39,541 nucleotides of DNA from IMG/VR virus record IMGVR_UViG_3300044821_000134, positions 1 through 39,541 of that record; one strand, written 5' to 3'. Positions 1 to 39,541 of this stretch are shown here, one piece after another. Made by a program: the position numbers and the translations under genes. Each line of letters starts with the position of its first letter. Positions within the stretch are counted from its first letter, which is position 1. The stretch comes from a virus. Below the pieces are notes generated by a model that saw nothing but the letters and a program-made list of their open reading frames with translations, was not told where the DNA came from and did not search any database.

Positions 1-79
1 CCTCGTAGCTCTTGCCGCCGCTGGTCTGGCCGCCGCAGTCGAAGTGCTGGGTCCAGGCGAGGTCAGCCGAGTACTGCGT
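1..79 (-). repeat. DGR variable repeat VR1, upstream part (cut by window start)
   Basis: Aligns without gaps to the template repeat at 38833-38911. I count 14 mismatches, and each is at a position that is A in the coding-strand template. The asparagine (AAC) codons of the template become Leu, Thr, His, Asp, Cys, Gly, Thr, Ser and Gly. The same repeat resumes at 39541. Confidence 0.92.
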
Positions 80-448
80 GCTCGTCCAATGCCATTCGGT
101 CTCGAACTGGTCGGCCAGGTTGGCGTAGAGCAGCGCGCTCTCGAAGCGCGTGGGCAGCTCGCCGCCAACGCTCGTGGCCCAGGCGATCGCCGCCTTCCAC
201 TTCATCTTCTTCTCGGGCTTGGCGGGGAGCAGGAAGAGGTGATGGGCAGGGGCGCCGGTGCCGTCGAAGGCGATGCCGGCGTAGCGCTCGCCCTCCTGCG
301 CCTCGACTGGTTGCGGCAGCGCGATCGCCGGCACAGCTGGCGCCGCGGCGACCGCAGGCGCCTGCGGCGCGAGGGCCGACAGGCGCGCGAGCAGCGCCTT
401 CGACTCCTCCGTGAGCGCGACATTGATCTCTAGGGTGACGGGGGACAT
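1..448 (-). CDS. DGR target protein 1, N-terminal part (runs off the window start)
   Basis: ATG at 448-446, preceded by an AGGAG Shine-Dalgarno; the frame stays open to base 1. The first 149 residues have an Ala/Pro-rich linker near residues 26-50 (with PQAPA encoded by a palindromic repeat) and then a domain ending in WHWTSTQYSAD, the lead-in to the variable repeat shared with the other two targets. No signal peptide or membrane segment is visible. The C-terminus is missing here but is found in the right frame at 39541-39458; joined, the protein would be 160 residues. It sits directly upstream of avd, the usual place for a DGR target. The fold is inferred to be C-type-lectin-like from the WxWTST...AW...F..G pattern. 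Ligand unknown. Confidence 0.88.
   Translation of the reverse strand, partial: MSPVTLEINVALTEESKALLARLSALAPQAPAVAAAPAVPAIALPQPVEAQEGERYAGIAFDGTGAPAHHLFLLPAKPEKKMKWKAAIAWATSVGGELPTRFESALLYANLADQFETEWHWTSTQYSADLAWTQHFDCGGQTSGGKSYE
353..366. repeat. Dispersed 14-bp palindrome copy 1
   Basis: Perfect copy of CGCAGGCGCCTGCG, extendable to a 16-bp palindrome with flanking C and G (352-367). It lies inside target 1, where it encodes PQAPA in a linker. Confidence 0.9.
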
Positions 449-471
449 TGACGCTCCTGGAAGTGGCACGA

Positions 472-485
472 AAAGGATCGAAGGA
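472..485 (-). promoter_or_regulatory. Conserved 14-bp motif downstream of VR2
   Basis: On the coding strand this reads TCCTTCGATCCTTT, 8 bp past the end of VR2 and just after the target 2 stop. Near-identical motifs follow VR3 and VR1 at 9 and 10 bp. It is a candidate cis element for mutagenic homing; the role is inferred. Confidence 0.55.
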
Positions 486-1091
486 CTAAGCCTTGAATCT
501 GCGGACGGCGCGGGCGAGGCCCTCGTAGCTCTTGTCGTCGCTGCCCTGGTAGCCGTCGTAGAAGAGCTGGCTCCAGGCGATGTCAGCCGAGTACTGCGTG
601 CTCGACCAGTACCAATCCTCATCGAAGGCCTCGGCGCCGCCCTCCTGGAATGCGGCGACGTCGGTCTGCGTGGGCAGCTCTTCGGTGTAGGGATAGCCAG
701 GCGGCAGCGAGCTGGGGTTGTCGCCGTTGCGCCAGACGTAGTTCTCGCGCGTCGTCGGCTTGAGGTTGCGATAGCACAGCTCGAGCACGTCGCGGCTCGG
801 GATCGCCCAGTCGCTGAACCCGCCGATCGAGAGCGAGGCGATCTGCTGCGCGAGCACGCTGCCGGCCTCGGCCATGGCCAGGGTGTTGGCGCGGCAGTCG
901 AAGTAGCTGCGCGCGCCGGCGACGTCTTTGCGCTTGGGCGACCAGGCGCCCTTGATCTGGCCGGTCGCCTTGGGCGCGACGACGAGGCCGTAGGCGCCGT
1001 CGGGCATGGCGAAGTAGCCGGCGAAGTGGCCGCCTTCCATGGCGGTGCCGAATGTGAGAGCGGCCAGGGCCGCGACGCGGGGATCATTCAT
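486..1091 (-). CDS. DGR target protein 2, DUF1566-like C-type lectin fold
   Basis: 201 residues. I chose the ATG at 1091 (MNDPRVAAL) because family-like sequence starts there, with GAAAG upstream; the longer frame to 1247 overlaps the next gene. The C-terminal half resembles DUF1566-type phage proteins: GGFSDWAIPSRDVLEL, then GDNPSSLPPGYPYT, then WYWSSTQYS leading into the variable repeat and ending YEGLARAVRRFKA. The repeat forms the extreme C-terminus, as in most DGR targets. No secretion signal. It lies between a small hypothetical gene and target 1 (38-nt and 37-nt gaps). The variable residues include Ile, Ser, Leu, Tyr, Asp, Tyr, Gly, Ser and Asp in place of template Asn. Ligand unknown. 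Confidence 0.9.
   Translation of the reverse strand: MNDPRVAALAALTFGTAMEGGHFAGYFAMPDGAYGLVVAPKATGQIKGAWSPKRKDVAGARSYFDCRANTLAMAEAGSVLAQQIASLSIGGFSDWAIPSRDVLELCYRNLKPTTRENYVWRNGDNPSSLPPGYPYTEELPTQTDVAAFQEGGAEAFDEDWYWSSTQYSADIAWSQLFYDGYQGSDDKSYEGLARAVRRFKA
494..599 (-). repeat. DGR variable repeat VR2 (106 bp)
   Basis: Full-length match to the template at 38806-38911. I count 11 mismatches, all at template adenines (coding strand). The last 38 bp toward the gene's 3' end are identical in the template and every VR copy that covers them. Confidence 0.95.
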
Positions 1092-1129
1092 GGTGGTCTT
1101 TCGTGGTGGTGGTGGTGAAAACGGAGCAC

Positions 1130-1345
1130 TCAGCCCTTGGCCGTGGCGCGCTCCCAGATCTCGTCGAGCTTGTCGCTCTGCTTGGGGGAGAGAGACAGGC
1201 CGGCGGCTAGGCGGCGCTCGATCGAGTCGATGAAGTCGCGGTCCCACTCGGAGAGACGCGACTCGCGCGCGACGCAGTCATCGATCAGCTGCTGGAAGTC
1301 GGCCTTCCCGTCGTCGGTGGGGAAGAGGTCGGGTGTGGGCATCAC
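1130..1345 (-). CDS. Small hypothetical phage protein
   Basis: 71 residues, acidic and helical in appearance (ESRLSEWDRDFIDSIERRL, then LSLSPKQSDKLDEIWERA). The start overlaps the stop of the upstream MazG-like gene by ATGA, indicating translational coupling. The C-terminal LSPKQxxKLDEIWER pattern recurs in small phage proteins of unknown function. No catalytic motif seen. Confidence 0.8.
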   Translation of the reverse strand: MMPTPDLFPTDDGKADFQQLIDDCVARESRLSEWDRDFIDSIERRLAAGLSLSPKQSDKLDEIWERATAKG

Positions 1346-1836
1346 TCGATCTGCGCGCCCGGGGGCGGCATGCCTCCGATGGTGATGACGGTCTCGGCGG
1401 TGGCCACGTAGTGCCAGTCGTCGGCGTCGAGGCGCACGCTGCTGCCAACGCGCTCGCTGACCTCGTTGAACTTGTCGATGACGGCACGGCCGAGGTCGAC
1501 GCCGACAGGGTGAACCTCAGTGACGCGGCCGCAGAAGACGCCGTCGAGCGCGCGCTTGGCCAGGATGTCGAGGTAGATCTGGACGTCGGCCAGTTCCTTG
1601 CGGGCCTCGGTCTCGTACTGGGCACGCGTGAGGTCGCCGCGCTCGAACTTCTTCCTGATGTTGGCGAACTCGCCCAACTCGCCGACGACGGCCTGCAGCC
1701 ACTGCGCGGGGCTCCAGTCCGTGCCGTCGGGCTCGCTGTGCGCAAGCTGGCCGTGCTTGTTCCTGAACTGCGGTAGGCGCGCGGTGTTGGCGCCGCGCAG
1801 GGCGGCGAAGGTGAGGCCGTTGGTGCCGTAGCCCAT
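1342..1836 (-). CDS. MazG-like nucleotide pyrophosphohydrolase
   Basis: 164 residues. The all-alpha NTP pyrophosphohydrolase signature is visible: WSPAQWLQAVVGELGE with E53xxE56, then RKELADVQIYLDILA with E81xxD84, a paired acidic motif that binds Mg2+ in the MazG superfamily. This family hydrolyses (d)NTPs to monophosphate and pyrophosphate. In phages it may adjust nucleotide or alarmone pools; that role is inferred. The stop overlaps the next gene (ATGA), and the gene starts 3 bp past the ParB-like stop, so it belongs to the minus operon. Confidence 0.85.
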   Translation of the reverse strand: MGYGTNGLTFAALRGANTARLPQFRNKHGQLAHSEPDGTDWSPAQWLQAVVGELGEFANIRKKFERGDLTRAQYETEARKELADVQIYLDILAKRALDGVFCGRVTEVHPVGVDLGRAVIDKFNEVSERVGSSVRLDADDWHYVATAETVITIGGMPPPGAQIE

Positions 1837-1839
1837 GGC

Positions 1840-3555
1840 TCAGCCCTCCGCCTCTTCGAGCAGTGGCGCCTGGTCGGCGGTCGCCTGGGCCTTGCCCTTC
1901 TTCTTCGCGGCCGGCGCCTTCGCGGCCTTGGCCGGCTCGCCGGTCGCCTCGGCGCGCACCGCGTCGACGTCGATGCCGTAGCGCTTGGCGGTCTCGAGCA
2001 GCGCCGTGGGCCGCTCGCCGCGGGCGAACGACCAGGTTTCCAGCACGATCTTGTTGAAGAGAACGCAGTCGAGCATGAGCCCGGTCAACTGGGCGGCGTC
2101 CATCTTGTCGATGCGGGCCTTGAGCGCCGCCGGGCTCTTGTCACCCTGCAGCTTGGCGACGCGCCCTTCGTCCTCGTACTCGACCAGGTCCCACAGGGCA
2201 TGGGCGAAGAGCTGCAGGTCGCCGAGGTCTCGCTCGCGGCCGGCGGCGGCGGCGCGCACCTTGTCGAGCAGCGCCAGGTTGAACGCGGTCTCGACCTTGG
2301 CCTTGGCCTCGTTGGCCTTCTCTTCCTCGATCCGCTTCTGGCGGTCGGCCTCGTAGTCGTAGGTGCTGCCCGTACTCTTCTTCTTCGGCTCGGTGACCTT
2401 GATGCCGGCACCCTTGAGGTCCTCGACCTTGACGACCTTGGTGGTCTTGCCGCCGCGCGGATCCTGCACGGTGGCGATCGTCACGTCGGCGCTCTTGGCG
2501 CCGGCCTTCTTGAGCAGGTCCTTGACCTTGGAGAGCTCGACGTAGCCGTTCTTGATGTCGCCGTCGGCGCTGACGATCTGGCGCGCCTTGCCGCCGGCGA
2601 TGACCGTCTCGCCCTTGGCCTCGAGCGCCTGCTGCTCGCGCTTGAGCTGCGCCTTCTTCTTGGTGGCGAAGCAATCGGGGTCGGTGCAGATGTTCTCGCC
2701 GCTGGCGCGGCCGTAGAGATCGCCGTCGCGCTTGGCCTTGGTCTGGCCAGCGACGACATCGGCGAACAGATCGGGGCTGCAGCCGCTGCGCTTCGGGCAG
2801 GCATTGCAGGCGCCTGCGGTGGGGACAAGCTCGGCGTCGTCGAGCTTCCAGAGGGCGCCCTTGAGGTCGAGCATGTAGCGCTCGGCGAGGAAGTCACGGA
2901 TCTCGCGGTAGCCACTTGCGTCGGGGCGGCCGCCATCCTTGAGGGCGTTGCGTTCCTTGTATTGCGCGTTGCCGTTCTTGATCTTGTCGAGCGCGTCGAG
3001 CTGCAGCTTGTCGCTGGGCATGCGCGCGAAGACGAGCGCGATCTCGCCGTCGATCTCGCCGGCGGCAAAGGCCTTGCGCACGGGCTCGGCCAGGTTGAGC
3101 AGCTTGAGGCGGCCGTAGACGTAGGCCTCGCTCTTGCCGGTGCGCTCGACGAGCTGGGCGACCGTGAGGCCGTGGTCGTTGCGCAGGGCGTCGAAGGCGG
3201 CCGCTTCTTCGAGCGCGTGCACGTTCTCGCGCTGCAGGTTCTCGGCGAGCTGCGCGCGCTTGGCCTCTTCGTCGGTCAGGGTCTTCACCATGGCGGGCAC
3301 GGTGGCCAGGCCGGCGATCTTGGCGGCGCGCAGGCGCCGGTGGCCGCAGACGACCTCGTGCCAATCGGGTGCATCGATGTCGACGCGCAGCGGGTTCTTC
3401 CAGACCGGCCGCACGAGCAGCGGCTCGATGATCCCTTCGCTCTTGATGTTGGCGGCCAGGCTGGCCAGCGACGCCTCGTCGAAGTGCTTGCGCGTGTTGA
3501 ATGGGCTCTCGTGCAGCTGCTCGAGCGGGATCTCGGTGATGACTTGGTCGTTCAT
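1840..3555 (-). CDS. ParB/Srx-domain DNA-binding protein
   Basis: 571 residues. The N-terminal ParB-type domain has SPFNTRKHFDE at about 17-27, GHRRLRAA at 71-78 (CTP-binding type motif) and ENLQREN at 105-111, followed by a helix-turn-helix at about 130-155 (LTVAQLVERTGKSEAYVYGR). A cysteine cluster (C250, C253, C259, C290, C295) may bind metal. The C-terminus is long, charged and Lys/Ala-rich. The start overlaps the previous stop by ATGA. No ParA-type ATPase or parS-like cluster was found, so a regulatory or host-takeover role is as likely as partition. Confidence 0.85.
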   Translation of the reverse strand: MNDQVITEIPLEQLHESPFNTRKHFDEASLASLAANIKSEGIIEPLLVRPVWKNPLRVDIDAPDWHEVVCGHRRLRAAKIAGLATVPAMVKTLTDEEAKRAQLAENLQRENVHALEEAAAFDALRNDHGLTVAQLVERTGKSEAYVYGRLKLLNLAEPVRKAFAAGEIDGEIALVFARMPSDKLQLDALDKIKNGNAQYKERNALKDGGRPDASGYREIRDFLAERYMLDLKGALWKLDDAELVPTAGACNACPKRSGCSPDLFADVVAGQTKAKRDGDLYGRASGENICTDPDCFATKKKAQLKREQQALEAKGETVIAGGKARQIVSADGDIKNGYVELSKVKDLLKKAGAKSADVTIATVQDPRGGKTTKVVKVEDLKGAGIKVTEPKKKSTGSTYDYEADRQKRIEEEKANEAKAKVETAFNLALLDKVRAAAAGRERDLGDLQLFAHALWDLVEYEDEGRVAKLQGDKSPAALKARIDKMDAAQLTGLMLDCVLFNKIVLETWSFARGERPTALLETAKRYGIDVDAVRAEATGEPAKAAKAPAAKKKGKAQATADQAPLLEEAEG

Positions 3556-4289
3556 GCGGTGAGCCTTTCCATGGCGGTGGTGGCGAGCTGGTCGAGCTTG
3601 CGGAGGTACGCGACCAGGTCACGGGTCTGTTCGGCTGTGAGATTCACGGAGGTGCCGGCCTCGGTCTCGATAAAGAGCGCGCCGGTGTTGAAGAGCGCGC
3701 ACTGCAGGCCGCTGGTCGCAGGCGCCTGCGGTGGCGCAAGCGGTGCTGCGACGGTGAGGTCGCTACGCGCGGCGATGGCCTCGTTGAGCACGCGCGCCTC
3801 GGGCCGGCGCTTGCCGGCTTTGCTGCGCTTGAGCTTGACGACCGGCTTGGGGATGCGCGCCGGCTTGGGCGTCTCGGCCTTGCGCGCCTTGGCCGTGCGC
3901 TTGGGTGGCTTGCCGGCCCACGGTGACTTCCAGGCGGTGGGGTGCTCGGCGCCGCCGAGGCCGAAGACGCTGCTGACGGCGCCGACCGGGCGCTGCCCAT
4001 TGGTGGCGGCGCTGACGGTGCGTTGCTGCTGTGCGTCGCCTTCGGTCTCTTCATCGCGTGCGGCGGCTGGCGCGACACCGCTGCCGATGCTGTAGAGGTT
4101 CGAGCGCCCGGCTTTGGCGACGACGATCGAGCCGTCGCGCACGTGGCCCTTGAAGCAGGTCGCGAGGACGTTGGGCTCGGTGTCGATCGCCTCCGCGATG
4201 ACGATGGCCGTGTGCGGCCCGGGCTGGTGCGCGCGCAGCCACTCGAAGCCGCGGGAGGCGATGCTGTTAGGCAGGCGGGCGCGGCTCAT
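3552..4289 (-). CDS. Putative DNA-binding phage protein
   Basis: 245 residues. The ATG at 4289 overlaps the previous stop by ATGA; the frame upstream of it is non-coding in character. The N-terminal 65 residues look like a winged-helix domain (FEWLRAHQPGPHTAIVIAEA, then IVVAKAGRSNLYSI). A long basic Lys/Arg/Pro linker follows, then a C-terminal module (ALFNTGALFIE..., LTAEQTRDLVAYLRKL) seen in many phage DNA-binding proteins. The linker contains PQAPA from a dispersed palindrome. Specific function unknown; probably a regulator or nucleoid-type protein. Confidence 0.75.
   Translation of the reverse strand: MSRARLPNSIASRGFEWLRAHQPGPHTAIVIAEAIDTEPNVLATCFKGHVRDGSIVVAKAGRSNLYSIGSGVAPAAARDEETEGDAQQQRTVSAATNGQRPVGAVSSVFGLGGAEHPTAWKSPWAGKPPKRTAKARKAETPKPARIPKPVVKLKRSKAGKRRPEARVLNEAIAARSDLTVAAPLAPPQAPATSGLQCALFNTGALFIETEAGTSVNLTAEQTRDLVAYLRKLDQLATTAMERLTA
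3717..3730. repeat. Dispersed 14-bp palindrome copy 2
   Basis: Perfect CGCAGGCGCCTGCG inside the preceding gene; encodes PQAPA in a low-complexity linker. A 12-bp version without the outer C/G lies at 2806-2817 in the ParB-like gene. Confidence 0.9.
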
Positions 4290-4873
4290 GACTTGATGCG
4301 CACGAGCGCCGAGTGGGTGGGGTGGCGGGCTAGCTCGCCGAGCAGCTCGAGGTAGCGCACGGCCCGGGGCACGGCGGCCTGCTCGAAGGGGTCGGCCTCG
4401 CGCAGGTCGGCGGTGTCGTAGTACCAGCCGGAGGAAAAACTTCGGCGCTGGCAGAAGCTCTCGATGTCGCTGACGGCGACGGCGCGGGCGAGTTCGGCCT
4501 GCAGGCGGTCGCGCTCGGCGCTGGTGTCGTCCTGGTGGAGCTTGAGGAAGTCGCTGGTGCCCAGCTCTTCGATCACGCCGCGCCAGGGATGGTCTTCGTC
4601 GGCTGGCTGCCAGCGGTTGGTGCGCCAAGCCATGAAGGCCGGGTGTGCCTTCATGGCGCCGACGATGCCAAGCGCGCTGCCGACAAGGTAGGCGGCGATC
4701 TCCAGCGCAGTGGGTGTGAACGGCAGCAGCCGAAACTGCACGAGGCTGGCCAGGCTGATGACGGCGCTGGTGACGATCGCCGAGACGACCAGGCTGCGCT
4801 GCAGGTTGAACTGCTGAAAGCCGAGCGCGAAGCAGATGACGAAGCTGGCGACGAAGAGGGCGAGGGCGTTCAT
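4286..4873 (-). CDS. Small membrane protein
   Basis: 195 residues from the ATG at 4873, which overlaps the upstream stop (ATGA). The N-terminus has two to three hydrophobic segments (about 2-20, 24-44 and 51-74), then a cytoplasmic helical region with many charged residues. Not recognised. The early-operon position suggests a host-interaction or superinfection role, but nothing in the sequence proves it. Confidence 0.75.
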   Translation of the reverse strand: MNALALFVASFVICFALGFQQFNLQRSLVVSAIVTSAVISLASLVQFRLLPFTPTALEIAAYLVGSALGIVGAMKAHPAFMAWRTNRWQPADEDHPWRGVIEELGTSDFLKLHQDDTSAERDRLQAELARAVAVSDIESFCQRRSFSSGWYYDTADLREADPFEQAAVPRAVRYLELLGELARHPTHSALVRIKS

Positions 4874-5427
4874 ACGCGCGAATGCGTGTTTGTCCGCAGC
4901 ACCCGCTCCGGCAGCGGCGGCGCGATGGTGTACTTGGTCTGCGGTGTGAAGTGCAGTGGCGCATCGCTGGGCCACCAGGCGCGGCCGTGGCCGGCGGCGC
5001 GGGTGGTGAACGTGACGTTGCCGGCGCTGATCGGCTTGCGGTGGTTCGCCTCGTAGCGCTCGGCGGCCGCCGGCGCGGAGAAGTAGCGCACGGTGCGGTG
5101 ACCGAGCCTCACCTTGAACAGCTGGCCGCTCTCGACCAGCGCCTGCGCGGCGCGCGCCACGGTGGAGACGTGCATGCCGGAGATCTCGGCCAGGGAGAAG
5201 CCGCTGGCGGCCTGGCCGGCGAGCACGAGGCGGATGCGCGCCTGGTGGGCGTAGGACCTGAGGCTCAGGCGCTCGGGCCGGTGCAGGCCCATGGCGAAGG
5301 CCTTGATGCGGACCTGCGCGACAGTGCGGTCGATGCGCTCGGCGATGTCTTTCACCTCCACGGCGCCGTCGACGTACTGCTCGCGCAGCAGCGCCTCTTC
5401 GCGCGGGGTGTAGTGGCGGTTGGTCAC
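4870..5427 (-). CDS. Two-HTH DNA-binding protein
   Basis: 185 residues. The GTG at 5427 overlaps the upstream TGA (GTGA), with GGAAAGG upstream. The N-terminal HYTPREEALLREQY...VKDIAERIDRTVAQVRIKA (6-50) is a Myb/GcrA-type helix-turn-helix. A second HTH (SLAEISGMHVSTVARAAQAL, about 77-97) precedes a beta-rich wing with YFSAPAAAERYEANHR. Likely an early transcription regulator; target unknown. Confidence 0.75.
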   Translation of the reverse strand: MTNRHYTPREEALLREQYVDGAVEVKDIAERIDRTVAQVRIKAFAMGLHRPERLSLRSYAHQARIRLVLAGQAASGFSLAEISGMHVSTVARAAQALVESGQLFKVRLGHRTVRYFSAPAAAERYEANHRKPISAGNVTFTTRAAGHGRAWWPSDAPLHFTPQTKYTIAPPLPERVLRTNTHSRV

Positions 5428-6092
5428 GCGGCTAACCTTTCCTGGTGTTCGGCGGGGACGATGCCGAGATAGGTGACGAGGCCGATGCGCAGGCACTCGC
5501 GGGAATCGACGACGGCCGGGCTGATGCCGAAGCCACGGGTGACGACGGGGGTGCAGGCGACCTGCAGCTGCTGCTCTTGCGCGCGCAGGTCGGCGACGGC
5601 GATAGGGTCGAACGCACTGACGCCCCGGTGGGCGACGACGGGCAGGGCGCCGCCGGGCTGCACGATCCAGACCTCGAGCACGAGCGTGTCGTCGGCCTCG
5701 CGGACGATGGCCGGGCGCCAGAGCAGGCCGACGACGGCGATGTGCAGGCGCGTCACGACGGGCGCCTCTTCGATGCCGGCCAGCGATGGCTGCTGCGTGG
5801 TCATGACGCGGGCGAGCAGCTGCGCAACGTCGTGGTCTTCGGCGCCGCCACGGCGGGCGCGGTTGACCAGGTAGGCCGGGTTCTGCTCGCACATCGGCGA
5901 GCCGGGGCGGTGCGCCACCCAGTGGTAGGCGCCCTGGCAGAAACAGCTGAGGCGCGCGACGCGTTCCTTGTCGACGTAGAAGCGATCGACGGCGCGGCAA
6001 TGCTTGCAGCGCCGCGGGCGCTTGTAGTCCTTCCAGTGGCGGGCAAGGGTGTTGCGGCCACGGCAGGCGCTGCAGCGGAAGTGAAAGGACAT
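5424..6092 (-). CDS. Zinc-ribbon hypothetical protein
   Basis: 222 residues from the ATG at 6092 (MSFHFRC). The N-terminus has paired CxxC motifs C7/C10 and C29/C32 typical of a zinc ribbon, followed by three more cysteines (C50, C52, C68). The rest shows no motif I recognise. The stop overlaps the next gene by GTGA, so it is coupled to the two-HTH protein; a nucleic-acid-binding role is plausible. Confidence 0.7.
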   Translation of the reverse strand: MSFHFRCSACRGRNTLARHWKDYKRPRRCKHCRAVDRFYVDKERVARLSCFCQGAYHWVAHRPGSPMCEQNPAYLVNRARRGGAEDHDVAQLLARVMTTQQPSLAGIEEAPVVTRLHIAVVGLLWRPAIVREADDTLVLEVWIVQPGGALPVVAHRGVSAFDPIAVADLRAQEQQLQVACTPVVTRGFGISPAVVDSRECLRIGLVTYLGIVPAEHQERLAA

Positions 6093-6120
6093 GCGCGGTG
6101 CATCGCGTGAATGGCTGTCG

Positions 6121-6552
6121 TCAGGCGAACCAGCGCAGGCCGGGCCAGACGAGGTGTGCGACCCAGAAGAGCAGGTAGAAGAGCAGCGCGCCGGCGATCG
6201 CGCCGATGCCGGCGCCCCAGTGCATGCCGGTGATGAAGCCCTTGGTCTCGCCCTGGTCGTGGCCGTCCTGGCGGGCGGCGCGAAGAGCCACGGCGTGGCG
6301 GCTGGGCTCGCCGAAGCGGGCGACGGTGTTGGTGCCGCCGCAATGGCCGGGCGCGGCCTCGTTGGCGCGGCTGACCTTGAGCGGCGGCCCGCCGGCGGTG
6401 GCGGAGAAGACGAGGCGGCGGTCGCGATCGGGCATGCCGTGGAGCGGGTCACCGGCGAGGCGCATGGGGCGCACTGCGGCCTCGGCGCCGAGGCCGAGCT
6501 CGTCGAAGGTGGCGTCCTGGAAGTCGCGGTGGCGGGTGGCGCGTCCGAACAT
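6121..6552 (-). CDS. Hypothetical protein with C-terminal membrane anchor
   Basis: 143 residues; ATG at 6552 preceded by AGGAG. The soluble N-terminal 105 residues are followed by a Gly/Ala/aromatic hydrophobic segment (about 112-135) and a short tail. No family recognised. A 28-bp gap separates it from the Zn-ribbon gene. Confidence 0.7.
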   Translation of the reverse strand: MFGRATRHRDFQDATFDELGLGAEAAVRPMRLAGDPLHGMPDRDRRLVFSATAGGPPLKVSRANEAAPGHCGGTNTVARFGEPSRHAVALRAARQDGHDQGETKGFITGMHWGAGIGAIAGALLFYLLFWVAHLVWPGLRWFA

Positions 6553-6564
6553 GGCGGCTCCTGG

Positions 6565-6744
6565 TTAGGCGGGAATCGCGGCGTAAGACCGCACGGCCGA
6601 AAGGAAGTCGGCCTCGGTGAGCGTGCGCAAGGGCGCGCCGCTACCGAGGTAGGCACCCGCCGACATCAAGGTCATCGGCGGCGTGACGGCGTGGAGGTGG
6701 CCCGCGTGCGCAAGCGACCAGGAAAGCGTGGTGAGGTGGTACAT
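6565..6744 (-). CDS. Small hypothetical protein
   Basis: 59 residues, MYHLTTLSW...SYAAIPA. GGAAA lies upstream of the ATG at 6744. It fits between its neighbours with short gaps and no overlap. The middle and end (LTEADFLSAVRSYAAI) look helical. Supported mainly by spacing and Shine-Dalgarno; no homology recognised. Confidence 0.5.
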   Translation of the reverse strand: MYHLTTLSWSLAHAGHLHAVTPPMTLMSAGAYLGSGAPLRTLTEADFLSAVRSYAAIPA

Positions 6745-6753
6745 GGGGGTTTC

Positions 6754-6767
6754 CGCAGGCGCCTGCG
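6754..6767. repeat. Dispersed 14-bp palindrome copy 3
   Basis: Perfect copy in the 24-bp gap between two small minus-strand genes, immediately upstream of the Shine-Dalgarno of the 6565-6744 gene; extends to 16 bp (6753-6768). Confidence 0.9.
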
Positions 6768-6768
6768 G

Positions 6769-6921
6769 TCAGTGCGCGGCGCGCGCTGCGGTGGCGTAGC
6801 GCAGGCGCACGCCGAAGAGCAACTGCACCTGGTCGAGGGCGTCGAAGGTGCTGGCGGCGATGGCGTGCAGCTGCGCGCGGTGGCCGTCATCGAGCACGTA
6901 GCGGATGAGAAAGCGCTGCAT
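6769..6921 (-). CDS. Small hypothetical protein
   Basis: 50 residues starting MQRFLIRYVLDDGHRAQ, with a helical middle (ASTFDALDQVQLLFG). Its shape (short beta strand with DDGH, then helix) resembles many 50-90-residue phage proteins of unknown function. It ends 2 bp before the 16-bp palindrome and starts 3 bp past the next gene's stop. Confidence 0.65.
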   Translation of the reverse strand: MQRFLIRYVLDDGHRAQLHAIAASTFDALDQVQLLFGVRLRYATAARAAH

Positions 6922-6924
6922 GGC

Positions 6925-7122
6925 TCAGCCGACGGCGAGGGCGCCGAGGCAGGCGCCGACGATGAAGGCCGTCAGCACCCAGCCGAACACGCGCCAGGCG
7001 TTGTTGGCCGAGCCGGCGGCGTAGGCAACCTGCTCGTCCCAGCTCAGCTGGTCGAGGCCGTCTTCCTGCACGCGCTGCAGGAAGACCGAGACGGCCGCGT
7101 CGAAGTCGGCGTCGTTGCTCAC
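6925..7122 (-). CDS. Small tail-anchored membrane protein
   Basis: 65 residues. A soluble acidic N-terminus (FDAAVSVFLQRVQEDGLDQL) is followed by one C-terminal transmembrane segment (WRVFGWVLTAFIVGACLGAL). The start overlaps the upstream stop by ATGA. Function unknown. Confidence 0.7.
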   Translation of the reverse strand: MSNDADFDAAVSVFLQRVQEDGLDQLSWDEQVAYAAGSANNAWRVFGWVLTAFIVGACLGALAVG

Positions 7123-7259
7123 AGGTGCCAGTCGAAGCGCTCGGCGAGCAGGCCGAGCAGCACGTAGGTGAAGCCGATGAAGGCCCCGGTGTTCGCTTGG
7201 ACAAAGAGCAGCGAGGCGCTGAGGGCGAGGGCGGCGCCGGCCCAGGTGCCGTACCTCAT
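7119..7259 (-). CDS. Very small membrane protein
   Basis: 46 residues, almost entirely two hydrophobic segments (WAGAALALSASLLFV and FIGFTYVLLGLLAE). ATG at 7259, with ATGA overlaps at both ends, which is the main support for translation. Function unknown. Confidence 0.65.
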   Translation of the reverse strand: MRYGTWAGAALALSASLLFVQANTGAFIGFTYVLLGLLAERFDWHL

Positions 7260-7459
7260 GCCGCGGCCCTCGGGCGCTCGACCACGATGACCATCGGCGA
7301 GAGCCGCCAGTCGATGTCGGCGGCGAACTTCTGCGCCTGTTCGAGCAGCTGCCAGCGCGCCTTCGAGACGACGATCGTCGAGGCGGCCACGGCCAGGTCG
7401 AGGCGCGCGATCGCGAACTCTTTGCCGCGCGGCGCGATGACGGGGAGGGCGCGGCTCAC
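7256..7459 (-). CDS. Small hypothetical protein
   Basis: 67 residues. The GTG start at 7459 overlaps the stop of DGR target 3 (GTGA), so its translation is coupled to the target. Mixed alpha/beta, no membrane segment, no recognised motif. As the next gene after a DGR target it could be a partner or chaperone of that target; inference from position only. Confidence 0.65.
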   Translation of the reverse strand: MSRALPVIAPRGKEFAIARLDLAVAASTIVVSKARWQLLEQAQKFAADIDWRLSPMVIVVERPRAAA

Positions 7460-7896
7460 GCCGACACCTCGGCGACTTTCGTCGAAAGGACCGAAGGACT
7501 GATTGGCAATCTGCGGACGGCGCGGGCGAGGCCCTCGTAGCTCTTGACGAGGCTGTGCTGGGTGCCGTTGTAGAAGTACTGGCCCCAGGCGTCGTCAGCC
7601 GAGGACTGCGTGCTCGTCCAGTGCCAGCCGATCTCGATCTCGTCGACGACGGAATTGGCCCAGAGCAGGCGGCTCTCGTGGCGATCTGGCAGCGAGAAGT
7701 CGGCATGGCCGTCGGCCTTGACCTTCTTCGCCCAGGTGCATGCCACCGCCCACGCCAACCGCTTCTTTGGCTTGGCGAGGGCGAGGATCAGGTGGCAGTC
7801 GGGCCGGCCGTCGCGACCGCGGCTGACGCCCATGTAGATGCCGCCTTGGCCGGGCCAGACCTGGCCGATGGCGGGAGCGATGAGGGCGGCGCTCAT
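7456..7896 (-). CDS. DGR target protein 3 (remote target)
   Basis: 146 residues; ATG at 7896 overlaps the upstream stop (ATGA). It has a domain (GIYMGVSRGRDGRPDCHL, HADFSLPDRHESRLLWAN) related to that of target 1, then WHWTSTQSSADDAW and the variable repeat ending YEGLARAVRRL. The frame continues 17 residues past the repeat (PISPSVLSTKVAEVSA), through the conserved post-VR motif, so the repeat is not the extreme C-terminus. Template Asn positions read Asp, Gly, Tyr, Tyr, Asn, Thr, His, Ser and Leu. No signal peptide. It is about 7 kb upstream of the other DGR parts but in the same operon. Confidence 0.9.
   Translation of the reverse strand: MSAALIAPAIGQVWPGQGGIYMGVSRGRDGRPDCHLILALAKPKKRLAWAVACTWAKKVKADGHADFSLPDRHESRLLWANSVVDEIEIGWHWTSTQSSADDAWGQYFYNGTQHSLVKSYEGLARAVRRLPISPSVLSTKVAEVSA
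7485..7498 (-). promoter_or_regulatory. Conserved 14-bp motif downstream of VR3
   Basis: Coding-strand TCCTTCGGTCCTTT, 9 bp beyond VR3. Here it is inside the coding frame of target 3. It is followed by a small CTTTC/GAAAG hairpin. See the matching motifs at 472-485 and 39444-39457. Confidence 0.5.
7508..7611 (-). repeat. DGR variable repeat VR3 (104 bp)
   Basis: Matches the template at 38808-38911 with 12 mismatches, all at template adenines, including one Asp codon (GAC to GTC) and one Tyr codon (TAC to TCC). Confidence 0.95.
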
Positions 7897-8090
7897 GACA
7901 GCGCTCCGAAGCCGGTGATGGCCGCGCCGGTGTAGACGCGGCCGCGGTGGGCCAGCTCACGCCGCGCGACGAGGTTCGCGATGTCGGCGGGGCGAGGGTC
8001 CTGCTTGGCGCGGATGTAGTCCGCGGGGTCGACCGTCAGCTCGGCGCGTGCCGGCGAGGCCTCGGGGTTCTGGCGGGTGGTGAGCTGCAC
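7893..8090 (-). CDS. Small hypothetical protein, first gene of the minus operon
   Basis: 65 residues from a GTG at 8090 with GAGG 7-8 bases upstream. Polar, Ala/Arg-rich, no motif recognised (VDPADYIRAKQDPRPADIAN). The stop overlaps target 3 (ATGA). It begins about 23 bases after the predicted transcription start of the early promoter. Confidence 0.7.
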   Translation of the reverse strand: MQLTTRQNPEASPARAELTVDPADYIRAKQDPRPADIANLVARRELAHRGRVYTGAAITGFGALS

Positions 8091-8119
8091 TTTCGGTCCT
8101 CATTGCCCTGACGGCGCGG

Positions 8120-8164
8120 AGTATGGGACCGATAGTTACCTTATGTCAAGGACCGCAAGTTACC
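8120..8164 (-). promoter_or_regulatory. Minus-strand early promoter with twin operators
   Basis: On the minus strand: TTGACA (8149-8144), an 18-bp spacer and CATACT (8125-8120). Two 15-bp boxes, GGTAACTTGCGGTCC (8164-8150) and GGTAACTATCGGTCC (8140-8126), start exactly 24 bp apart and bracket the -35 element. The same arrangement occurs at the Cro-side promoter. A repressor bound here would block the operon carrying the DGR and integrase. Promoter and operator roles are inferred from sequence. Confidence 0.7.
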
Positions 8165-8207
8165 GTCGTTGGAGGGATGCTTTCACCCGCTCACAAAAGG
8201 GGGAGAA

Positions 8208-8438
8208 ATGCCATGGGAGTTGGGCCGCAGTTCGGTGCTTGGCTGTTCACTTTCCTGTGCCTGCTGGGCAGTTGTGCTGCTGATCTGTTGGATCGTGCTG
8301 CCGTTCGCAGTGATTGGCATCAAGCCGCTGATCCGGCAGCTCATCAAGGAGCAGAAGGAGACTCAGCGCCTGTTGGCGTCGATCGAGCGCGGCCCGGTGC
8401 CCGGCGTGTCGCCCGCAAAGCCGATGCTTCCGCCCTGA
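8208..8438 (+). CDS. Small membrane protein beside the repressor
   Basis: 76 residues from the ATG at 8208, preceded by a strong AAGGGGGAG. One long hydrophobic segment (about 13-38) with several cysteines, then a charged helix (LIRQLIKEQKETQRLLASIE) and a Pro-rich tail. The start is divergent from the early minus operon. Position next to the repressor is typical of superinfection-exclusion or other lysogeny proteins, but there is no family match. The 122 bp after it (8439-8560) hold nothing I can support. Confidence 0.65.
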   Translation: MPWELGRSSVLGCSLSCACWAVVLLICWIVLPFAVIGIKPLIRQLIKEQKETQRLLASIERGPVPGVSPAKPMLPP

Positions 8439-8560
8439 TGGCTCGGCAGTTCCACACGAAGCTCGCCGGCACGTCGGCCAAACAATGACGACGGGCACCC
8501 GAGCGGCGTCCCCGGCAAGCCGACGCGCGGCGTCAACATCCTGATCGCCTACGAGTAGGG

Positions 8561-9004
8561 CTACTGCGCCTTTTTGCCCGTTGGCGGCTCGAAGGATTCG
8601 AGCATGTCGCTGTAGCGGGTGAACTTCTCTTTGGTGAAGTGCTCGCGGGCCTTCTCGAGCTTGTAGCGGATGAAGTTCAGCGTCTCGCGTCGCTCATCGG
8701 TGGGCAGGCTGCGCAGCGCCTCGTCGAGCACGAGCACCTTGGTGTCGACCCGGTTGCCGCGCTTCGGGCCGGCGCCTTGCAGCAGCCAGGTGAGGTTGAC
8801 GTCGGCCCAGTCGGCGATGCGAACAGCCATGCCCATTTCCGGGTAGCCGAGGCCGAGCAGCCATTTGCGGGCTGCCTTGGGCGTCACCTTGAACTCGGCA
8901 GCCAACGCGGCCTGGCGTCCTCGGCCGGCCGGCACCTCCATATCGTCGGCGATCTCGTTCATGCGAGTCGCGAACCCCGAGAGGTTGGTGGCGTCGGCAT
9001 CCAT
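8561..9004 (-). CDS. CI-like phage repressor (no peptidase domain)
   Basis: 147 residues from the ATG at 9004. The N-terminal helix-turn-helix is at about 28-52 (RQAALAAEFKVTPKAARKWL), followed by the WADVNLTWLLQGAGP signature of phage repressor/transcription-regulator HTH proteins. The C-terminus is helical and charged, with no S24 Ser/Lys peptidase, so induction would not be by RecA-stimulated self-cleavage. Divergent from the Cro-like gene across 79 bp of operator-like repeats. It most likely binds the 15-bp boxes at 8126-8164 and 9032-9070. Confidence 0.8.
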   Translation of the reverse strand: MDADATNLSGFATRMNEIADDMEVPAGRGRQAALAAEFKVTPKAARKWLLGLGYPEMGMAVRIADWADVNLTWLLQGAGPKRGNRVDTKVLVLDEALRSLPTDERRETLNFIRYKLEKAREHFTKEKFTRYSDMLESFEPPTGKKAQ

Positions 9005-9031
9005 GCAGGAACGCAAGGTAACCAAACCAAG

Positions 9032-9076
9032 GGTTACTCGGAGTCCTTGCAATTCGGTAACATTCGGTCCCACAAT
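9032..9076 (+). promoter_or_regulatory. Cro-side promoter with twin operators
   Basis: TTGCAA (9047-9052), 18-bp spacer and CACAAT (9071-9076) align base for base with the minus-strand early promoter. Boxes GGTTACTCGGAGTCC (9032-9046) and GGTAACATTCGGTCC (9056-9070) are again 24 bp apart. A further GGTAACC at 9017-9023 may be a third site nearer the repressor gene. Confidence 0.65.
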
Positions 9077-9083
9077 GGCGTCC

Positions 9084-9344
9084 ATGACAGTCCTATCGCC
9101 GCTTGAAGTGGCTATCGAGGCCAAGGGCCTGGCCGCCGTGGCGCGCCACGTCGAGGTCACGCACCAAGCCGTCCGGAAGTGGACCAGGCGCGGTCGTATG
9201 CCCCGCACGGAGTGGACGGGCGAGACCCGCTACGCCGAGAAGATCGAAGAACTAATGCAAGGCGCGGTGACGAAGGAGCAGCTGCTCGCTCCGTGGCCAG
9301 CCACTCACGCTGCCAACGGCGAAGAGGCGCGCGATGCGGCGTAA
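9084..9344 (+). CDS. Cro/YdaS-like antirepressor
   Basis: 86 residues. HTH at about 14-36 (GLAAVARHVEVTHQAVRKW) followed by RRGRMPRTEWTGETRYAEKIEELM, the pattern of Cro/YdaS-type phage regulators. I prefer the ATG at 9084 to the one at 9075 because the -10 element covers 9071-9076 and transcription should start at about 9083, making the message essentially leaderless; no Shine-Dalgarno is seen. Opposes the repressor and would switch on the plus-strand early genes. Confidence 0.78.
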   Translation: MTVLSPLEVAIEAKGLAAVARHVEVTHQAVRKWTRRGRMPRTEWTGETRYAEKIEELMQGAVTKEQLLAPWPATHAANGEEARDAA

Positions 9345-9626
9345 TCATTGCGTCACGGTGAAGCCGGGTGCCCGCGCCTGCCGACTCGACCCGACGTGCT
9401 CCAGCCACAGCTGTACGAGCAACTCGGTCGGGGAGCGCCACTCGTGAACGACCGATGCGACCGCCCACGCGCTGGAACTGCTCAGGTAGATGAGCTCGCC
9501 GACGCGAGGCAGCGGCACGTTGCCGGGCAGCGGGTGCGGATGGCGGCGCCTTCCGGGTAGGAACTGCTCCTGGTCGTCTGGCACGCAATAGCGCACCTGG
9601 ACGACGGTGGCGGTCTCGTCAGTCAT
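9345..9626 (-). CDS. Hypothetical protein, antisense to the early block
   Basis: 93 residues, abutting the end of the Cro-like gene and divergent from the 9648 gene. The middle (VPLPRVGELIYLSSSSAWAV, ASVVHEWRSPTELLVQLWLE) looks like a small beta-barrel fold found in phage hypotheticals. No signal peptide. Because it is antisense to Cro-driven transcription, it may be expressed in the lysogen. Confidence 0.6.
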   Translation of the reverse strand: MTDETATVVQVRYCVPDDQEQFLPGRRRHPHPLPGNVPLPRVGELIYLSSSSAWAVASVVHEWRSPTELLVQLWLEHVGSSRQARAPGFTVTQ

Positions 9627-9647
9627 GGGCAGGGGAAGGTAAGCGAA

Positions 9648-9872
9648 ATGGGCGAACGAACGCAGAAGCTGACGGAGCGCGTCCCTCTCAACTTGACGGA
9701 AGAGGAATACCTCGACCTCTCACGCATGGCGGCGGACGAGGATCGATCGATCCCAGAGTTCCTGCGAGTGCGGGTTATACGGCCTTTCATGTACGGGACG
9801 GTAAGGCGCCCCGATGCGGAGGGCAATGAAGTCACGAGTGGATTTGGTGCACTCGGAGGGCCTGAAAGATGA
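9648..9872 (+). CDS. Small ribbon-helix-helix-like regulator
   Basis: 74 residues. RVPLNLTEEEYLDLSRMAADEDRSIPEFLR (11-40) has the beta strand, helix, helix layout of CopG/Arc-like DNA-binding proteins. The stop overlaps the next start (ATGA). Probable DNA-binding regulator; target unknown. Confidence 0.65.
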   Translation: MGERTQKLTERVPLNLTEEEYLDLSRMAADEDRSIPEFLRVRVIRPFMYGTVRRPDAEGNEVTSGFGALGGPER

Positions 9873-10039
9873 CGCCGATCGCGGTGTTGTCTTACAAGCC
9901 GCAGTCGTCATCGCCGACCTCGGAGCCCCGAAACTGCCGTCGCAGCCCTCGAAATGGGGGTGCGCGCCGCCCCAAACATCGCTCCGGCGAGTGCCTGCCG
10001 GTGCCTACGAAAGTGGTGCATGCCTCGGCCGCCCGGTAG
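9869..10039 (+). CDS. Small basic hypothetical protein
   Basis: 56 residues. The ATG overlaps the preceding stop (ATGA) with GGAGG upstream. Rich in Arg/Ser/Pro, with no predicted structure, and overlapping the next gene by 20 bp. Supported by coupling and Shine-Dalgarno rather than by homology. Confidence 0.4.
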   Translation: MTPIAVLSYKPQSSSPTSEPRNCRRSPRNGGARRPKHRSGECLPVPTKVVHASAAR

Positions 10040-10334
10040 GGTCCGCGAGGCGCTGGCTAGCGCGCTCGAGCAACTGCACGCGCAACACGGCCCGTTGAGC
10101 GCTCGCGAATTGGCGGCTGCGGCGCAGGTCGGGCGCAATGCCGCGGTGATCGCGCTAAAGAACATGGTGCGCGACGGCGTGGTCGAGATCGTCGACGAAC
10201 GCGGGCGCGACGACGGCGTGCGATGGCACAACCGCTACAAGCCGGCTAGTCAGAACATCGGCGACACGCCGCAGGCCTGGGGCGGCATCGAGGCGCTGGC
10301 CGACGCCATGCGCGGCTTCGTCCCAAAGACCTGA
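10020..10334 (+). CDS. Winged-helix DNA-binding protein
   Basis: 104 residues from the ATG at 10020. HGPLSARELAAAAQVGRNAAV...LKNMVRDGVVEIV (about 23-60) is a clear winged helix-turn-helix; the C-terminus (RWHNRYKPA...) is short. The ATG at 9954 is the alternative but adds a non-conserved-looking leader. Early plus-strand block, so likely an early regulator or replication accessory protein. Confidence 0.65.
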   Translation: MPRPPGRVREALASALEQLHAQHGPLSARELAAAAQVGRNAAVIALKNMVRDGVVEIVDERGRDDGVRWHNRYKPASQNIGDTPQAWGGIEALADAMRGFVPKT

Positions 10335-10352
10335 CCCGCCCGCCAACGGCGC

Positions 10353-10991
10353 ATGAAGCAGATCCGCACCGCGGCGCTGTCGCGGACCAGGGCGCCGCCG
10401 TTCACGCCCACAGCGCGCTTCGAGACCGTGCAGTTGCGCAAGCTCCCGCACCTGGCGCGCTGCCTCTTCGCCGAGCTGATCGGCATGTCGCACTTCGAGA
10501 CCGGGCAGATTGAGACGTCGTACGCCGTGCTGCTGGCGCTGCTCGACTTCGACCAGGTGCCGGGTCCGAACGCGCCACCGAAGCCCACGCTGCGCGGTCT
10601 GCGCACCGCGATCGCGCAACTGGCGGCGCTGCGATTGATCGACGTCGACCCGTTCGTGAACAGAAAGGCCAAAGGCCTCTTCTTCCAGGTTCAGAGCCGC
10701 GAAAGCGTCTTTGCGACCTTAAACGGCAAAGACAGACGATCCGACAAACCCGCTGTCGAGGCGGCGGGTGGGCCGATCCGACAGACGATCCGACAAGGGA
10801 TTCAGGAGAAAGATTTCAACGCGCGCGCGACCTGGTCTGTGGATAAGTCCGAAGGTCGGGCGCGGCTCGCGGAGGCGCGGCAGCGCATGGCTGCCGGCCT
10901 GCGCGAACCGGTCCCGAAGCGCGGCCGCAGGGGTCGCGCCAAGGGTTCAGAAGAGAGCATTGACGAAAGGAAGGTTTCACGTGGCACGTGA
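10353..10991 (+). CDS. Putative replication initiator
   Basis: 212 residues. The N-terminal region (RFETVQLRKLPHLARCLFAEL, then LRGLRTAIAQLAALRLID) looks like the winged-helix part of phage/plasmid replication proteins. The C-terminus is basic and disordered, rich in Arg/Lys. Three 10-bp direct repeats lie inside the gene, as lambda's iterons lie inside O. It precedes the Q-like gene, matching an O/P-Q order. No helicase, primase or polymerase is seen in the window, so the phage would rely on host replication enzymes. Function inferred. Confidence 0.5.
   Translation: MKQIRTAALSRTRAPPFTPTARFETVQLRKLPHLARCLFAELIGMSHFETGQIETSYAVLLALLDFDQVPGPNAPPKPTLRGLRTAIAQLAALRLIDVDPFVNRKAKGLFFQVQSRESVFATLNGKDRRSDKPAVEAAGGPIRQTIRQGIQEKDFNARATWSVDKSEGRARLAEARQRMAAGLREPVPKRGRRGRAKGSEESIDERKVSRGT
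10737..10795 (+). repeat. Iteron-like direct repeats (candidate replication origin)
   Basis: CGATCCGACA occurs three times, at 10737-10746, 10774-10783 and 10786-10795. The first and third lie within a longer 17-bp repeat (10731-10747 and 10780-10796). They sit inside the putative initiator gene, next to a relatively AT-richer stretch (10797-10820). Confidence 0.5.
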
Positions 10992-11397
10992 CGCGGACAT
11001 GGAGCGAAGGCTGCAGAACTGGGCACGCTGGCGGTTGAGCACCAAGGGCAGCCCGCTCGGTTATGCCGGGATCGATCTGGAGAGTGCGCTTGAGGGCTCT
11101 GGCAGTGGATACGACACACCTTCGGCGATCCCGATGCACGACTTCGAGGCGAGTGAGACAGAGGCCGCGGTGATGAGCCTGCCCGAAGAGTTGTGGCGGA
11201 CGCTGGTGACCTTCTATGTGGGTGCGGGCAGCCAGGCCAAGAAGGCCAAAGGGCTGGGCGTCACCGAGCGTGGCATGCTCGCTCGCGTCGACCAGGCGCA
11301 CCGCAAGCTGGCCACCTACTTCACTGACAAGGCGCAGCAGGCCAGAGCAGAGAGGTCGCGCGTCGAGCAGTTGCGTCTCACGCTGAAAGGGGTTTGA
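10981..11397 (+). CDS. Q-like candidate late antiterminator
   Basis: 138 residues from a GTG at 10981 that overlaps the previous gene by 11 bp. It opens with MERRLQNWARWRLSTKGS; later parts (SETEAAVMSLPEELWRTL, GLGVTERGMLARVDQAHRKL) resemble the helical and HTH-like core of small phage antitermination/DUF1133-type proteins. It is directly followed by a candidate promoter and a terminator-like hairpin ahead of the late genes, the arrangement of lambda Q, pR' and tR'. Role inferred from context and weak similarity. Confidence 0.6.
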   Translation: MARDADMERRLQNWARWRLSTKGSPLGYAGIDLESALEGSGSGYDTPSAIPMHDFEASETEAAVMSLPEELWRTLVTFYVGAGSQAKKAKGLGVTERGMLARVDQAHRKLATYFTDKAQQARAERSRVEQLRLTLKGV

Positions 11398-11421
11398 CCC
11401 GTTTCATAAAACCTCTACATT
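11394..11421 (+). promoter_or_regulatory. Candidate late promoter
   Basis: TTGACC (11394-11399), 16-bp spacer, TACATT (11416-11421), starting within the last codons of the Q-like gene and in a locally AT-rich stretch. It would drive all genes from 11541 to 35052. Confidence 0.5.
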
Positions 11422-11483
11422 TCCGGCACGCTGGGCATTGCTGACTGGATCAGGAGCCCGGGCCGACGAACGACTCACCTTGC

Positions 11484-11516
11484 ACGCCCCGGTTGACACG
11501 ATGTTGACCGGGGCGT
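11484..11516 (+). terminator. Hairpin between late promoter and late genes
   Basis: Perfect 10-bp inverted repeat ACGCCCCGGT / ACCGGGGCGT with a 13-nt loop, followed by TTTGA. The T tract is short, so it is a weak or factor-assisted terminator. It lies about 60 bp downstream of the predicted transcription start, a plausible target for the Q-like protein. A degenerate palindrome (GTAGGCGCCTGC, 11523-11534) follows. Confidence 0.5.
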
Positions 11517-11540
11517 TTGACCGTAGGCGCCTGCACTGAC

Positions 11541-11948
11541 ATGCCGCATGCAGCGCCCAAGCCTTGCACCTGGTACGGATGCCCGGCGCTGGTCAGGGAC
11601 GGCGGCGTGCGCTGCCAGGCTCACCGTCAGCAGGCCGAGCAAGAGCGCGGCACCGCACGCGAGCGCGGTTACTCGGTGGCATGGCAGAAGGCGAGAGAGG
11701 GCTTCCTTCGCTTGCATCCACTGTGCGAGTGCAAAGAGTGCGATGGCGGCCGACTGCAGGTGACGCCCGCCGAGGTCGTCGACCACACGATCCCTCACCG
11801 TGGCGACATGAAGCTCTTCTGGGACCGCTCCAACTGGAAGGCCATGTCGAAGCGCCACCACGATCGCAAGACCGCGACCGAGGATGGCGGCTTCGGCAGG
11901 GGGGGCGGTCAAATGTCTACGGCCGAGAAACGCGGGACCAGCCGCTGA
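11541..11948 (+). CDS. HNH endonuclease
   Basis: 135 residues from the ATG at 11541. Two metal-type Cys clusters are visible (C9, C14, C25; and LCECKEC around 62-67). The HNH core is VVDHTIPHRGD (H82), SNWKAMSKRHHDRKT (N98, H106/H107). Phages with HNH proteins next to a P27-type terminase small subunit often need them for DNA cleavage during packaging. First gene of the late operon. Confidence 0.85.
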   Translation: MPHAAPKPCTWYGCPALVRDGGVRCQAHRQQAEQERGTARERGYSVAWQKAREGFLRLHPLCECKECDGGRLQVTPAEVVDHTIPHRGDMKLFWDRSNWKAMSKRHHDRKTATEDGGFGRGGGQMSTAEKRGTSR

Positions 11949-11987
11949 CCACTTTTTTGCACGCGCAGGTTTCAGGGGGAGGGGGGT

Positions 11988-12533
11988 ATGGGACTGCGAG
12001 GACCGCAACCGAAGCCGCCCGAGCTCCGCGCCCTCGAGGGCAATCGCGGACACCGCGCCCTCGACCTCACCTCGGTCTTCCGGCCGGAGGTCGGCTTGCC
12101 GTCGGTGCCCAAGCATCTGGGCCGTGAGGCGCGCAAGGCCTGGAAGCGGCTGACGCCCGAACTGCTCCGCTACAACCTGCTGAGCAAGATCGACAGCGAC
12201 GCGTTGGCGATGCTCTGCCAGACGATCGGCCGCCTCGAGCTGATCGAGCGGTCGATCGCCGCGCGCCAGGCGCAGCTGCTGCTCGAAGGTCGGGACCCGG
12301 CCGAGTCGCTGATCGGCGTGACGCCGAAGGGCATGAAGGTGCAGTCGGTGATGTACCAGGTGCTGAACCGGGAGATGGACAAGCTGCGCCACCTCCTGGC
12401 TGAGTTCGGCTTGTCGCCGGCGCAGCGGGCGCGCGTGGCCACGGCGGTGCGCGTGCAGGGCGTTCTGTTCGGCATCGACGGCGGCAAGCCTGCGGATCCC
12501 GCCGCGCCCGCCGGCTTCGCCGAGTTCGATTGA
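11988..12533 (+). CDS. terS: Terminase small subunit, P27 family
   Basis: 181 residues starting MGLRGPQPKPPELRALEGNR, the typical opening of P27-family small subunits, followed by HLGREARKAWKRLTPELL and a helical C-terminus. It recognises the packaging site and loads the large subunit. Shine-Dalgarno AGGGGGAGGGG upstream. The stop overlaps the TTG start of the large subunit. Confidence 0.92.
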   Translation: MGLRGPQPKPPELRALEGNRGHRALDLTSVFRPEVGLPSVPKHLGREARKAWKRLTPELLRYNLLSKIDSDALAMLCQTIGRLELIERSIAARQAQLLLEGRDPAESLIGVTPKGMKVQSVMYQVLNREMDKLRHLLAEFGLSPAQRARVATAVRVQGVLFGIDGGKPADPAAPAGFAEFD

Positions 12534-14263
12534 GCAGCTACCTCGACCGCGCCCGGGCCTATGCCGAGCGCGTGGTCGGCGGCCAGGAAGCGGCCGGCAA
12601 GTTCGAGCGCCTGGCATGCCGGCGCTTCCTGGGTGACCTCGGGCGGCAAGGGACCGAGGCCTTTCCGTACATCTTCGACGACGCCGCCGGCAAGCGCGCC
12701 TGCAGGTTCATCGAGCTGCTACCGCACATCAAGGGCGAGTGGGCCAAGCCGGTCTACGGCGACGGCAAGCTCAGCTACGCGAAGCTGAAACTGGAGGACT
12801 GGCAAGTGTTCATCGTTGTCAACATCTTCGGCTGGCGGCACATGGCGACGCAGCTCCGTCGCTTCCTGCGCGCCTACGAAGAGGTGGCGCGAAAGAACGC
12901 GAAGAGCACGCTGGCCGCCGCCATCCTGCTCTTCATGACGACGGCCGACGGCGAGCCTGGTGCTCACGCCTACAGCGCGGCAACAACCGGCGACCAGGCG
13001 CGCGAGGTCTTCGACGTCGCACGCAACATGGCGCTGCGCGAACCGGAGTTCCGGGCCCGCTTCGGCGTGACGATCGGCAAGCACGACATCACGGTCGAGG
13101 AAACCGCCAGCTCGGCCAAGCCGCTCAACGCCGAGGGCTCGACGCTCGACGGCCTCAACGTGCACTTCGCCTGCGTCGACGAGCTGCACGCGCACAAGAC
13201 CCGCGCGGTCTGGGACGTGATCGACAGCGCTACAGGCGCGCGATCGCAGCCGCTGATCATGATGATCACCACGGCCGGCAGCGACACCGCCGGCATCTGC
13301 TACGAGCAGCGCGACTACACCGTCAAGGTGCTCGAGGGCACAGTCGCAGATGAGAGCTGGTTCGGCATCATCTTCACGATCGACGACGAGGATCTCTGGC
13401 ACGACCCGAAGGTCTGGCGCAAGGCGAACCCGAACCTGGGCATCAGCGTCAAGACCGACGACCTGGCCGCCGCGGTGCGCAAGGCGCTGGCGATGCCGAG
13501 CGCGCTGAACCCGCTGCTCACCAAGCGCCTGAACAAGTGGGTCAACGCCGACACCAGCTGGATCGACGCCGAGAGCTGGCGCCGGTGCGGCGACACGAGC
13601 CTGCGCGAGGATGACTTCGCCGGCGAGAAGTGCTGGATCGGCCTCGACCTAGCGGAGAAGCGCGACTTCGCCGCCAAGGTCAAGGTCTTCGAGCGCGCCG
13701 GCGAGTTCTACGTGTTCCCGAAGCTCTACCTCAACGAGCTGGCGATCGCCGAGAGCGGCAACGCGCACCTGCAGGGCTGGGCGCACGCCGGCTACGTCGT
13801 CGTCAGCGACGGCAGCATCACCGACTTCGACGTGATCGCCGACGACCTGCGCAACGACTGCGGCCGCTTCGACGTCCAGGAGATCGACTACGACCCGGCC
13901 ATGAGCCGCTACTTCGCGCGCACCTTGGTCGACGAGGGCATGCCGATGGTCGAGATCCGCCAGGCGCCGCTCTTCTTCACGCAGCCGCTCATCCAGACCG
14001 AGAACCTGGTGCTCGAGAAGAAGCTGCACCACGACGGCAACCCAGTCATGACCTGGATGGTCAGCAACGTCATGGTCACCCGCTCGAAGATCACCGGCCT
14101 GCAGCACCCGACGAAGAGCCGGGAAGAGAACAAGATCGACGGCCCGATCGCCATGTTCATGGGTCTCGGCCGAGCCTTGCTGCTGGCCACCGACGGGCAC
14201 TCGCAAGCCTTCGTCGACCTGAACGCGGCGGCACCGCAGGCGCCTGCGGAGGCCATGGCATGA
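12530..14263 (+). CDS. terL: Terminase large subunit
   Basis: 577 residues, TTG start overlapping the terS stop (TTGA). ATPase domain: Walker-A-like RKNAKST (121-127), Walker B VHFACVDELH with D217/E218. C-terminal nuclease domain: WIGLDLAEKRDF, DVQEIDYDPAMSRYF and a final acidic region near EENKIDGPIAM. Terminase_1/HK97-type packaging motor that cuts concatemers and translocates DNA into the prohead. The C-terminal tail carries PQAPA from a dispersed palindrome. Coupled to the portal gene by ATGA. Confidence 0.95.
   Translation: MSSYLDRARAYAERVVGGQEAAGKFERLACRRFLGDLGRQGTEAFPYIFDDAAGKRACRFIELLPHIKGEWAKPVYGDGKLSYAKLKLEDWQVFIVVNIFGWRHMATQLRRFLRAYEEVARKNAKSTLAAAILLFMTTADGEPGAHAYSAATTGDQAREVFDVARNMALREPEFRARFGVTIGKHDITVEETASSAKPLNAEGSTLDGLNVHFACVDELHAHKTRAVWDVIDSATGARSQPLIMMITTAGSDTAGICYEQRDYTVKVLEGTVADESWFGIIFTIDDEDLWHDPKVWRKANPNLGISVKTDDLAAAVRKALAMPSALNPLLTKRLNKWVNADTSWIDAESWRRCGDTSLREDDFAGEKCWIGLDLAEKRDFAAKVKVFERAGEFYVFPKLYLNELAIAESGNAHLQGWAHAGYVVVSDGSITDFDVIADDLRNDCGRFDVQEIDYDPAMSRYFARTLVDEGMPMVEIRQAPLFFTQPLIQTENLVLEKKLHHDGNPVMTWMVSNVMVTRSKITGLQHPTKSREENKIDGPIAMFMGLGRALLLATDGHSQAFVDLNAAAPQAPAEAMA
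14235..14248. repeat. Dispersed 14-bp palindrome copy 4
   Basis: Perfect copy, 16 bp when extended (14234-14249), encoding PQAPA in the last residues of the terminase large subunit. Confidence 0.9.
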
Positions 14264-15597
14264 GCGCCCAGGTGCTCGACCTGTCCGCGCGCGCCCACAC
14301 CTCGCGTGTGCTCGCGCGCGCCCTGCCGGATCTGGCCCGGGCCAACGCCGAGCGGCGCGCCGGCCTGCAGGTGATGAACCTCACCGCGCTCAGCTCCGAC
14401 GCCGACGCCATGCGCGCGCTCTTCGCGCCGCTGCCGAGCTCGAGCGGCTTCGCGGTGACCGACTACACGTCGATGCTGGTCAGCACGATCTTCGCGTGCC
14501 TGTCGAAGATCTCAGGCGCCTGGACGCAGCTGCCGATGCACCAGTACCGGATGCTGGCCGAGGGCGGCCGCGAGTCGATGCAGCAGACGCCGCTGTGGTG
14601 GCTGCTCAACGAGTCGCCCGACGACCAGTGGACGGCCGCGAGCTGGCGCGAGTGGATCGTGCGCTGCGTGCACCTGCGCGGCGACCAGCACACGCAGATC
14701 ATCCGAAAGGCGGGCGCGAGCGCCGGCGGCGCCATCGTGTCGCTGCGGCCGCTGCATCCCGACGACGTGCAGACCCGCTGCGTCAATCGCCGCAACGTCT
14801 ACGACGTCTACGACAAGGAGACCGGCAAGACCTACGGCGTCGACCAGGACGACATGCTGCACTTCAGCGGCTTCGGCTTCGACGGTCGCAAGAGCCTCAG
14901 CGTCGTGCAGCACGCCGCGCGCAACAGCATCGGCAACGCGCTGGCCGCCAGCGACTACACCGGCCGCCAGCTCGGCGAGGGTGCCATGCCCAAGATCGCG
15001 CTGACCTATCCCAACAAGCTGGTCGCCGACCAGGCCGAGCTGCTGCGCAAGAGCTTCGTCGCCGCCTACAGCGGCCCGGGCTCGCAGAAGCTGCCGCTGA
15101 TCCTGACGGAGGGTGGCACCGCGAAGCAGCTGACCTTCAACGCCGTCGACCTCGAGCTCATGGCCAGCCGCCGATTCGAGCGCGAGGATATGTGCCAGGC
15201 CTGCGGCGTGCCGCCGGTGCTGATCGGCGAGAACGAGAAGACGTCGAGCTGGGGCACGGGCATCGAGCAGATCATGCTCGGCTTCGTCAAGCTGACCCTG
15301 AAGCCGCACCTCACGCGCTGGTCGCAGGAGATGAACCGGAAGCTCTTCCGGCGCGCCGGCCAGTTCGTCGAGCACGACCTCGACGAACTGCTGCAGGGCG
15401 ACAGCAAAGCGCAGGGCGATGCCTTCCGCGCTGCGCTCGGTGGGCCGCCGACCGGCGATGGCTGGATGTCCCGCAACGAGGTGCGCCGCCGCAAGAACCT
15501 GCCCCCGCTCGACGGCGGCGAGAACGACAAGCCCTATACCGCGCCGCGCGTTGCGCCGGGCGCCACGCCACCGCCACCGCCGAAGGAACTCGCATGA
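14260..15597 (+). CDS. Portal protein, HK97 family
   Basis: 445 residues from the ATG at 14260. Family marks: TSMLVSTIFACLSKISGAWTQLP, LWWLLNESPDD, MASRRFEREDMCQACGVPPVLIG, ending MSRNEVRRRKNLPPLDGGEN. It forms the dodecameric DNA gateway at the capsid vertex. Overlaps terL and the protease gene (ATGA on both sides). Confidence 0.95.
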   Translation: MSAQVLDLSARAHTSRVLARALPDLARANAERRAGLQVMNLTALSSDADAMRALFAPLPSSSGFAVTDYTSMLVSTIFACLSKISGAWTQLPMHQYRMLAEGGRESMQQTPLWWLLNESPDDQWTAASWREWIVRCVHLRGDQHTQIIRKAGASAGGAIVSLRPLHPDDVQTRCVNRRNVYDVYDKETGKTYGVDQDDMLHFSGFGFDGRKSLSVVQHAARNSIGNALAASDYTGRQLGEGAMPKIALTYPNKLVADQAELLRKSFVAAYSGPGSQKLPLILTEGGTAKQLTFNAVDLELMASRRFEREDMCQACGVPPVLIGENEKTSSWGTGIEQIMLGFVKLTLKPHLTRWSQEMNRKLFRRAGQFVEHDLDELLQGDSKAQGDAFRAALGGPPTGDGWMSRNEVRRRKNLPPLDGGENDKPYTAPRVAPGATPPPPPKELA

Positions 15598-16376
15598 AGG
15601 TCAACAAGCTCCTGCAGCTGCTGCGCGACAACCCCGCGCACGATGAAGGCCGCCAGTCGGCGATTCGCGCCGAGGCCGGCGACGACGGCGTCGACATCTA
15701 CGTCTACGACGTGATCGACCCGTACTGGGGCGCCAGTGCCGCCGGCCTCATCGCCGCGCTGGTCACAGCAGCCGGCCAGCCGGTCTGTCTGCACATCAAC
15801 AGCCCCGGCGGCGACGTCTTCGAGGCGCGGGCCATGGCCGCGGCGATCGCCGGCTACGGCGGCAAGGTCGAGGCGCAGATCGATGGCCTCTGCGCCAGCG
15901 CCGCCACCTACGTCGCCCTGGCGGCTTCGTCGGTCAGCATGGTCGACGGCGCCCTGCTGATGATCCACAACTCGTGGACCATCGCCTACGGCGACAAGAC
16001 CGATCTGCGCGGCACGGCCGACCTGCTCGAGAAGATCGACGGCACGATCGTCGCCGACTACGCGAAGAAGACGAAGGCCACGGCCGACCAAGTGCAGACC
16101 TGGATGGATGCCGAGACCTGGTTCACCGCCCAGGAGGCGCTCGACGCCGGCTTCATCGACGAGATCGAGCCCAACACGCAGCAGGGCGACGCCGAGGAAG
16201 ACGCCACCGAGCCTGCCGATCCGCTCATGGCGCGCTGGGACCTCTCGGCCTACGCCAAGGCGCCCAAGGTCGCGCCCAGGCGCGCGCCGCCGGCGCCGCG
16301 TGAAGACGTTGCCGCGCGCGCTGCCGCCCAGCTGCTGGCCAACCGCAACCGCCTGCGCCTTATCACCCAGATCTGA
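15594..16376 (+). CDS. ClpP-type prohead protease
   Basis: 260 residues. ClpP fold: INSPGGDVFEARAMA (oxyanion region, 69-83), GLCASAATY with catalytic Ser102, and LLMIHNSWT with His125. It cleaves the capsid delta domain during head maturation. Pro/Ala-rich C-terminal extension. ATGA overlap with the portal gene; followed by an intrinsic terminator before the capsid gene. Confidence 0.92.
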   Translation: MKVNKLLQLLRDNPAHDEGRQSAIRAEAGDDGVDIYVYDVIDPYWGASAAGLIAALVTAAGQPVCLHINSPGGDVFEARAMAAAIAGYGGKVEAQIDGLCASAATYVALAASSVSMVDGALLMIHNSWTIAYGDKTDLRGTADLLEKIDGTIVADYAKKTKATADQVQTWMDAETWFTAQEALDAGFIDEIEPNTQQGDAEEDATEPADPLMARWDLSAYAKAPKVAPRRAPPAPREDVAARAAAQLLANRNRLRLITQI

Positions 16377-16396
16377 CGCTTCCCGCGTCGATAGCA

Positions 16397-16422
16397 GGCC
16401 ACCAGTTCGGTGGCCTTTTTTT
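16397..16422 (+). terminator. Intrinsic terminator upstream of the capsid gene
   Basis: GGCCACC-AGTTC-GGTGGCC stem-loop followed by seven T. Confidence 0.85.
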
Positions 16423-16453
16423 GTCCAGCTCACAGCCAAGAAAGGGCCATCAA

Positions 16454-17725
16454 ATGAGCATGCAAGCAATGCGGGAGCGCCTCGCCGCTCTCAACAAGGA
16501 AGCCAAGAACATCCTCGCCGAAGGCGGCACGGACAACTGGACCAAGGAAAGCCAGGGCAAGTTCGACGCCAAGATGGAAGAGGCCGAGCGCGTCCAGGCG
16601 AAGATCGAGGCCACCCAGCGCCTGCTCGACAAGGACGCCGAGGACAACTTCAGCGACGTCATCTACAAGGACGAGGACCGCGACGCCGCCAAGGACGCGA
16701 AGTCCAAGGCCGTGCTCGAGGGCTTCGAGCTCTACCTGCGCAAGGGCTTCGGCACCAACCCGCAGGTCGGCACGCTCACCGCCGAGCAGCTGCAGAAGGT
16801 GAAGAACACCCTCAGCACCACCACCGGCTCGCAGGGTGGCTTCGCGGTGCAGTCGGCGGTCGCCAAGATGCTGATCGACTTCCTGAAGAACTACGCCTGG
16901 ATGCGCAAGGTCGCCGACCAGATCACGACCGAGCAGGGCAACCCCCTCTCCTACCCGACGTCGGACGGCACGGCGGAAGTCGGCGAGTGGATCGCGCAGA
17001 ACACCACCGCCACCGCGGCCGACCCGGTCTTCGGCTCGGCGGCGGTCAACGTGTTCAAGGCCAGCTCGAAGATCGTCGCGGCACCGATCGAACTGCTGCA
17101 GGACTCGCAGATCGACATCACCGCCATGATCACCAAGCGCCTGGCGCAGCGCATCGGCCGGATTTCCAACGTCGGCTACACCACCGGCGGCGGCTCGGTC
17201 GATCCGTTCGGCATGGTCACCCAGGCCAGCGTCGGCAAGGTCGGCCTCGTCGGCCAGACCCTGTTGATCATCTATGACGACCTGGTCGACATGGTCGACT
17301 CGATCGACGCGGCCTACCTCGACGTGCCCGCCACCGACATCCAGATGCCCGGCGTCGATCCGGGCTGGATGATCTCGCAGACGATGCGCAAAGTGGTCCG
17401 CAAGATCAAGGACACCGCCGGCCGGCCGATCTGGACGCCGAGCTACGACGGCGGCATCTTCAGCGCCAAGACGCCCGACACTCTGCTCGGCTACCCGGTC
17501 TACATCAACAACGACCTGGCCGTGCCCGCCGCCAACGCCAAGACGCTCGCCTTCGGGAACTTCAAGAAGTACCTGATCCGCGACGCCATGGACGTGACCA
17601 TGTTCCGCTTCGACGACAGCGCGTACATGAAGCTCGGCCAGGTCGGCTTCCTCGCGTGGGCCCGCACCGGCGGCAACCTGCTCGACACCGCCGCGGTCAA
17701 GCTGTACCAGCACAGCGCGACCTGA
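16454..17725 (+). CDS. Major capsid protein, HK97 fold
   Basis: 423 residues from the ATG at 16454. N-terminal charged coiled coil (about 1-75), the delta/scaffold domain normally removed by the protease, then the HK97 core: STTTGSQGGFAVQ, ILWARQ-like MRKVADQITTEQGN, GWMISQTMRKVVRKIKD, LLGYPVYINNDLAVPA, and YLIRDAMDVTMFRFDD near the end. Length is typical. It is bracketed by terminators at 16397-16422 and 17784-17827. Confidence 0.95.
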   Translation: MSMQAMRERLAALNKEAKNILAEGGTDNWTKESQGKFDAKMEEAERVQAKIEATQRLLDKDAEDNFSDVIYKDEDRDAAKDAKSKAVLEGFELYLRKGFGTNPQVGTLTAEQLQKVKNTLSTTTGSQGGFAVQSAVAKMLIDFLKNYAWMRKVADQITTEQGNPLSYPTSDGTAEVGEWIAQNTTATAADPVFGSAAVNVFKASSKIVAAPIELLQDSQIDITAMITKRLAQRIGRISNVGYTTGGGSVDPFGMVTQASVGKVGLVGQTLLIIYDDLVDMVDSIDAAYLDVPATDIQMPGVDPGWMISQTMRKVVRKIKDTAGRPIWTPSYDGGIFSAKTPDTLLGYPVYINNDLAVPAANAKTLAFGNFKKYLIRDAMDVTMFRFDDSAYMKLGQVGFLAWARTGGNLLDTAAVKLYQHSAT

Positions 17726-17783
17726 TCGATCAACCTTCGCCGGTTGTCTCCGAGGAGCCCTTTCGACAAGGGCCATTCCCCGC

Positions 17784-17827
17784 GGCGGGCGCTCGCCAGA
17801 TGAAGAGCGCTCGCCGCCCCTTTTTTT
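17784..17827 (+). terminator. Intrinsic terminator downstream of the capsid gene
   Basis: 11-bp stem (GGCGGGCGCTC / GAGCGCTCGCC, one G.U pair) followed by a run of seven T. Confidence 0.85.
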
Positions 17828-17839
17828 CAGGAGCCCATC

Positions 17840-18040
17840 ATGGGAAAGAACCGTTCAACGCCGCCGGCCGCCGACCAGGTCAAGGCGCGCGTCCTCACCA
17901 GCTGCAGCTTCGGCGAGGCCAACGACGTCGTGACCCTGCCCGCGGCAGATGCTGCGGCCGGCATGGCCGAAGGCATTCTCGACACCACGCCCGAGGCCGT
18001 CGCCTACGCCGAATCGATCGACGGCGCGTCCGAAGCGTAG
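17840..18040 (+). CDS. Small head-region hypothetical protein
   Basis: 66 residues with CAGGAG upstream. KARVLTSCSFGEANDVVTL resembles small proteins often encoded between capsid and connector genes; some decorate heads, but nothing specific is seen here. Ala/Glu-rich C-terminus. Confidence 0.7.
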   Translation: MGKNRSTPPAADQVKARVLTSCSFGEANDVVTLPAADAAAGMAEGILDTTPEAVAYAESIDGASEA

Positions 18041-18055
18041 CGACCGCTCGCTGCC

Positions 18056-18700
18056 ATGTCGCTGAGCCTCATCACGCCGCGCGCGCTTCAGCCAGTGACC
18101 CTGGCCGAAGCGAAGCTGCAGGCGCGCATCGACGCGACCGACGAGGATGCCCTCGTCACGTCGATGATCATCGTCGCCACCGACGAGTGCGAGGCGATCA
18201 TGCAGCGCGCGATCCTGCCGCAAACCTGGCAGCGGACGCTCGACGCGTTCTTTGACGCGAACGTCTACCAGGACCCGATCCCGATCACGGTCGACCTGAT
18301 CCGCGGGACCAGCTACACCACCGGCGCCGCGGCGATCGGCCTGCAGCGGCCGAAGGTGACCAGCATCACCTCGGTCAAGTACATCGACATCAACGGCACC
18401 CTGCAGACGCTCGGTGGCGGCTTGTATCAACTGGCGGCCGCGAGCGACTACACCGCCCGCGTCTTTCCGGCCTTCGGCACCGTCTGGCCGAGCACGCGCG
18501 CCGTGCCCGAGGCGGTGCAGATCCAGTTCGTCTGCGGCTACCCGGACGCCAACAGCGTGCCCGAGGGCATCAAGCAGTGGGTGAAGTGCCGCGTCAAGGA
18601 CCTCTACGACAACCGCGGCGCATGGACAGCCGGCGTGAAGGTCGAGATCAACCCGTTCGTCGACTTCCTGCTCGACCGCTACCTCGCCAAGACGTTCTGA
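18056..18700 (+). CDS. Head-tail connector (gp6-like)
   Basis: 214 residues. LITPRALQPVTLAEAKLQARIDATDEDALV is the classic start of HK97 gp6/DUF-type adaptor proteins; later QIQFVCGYPDANSVPEGIKQ and FLLDRYL. Forms the ring below the portal. Confidence 0.9.
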   Translation: MSLSLITPRALQPVTLAEAKLQARIDATDEDALVTSMIIVATDECEAIMQRAILPQTWQRTLDAFFDANVYQDPIPITVDLIRGTSYTTGAAAIGLQRPKVTSITSVKYIDINGTLQTLGGGLYQLAAASDYTARVFPAFGTVWPSTRAVPEAVQIQFVCGYPDANSVPEGIKQWVKCRVKDLYDNRGAWTAGVKVEINPFVDFLLDRYLAKTF

Positions 18701-18708
18701 GGCCTGCC

Positions 18709-19050
18709 ATGGAATCGTCGAAGCTCGACCAGCGCCTGACCATCGAGAAGCCCAGCGTCGCGCAAGATGCGTCCTTCGGCGCCGAGTCGGTCACCTGGTC
18801 GACGCTGGCCACGGTCTGGGGCAAGGTCGCCGACGTCGTCAACACGCGCCGCGGCGGCGAGGAAACGGTCGAACAGAATGTGCGCGTGCGCAGCAGCCTG
18901 ACGCAGATCACGATCCGCTACCGCAGCGACGTCACCACCGACATGCGCATCCAGTGGACGGCGCGGGGCCGCACGTTGCAGATCGTCGGCATGGCCGAGC
19001 TCGGGCGGCGCGACGGCCTGCAGCTCAGCTGCGAGCAGTTCACGGTATGA
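18709..19050 (+). CDS. Head closure protein
   Basis: 113 residues from the ATG at 18709. LDQRLTIEKPS..., WGKVADVV, ITIRYRSDVTTDMRI, GRTLQIVGMAELGRRDGLQL is the phage head-tail joining (SPP1 gp16/HK97 gp7-like) pattern. ATGA overlap with the next gene. Confidence 0.88.
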   Translation: MESSKLDQRLTIEKPSVAQDASFGAESVTWSTLATVWGKVADVVNTRRGGEETVEQNVRVRSSLTQITIRYRSDVTTDMRIQWTARGRTLQIVGMAELGRRDGLQLSCEQFTV

Positions 19051-19547
19051 CCGCCGACACCGACACGATCAAGGGGCTCGACGCCGTCTTCGGGCAGTTC
19101 GACCAGCTGCCGCCCAAGCTCGCGCAGAACGTCCTGCGCGGCGCGCTGCGCGCCGGCGGCAAGGTGCAACTAGCCGAGGCCAGGCGCCTGGCTCCACGTG
19201 AAACGACGGGCCCGCACCCGGGAGCGCTGGCCGATAGCCTGCGCCTCAGCACCAGCGTGCGCAGCGGCACCGTGCGCGCGCAGGTCAAGGCGGGCGGCAG
19301 GTTGGCCTTCTGGGCCAAGTTCGTCGAATTCGGCACCGCCGCGCACCTGATCGTGGCATCAATCAAGAAAAGCCTTTTCTTCGGTGGCCATAACGAAGAC
19401 AGCGTGCAGCACCCGGGCGCAAAGAAGAAGCCCTTCATGCGGCCGGCGCTCGACGGAACCTTCCGCGCGGCGCTCGACGCCGTGGCCGCCTACATCAGGA
19501 AGCGCCTCACGAAAGAGGGCATCGAGACACCGGACCCGGGGGACTGA
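19047..19547 (+). CDS. HK97 gp10-like neck protein
   Basis: 166 residues. LDAVFGQFDQLPPKLAQNVLRGALRAGGKVQLAEAR at the N-terminus, FWAKFVEFGTAAH, and KKPFMRPALDGTF are the hallmarks of the HK97 gp10 family, involved in head-tail joining. Overlaps its upstream neighbour by ATGA. Confidence 0.9.
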   Translation: MTADTDTIKGLDAVFGQFDQLPPKLAQNVLRGALRAGGKVQLAEARRLAPRETTGPHPGALADSLRLSTSVRSGTVRAQVKAGGRLAFWAKFVEFGTAAHLIVASIKKSLFFGGHNEDSVQHPGAKKKPFMRPALDGTFRAALDAVAAYIRKRLTKEGIETPDPGD

Positions 19548-19550
19548 CCG

Positions 19551-19973
19551 ATGCGCGCCGAAAAAGCCGTGCACACCCTGCTGGCGGCCGCGAGCGCCGT
19601 CACGACGCTGCTCGGTGCACCGCAGGCGCCTGCGACCGCGAACATCTGGGCCGGCCAAGCGCCGCAGGGCGTGGCCTTCCCGGTGATCGTGGTCGAGCAC
19701 ATCAGCGCGCGCGAGCTGACGACGATCGACGCCAACAGCGCCTTCGGTCTCAACCAGGCGCGGCTGCAGGTCACGGCGATCGCCAAGACCTACAACGACG
19801 TGAAGGCGGTGCTCGAGCAGATCCGCATCGCCCTGAACTACCAGCGCGGCACCGTCAGCGGCGTGCGCGTCATCTCGATCATCCGCGACACCGTCGGGCC
19901 CGACCTGCGCGACGACGACCGCAAGCTCTTCTCCCAGTCGATCGACTTCCAGGTCACCTACCAAGAGCCCTAG
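19551..19973 (+). CDS. Tail completion protein (DUF3168)
   Basis: 140 residues. EKAVHTLLAAASAVTTLLG, IWAGQAPQG..FPVIVVEHIS, and DRKLFSQSIDFQVTYQEP fit the DUF3168 family (lambda gpU/HK97 gp11-like). Residues 23-28 (PQAPAT) come from a dispersed palindrome. Followed by an intrinsic terminator. Confidence 0.85.
   Translation: MRAEKAVHTLLAAASAVTTLLGAPQAPATANIWAGQAPQGVAFPVIVVEHISARELTTIDANSAFGLNQARLQVTAIAKTYNDVKAVLEQIRIALNYQRGTVSGVRVISIIRDTVGPDLRDDDRKLFSQSIDFQVTYQEP
19621..19634. repeat. Dispersed 14-bp palindrome copy 5
   Basis: Perfect copy; encodes PQAPA in the DUF3168 protein. Confidence 0.9.
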
Positions 19974-19995
19974 ACCCTCGCCCGATTCACCGCCG

Positions 19996-20018
19996 GCCCG
20001 CTCTCGAGCGGGCTTTTT
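19996..20018 (+). terminator. Intrinsic terminator upstream of the tail tube gene
   Basis: GCCCGCT-CTCG-AGCGGGC stem-loop followed by five T; 18 bp before the tail tube start. Confidence 0.8.
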
Positions 20019-20036
20019 CATTTCAGGAGCACCACC

Positions 20037-21251
20037 ATGGCACTCGCCGCCGGCCTCTTCAAGCAGATCGCCTACAAGAAGGAGGTCACCTACGGCCTCA
20101 TCCCCGCGGCCGCCACCGCCCAGGCGCTGCGCCGCAACTCCAGCGTCGTCAACCTGGCCAAGGACACGTACCTCTCGGCCGAAATCAAGTCGAGCTTCCA
20201 GAAGAGCGACTTCCGCCACGGCGTGCGCCGCGGCAAAGGCAAGATCCAGGGCGACCTGATGTGCAAGACGTGGGCCGACTTCTTCGGCTTCGCGCTCAAG
20301 CGGGACTTCGCCGCCATCACGGCGATCACCGCTGCCGGCATCACCATCGGCGGTTCGGGCCCGAGCTGGACGGTCACGCGCGCGGCCGGCTCGTGGCTCA
20401 CCGATGGCATCAAGGTCGGCCAGGTCATCCGCCTCTCGGTCGGTGCCTTCAACGCCCTCAATCTGTCGAAGAACATCCTGGTGACCGACGTCGTCTCGGC
20501 CACGGTGCTGAACGGCATGACGCTCAACGGCACGGCGCTCTTCGCCGAGGGCCCGATCTCGGGCAGCACGGTCACCGTGATCGGCAAGACCACCTTCATC
20601 CCGCAAACCGGCCACACCGACAACAGCTTCAGCTACGAGCACTGGTCGCCGGAAGTGACGGCGAGCGAGGTCTACAGCGGCCTGAAGGTCGACCAGATCA
20701 ACCTGCAGCTGCCGCCGACCGGCATCGCCCAGTTCGACATGGACGTGCTCGGCCAGAACGTCACCACGGCCTCGGCGCAGTACTTCACCAGCCCGACCGC
20801 GCAGACCACCACCGGCGCCATGGCCGCGGTCAACGGCGTGCTGCGCGTCGGCGGCGTCACCTACGCCATCGTCACCGGCCTCAGCATGTCGATCAACCCG
20901 GGCTTCACGGGCGATCCGGTCGTCGGCGCGAACACGATCCCGAACCTGTTTCCCGGCGGCATCAACGTCAGCGGCCAGTTCACCGCCTACTTCCAGGACG
21001 CGGTGCTGCGTGATGCCTTCCTGAACGAGACCGAGATCGACCTGATCGTCGCGCTCACCGCCGACAACACCGCGGCCAGCGACTTCATGGCGATCCACCT
21101 GCCGCGCATCAAGGTCGGCAGCGCCGACAAGACCGATGGCGAGGGCGGCATCGTGCAGACCTTCTCCTTCCAGGCGCTCGAGGCCTTGACCGGCGGCGCC
21201 GGCATCAAGACCGAGAAGACCACCATCCAGATCCAGGACGCCCAAGCGTGA
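20037..21251 (+). CDS. Major tail tube protein
   Basis: 404 residues with CAGGAG upstream. KQIAYKKEVTYGLIPAAATAQALRR and HGVRRGKGKIQGDL match long siphophage tail tube proteins; the repetitive beta-rich middle and the final region (GGIVQTFSFQALEAL) fit. At about twice the minimal tube size it probably carries an inserted decorative domain. ATGA overlap with the chaperone gene. Confidence 0.85.
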   Translation: MALAAGLFKQIAYKKEVTYGLIPAAATAQALRRNSSVVNLAKDTYLSAEIKSSFQKSDFRHGVRRGKGKIQGDLMCKTWADFFGFALKRDFAAITAITAAGITIGGSGPSWTVTRAAGSWLTDGIKVGQVIRLSVGAFNALNLSKNILVTDVVSATVLNGMTLNGTALFAEGPISGSTVTVIGKTTFIPQTGHTDNSFSYEHWSPEVTASEVYSGLKVDQINLQLPPTGIAQFDMDVLGQNVTTASAQYFTSPTAQTTTGAMAAVNGVLRVGGVTYAIVTGLSMSINPGFTGDPVVGANTIPNLFPGGINVSGQFTAYFQDAVLRDAFLNETEIDLIVALTADNTAASDFMAIHLPRIKVGSADKTDGEGGIVQTFSFQALEALTGGAGIKTEKTTIQIQDAQA

Positions 21252-21679
21252 ACACTCCGACCACGACCGCCGCCGCCTTCGACCTCGACAGCGCCGTCCA
21301 GCTCGACACCGCTGAGCTGCAGCTCAAGCACCCGGCCACGGGCGCCCCGACGGGCGCCTTCGTGCTGCTCGCCGGGCCGGAGCACGACGTGCGCAGGCAG
21401 CGCCTCTTCGCGCTCATGCGCCGCCGGCGCGCCGAGTTCGAGCGGCTCGGCAAGCTGATGACCAGCGACCCGGTCGAAGACGCGGCCGCGGAGCTCGAGC
21501 TGCTGGCCGCGTGCACTCTCGGCTGGCGCAACCTCAGCGTCGGCGGCCAGGAGCTGGCCTATTCCGCAGCTGCTTGCGCCGCCCTCTATGCCGACCCCCG
21601 GCGCGCCTGGGTGCGCGACCAGGTCAAGGCGGCATTGGACCAGCGCGACCTTTTTATCGGCAGCTCCGCGAGCGTCTGA
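21248..21679 (+). CDS. Tail assembly chaperone (G-like)
   Basis: 143 residues. FVLLAGPEHDVRRQRLFALMRRR...FERLGKLM and AACTLGWRNLSVGG are typical of siphophage tail assembly chaperones encoded between tail tube and tape measure. It ends shortly after CTT TTT ATC at 21650-21658, where a -1 shift would enter the next frame. Overlaps the tail tube stop (ATGA). Confidence 0.8.
   Translation: MNTPTTTAAAFDLDSAVQLDTAELQLKHPATGAPTGAFVLLAGPEHDVRRQRLFALMRRRRAEFERLGKLMTSDPVEDAAAELELLAACTLGWRNLSVGGQELAYSAAACAALYADPRRAWVRDQVKAALDQRDLFIGSSASV
21650..21655 (+). promoter_or_regulatory. Candidate programmed frameshift site
   Basis: CTTTTT preceded by C and followed by A. In zero frame the codons are CTT TTT. 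Slipping back one base keeps TTT in the A site and continues in the T-like frame (YRQLRERLTRRAELEVKL). The P-site re-pairing is imperfect, so this is a weaker slippery site than lambda's. Confidence 0.4.
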
Positions 21680-21699
21680 CGCGGCGCGCGGAGCTGGAA

Positions 21700-22008
21700 G
21701 TGAAGCTCGGCGCTCCGGCGGGCGACGGAGCGTCGAAGCGCGACCACCTTCTGGCCGCGTCGAAGTTCACCGGCGAGCTCGACCCGCAGCTGGCCGAGGC
21801 GCTGCAGCAGCTGCCGAGCCTGGTGCGGCCGATCTGGCAGGCCTTCGAGGCGCTGTGCGGCACGCGTCATGACGGCGCGCCGATCGCGCTGACGGAGATC
21901 GAGGCCTGGCAGCGGCTGAACGGCGTGCCGCTCACGCCGTGGGAAGTCGAGACGCTGCTCGCGATGGATCAGGCCGCACTCAGCGCGGCGCCCAGGAGAC
22001 CGAAATGA
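21700..22008 (+). CDS. Tail assembly chaperone, T-like part
   Basis: 102 residues if started independently at the GTG at 21700 (GGAG seven bases upstream). If made by -1 frameshift it is instead the C-terminal extension of the preceding protein, joining near 21653. Content (ELDPQLAEALQQLPSLVRPIWQA, LTEIEAWQRLNGVPLTPWEV) is typical of the T portion next to tape measure genes. ATGA overlap with the tape measure gene. Confidence 0.7.
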   Translation: MKLGAPAGDGASKRDHLLAASKFTGELDPQLAEALQQLPSLVRPIWQAFEALCGTRHDGAPIALTEIEAWQRLNGVPLTPWEVETLLAMDQAALSAAPRRPK

Positions 22009-24320
22009 GCGTGAACGTCGGCGACGTCGTGATCGGCCTGCGCGCCGATATCGCGCAGCTCCAGAAGAACATGGACGACGCGAAGCGCTCGGTCCAGGGC
22101 GCGATGAAGGACATCTCGCAGTACACCGGCTACGCGAAGGATGCCTTCGTCGCGTTCGGCGGCGTGCTGAGCATCAACGCCTTCAAGGACATCATCACCG
22201 GCGCCATCGAGTTCAAGGCGCGGCTGATCGACTTGAGCGCGCAGACCGGCATCAGCGTCACCGCGCTCGGCGCGCTCGGCAAGACCGGCAAGCTGACCGG
22301 CACGAGCCTCGACGACATCACGGCCGCGAGCGCCAAGCTGTCGAAGGCGATCTCGACGCAGAACGAAGACAGCAAGGGTGCCGCCAAGGCGATCCAGGAC
22401 CTCGGCCTCGACTTCAACAAGTTCAAGCAGCTGCGGCCCGAAGACCAGATGCTGGCGGTGGCCAGGGCGATGCAGGGCTTCGCCGACGGCGCCGGCAAAA
22501 CCTCCGATGCGATGCAGCTCTTCGGGAAGACTGGCGCCACGCTGCTGCCCTTCCTGCGCGACCTGGCCGATCGCACCGACCTGAACAGCAAGCAGACGCT
22601 CGAGGCGGCCAAGCAGGCCAAGGAGTTCGAGACCAACCTGGCCAAGCTCAAGGCCGCCGGCGGCGAGTGGCGCGACCAGGTCGTCAACGAGATGTTGCCG
22701 GCGCTCGTCAAGTTCACGCAGCAGATGGTCGAGGCGAAGACCGCCGGCGAGAAGCTCGCCACGATCTGGGCCAACGTCAAAGGCAATCTCGGCGTCGACG
22801 ACCTCGGCATCCAGATCAAGAAGGTCGCCGAGCTGAACCGCGAGGTCTCCGATGCGGCGGCTGCGCTCAAGGTCTCGCAGCAGGCGGCGGCAAGCGTGCC
22901 CGGTGGCGGAACGATCCTCGGCTGGCTCGTCGACATGAACCGCAAGAGCCTCGAGGACCTGCAGCGCCAGGCTGGCACCGAGGCCGACATCCTGAAGAAG
23001 ATGGCCAACACGGCCAGCCCGCTGATCGACACCTCGAACTACAGCCACGAGGGCAACCGTCCCAAGCCGGATCTCAAAGGCGGCGATCCTGCCGGCACCA
23101 AGGACAAGCTCGACGACTACCAGAAGCTCATCAAGGCGATCAACGACAAGATCGCCGCCTCGGAAGCAGAGGCCGAGAGCGATACCAAGCTCTTCGAGGC
23201 GCAGATCAAGGGCGCCGAGATTGCGCGCAGCCTGGAGGAGGGCACGCGACGCCTCACCAGCACCGAACTGGCCAATGTCGACGCCGCGCTAAAGGAGCAG
23301 CTCGCCGCCGAGAAGCTCGCCGCCACGCGCAAGAGCGATCGCGCCGACACGCAGGCCGCGATCGACGCGTCGTTCGGGCGACTGCAGGCGCTGCGAAGCG
23401 AGGGCGACGCGCTGCGCCTCGAGGTGCAGCTGTACGGCCTGACGAGCGACCAGGTGAAGGCGCTCGCGATCGCGCGAGATCTCGACACCGCGGCCACCAA
23501 GCGCAACCAGGCCGCCGCGCTCGACGACGTCGGTGCTATGGGCCAACTCAAGCAGCAGCTCATCGACCAGGCCAAGCAGCTCGAGGACAACGCCGCCCTC
23601 AAGCAGCAGCTCGCCGACAAGGAAGCGCGAGAGCACAACGACCCGAACGCCGGCGCGTTGCGCGGCGTGCGGGACTATTTGGACGGCGTGAAGCGAGCCG
23701 GCGATGCCACGGCGGCCTCAGTGCAGAACGCGCTGAAGGGCCTCGAGGACACCACCGTGGCGGTACTCACCGGCAAGGGCGGCAAGAACGCCGCCAAGGC
23801 CTGGGTCGATTCGATCATCAGCGAGGTGATCCGTCTGCAGGTCGTCAAGCCGATGCTCCAGTCGATCTTCGGCGGCGGCGGCTCGGGCGGCGTCCTCGGC
23901 AGCCTGCTCGGCCTGGCGGGCTCATTCTTCGGCTCGGGCGGTGGCGGCATGGAGAACTACGGCGCCAACGCCGGCGCCGGCGGCTCGCTCGGCGGCGGTC
24001 GCGCCTCGGGCGGCCCGGTCTCGGCCGGCCAGTCCTACCTCGTCGGCGAGAAGGGCCCCGAGATCCTGCGCATGGGGAGCTCGGGCGGCAGCGTCGTGCC
24101 CAACAGCGCGCTCGGCGGTGGCAGCACGGTCATGCTCAACGTCCTCAACAACGGCGAGCCGGCCAAGGCCACGGCCTCGCAGCGCCAGACCGACCAGGGC
24201 CTGGTCATCGACCTGGTGCTCTCCGCCGTCGCCTCCGACGTGGCCAGCGGCGGCAAGGTGCACCAGGCGCTCTCGAGCACGTACCAGATCAACCGCGCCA
24301 GCGGCGCGGCCCGCTACTAG
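22005..24320 (+). CDS. Tail tape measure protein
   Basis: 771 residues from the ATG at 22005 with AGGAG upstream. Opens VGDVVIGLRADIAQLQKNMDDAKRSV, then Ala/Lys-rich helices and long charged coiled coils (about 370-560), and a Gly-rich C-terminus (GGGGSGGVLGSLLG...). It sets tail length and is ejected with DNA. The size suggests a tail of roughly 115 nm by the usual rule of thumb for siphophages (inference). Confidence 0.92.
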   Translation: MSVNVGDVVIGLRADIAQLQKNMDDAKRSVQGAMKDISQYTGYAKDAFVAFGGVLSINAFKDIITGAIEFKARLIDLSAQTGISVTALGALGKTGKLTGTSLDDITAASAKLSKAISTQNEDSKGAAKAIQDLGLDFNKFKQLRPEDQMLAVARAMQGFADGAGKTSDAMQLFGKTGATLLPFLRDLADRTDLNSKQTLEAAKQAKEFETNLAKLKAAGGEWRDQVVNEMLPALVKFTQQMVEAKTAGEKLATIWANVKGNLGVDDLGIQIKKVAELNREVSDAAAALKVSQQAAASVPGGGTILGWLVDMNRKSLEDLQRQAGTEADILKKMANTASPLIDTSNYSHEGNRPKPDLKGGDPAGTKDKLDDYQKLIKAINDKIAASEAEAESDTKLFEAQIKGAEIARSLEEGTRRLTSTELANVDAALKEQLAAEKLAATRKSDRADTQAAIDASFGRLQALRSEGDALRLEVQLYGLTSDQVKALAIARDLDTAATKRNQAAALDDVGAMGQLKQQLIDQAKQLEDNAALKQQLADKEAREHNDPNAGALRGVRDYLDGVKRAGDATAASVQNALKGLEDTTVAVLTGKGGKNAAKAWVDSIISEVIRLQVVKPMLQSIFGGGGSGGVLGSLLGLAGSFFGSGGGGMENYGANAGAGGSLGGGRASGGPVSAGQSYLVGEKGPEILRMGSSGGSVVPNSALGGGSTVMLNVLNNGEPAKATASQRQTDQGLVIDLVLSAVASDVASGGKVHQALSSTYQINRASGAARY

Positions 24321-24324
24321 AGAC

Positions 24325-24338
24325 CGCAGGCGCCTGCG
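24325..24338. repeat. Dispersed 14-bp palindrome copy 6
   Basis: Perfect copy (16 bp as 24324-24339) in the short gap between the tape measure gene and the next tail gene. Confidence 0.9.
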
Positions 24339-24349
24339 GACCCTGAACC

Positions 24350-24964
24350 ATGGCACTGCCCGAGCTGCTGCTGCCGCCGGGCACGCCCGCCTTCCTCGCT
24401 GACGGCCACATCGTCGACTTGGTGCCGCTGCATGCCGACGTGCCCATGCGCACCGGCCACAGCCGAAAGCGCCGCGTCTACACCACGGCGCCGCGGCTGG
24501 TCACCGTCGGGCTGCAGCTCAGCCAGGCGCAGATGGTCGCCTTCGATGCGTTCTTTGAAGGGCCCCTGCAGGCCGGCGCGCTGCCCTTTACGGCGCAAGT
24601 GGCCAACCTCGGGCCCGGCCTCCTGTACTGGCAGGCCACCTTCGAGCAGCCCTACAGCGCGACGCCGAACGACGCGGCGGCCTGCTGGACGGTCAGCGCC
24701 CAGCTGCGCCTCACCGGCGCCGGGCAGGCCTCGGCGCCGGCCGCCACGAGCATGGCGGCGGACACCTATGTGGCGCTCGCCGGCACGGCCACGCTGGTGA
24801 TCTCGCAGAGCCTCGCCGCCGACACCACGGTCGCGCTGCTCGCCGCCGGCGGTCAGCTCGCCGCCGACACCGTCGTGGCCCTGCTCGGGTTCCACGGCTA
24901 CCTGCTGCGCGAAGACGGCACGCCGTACCAGCGCGAAGACGGCACCTTCATCCTGAGAGAGTGA
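24350..24964 (+). CDS. Minor tail protein
   Basis: 204 residues. The first 135 residues (LPELLLPPGTPAFLADGHIV, QMVAFDAFFEGPLQAGALPF, WTVSAQLRLTG) look like a tail-tip adaptor domain. The C-terminus is repetitive (MAADTYVALAG, LAADTTVALLAAG, LAADTVVALLG) and ends with REDGT twice. No catalytic motif. Confidence 0.7.
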   Translation: MALPELLLPPGTPAFLADGHIVDLVPLHADVPMRTGHSRKRRVYTTAPRLVTVGLQLSQAQMVAFDAFFEGPLQAGALPFTAQVANLGPGLLYWQATFEQPYSATPNDAAACWTVSAQLRLTGAGQASAPAATSMAADTYVALAGTATLVISQSLAADTTVALLAAGGQLAADTVVALLGFHGYLLREDGTPYQREDGTFILRE

Positions 24965-24965
24965 C

Positions 24966-26513
24966 ATGACGAACCTGAACCCGAAGCGCGCGCTCCGGCG
25001 CGCCGCCGCTTGCATCGCGCTTGCCGTCGCCACCGCGATCGCGCTGCTCGGCCTGCCGGCACACGCGCAGAAGATCTCGGCCGACCCGACCGCCTCAGCG
25101 CTCGCCGGCGGCGAGTTCCTGGCTGGCGTGCAGAGCGGCGCCAACGTCAAGGTGCTGCCGTCGCAGATCGTCACCTACTCGCTGGCCAACTTCACGAGCG
25201 TCAACAACCAGGTCGGCACCACCTACACCTATGTCTCGGGCGACCGGGGCAAGCTCGTCACGCACAGCAATGCCAGCGCGATCGCCGGCACGCTGCCGCA
25301 GGCCACCGGCTCGTTCGCCGCCGGCTGGTTCGTCTGGGTCCAGAACCGCGGTGCCGGCACGCTGACGATCACGCCGACGACGAGCACGATCGACGGCGCC
25401 GCGACCCTGGTGCTGACCACCAGCTCGGGCGCCTACATCGTCAGCGACGGGACGAACTACTTCACGCAGAAGAGCGTGGGGGGTGCCCTGACGAACTTCA
25501 CCGAATCGGTGAACAGCGCGTCGCCCAACGGCACGATCCCGGTCGTGCGGCTGATCGCCACGAACGCGGCCGCCGGCGTCGACATCGCTTTGACTCCCAA
25601 GGGCAGCACGGGCTCGCTCCTGGCCCAGATCCCGGACAGCACCTCGACCGGCGGCAACAAGCGCGGCAACGCAGCGGTCGATTGGCAGCTGACCCGCAGC
25701 ACCGCCGCGCAGGTCGCCAGCGGCACCAACGCGACGATCGGCGGCGGCGACCTGAATACCGCTTCGGGCAATCAGTCAACGGTCGCCGGCGGTGAGTCGA
25801 ACACCGCGAACTCTCTCTACGCAACCGTCGGCGGCGGCTCGGGCAATACGGCCGGCTCACGCGGCACGGTCGTGGGCGGCGTCAGCAATACGGTCAGCGG
25901 GCTCTATGCAGTCGCTGGTGGCAACACCAACACGGTCGCCGGCACCGGCGCATTCTCCGCCGGTGAAAGCAACACCGGCAGCGGCGACGACTCCTTCACC
26001 GTCGGAAAGTCCAACACGGCCGACGCGCAGTATTCGAGCGCGATCGGCGGCAATGCCACCACGCGCACCCTGATCGGGGCCTTCGCGCGGGCCAATGGCC
26101 AGCGCAGCGCGCTGGGCGATAACCAGGTGCGCGCGGTGGTGCTCCGTGCCCAGACAACGAGTGCGACCGGCGTCGTCGCGACGTCGAACGCCGGCGCTGC
26201 CGGCACGACGAACCAAATCTGCATCCCCACCGGCTCGGCGCTCAAGTTCCGCGCCCAGGTCGTGCTGCGCGACACCGCCACGAGCAATGCCGGCTGGTTC
26301 GACGTCTCCGGGGGCATGAAGAATTCCGCCGGCACGGTATCGATCATCGGCACCACCTCGGTCAGCGCATACCAGGGCGACGCCGGCCTCAACACCTCGA
26401 CGGTCACCGTCAGCGCCGACAACACGAACAAGTGCGTGCAATTCACCAATGGCGGTGTCGCCGCGACGACGATCAACTGGACCGTCGACGTCGAGGCCGT
26501 GGAGCTGCAATAG
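24966..26513 (+). CDS. Fibre-like protein with signal peptide and YadA-type repeats
   Basis: 515 residues. The N-terminus is a convincing Sec signal peptide: KRALRR, a hydrophobic core (about 15-30) and PAHA|Q at 34/35. The central part (about 250-350) has short repeats built on GGGxxNTASGxxSTVAGG, the left-handed beta-roll pattern of trimeric YadA-type adhesin heads, also seen in phage fibres. The C-terminus is beta-rich. The tail-tip gene cluster suggests a tail fibre or receptor-binding protein, but a signal peptide is unusual for a virion protein assembled in the cytoplasm. It could instead be displayed or secreted by the infected cell. Confidence 0.75.
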   Translation: MTNLNPKRALRRAAACIALAVATAIALLGLPAHAQKISADPTASALAGGEFLAGVQSGANVKVLPSQIVTYSLANFTSVNNQVGTTYTYVSGDRGKLVTHSNASAIAGTLPQATGSFAAGWFVWVQNRGAGTLTITPTTSTIDGAATLVLTTSSGAYIVSDGTNYFTQKSVGGALTNFTESVNSASPNGTIPVVRLIATNAAAGVDIALTPKGSTGSLLAQIPDSTSTGGNKRGNAAVDWQLTRSTAAQVASGTNATIGGGDLNTASGNQSTVAGGESNTANSLYATVGGGSGNTAGSRGTVVGGVSNTVSGLYAVAGGNTNTVAGTGAFSAGESNTGSGDDSFTVGKSNTADAQYSSAIGGNATTRTLIGAFARANGQRSALGDNQVRAVVLRAQTTSATGVVATSNAGAAGTTNQICIPTGSALKFRAQVVLRDTATSNAGWFDVSGGMKNSAGTVSIIGTTSVSAYQGDAGLNTSTVTVSADNTNKCVQFTNGGVAATTINWTVDVEAVELQ

Positions 26514-27623
26514 ATGGCTGCTCCGGCCCTTGTCGTCTACCCGGGCACGCTGCCGGGCCCGAGCGCCGTGAGGCTCGCGCCGGCGGAGCGGCGACTTCTC
26601 TCCGATCTCCCCGGGCCGCAGCAGCTGCGCGGCCTCCAGCGCGACTACCTCGCCGTGGAAGAGCTGGAATGGGGCCTGCTGGATTCGACCGCCGCGCTCG
26701 CCTGGGATGCGTGGTGGCGCACCACGCTGAACGCCGGCCTCTCGTGGTTCGCCGCGGCGTGGCCAACGCCGCAGGGCGGCGCGAGCGCGGTGCGGCGATT
26801 CCTCGGCACACCGAAGTGGCAACACCTGCCGGGCGGCTTCTGGCGGGTCACCGCGACTGCCGAGCGCCGCGGCCGAGGCCTCGACCCGAAGGTCTACGCC
26901 GGCGATCCGTACTTCGCCAACGTCGCTCTGCTGGTGCCCTTCTCGGGCGGCACGAACGGCGCCGCCATTCCGACCGGGACGGCCGGCATCGATCTGAGCT
27001 CCTACGGTCATCAACTGGCAGGGGTCGGCGGCAGCGGCATCGGCGGCAAGTACCAGACGACGCCGGCGCGCTATGGCGCGAGCGTCGCCGGCAGCAACAC
27101 GGACGGCGCGATCAATTTCACGAGCGCCGGGCCGCCGGCCGAGTTCGTCATGGGCACCGCGGACTTCACGGCCGAGTGCGATGCCTACATGGGCATCGTG
27201 TCACCGATCTCGATGTCGGCCTTCGGCGTCGGATCTGCCGGCGTCAGCGGCTCGTGGACCTTCGGAAACGGCCCCAGCTCGCCCGACTTCTACCGCCTGG
27301 CCTTCTATCGAAATGGCAGCTCGACGCCCTTTCTCACAAGCGCGGCCGAGGTCTGGGACTCGACCAACCTCGGGGCCAACTGGGTGACGATGGCCTATTC
27401 GAGGGTGTCCGGCGTCGGCTACCTTTTCGCGAACGGCATCCTGGTTGGAAGCGCAGCCGACGCGACGAACTACACGCTGGCAAGCACAGGGCCGGGGGTC
27501 GGCTCGCACGTCGCCGCAGCGAACCCGTGGAAGGGCTACATCGCCAACCTGCGGCTGACCCAGGGCGTCGGCCGCTACACGACGCGCTACCTGCCGCCGA
27601 TCGGCCCTTATCCGACGTTCTGA
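26514..27623 (+). CDS. Tail protein with LamG/concanavalin-like domain
   Basis: 369 residues, starting immediately after the preceding stop. N-terminal about 120 residues (LRGLQRDYLAVEELEWGLLDS, WDAWWRTTLNAGLSWF) form an adaptor seen in similar phage tails. The rest is a jelly-roll LamG-type domain with the characteristic ending KGYIANLRLTQGVGRYTTRY...PPIGPYPTF. Likely carbohydrate-binding, part of the tip or side fibre. Confidence 0.8.
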   Translation: MAAPALVVYPGTLPGPSAVRLAPAERRLLSDLPGPQQLRGLQRDYLAVEELEWGLLDSTAALAWDAWWRTTLNAGLSWFAAAWPTPQGGASAVRRFLGTPKWQHLPGGFWRVTATAERRGRGLDPKVYAGDPYFANVALLVPFSGGTNGAAIPTGTAGIDLSSYGHQLAGVGGSGIGGKYQTTPARYGASVAGSNTDGAINFTSAGPPAEFVMGTADFTAECDAYMGIVSPISMSAFGVGSAGVSGSWTFGNGPSSPDFYRLAFYRNGSSTPFLTSAAEVWDSTNLGANWVTMAYSRVSGVGYLFANGILVGSAADATNYTLASTGPGVGSHVAAANPWKGYIANLRLTQGVGRYTTRYLPPIGPYPTF

Positions 27624-27626
27624 AAA

Positions 27627-28202
27627 ATGCCAACGCCAACCTACCTGCCCGCGCGCAACGGCGTCGCCTTCAGCCAGGCCTACGCCGAGGCCATTTCGAT
27701 CGCGCCGACCACGCGCGTGATGCTTGAGGCGCTGGAGTTCAGGCACTCAGCCTTCCTCGACGCGACCGGCGTGAACTTCGCGGTGCGCATCGTCAACGAC
27801 TACGCCGACCTGGTGGCCACGCTCGAGGCCAATGCGCCGGCGAACCCGGGCGCCACGGTGACCTTCAGCGCTTGCCCGATCAGCGTGCAAGGCCCCGACG
27901 AGACCGACACGAGCCAGGAGCCCTTCATCCAGCTCTCGATCGACGGCGTGAGCCGGATCCTGGTGCAGCAGCTCGACTACGCGATCGCCACGCTCGAGCC
28001 GGTGCTGATGACGGTGCGGGTCTACGCCAGCGACGACACGTCGGGCCCGGCGGTGCTACCCGTCACGACGATGACGCTGCGCGAGGTGCGCGTGCTCGAG
28101 ACACGGGTGACGGCGAAGGCGACCTTCTACGACCCGACCAACAAGGGCTTCCCGCGGCAGGAATACACCGCCGCGCAATACGGAGGCCTCAGCGCGCGAT
28201 GA
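27627..28202 (+). CDS. Tail protein, DUF1833
   Basis: 191 residues. Core LEALEFRHSAFLDATGVNFAVRIVNDYADL, then a beta-sandwich region and FYDPTNKGFPRQEYTAAQYGGL at the end, which is the DUF1833 pattern of siphophage tail-tip proteins. Overlaps the NlpC/P60 gene. Confidence 0.85.
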   Translation: MPTPTYLPARNGVAFSQAYAEAISIAPTTRVMLEALEFRHSAFLDATGVNFAVRIVNDYADLVATLEANAPANPGATVTFSACPISVQGPDETDTSQEPFIQLSIDGVSRILVQQLDYAIATLEPVLMTVRVYASDDTSGPAVLPVTTMTLREVRVLETRVTAKATFYDPTNKGFPRQEYTAAQYGGLSAR

Positions 28203-28624
28203 ACGCCACCATGACGCATTGGGCCGCGGCCCTGATCGGCAAGCCATGGGCGCGCGGCGCCACCGGGCCCGACGCATTCGACTGCTGGGGCCTGGTGCGC
28301 CACGCCTTCCTGGTGCGCTGGGGCATCGAGATGCCGGCCGTGGCCGTGGGCGCACTCTACGTCGACGCGCCGGCCAACGTGGCCGCGATCAAGCGCGCCG
28401 CCAGCGTCAGCGGCTGGGCGCCGGTCAAGGACAGCCCGCCGGCCGACGGCGACATCGTACTGATGCATTCGCCGAGCGGTCGCCACGTCGGCGTGATGAT
28501 CGAGGTCGACGGGGCCCTTCGGCTGCTGCACTCCTTCGAGGGCGCAGGCGCCTGCACTCAGCCGCTGGCCGACGTCGGCATGGCCGGCTTCTGGGGCTTC
28601 GAGTACTGGAGGCATGCTGCATGA
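28199..28624 (+). CDS. NlpC/P60 tail-tip peptidase
   Basis: 141 residues from the ATG at 28199. LIGKPWARGATGPDAFDCWGLVR contains the catalytic Cys29; GRHVGVMIEVDG contains His96. In this position (lambda K-like) it trims peptidoglycan or helps assemble the tip. A 12-bp palindrome (28544-28555) lies inside and encodes GAGACT. ATGA overlap with the J-like gene. Confidence 0.92.
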   Translation: MNATMTHWAAALIGKPWARGATGPDAFDCWGLVRHAFLVRWGIEMPAVAVGALYVDAPANVAAIKRAASVSGWAPVKDSPPADGDIVLMHSPSGRHVGVMIEVDGALRLLHSFEGAGACTQPLADVGMAGFWGFEYWRHAA

Positions 28625-31485
28625 GCGCGCGCCTCGGGTGGCCGCTCGCGCTCTACGAAGGCCTGGCCGCGCCGGCGCCGACCGAGAAGCGCTGGGCCAC
28701 CATGGCCATCAGCGCGAACCCGCTTGCCGAGCCGACGCTGCTGCGCATCGAGCTGACGCCCGACGCCCGTTTCCTCGACCTGGCGCCGCCGACGGTGCTG
28801 CCGCTGATGCTGCGCGTCAACGGGCTATGGCTGCTGCGTTCGGAGTGGTCGCTGCCGGTCTGCGATGACGACCACATCGAGTGGCATCTGCTGCTCCAGG
28901 GCGGCGGCTCGCGCGGGATCCTGCAGTTGGTGCTGCTCGTCGTCGCGATCGTCTACGCCTACTACACGGGCGACATCAAGGGTGCGATCCAGATCTTCGC
29001 GATCGGCAGCACGCTGGTCAACCTGCTGGTGCCGATCCGGCAGCCCAAGCTCGGGCAGGGCACGTCGCCGGGCAGCGTCTACAACGTGCAGCTGGCCGGC
29101 AACCAGGCGCGCCTCAACGAGCCGATCCCGGTCATCTATGGCCGGATGCTCACCTTCCCGGACTTCGCCTCGCAGCCCTACGGCGAGTACAGCAACAACG
29201 ACCAGTACTACTTCGTGCTGCTCTGCATCGGGCAGGGCAACTTCACGGTCGAGAGCCTGCAGATCGGCAACACGTCGCTGCTGAGCTTCGCCGACGTCAA
29301 CTACGCGATCCTGCCGCCGGGCACCGCGCCGACGATGGTGCTGCCGAACGTGGTCAACGCGCCCGAGGCGGCCGGGCAGGACATCAAGCAGGGCGTCTAC
29401 GTCGGCGGTTATGCGGTGTGCGGGCCCGGGCTCAAGGTCTCGGCGGTCGGCCTCGACATCATCTTCGGCGCCGGCCTGGCGGCGATCGACGGCAGCGGCA
29501 ACGCGCAGAACGCCACGGTGGTGATCGGCTTCGAGGCGCAGCAGATCGACGACTTCGGCGTGCCGGTGGGCAACTGGTTCGCGCTCGGCACCGAGACGAT
29601 CACGCGCAAGTCGACCACGCCGCAGCGCATCACCTTCAAGTACGCGATCGCCACGGCCGTGCGGCTGCAGGTGCGCATGGTTCGGCTGAACGCCTACATC
29701 GACAACCTGAACACGGCCAACAGCCCGACGCTGGGCGGCCTGCGCGGCTACCTGTCGCTGGCCGTGCCGCTCAGCCCGACCGCGACGCACCTCGAGATCC
29801 GCATGCGCGCGAGCTCGCAGCTCTCGCAGTTCGCGCAGAACCGGATCAGCGCGTTGGTGCGGCGCAAGATCCGCACCTGGAGCCCGGCCGGCGGCGGCAC
29901 CTGGAGCGCCGAGGTCGAGAGCCGCTCGATCGGCTGGGCGCTGGCAGATCTCTGGACGAACGCGACCTATGGCGACGGCCTTCCCGACGCCCGCGTCGAC
30001 CTGCAGACGCTCTACGACCTCGACCAGGTCTGGACGGCGCGGCAGGACCGCTGCGACATCGTCTTCGACTCGAAGGTGACGAGCACCGATGCCGCGGCCA
30101 CGATCGCCCAGGTGGGCCGTGCCCGGCCATTCGCGCGCGCCGGCGTCAACACGCTGGTGCGCGACCAGCTGCAGACGCTGCCGGTCACCGCCTTCACCAG
30201 CCGCAACATGCTGCCTGGCCTCGACATCGGCTACAGCCTGGCCACCGAAGTCACCGCCGACGGTGTGCTGCTCGAGTACTTCTCGAACCGCACCTGGAAG
30301 TGGGAGACGGTGACCTGCGCGGCACCGGGCGTCGTCAGCCCTGTGAACGCGCCGCGCGTGCGGCTGCCCGGCATCAGCGGCACGTTCCAGGCGACGCGCG
30401 AGGGCCTGTACATGGCCGCGCAGAACCTCTACCGCAGGAAGATGCCCAAGTGGCAGACCGAGCTGACCGGCCTGCTCCCGGCTTACGGCTCGCTGGTGCT
30501 TTTCGTGCCCGACATCCCGGGTTATGCGCAGGCGGGTGACGTAACCGATTGGAATGCCGGCACGCTGACGATGACGCTGAGTGAGGCGCCGGTTTTCACC
30601 GCGGGCGCGGCCTCGCACTACATCGTGCTTCAGCGCGACGACGGCTCGATGACGGGGCAGATACCGGTGTTGCCGGGCCCGGGCACCAACGACGTCGTGC
30701 TGGCCACCGCGCCGCTGCTCGTCGATGGCCTGACGCTGATGCAGATCGTCGTCGACGACGCGAACCGCGAGCGCCCGAAGTACCTCTTCGGCACCAGCGT
30801 GCCGACGTCGATGGGCGTGCGCGTGCTCGGCATCACCAAGCGCGCGCGCGATCAGAACGGCGCGCAGATCATCGAGATGACCGGCGTGGCCGAGGACGTG
30901 CGGATCCACGCTGTCGACAACGCCTACCTGCCCGGCCCGGGCGCCATCCAGGACCCGGTCGACAGCAGCTCGATCCCGATCTCGGGCGGCGGCTCCGGCG
31001 GCGCCGGCGTGGCGATCGTGACGCTGGCCGACCACATGATCCTCGTCGGCCAGGGCACGGGCGCGGGCCTGACCGCATCGTTCACGCTCAACAACACGGG
31101 CGTGGCGAGCTGGGTGACGACGGGGACGGGCGGCGGCTCGGGCAACTTCGCGGCCGAGTGGCTGGCGGCCGCTACCGACCCGGCCACGGCGGCGCTCTAC
31201 GAGGTGCGCGCCACGCTGATATCGGCGACGAGTGTTTTTCTCGTGCCGAGCACCGGCGCGCCGCCGGCGACCTATGGCAGCGGACTCTCGGCCGGCAGCG
31301 CGATCGCCGACGGCACCACCTGGCTCAACCTGGGCACGGCGCGCACCTGGGCGGTGGACAGCCTGCTGATCAACCTCGACGGCCTCAACGTCGGCCAGCG
31401 CATCAAGCTCGAGATCCGCCAGGTGGGCGGCGCGCTGACCCTCATCACGCACACGATCGACCTGGTCGTGGTCGTCGGACTCTGA
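28621..31485 (+). CDS. Tail tip / host specificity protein (J-like)
   Basis: 954 residues from the ATG at 28621. After an N-terminal domain there are hydrophobic segments at about 98-120 and 125-140, then the conserved IRQPKLGQGTSPGSVYNVQLAGNQARLNEPIPVIYGR block, ring-forming domains (GRARPFARAGVNTLVRDQLQTLPVTAF) and a Gly/Ser-rich C-terminus. It forms the tail hub or tip and helps choose the host. Largest gene in the window. Confidence 0.9.
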   Translation: MSARLGWPLALYEGLAAPAPTEKRWATMAISANPLAEPTLLRIELTPDARFLDLAPPTVLPLMLRVNGLWLLRSEWSLPVCDDDHIEWHLLLQGGGSRGILQLVLLVVAIVYAYYTGDIKGAIQIFAIGSTLVNLLVPIRQPKLGQGTSPGSVYNVQLAGNQARLNEPIPVIYGRMLTFPDFASQPYGEYSNNDQYYFVLLCIGQGNFTVESLQIGNTSLLSFADVNYAILPPGTAPTMVLPNVVNAPEAAGQDIKQGVYVGGYAVCGPGLKVSAVGLDIIFGAGLAAIDGSGNAQNATVVIGFEAQQIDDFGVPVGNWFALGTETITRKSTTPQRITFKYAIATAVRLQVRMVRLNAYIDNLNTANSPTLGGLRGYLSLAVPLSPTATHLEIRMRASSQLSQFAQNRISALVRRKIRTWSPAGGGTWSAEVESRSIGWALADLWTNATYGDGLPDARVDLQTLYDLDQVWTARQDRCDIVFDSKVTSTDAAATIAQVGRARPFARAGVNTLVRDQLQTLPVTAFTSRNMLPGLDIGYSLATEVTADGVLLEYFSNRTWKWETVTCAAPGVVSPVNAPRVRLPGISGTFQATREGLYMAAQNLYRRKMPKWQTELTGLLPAYGSLVLFVPDIPGYAQAGDVTDWNAGTLTMTLSEAPVFTAGAASHYIVLQRDDGSMTGQIPVLPGPGTNDVVLATAPLLVDGLTLMQIVVDDANRERPKYLFGTSVPTSMGVRVLGITKRARDQNGAQIIEMTGVAEDVRIHAVDNAYLPGPGAIQDPVDSSSIPISGGGSGGAGVAIVTLADHMILVGQGTGAGLTASFTLNNTGVASWVTTGTGGGSGNFAAEWLAAATDPATAALYEVRATLISATSVFLVPSTGAPPATYGSGLSAGSAIADGTTWLNLGTARTWAVDSLLINLDGLNVGQRIKLEIRQVGGALTLITHTIDLVVVVGL

Positions 31486-31500
31486 GAACCAAGGAACACC

Positions 31501-32367
31501 ATGAGCCAGTTCACCGACTACGCCGAGAACAAGCTCGCCGACTACCTGCGCGGCCAGGGCTCGGCGTTCCTGCCGGGCACGCTCTACGCGGCCCTGGCCA
31601 GCGCCGCGAGCGACAGCGCCATCACCGAGATCACGGGCACTGGCTATGCGCGCCAGCCGCTGACGCGGGCGCTGGCCACCTGGGCCGGCACGCAGGCGGC
31701 CGGCAGCACGACGGCGAGCTCGGGCACCAGCCACACGACGAGCAACAACAACACGATCAACTACGGCAGCGCCGGCAGCGCCTGGGGCTCGGTGACGCAC
31801 GTCGTCATCTACGACGCGATCACCTCCGGCAACCCGATCGCCTACTTCCCGCTGGCCACGGCGCTGACGGTGAACAACGGCGACCCGGTGAGCTTCGCGG
31901 CCGCGTCGGTGGCCTTCACGCTCGGCGTCTCAGGTGGCTGCACCGACTACCTGGCCAACAAGCTGATCGACCTGATCTTTCGCGGGCAGGCCTACACCTG
32001 GCCGGCGACGGTCTACGAGGCGCTCTTCACCGCGGCGCCGACCAACGCCGGCGGCGGCACCGAGGTCTCGGGCGGCAGCTACGCGCGGGTGGCGCTGACG
32101 CCGAGCCTGGCCAACATCAGCGGCACGCAGGGCGCGGGCACCACGGTGGCCAGCAGCGGCACGCTCGGCAAGATCAGCAACAACGGCGCGCTCACCTTCC
32201 CGGCGCCCTCGGCGAACTGGGGAACGATCGTCGCCGCCGGCGAATACGACGCGAGCACGGTCGGCAACCTGCTCTTCTATGCGCCGCTGAACACCAGCAA
32301 GTCGATCCTGAGCGGCGCCAGCGCGCCGGTCTTCAATGCCGCGACGCGCAGCTGGACCTTGGCCTGA
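31501..32367 (+). CDS. Tail protein with tandemly duplicated domain
   Basis: 288 residues made of two related halves. FTDYAENKLADYLRGQ...LPGTLYAALASAAS...GYARQPLT is echoed by CTDYLANKLIDLIFRGQ...WPATVYEALFTAAPT...SYARVALT, each ending with a WG(S/T) beta-rich stretch and PLAT/PLNT. The domain occurs singly in other phage tail genes. Probably a tip or fibre protein. Confidence 0.75.
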   Translation: MSQFTDYAENKLADYLRGQGSAFLPGTLYAALASAASDSAITEITGTGYARQPLTRALATWAGTQAAGSTTASSGTSHTTSNNNTINYGSAGSAWGSVTHVVIYDAITSGNPIAYFPLATALTVNNGDPVSFAAASVAFTLGVSGGCTDYLANKLIDLIFRGQAYTWPATVYEALFTAAPTNAGGGTEVSGGSYARVALTPSLANISGTQGAGTTVASSGTLGKISNNGALTFPAPSANWGTIVAAGEYDASTVGNLLFYAPLNTSKSILSGASAPVFNAATRSWTLA

Positions 32368-32382
32368 TCGGAGACATCGACC

Positions 32383-32790
32383 ATGACCCTCGACGTCGAC
32401 GATGACAGCGGGCCGGTGCCGTTCGACGGCCGGCCGGACGAAGCCGCCACGGAGAACCCGACGACGATCGCCGCGATCACCGCGCGGCTCAACCGGGGCG
32501 GCCAGCGGATGGCGCGCTTCGAGCTGCGCATGAAGAACCTCGAGGACTCGGTCAGGGCCAACACCGCGCTGACCAAGGCCGACCACGACATGACGCAGGA
32601 GATCCGCGACTTCATCACCAACGTCAAAACCGGCATCTACGCCGTCGCCAGGTTCGGGCGTGGCCTGGCCAGGCTCGGCATCTGGATGCGCAGGGCGGTG
32701 CTGTGGGCCGGGCCGCCGATCGGCATCGTCGTGGCCGCCTGGCACGGCGCCGGCGACGCGATCAAGAGCTGGCTCCACTGGGGGAACTGA
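32383..32790 (+). CDS. Small membrane-anchored coiled-coil protein
   Basis: 135 residues. An acidic N-terminus, a coiled-coil region (about 45-80, RFELRMKNLEDSVRANTALT) and a C-terminal hydrophobic segment (about 103-122). The layout resembles XhlA-like lysis accessory proteins and it directly precedes the holin, so a lysis role is plausible. Confidence 0.6.
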   Translation: MTLDVDDDSGPVPFDGRPDEAATENPTTIAAITARLNRGGQRMARFELRMKNLEDSVRANTALTKADHDMTQEIRDFITNVKTGIYAVARFGRGLARLGIWMRRAVLWAGPPIGIVVAAWHGAGDAIKSWLHWGN

Positions 32791-32794
32791 AATC

Positions 32795-33082
32795 ATGAAA
32801 CAAGCGATCAGGCAGATGCTCACCGGCCGCGACAACCTCACCGTCGACGCGTTTCGCGTGCTGGCCATCGTCGCCGTCATCGTCGGGCTCGTGCTCGAGT
32901 GCGCGGTGGTGTTCTTCAAGCTCGCGGGGCAGACCTTCAGCCTGCAGGAGTACGGCATCGGCTTCGGCGCGTTGCTGCTCGCCGCCGGCGGCGCGCTGAA
33001 GCTCAAGGCCGACACCGAGCCGAGCGACTCGATGTCGATCACCACCAAGACCGAGACCAACGTGACGGAGACCTCGAAGTGA
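32795..33082 (+). CDS. Holin-like protein
   Basis: 95 residues from the ATG at 32795. Two transmembrane segments (FRVLAIVAVIVGLVLECAVVFF and YGIGFGALLLAAGGALKL) and a polar tail, directly before the endolysin, which it overlaps by GTGA. A pore-forming role in the inner membrane is inferred from shape and position. Confidence 0.75.
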   Translation: MKQAIRQMLTGRDNLTVDAFRVLAIVAVIVGLVLECAVVFFKLAGQTFSLQEYGIGFGALLLAAGGALKLKADTEPSDSMSITTKTETNVTETSK

Positions 33083-33705
33083 CCACCGCCATCATCACCG
33101 TGGCGGCGCTCGTTGCCGCCGGCCTGCAGCCGACGCAGGCGCGCCTCTTTGCCGAGCCGCTGCAGAAGGCCTGCACCGCCTTCGACATCGGCACGCCGGC
33201 GCGCATGGGCGCCTTCGTGGCGCAGTGCCTGGTCGAGAGCCAGGGCTTCACGCGCCTCGAGGAGAACTGCCGCTGGTCGACGCCGGAGCGGATCCTCAAG
33301 TTCTTCCCGCGCGAGGTGCCGAACATCGACGCGGCGATGCAGCTGGTCAACGCGCCGGAGAAGCTGGCCAACGTCGTCTATGCGAACAAGAACGGCAACG
33401 CCGGACCTGAGAGCGGCGACGGCTGGGCCTACCGCGGCCGCGGCGTGCTGATGCTCACCGGGCGGCACAACTACTACGACGCCAGCGTCGAGCTCGGCCG
33501 GCCCTACGTCGAGACGCCCGACCTGGTCGGCATGCCCGAGGACGCATGCCTCACGGCTGCCTGGTTCTGGAACACGCACCGGCTCAACGTGCTGGCAGAC
33601 GCCGGCCTCAGCGACGCGATCACGCGGCAGATCAACGGGCCGGCGATGGACCAGGCGCAGCTGCGCAAGCAACGCACCGAGGAAGCGGTGAGGGCATTCG
33701 CATGA
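33079..33705 (+). CDS. Endolysin, GH19 chitinase-like
   Basis: 208 residues from a GTG at 33079 that overlaps the holin stop. GAFVAQCLVESQGFTRLEENCRW carries the catalytic Glu53 and Glu61/62 of GH19; NGNAGPESGDGWAYRGRGVLMLTGRHNYY is the typical substrate-binding loop. Cleaves the peptidoglycan glycan strand. It has no signal peptide, so it needs the holin. Confidence 0.93.
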   Translation: MTTAIITVAALVAAGLQPTQARLFAEPLQKACTAFDIGTPARMGAFVAQCLVESQGFTRLEENCRWSTPERILKFFPREVPNIDAAMQLVNAPEKLANVVYANKNGNAGPESGDGWAYRGRGVLMLTGRHNYYDASVELGRPYVETPDLVGMPEDACLTAAWFWNTHRLNVLADAGLSDAITRQINGPAMDQAQLRKQRTEEAVRAFA

Positions 33706-34037
33706 GCACAGAAGAACGCATCGACTTCGGCGGCGGCGTCGTGGGCTACTGGCTTGACTGGTCGCCCGATCGCAGCATCCCATCGAACGCGCAGCGGTAT
33801 CAGGGTATAGCTGACATCCCGAGATCGACTCTAGTGCTGGAGCACGCGCACCGCGTCTACGGCACGCCCTGCGAAGGGCATGTTTCTCCTGATGTGCCGA
33901 ACGCGCGCGAGGTGTTTGGCCCTGATCGTCCTCTCTGGCAAGTGCAGAGCTGGGAGCCGCTGACGCTCACGCCAAGCGTCCTTTGCTCGTGCGGCTGGCA
34001 TGGCTACATCACGAACGGCCGCTGGGTCAATTGCTGA
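33702..34037 (+). CDS. Hypothetical protein in the lysis cassette
   Basis: 111 residues, ATGA overlap with the endolysin. The C-terminus WEPLTLTPSVLCSCGWHGYITNGRWVNC recalls DUF6527-type small phage proteins (LSPS, CxCGWHGYI, W at the end). Function unknown. Confidence 0.65.
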   Translation: MSTEERIDFGGGVVGYWLDWSPDRSIPSNAQRYQGIADIPRSTLVLEHAHRVYGTPCEGHVSPDVPNAREVFGPDRPLWQVQSWEPLTLTPSVLCSCGWHGYITNGRWVNC

Positions 34038-34067
34038 ACATCTTTCAACCGCTCAAGGAGCATCACC

Positions 34068-34325
34068 ATGGACTTCCTCATCCCAATCGCGCTTGCCATC
34101 GTTGCGCTGCCGATCCTCGGCGTCGTCGGGCACAAGCTCTGGCTCAAGTACGCGCCCAGCGCCGAGGCCACGGCCTACAGTAAGGGCATCAAGGTCGTGC
34201 AGCAGCTGGCCAGGCTCAACGCCGAGCCGACGGCTGCCGAGAAGGCCAAGGCCGCGGCCGCGCAGGCGAAGGTCGACGCCATGCGCGCCGAGTTCAAGGC
34301 CGAGCTCGCCAAGCTACTGGTGTGA
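34068..34325 (+). CDS. Small membrane protein in the lysis cassette
   Basis: 85 residues with AAGGAG upstream. One N-terminal transmembrane segment (FLIPIALAIVALPILGVVG) and a charged helical tail. It could be a second holin/antiholin or an unrelated small protein. Confidence 0.65.
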   Translation: MDFLIPIALAIVALPILGVVGHKLWLKYAPSAEATAYSKGIKVVQQLARLNAEPTAAEKAKAAAAQAKVDAMRAEFKAELAKLLV

Positions 34326-34876
34326 TGGGCCTGTCGCTCGAGGTCAAGCTGCTCGCCATCCTGGCGCTGCTGGCCGCGCTGTTCGCCGGCGGCCGCGCGC
34401 TGGTGGTGGCGCACGATCGCCGCGCGGTGGCCGACGTCGAGGCGGGCTACGCGCGCCAGGCGCTCAAGGCGACCGAGGCGGCGGTCGCCGAGGGCGACCG
34501 TCGCGACGCGGCACAACAGGAGATCTCGAATGAAGCGCAACGACAGACGGCCTTGGCTCGGGCCCATGCTGGTGACACTGGTCCTGCTCTCGAGCGGCTG
34601 CAGCAGCGCGCCACACTCGCCCTCGGTGGTGGCATCGCCCCGCATCCCGCCGCTGCCGGCGGAAGCGCGCCAGCCGCCGACCCCGCCGGAATGTGCGTCG
34701 ACCTGCTCGGCCGCGTTGGCCAGCTCGCTCGACGCTACGCTGCCATCGCCGACGAGCGCGGCATCGCAGGCAGCGCCTGCCAGGCCAGCTACGAGGCCTT
34801 GAACCCCGCAGCGCAGGCGCCTGCGGGCGCGCCGCTTGCCGCCGCGTCGGCACCCACTACCGGAGATCCACCATGA
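34325..34876 (+). CDS. i-spanin (Rz-like)
   Basis: 183 residues; ATG at 34325 overlaps the previous TGA (a GTG three bases earlier is an alternative). N-terminal signal anchor (LLAILALLAALFAGGRALVV) and a periplasmic helical region (HDRRAVADVEAGYARQALKA...). The C-terminus contains AQAPA from a palindrome. It carries the Rz1-like gene inside it in another frame, the embedded spanin pair arrangement that fuses inner and outer membranes at lysis. Confidence 0.8.
   Translation: MGLSLEVKLLAILALLAALFAGGRALVVAHDRRAVADVEAGYARQALKATEAAVAEGDRRDAAQQEISNEAQRQTALARAHAGDTGPALERLQQRATLALGGGIAPHPAAAGGSAPAADPAGMCVDLLGRVGQLARRYAAIADERGIAGSACQASYEALNPAAQAPAGAPLAAASAPTTGDPP
34530..34802 (+). CDS. o-spanin (Rz1-like lipoprotein), embedded in Rz
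   Basis: 90 residues entirely inside the i-spanin gene, in a different frame. It has a basic start, a hydrophobic segment and a lipobox LLSSGC with the lipidated Cys at 24, followed by a Pro-rich mature part (SPRIPPLPAEARQPPTPPE), all typical of Rz1. Confidence 0.85.
   Translation: MKRNDRRPWLGPMLVTLVLLSSGCSSAPHSPSVVASPRIPPLPAEARQPPTPPECASTCSAALASSLDATLPSPTSAASQAAPARPATRP
34812..34825. repeat. Dispersed 14-bp palindrome copy 7
   Basis: Perfect copy near the 3' end of the i-spanin gene, encoding AQAPAG. Confidence 0.9.
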
Positions 34877-35052
34877 GCGACGACAAGAAGAAGACCGGCC
34901 TCGACCGTAAGCTGATCTCGCTGACCGAGGCCTACGAGGTGCGCGACTGGTGCAAGTCGCTGGGCTGCACCGAGGCGCAGCTGCGCAAGGCAGTGGCGGC
35001 CGTGGGTCCCTCGGCCGCGAAGGTGCGCGCCTGGCTCAAGAGCCAGAAGTAG
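34873..35052 (+). CDS. DUF3606 protein
   Basis: 59 residues from the ATG at 34873. ISLTEAYEVRDWCKSLGCTEAQLRKAVAAVGPSAAKVRAWL is the DUF3606 signature. Small helical protein of unknown role, common in proteobacterial genomes and prophages. Last plus-strand late gene, converging on the lipoprotein gene with a 2-bp gap. Confidence 0.85.
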   Translation: MSDDKKKTGLDRKLISLTEAYEVRDWCKSLGCTEAQLRKAVAAVGPSAAKVRAWLKSQK

Positions 35053-35054
35053 CG

Positions 35055-35441
35055 CTAGTCGACCGAGACGAGGTCGAGGCTCGACTCCCAGCCGAACCTG
35101 ACGACAAGCTCCCACGTGCGCCGCTTGCCGGCTTCGACCTGGACGACGGCCTCGTTGCCGTTCCCGCTGCACAGGCGCCCGGCCATGCGCGCTGCGATCA
35201 CGTGCTCGCCTGGCGGCAGGTATAGGGTCACCTTCTCGTCTCGCTGCAGATCGGCCACCGGTCGGCCGTCGACCAGCACCCGGGCACCGCAGCCGCTGCC
35301 GGCGAAGGTGCTCTCGCGGTGCACGATCAGGATCCCCGTTCCGGGGGCTGCCGTCGTCAGCGTCGTCGCGAACGAGGGCGGTGCACTGGCGCAGCCGGCA
35401 AGGGCGCAGGTGATGAGCAAGGCGGCGAGTCGGTGTTGCAT
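35055..35441 (-). CDS. Lipoprotein at the att end
   Basis: 128 residues from the ATG at 35441. Lipobox LAGC with Cys17 (ALLITCALAGCASAPP), then a small beta domain: TGILIVHRESTFAGSGC, ARVLVDGRPVADLQRDEKVTLYLPPGEHVIAA, similar to DUF2846/PEGA-type surface domains. Reverse orientation next to attP is typical of a prophage-expressed accessory (moron) gene; it may alter the lysogen's envelope. Its upstream DNA contains integrase arm-type repeats. Confidence 0.75.
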   Translation of the reverse strand: MQHRLAALLITCALAGCASAPPSFATTLTTAAPGTGILIVHRESTFAGSGCGARVLVDGRPVADLQRDEKVTLYLPPGEHVIAARMAGRLCSGNGNEAVVQVEAGKRRTWELVVRFGWESSLDLVSVD

Positions 35442-35445
35442 GTCC

Positions 35446-35464
35446 GGGTGACTTCTGGGTGACT
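35446..35464 (+). promoter_or_regulatory. Candidate integrase arm-type sites, left arm
   Basis: GGGTGACT at 35446-35453 and again at 35457-35464, 11 bp apart and in the same orientation as the pair on the other side of the att core. Confidence 0.55.
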
Positions 35465-35548
35465 GGTGTGCGGCGGCATAATGCGCTGCGGGGCGGTGCG
35501 AATGTGTGCCGTTCGTCGCGCTTCCCTCGTAAGAGTGCGAGTCGTTCA

Positions 35549-35595
35549 GGCTACGAACCAAGGGGTCGTGGGTTCGATTCCTGCCAGCCGCGCCA
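35549..35595 (+). other. attP: attP core (3' part of tRNA-Arg(ACG))
   Basis: From GGCTACGAACCAAG (anticodon loop with ACG and the 3' anticodon stem) through GGGTTCGATTCC (T loop) to the encoded CCA at 35595, this is the 3' part of a tRNA-Arg(ACG) gene. The bases before it do not form the 5' half. Phage attP sites commonly copy the tRNA 3' end so that integration leaves a working tRNA. The core is one copy only, flanked by arm-type repeats and 595 bp from the integrase gene. Confidence 0.85.
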
Positions 35596-35618
35596 ATAAA
35601 ATCAAGTAGTTAGACGAC

Positions 35619-35642
35619 GCGCCCCTTCGGGGGCGCTTCCAT
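35619..35642. terminator. GC-rich hairpin after the att core
   Basis: GCGCCCC-TTCG-GGGGCGC stem with a UUCG-type loop, followed by TTCC and ATTT. It could terminate tRNA or late transcripts on the plus strand, or the minus operon on the other strand. Confidence 0.5.
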
Positions 35643-35644
35643 TT

Positions 35645-35664
35645 GGGTGACCGGTTGGGTGACT
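35645..35664 (+). promoter_or_regulatory. Candidate integrase arm-type sites, right arm
   Basis: GGGTGACC at 35645-35652 and GGGTGACT at 35657-35664, 12 bp apart, same orientation as the left pair. Confidence 0.55.
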
Positions 35665-35666
35665 GT

Positions 35667-35909
35667 TCACCGTCTCCTGAGCCGTCGGCTCAGCCAGTCA
35701 AGCGCAAAGGCGAGCAGCTCGTGCCTCCACTGCTGCCAAGTCATGCGGACTTCGTGGACCTCCAGCGTGGTGGCAGTCGTCGCTCTCGCAATCTTTAGGC
35801 GTGGCCGGGTGAGCAGCTGCCGTAGCGTCGGCTCGGGCGGCATGCGCACGAGGCTACCGGGCTCGAAGCCGTGCGGCGTGCTGGTGGTGTAAACGGTTAG
35901 GCGCCTCAT
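35667..35909 (-). CDS. Small basic hypothetical protein
   Basis: 80 residues, last gene of the minus operon; its start overlaps the upstream stop (ATGA). MPPEPTLRQLL...ATTLEVHEVRMTWQQWRHELLAFALDWLSRRLRRR: an N-terminal beta part and a C-terminal amphipathic, Arg-rich helix that may bind DNA or membrane. Not recognised. Confidence 0.6.
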   Translation of the reverse strand: MRRLTVYTTSTPHGFEPGSLVRMPPEPTLRQLLTRPRLKIARATTATTLEVHEVRMTWQQWRHELLAFALDWLSRRLRRR

Positions 35910-36193
35910 CGCTCGGCCGCCGGCTTGGCCGGAGGCTCAATCCCGCGGATCATGTTGAAGGTCGCGTCGACCAGGCCGCCGAGGTTTGCCTGCTGCAGCC
36001 CCTTCCAGAACAGCAGGATGTGCCAGGCATCGCCCACTGGCTTGAGCGTGATGCTGTCGAAGTGGCAGCCGTCGAAGAATGGGTGCGCGCCGCCGGCGTA
36101 GACGAAGACGCAGTCGTTGAAGCGGCATTTGTAGTACTGGTTGCCATCGAGGGCAACCTCCTGATCGGCGAACGTCTTGCCGCTGAACTTCAT
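35906..36193 (-). CDS. Small conserved-type protein next to integrase
   Basis: 95 residues from the ATG at 36193 (ATGA with integrase). YYKCRFNDCVFVYAGGAHPFFDGCHFDSI has the regularly spaced Cys/Phe pattern of a short pentapeptide-like beta-helix, followed by a helix (WHILLFWKGLQQANLGGLVDATF). Similar proteins occur near prophage integrases; function unknown. Confidence 0.7.
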   Translation of the reverse strand: MKFSGKTFADQEVALDGNQYYKCRFNDCVFVYAGGAHPFFDGCHFDSITLKPVGDAWHILLFWKGLQQANLGGLVDATFNMIRGIEPPAKPAAER

Positions 36194-37338
36194 GAATTCA
36201 CGATCCTCAGAATGGTCGTCCGGTCCCGCGTCGCGCTGACCTTGTTGGCGGCGTCGACCAGGCGGGCGATGGTGGCGGTGGCGTAGTGCTGGGGCATGCC
36301 TTGGATGGCGTGGCCGAGCAGCAGGGCGCGGTCTTCTTCGGCGACGCCGGCGTCGCGCAGGCGCTGGGCGTAGGTGTGGCGCAGGTCGTGCACGCGCACC
36401 TGGGGCAGCTTGGCCGCGGTGCGCGCGGTCTGGTAGCCGCTGTTGTTGATGGTGTCGACGGCCGACCAGGCCATCGCAGGCGCCTGCGCCACGTTCTTGA
36501 CGCGCTCGCGCCGCCAGACGAAGACGTGGTCGACGTCGTCGCCGGCGGCCGCGTTGCGCGCGATCGCGCGGGCCTCTTCGACGATGCGCCAGGCCACGTC
36601 GTTGAGCACGAGCACGTGCGGCCGCTTGCTCTTGAACTCCTCGGCCGGGATCAGAAAGACGCTGCGCTCGAGTTCGGGCACCGGGCGCTCCCAGCTCCAG
36701 AGCAGGCCGCAGATGTTGTCGTCGCGGGCGCCGGTGTTCACGGCGAAGGTGACCATGCGCTGCAGGTGCGGCGGCAGGGGCTTGAGCAGCTCGGCCTGCT
36801 CGGCCCAGGTGATGGGATAGGGCTTGCGGCCGCCGCTCTCGTCGAGCATCTCGATCAGGGGCGCGGCGCCGAGCCAGGGCTTGCCGCCGGCGCGCCAGAC
36901 GCGCGCGGCTCGGTTCATGATGGTCCGGGCTACCTCGAGCGATCGGTTGACTGTGGCGGGGGTCTTGCCGGCGACCAGGCGGTCTTCCTTGAACTCCTCG
37001 AAGCTCTGGTCGCAGACGTCGGCCATCGTCAGGCTGCCGACGTAGGGGTCGAGCAGGAGGATGTGATAGGCGATGACGTCGACGGTGCGCACGCCCTTGG
37101 TCTTGCACTCGCTCAGGTAGCGCTTTGCTCCGCTAGCGAACAGGCGCTCATGGCCCGGTCGTAGTTGCTCTTCGCGCCCGGCGTCGACGTCTCGCTGCTT
37201 GCGGATGAGGCAGGCCTCGGCCTCTTCCTGGCTGACCTGGCCGAGGCGGGCGTGGATGCGCTCGCCGTGCCAGACCTTGTCGAGGTGTCGGGTGCCGTCG
37301 GGCTGGAGGTGGACGCCTCGGGTTCGGGTCTTGGCCAT
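36190..37338 (-). CDS. int: Tyrosine integrase
   Basis: 382 residues. Arm/core-binding N-terminal half, then the catalytic domain with R205 (NTGARDDNICGL), H317 and R320 (HDLRHT), H343 (LLLGHA) and nucleophile Y352 (MPQHYAT). All catalytic residues are present. It recombines attP at 35549-35595 with the host tRNA-Arg gene. Contains AQAPA (285-289) from a dispersed palindrome. Its 5' end overlaps the excisionase-like reading frame by 226 bp. Confidence 0.93.
   Translation of the reverse strand: MAKTRTRGVHLQPDGTRHLDKVWHGERIHARLGQVSQEEAEACLIRKQRDVDAGREEQLRPGHERLFASGAKRYLSECKTKGVRTVDVIAYHILLLDPYVGSLTMADVCDQSFEEFKEDRLVAGKTPATVNRSLEVARTIMNRAARVWRAGGKPWLGAAPLIEMLDESGGRKPYPITWAEQAELLKPLPPHLQRMVTFAVNTGARDDNICGLLWSWERPVPELERSVFLIPAEEFKSKRPHVLVLNDVAWRIVEEARAIARNAAAGDDVDHVFVWRRERVKNVAQAPAMAWSAVDTINNSGYQTARTAAKLPQVRVHDLRHTYAQRLRDAGVAEEDRALLLGHAIQGMPQHYATATIARLVDAANKVSATRDRTTILRIVNS
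36475..36488. repeat. Dispersed 14-bp palindrome copy 8
   Basis: Perfect copy inside the integrase gene, encoding AQAPA between the catalytic-domain strands and the HDLRH motif. Confidence 0.9.
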
Positions 37339-37580
37339 GGGGCGTTGTCCTTGTGCTGGCCGGCGGCCTTGCGCTTGGCGATGTCGGTGCGGCCTGGGCG
37401 ACCGTGCTTGGCTTTATACGCCTCGAAGATCGCGTCGAGGTCGAGTCGATCGTAGGCGACACCGTGCGTGCCGTAAGGCACCTCGATCAGGTGCGGCCGC
37501 ACCTCGGTGTCGAAGCGGTTGCGGTCCATGGCCAGGTAGGCCGGGGCGTCGCGCTGGCGGATGACGCGGGGGAGGGTCAT
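37113..37580 (-). CDS. Excisionase-like DNA-binding protein
   Basis: Up to 155 residues from the ATG at 37580. The first 90 are convincing: LPRVIRQRDAPAYLAMDRNRF looks like an excisionase-type winged helix, followed by VAYDRLDLDAIFEAYKAKHGR. Residues after about 95 are Ser/Thr/Pro/Arg-rich, as expected of a shadow of the integrase gene, but no earlier stop exists. Genes of this type usually sit just upstream of integrase and act in directionality. Confidence 0.7.
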   Translation of the reverse strand: MTLPRVIRQRDAPAYLAMDRNRFDTEVRPHLIEVPYGTHGVAYDRLDLDAIFEAYKAKHGRPGRTDIAKRKAAGQHKDNAPWPRPEPEASTSSPTAPDTSTRSGTASASTPASARSARKRPRPASSASSETSTPGAKSNYDRAMSACSLAEQSAT

Positions 37581-37717
37581 GCGGTCGCCGTCTCTGAAAT
37601 TGCCGAGCAGCTCGGGGCCCCCACCCCGAGCCCCTCGCCTCCGGCGAGCGGGAATACCGCGCCCATGGCTTCGCCATCGGCGCAACGCTTCAAAGGAAAG
37701 ACGGCGCTGGCGCTCAT
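37577..37717 (-). CDS. Possible small ORF between RT and excisionase
   Basis: 46 codons, linked to the reverse transcriptase stop by TGATG and to the excisionase-like start by ATGA. The composition is Gly/Ala-rich and overlaps a cluster of strong hairpins, so it may be non-coding spacer that merely stays open. Confidence 0.25.
   Translation of the reverse strand: MSASAVFPLKRCADGEAMGAVFPLAGGEGLGVGAPSCSAISETATA
37610..37683. other. Cluster of three hairpins between DGR and integration genes
   Basis: GCTCGGGG/CCCCGAGC (37610-37631), CTCGCC/GGCGAG (37634-37648) and an 11-bp stem with one mismatch around ATGGC-TTC-GCCAT (37659-37683). May limit readthrough or stabilise the RT transcript's 3' end. 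Confidence 0.55.
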
Positions 37718-39075
37718 CAAAACACCCGCGTGAAGCTCGCGCTGACGCTATGCCCGCGCCGACGCGCCGCATTGGCGACGACGGCGCGGTCGTGGTGGCT
37801 ATGGCTGGCCTGGCCGAGCAGGCCGAGGTAGCTATTGGCGACCTGCCAGACGTCGGCGGCCGGCATGGTGGCCAGGCGGCGCAGCGCCACGCGCACGGTG
37901 CGCGGCCTTGTCGTGCGATGCCACGGCCGGATGACGTGGCCGACGAAGTCGATGCCGCGAGCAACGGGCTGCAGGATCGTCTTGCGCGGGTTCAGTTCGA
38001 CGCCGAGCCGCTCAGGCAGGAAGGCCTCGATGCGCGCATGCGCGGCGCCGAGCCACGCCGGCGACTCATGGATCAGGATGAAGTCGTCGACGTAGCGGAT
38101 GTAGCGCGGCGCGCGGAGCTGGTGCTTGACGAGCTGGTCGAGGTCGTTGAGAAAGACGTTGGCGAAGAACTGCGACGACAGGTTGCCGATCGGCAGGCCT
38201 CGCTCGGCGGGCGCATTGAAGAGGCTCTTGTGCGGTGGCACCAGGGCGAGCAGGCCGGCCGGGCTGCGCACGTCGACGTCGGTGCGGGGATCGTGCAGCA
38301 GGATCGTGTCGGCCAGCCAGCGCCACCAGGGCGCGAGGATCCGCGCGTGCAGCTGCTGGCGCAGCACGCGCTTGTCGATCGCCACGAAGAAGTTGGCCAG
38401 GTCGCACTTGAGGTAGTGGGCCGGCTTGCTCCAGTTCTCGGTGGCGCTGCGCACCTGGTGCTCGAGGCGGCGGGCGGCATAGAGCGTGCCGCGGCCGGGA
38501 ATGCAGGCGCACGAGTCGGCGACGAAGGCGGCGTGAAAGCCGGGCGAGATCTCGTTGTAGAGCAGGTGGTGCACGACCCGGTCGGCGAAGTCGGCCGCCC
38601 ACACCTCGCGGGGCTTGGGCCGGGTGACGACGAAGCAGATCGACCGGCCGGGGCGGTAGCTGCCGTCGACCAGGCGCTCGTACAGGTTGCAGAGGTTGCG
38701 CTCGAGCTCGGCCTCGAATGCGAGCGCGCTGGCGCTGTTGCGCTTGTTGCGCCGGCAATCGAGGTAGGCGGCGACGAGCGACTCGAAAGAGAAGGGGGCG
38801 ACGGATGAATCTGCGGACGGCGCGGGCGAGGCCCTCGTAGCTCTTGTCGTTGTTGTTCTGGTTGCCGTTGTTGAAGTTCTGGTTCCAGGCGTTGTCAGCC
38901 GAGTACTGCGTCGTGATGTGCTTTCAAGGTCGCCCTGCCGATCGCTCAGCGGGGTAACTGCGCCGGGCCCGGCCTGGCGTTGGCCAGCGGTCTCCGTGCT
39001 GCGCGTAGCGGTGCCCTCGTGAGGCAGCGGCACAACCAGATTCATGCGCACGGGCACGAGGGCCTTGACCGTCAT
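37717..39075 (-). CDS. DGR reverse transcriptase
   Basis: 452 residues from the ATG at 39075, which overlaps the avd stop (ATGA). RT core from about residue 93: RPKPREVWAADFADRVVHHLL, KCDLANFFVAID (D225), the DGR-specific GLPIGNLSSQ (293-302), catalytic YVDD (328-331) and LNPRKT. Thumb region with FVGHVIRPWHR. It copies the template RNA with errors at adenines. Residues about 55-90 are read through the template repeat in a frame different from the target genes. No ATG, GTG, TTG or CTG occurs in frame between the template repeat and the RT core, so translation apparently passes through it. Confidence 0.95.
   Translation of the reverse strand: MTVKALVPVRMNLVVPLPHEGTATRSTETAGQRQAGPGAVTPLSDRQGDLESTSRRSTRLTTPGTRTSTTATRTTTTRATRASPAPSADSSVAPFSFESLVAAYLDCRRNKRNSASALAFEAELERNLCNLYERLVDGSYRPGRSICFVVTRPKPREVWAADFADRVVHHLLYNEISPGFHAAFVADSCACIPGRGTLYAARRLEHQVRSATENWSKPAHYLKCDLANFFVAIDKRVLRQQLHARILAPWWRWLADTILLHDPRTDVDVRSPAGLLALVPPHKSLFNAPAERGLPIGNLSSQFFANVFLNDLDQLVKHQLRAPRYIRYVDDFILIHESPAWLGAAHARIEAFLPERLGVELNPRKTILQPVARGIDFVGHVIRPWHRTTRPRTVRVALRRLATMPAADVWQVANSYLGLLGQASHSHHDRAVVANAARRRGHSVSASFTRVF
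38806..38911 (-). repeat. DGR template repeat (TR, 106 bp)
   Basis: Read in the target frame it encodes ADNAWNQNFNNGNQNNNDK followed by SYEGLARAVRRF. It is dense in AAC codons, the signature of a DGR template in which adenines are mutated. It matches VR1, VR2 and VR3. The 38 bp at its 3' end (38808-38845 on the plus strand) are invariant. In the target frame a stop lies just upstream, so it is not itself a target gene. Confidence 0.95.
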
Positions 39076-39434
39076 GCTGCAGGCGCCCTGTCGCGGGAAG
39101 ACTTGAGCCAGCCGCCACCTTGCTTACCGATGCTGTCGAGCAGCTGCGTCGCCTGCGCCCAGAGCTTGTTGGACACGTAGCGCTTCTCGAAGGCGACGCG
39201 CAGCAGGATGGTGACGACGTGCTGCAGCTTGAGCAGCTCCTCGATGTGCCGCGCACGCTCGGCGCGCTGGGTCGCGTTGGCCAGGGCCATCGCGTTCAGC
39301 ATGTCGATGCAGTGCGCGCCGATCTTCTCGCCGAGCGAGCGCTTGAAGTCGCGCGGCATCTGCCGCTGGACGTCGAGCGCCAGCGACAGCAGGTCGCAGC
39401 CCTTCTTGTAGATCGGAAGCTCGGTGTGCAGCAC
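39072..39434 (-). CDS. avd: Avd accessory variability determinant
   Basis: 120 residues from a GTG at 39434. Helical throughout and basic: LPIYKKGCDLLSLALDVQRQMPRDF, LGEKIGAHCIDMLNAMALAN, LLKLQHVVTILLRVAFEKRYVS. This is the four-helix-bundle family related to 23S rRNA intervening-sequence proteins; Avd pentamers bind the RT and template RNA. It starts 23 bp after the target 1 stop and overlaps the RT start by ATGA. No clear Shine-Dalgarno is seen. Confidence 0.93.
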   Translation of the reverse strand: MLHTELPIYKKGCDLLSLALDVQRQMPRDFKRSLGEKIGAHCIDMLNAMALANATQRAERARHIEELLKLQHVVTILLRVAFEKRYVSNKLWAQATQLLDSIGKQGGGWLKSSRDRAPAA

Positions 39435-39443
39435 GGTCGGCTC

Positions 39444-39457
39444 AAAGGATCAAAGGA
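39444..39457 (-). promoter_or_regulatory. Conserved 14-bp motif downstream of VR1
   Basis: Coding-strand TCCTTTGATCCTTT, 10 bp beyond VR1 and overlapping the stop-proximal region between target 1 and avd. Matches the motifs after VR2 and VR3 as TCCTTYGRTCCTTT. Confidence 0.55.
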
Positions 39458-39541
39458 TCAAATTGCCAATCTGCGGACGGCGCGGGCGAGGCCCTCGTAG
39501 CTCTTGCCGTCGTTGCCCTGGTTGCCGTCGCCGAAGTCCTG
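39458..39541 (-). CDS. DGR target protein 1, C-terminal part (runs off the window end)
   Basis: Open from base 39541 to the TGA at 39460-39458. Encodes the end of a variable repeat (DFGDGNQGNDGKSYEG) and LARAVRRLAI. It lacks its N-terminus here; the matching N-terminal part ends at base 1 in the same position of the same repeat. Lies directly upstream of avd. Confidence 0.9.
   Translation of the reverse strand, partial: QDFGDGNQGNDGKSYEGLARAVRRLAI
39468..39541 (-). repeat. DGR variable repeat VR1, downstream part (cut by window end)
   Basis: Aligned to the template at 38808-38881 it has 8 mismatches, all at template adenines. Its last 49 bases (39493-39541) correspond to bases 1-49 of the window. 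Confidence 0.93.

Follow-up and report, generated by a model that had tools for sequence, protein, structure and literature searches.

In the DGR of the Bordetella phage BPP-1, organised as avd-TR-brt, the template repeat (TR) ends 144 nt before the annotated start of the reverse transcriptase (RT) gene brt, and the interval contains the structured RNA RF03022. This spacer, downstream of the TR, recruits RT-Avd and primes cDNA synthesis (PMC12875486). A global survey from 2021 describes the TR as "in most cases intergenic" (PMC8144416). The overlap of a TR with the end of the RT ORF was catalogued in 2012, from annotation, as structural group 3 of DiGReF, and the consulted part of that paper takes the arrangement as irrelevant to mechanism (PMC3521204).

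The window, which is the whole 39,541-nt stretch of viral DNA analysed, is closed by a minus-strand phage DGR that reads target gene with VR, avd, TR and RT, the avd-to-RT part occupying the last 1.8 kb (Table 1). It is recognised as a DGR by the adenine differences between TR and VRs, a DGR-type RT, avd and a VR within target coding sequence. The RT core shares 31% identity with BPP-1 brt (L214), the RVT_1 match being to a general and not a DGR-specific model. The RT carries IGNLSSQ at residues 296-302 and YVDD at residues 328-331, both invariant in 25 members of the family described below. For avd the best match is to NCBIfam NF033474, with a score under the cut-off of that model.

Table 1. 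Positions of the DGR features in the window.
Feature	Position	Strand	Evidence or remark
VR, 5' part, probably of the same target gene as the VR at 39468, cut by contig start	1..81	-	14/16 mismatches at TR adenines
VR, 3' end of second target gene (...RRFKA stop)	496..601	-	11/13 mismatches at TR adenines
VR of third target gene	7508..7613	-	12/14 mismatches at TR adenines
RT ORF, 452 codons + stop, ATG start	37717..39075	-	Pfam RVT_1 at residues 161-381, 3e-15
Conserved RT core, 358 codons, begins FSFESLV, first base 38793	37720..38793	-	tblastn to relatives
TR-to-RT-core spacer, 14 nt	38794..38807	-	no in-frame start codon
TR, 106 nt, RT residues 55-90	38808..38913	-	adenine-specific mismatches to four VRs
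RT-15 structured RNA: avd 3' end, leader and first TR bases	38909..39088	-	Rfam RF03018
Alternative in-frame leader ATG (GCGCATGAATCTGG)	39043..39045	-	
Alternative RT start GTG	39055..39057	-	homologous to a frequent ATG with AAGG 5 nt before
ATGA, RT start overlapping avd stop by 4 nt; most likely RT start in the window	39072..39075	-	
avd, DGR accessory protein, 120 aa	39072..39434	-	Pfam PF22296 bAvd, 43 bits against a cut-off of 40
VR, 3' part, target gene just upstream of avd, cut by contig end	39468..39541	-	8/8 mismatches at TR adenines

Between 8 and 14 TR adenines are changed in each of the four VRs, with 0-2 differences at other sites, so that 45 of the 51 mismatches summed over the VRs fall at TR adenines. 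The VR at 496 forms the C-terminal end of its open frame and the other VRs likewise lie within open frames. The two contig ends (1-49 and 39493-39541) apparently belong to one VR and differ at 10 of the 49 shared nucleotides, all at TR adenines. The genome in the window is probably circular or permuted. The assembly probably broke where a DGR makes the population variable, which suggests that the DGR is active.

The sequence-only reading had described an RT frame that is open from an ATG at the avd stop through the whole TR to the RT core, that offers no ATG, GTG, TTG or CTG between TR and core, and that translates the TR in a frame other than that of the targets. The coordinates agree with this description. 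The frame is stop-free from the ATG at 39075 through leader and TR to the core at 38793; the 14-nt spacer holds none of the four codons in frame; and the TR is read as RT residues 55-90 (...RRSTRLTTPGTRTSTTATRTTTTRATRASPAPSADS...), one base off the register of the target frame (...KSYEGLARAVRRF). Inside the TR there are an in-frame CTG (38898) and several ACG codons. An AGGG stands 10 nt ahead of the ATG and gives modest Shine-Dalgarno support. The openness of one sequence alone is weak evidence for a translated leader and TR: the 282-nt stretch is also open in 12% of composition shuffles. This figure, together with the poverty of AAC-rich TRs in stop codons, favours the explanation that the open frame is a by-product of high G+C, AAC-rich sequence and that the RT starts at a rare or unrecognised codon just after the TR, or is reached by ribosome slippage.

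Relatives bear on that explanation directly. They were drawn from IMG/VR, GTDB genomes and phage records (at least 119 loci) and, after removal of loci at least 90% alike, form a non-redundant set of at least 85 members that includes the window. Because the pattern scan relied on an RT-15 sequence motif, members carrying it are over-represented in the sample. The distance from TR to core, measured from the TR 3' motif GTCCGC with alignment columns as landmarks, takes 12 values among the matches listed, and all are 1 mod 3 (85/85 members). On an RT-core tree of 79 of the 85 members there are at least 35 changes of this length and zero changes of frame. The chance of at least 35 frame-keeping changes is about 2e-17 if one third of changes keep the frame randomly; the conserved frame over the 85 relatives is, by this comparison of sequences, not due to chance. 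Across members the spacer has 0 stop codons in the RT frame against 3 and 29 in the other two. The window phage thus shares with at least 84 distinct relatives a TR held in frame with the predicted RT coding sequence. Because the frame from TR to core never changes, translation must begin upstream of the TR 3' end. A start located after the TR would leave the distance free to depart from 1 mod 3 as the length changed at least 35 times, which largely refutes that explanation, and the window's spacer has no near-cognate start either; a post-TR start or slippage is now very improbable. It retains four loci with an ATG directly before the core, which are two near-identical pairs (L007/L054 and L047/L048). 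Among the 85 members listed, 80 lack ATG, GTG or TTG between TR end and core, and the other five have ATG at -3 (L007, L047), TTG at -9 (L045, L142) or GTG at -15 (L191). Note that the spacers of L049, L052, L096, L174, L177 and L190 contain an out-of-frame ATG within a CCATGCTGR-like string, which is frequent among members.

The position of the upstream start differs between groups. The leader is open in the RT frame in 73 of the 85 members listed and closed in about 14% of members. A leader landmark is in phase in 68 members, of which 66 are stop-free as far as the core, and out of phase in 17, which have an in-frame ATG inside the TR (16 members) or 3 nt before the core (one). None of the 85 listed members is without a usable in-frame start. 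Open-leader members have 59 ATGs no more than 12 nt from the avd stop, 55 of them in RT phase and four out of phase. Of the 22 members that make up the window's clade and its close kin, 20 carry ATGA at the avd stop, always in RT phase and at 10 distinct lengths, and the phase is kept through at least 13 length changes; in L002 two leader indels offset each other and the start stays in phase. A second group has an ATG, preceded by AAGG, that overlaps the avd end by 8 nt. The window's GTG is the matching site, where 48 of 64 matched members have ATG, in phase in 44 of these 48, and the AAGG ahead of the GTG lies at 39063-39066. In the third, Pseudomonas-type group the leader is closed or out of phase and there is an in-frame ATG within the TR (at -75/-78 in nearly all), often three codons after a TGA. 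Since a closed leader requires the start to sit in the TR, translation of the whole TR is not universal.

A start inside the TR might then be considered for the window as well, at CTG or ACG in place of the in-frame ATG of relatives; only the 3' part of the TR would be translated and the leader would be purely non-coding RNA. The Pseudomonas-type clade uses such a start, the annotated RT of phage Cruim01 begins at a TR-internal ATG, and the CTG at 38898 is in frame. However, 25 of the 85 members listed, window included, have no ATG, GTG or TTG either in the TR or between TR and core, which leaves only the leader for a start of these kinds. The clustering of in-phase ATGs around the avd stop where the leader is open, and the ATGA kept in phase in the window's clade, also speak against a TR-internal start, which is improbable.

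In L101, L113, L150, L173 and their relatives an RT-frame TGA inside the TR precedes ATG ATG by three codons, as though translation could end and restart within the template. RT starts annotated in related phages lie at -195 (L044), -78 (L050), -3 (L047/L048), +18 (L049) and +81 (L046) relative to the core, and some of these are probably truncated gene calls.

Translation from upstream through leader and TR is probably how this phage DGR of the RT-15 type makes its RT, as the sequence-only reading had proposed and as the comparison of leaders, with frame kept over 12 TR-to-core lengths and ATGA in phase in the clade, supports. The RT lacks a start codon of its own downstream of the template. 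Translation would begin upstream; the likeliest site in the window is the ATG that overlaps the avd stop, and ribosomes would traverse the RT-15 leader and the whole TR before reaching the core. The product would be an RT lengthened by about 90 residues that are probably disordered. Translation from the avd stop through leader and TR into the core would make one avd-RT-15-TR-RT transcript both the RT message and the mutagenesis template, a double use that the sequence-only reading had also put forward, with the suggestion that the two roles might be coupled or in competition.

The extra residues are probably disordered, as AlphaFold models residues 1-90 with a pLDDT of about 28 and the RT core mostly above 80, with a sharp rise from about residue 91. 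Mismatches at codon positions 1/2/3 amount to 0.19/0.16/0.45 in the RT core. In leader plus TR there is no marked third-position excess, from which it follows that the peptide is not conserved as a protein; judged by codon positions, the frame is conserved and the encoded peptide is not. A frame kept without its peptide gives the extra residues the look of a tolerated by-product of the upstream start. The earlier suggestion that the TR is restricted in two frames stands for RT-frame stops and frameshifts, which are avoided, but does not extend to the encoded residues. Counted without conditioning on an open leader, there are 9 RT-frame stops in TRs against 16 expected. The stronger count of 0 against 12.6 expected in open-leader TRs was rejected as circular, members having been chosen for their open frame.

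The leader is a structured RNA as well, a feature that the sequence-only reading had missed along with the shift of starts into the TR in one clade. It matches Rfam RT-15 (RF03018) with 141.6 bits against a cut-off of 82, and 12 of 12 tested relatives of the window's clade also match. Over 58 sequences, 91.6% of the cells of RT-15 pairs are paired, against 32-38% when slid, and 35 of 53 pairs show two-sided changes. Free-energy folding of 290 nt was no better than shuffles (z 0.75); the structure is carried by covariation, not energy. Rfam types RT-15 as an sRNA gene, whereas the window's leader is mostly also open in the RT frame. Within the RT core, fourfold sites near the 5' end are no more conserved than the rest and thus give no sign that the RT coding sequence itself acts as a strong structured spacer. 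The literature search, whose coverage of subscription journals was limited, found no papers devoted to the RT-15 motif.

RT-15 extends from within avd up to the TR, with the avd stop and the RT start in its first hairpin. Translation of avd may by this position be linked to RT synthesis, and RNA free of ribosomes would fold into RT-15 and then be copied. A tentative extension of these steps makes the RT-15 DGR RNA a switch between message and template: termination of avd translation in the first hairpin would open the RT start, while ribosome-free RNA would fold, bind RT-Avd and be copied, a 5' structure having replaced the 3' priming and recruiting structure of BPP-1. Such coupling would be absent if the TR RNA were separate or processed and the RT message, also crossing the TR, were a different molecule. 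This arrangement is compatible with the reading-frame result and is somewhat unlikely: the consulted part of the DiGReF paper infers separate transcription of RT and TR RNA in DGRs generally (PMC3521204), but an RT-15 that begins inside avd and abuts the TR suits one long transcript.

Most of the more distant DGRs examined have a TR that ends about 140-260 nt before the core, with an in-frame start between. Three further groups, known from small samples, have no in-frame start between TR and core. L009, L010, L061 and L063 form a second RT clade (38-41% identical) whose TR ends 21 nt before the core; three of its members were tested and gave no Rfam match. L012 and L013 have about 164-172 nt from TR end to core, and their in-frame ATGs are located 5' of the TR. 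L070, a Micrarchaeota MAG contig, has an RT-16 RNA just 5' of the TR. Phage records OK094664 and OP650936, both 47,902 long and with similar DGR matches, give their hosts as Shewanella and a Tenericutes bacterium, respectively; one host label may be wrong.

The window TR overlaps the RT ORF as in DiGReF group 3, for which the consulted part of the 2012 paper reports no frame conservation, leader RNA or avd coupling (PMC3521204). The TR/RT-ORF overlap was thus already known, and the conserved TR-RT frame has apparently not been reported before; a search with limited coverage of subscription journals brought up no earlier description of such a conserved frame or of TR translation. DGR templates are usually treated as non-coding, whereas in this case the template stays in the RT frame throughout a phage lineage. 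Gene callers place the RT starts of such phages inconsistently, and the native start may be lost from constructs in which the RT begins after the TR or the two are separated. Maturases of group II introns, LtrA among them, are related RTs whose high-affinity RNA site includes their own ribosome-binding site and start, so that they can regulate their own message. To our knowledge no such binding is known for RT-15 DGRs, and the comparison of LtrA with the window RT is an analogy only.

The locus resembles that of BPP-1 in its gene order, in an avd that immediately precedes the RNA element, in the adenine-specific TR/VR differences, and in having RT with Avd. An in-frame start downstream of the TR, present in BPP-1 and in most other DGRs examined, is lacking in the window. 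RF03022 gives no match in the window locus even at E up to 1. In RT-15 members only 10-43 nt separate the TR 3' motif from the RT core, so the BPP-1 model of priming from a 3' spacer cannot apply unchanged and the priming of cDNA becomes a direct question in this system. In place of the BPP-1 RNA family the window has RT-15, which lies 5' of the TR, and 14 nt between TR and core.
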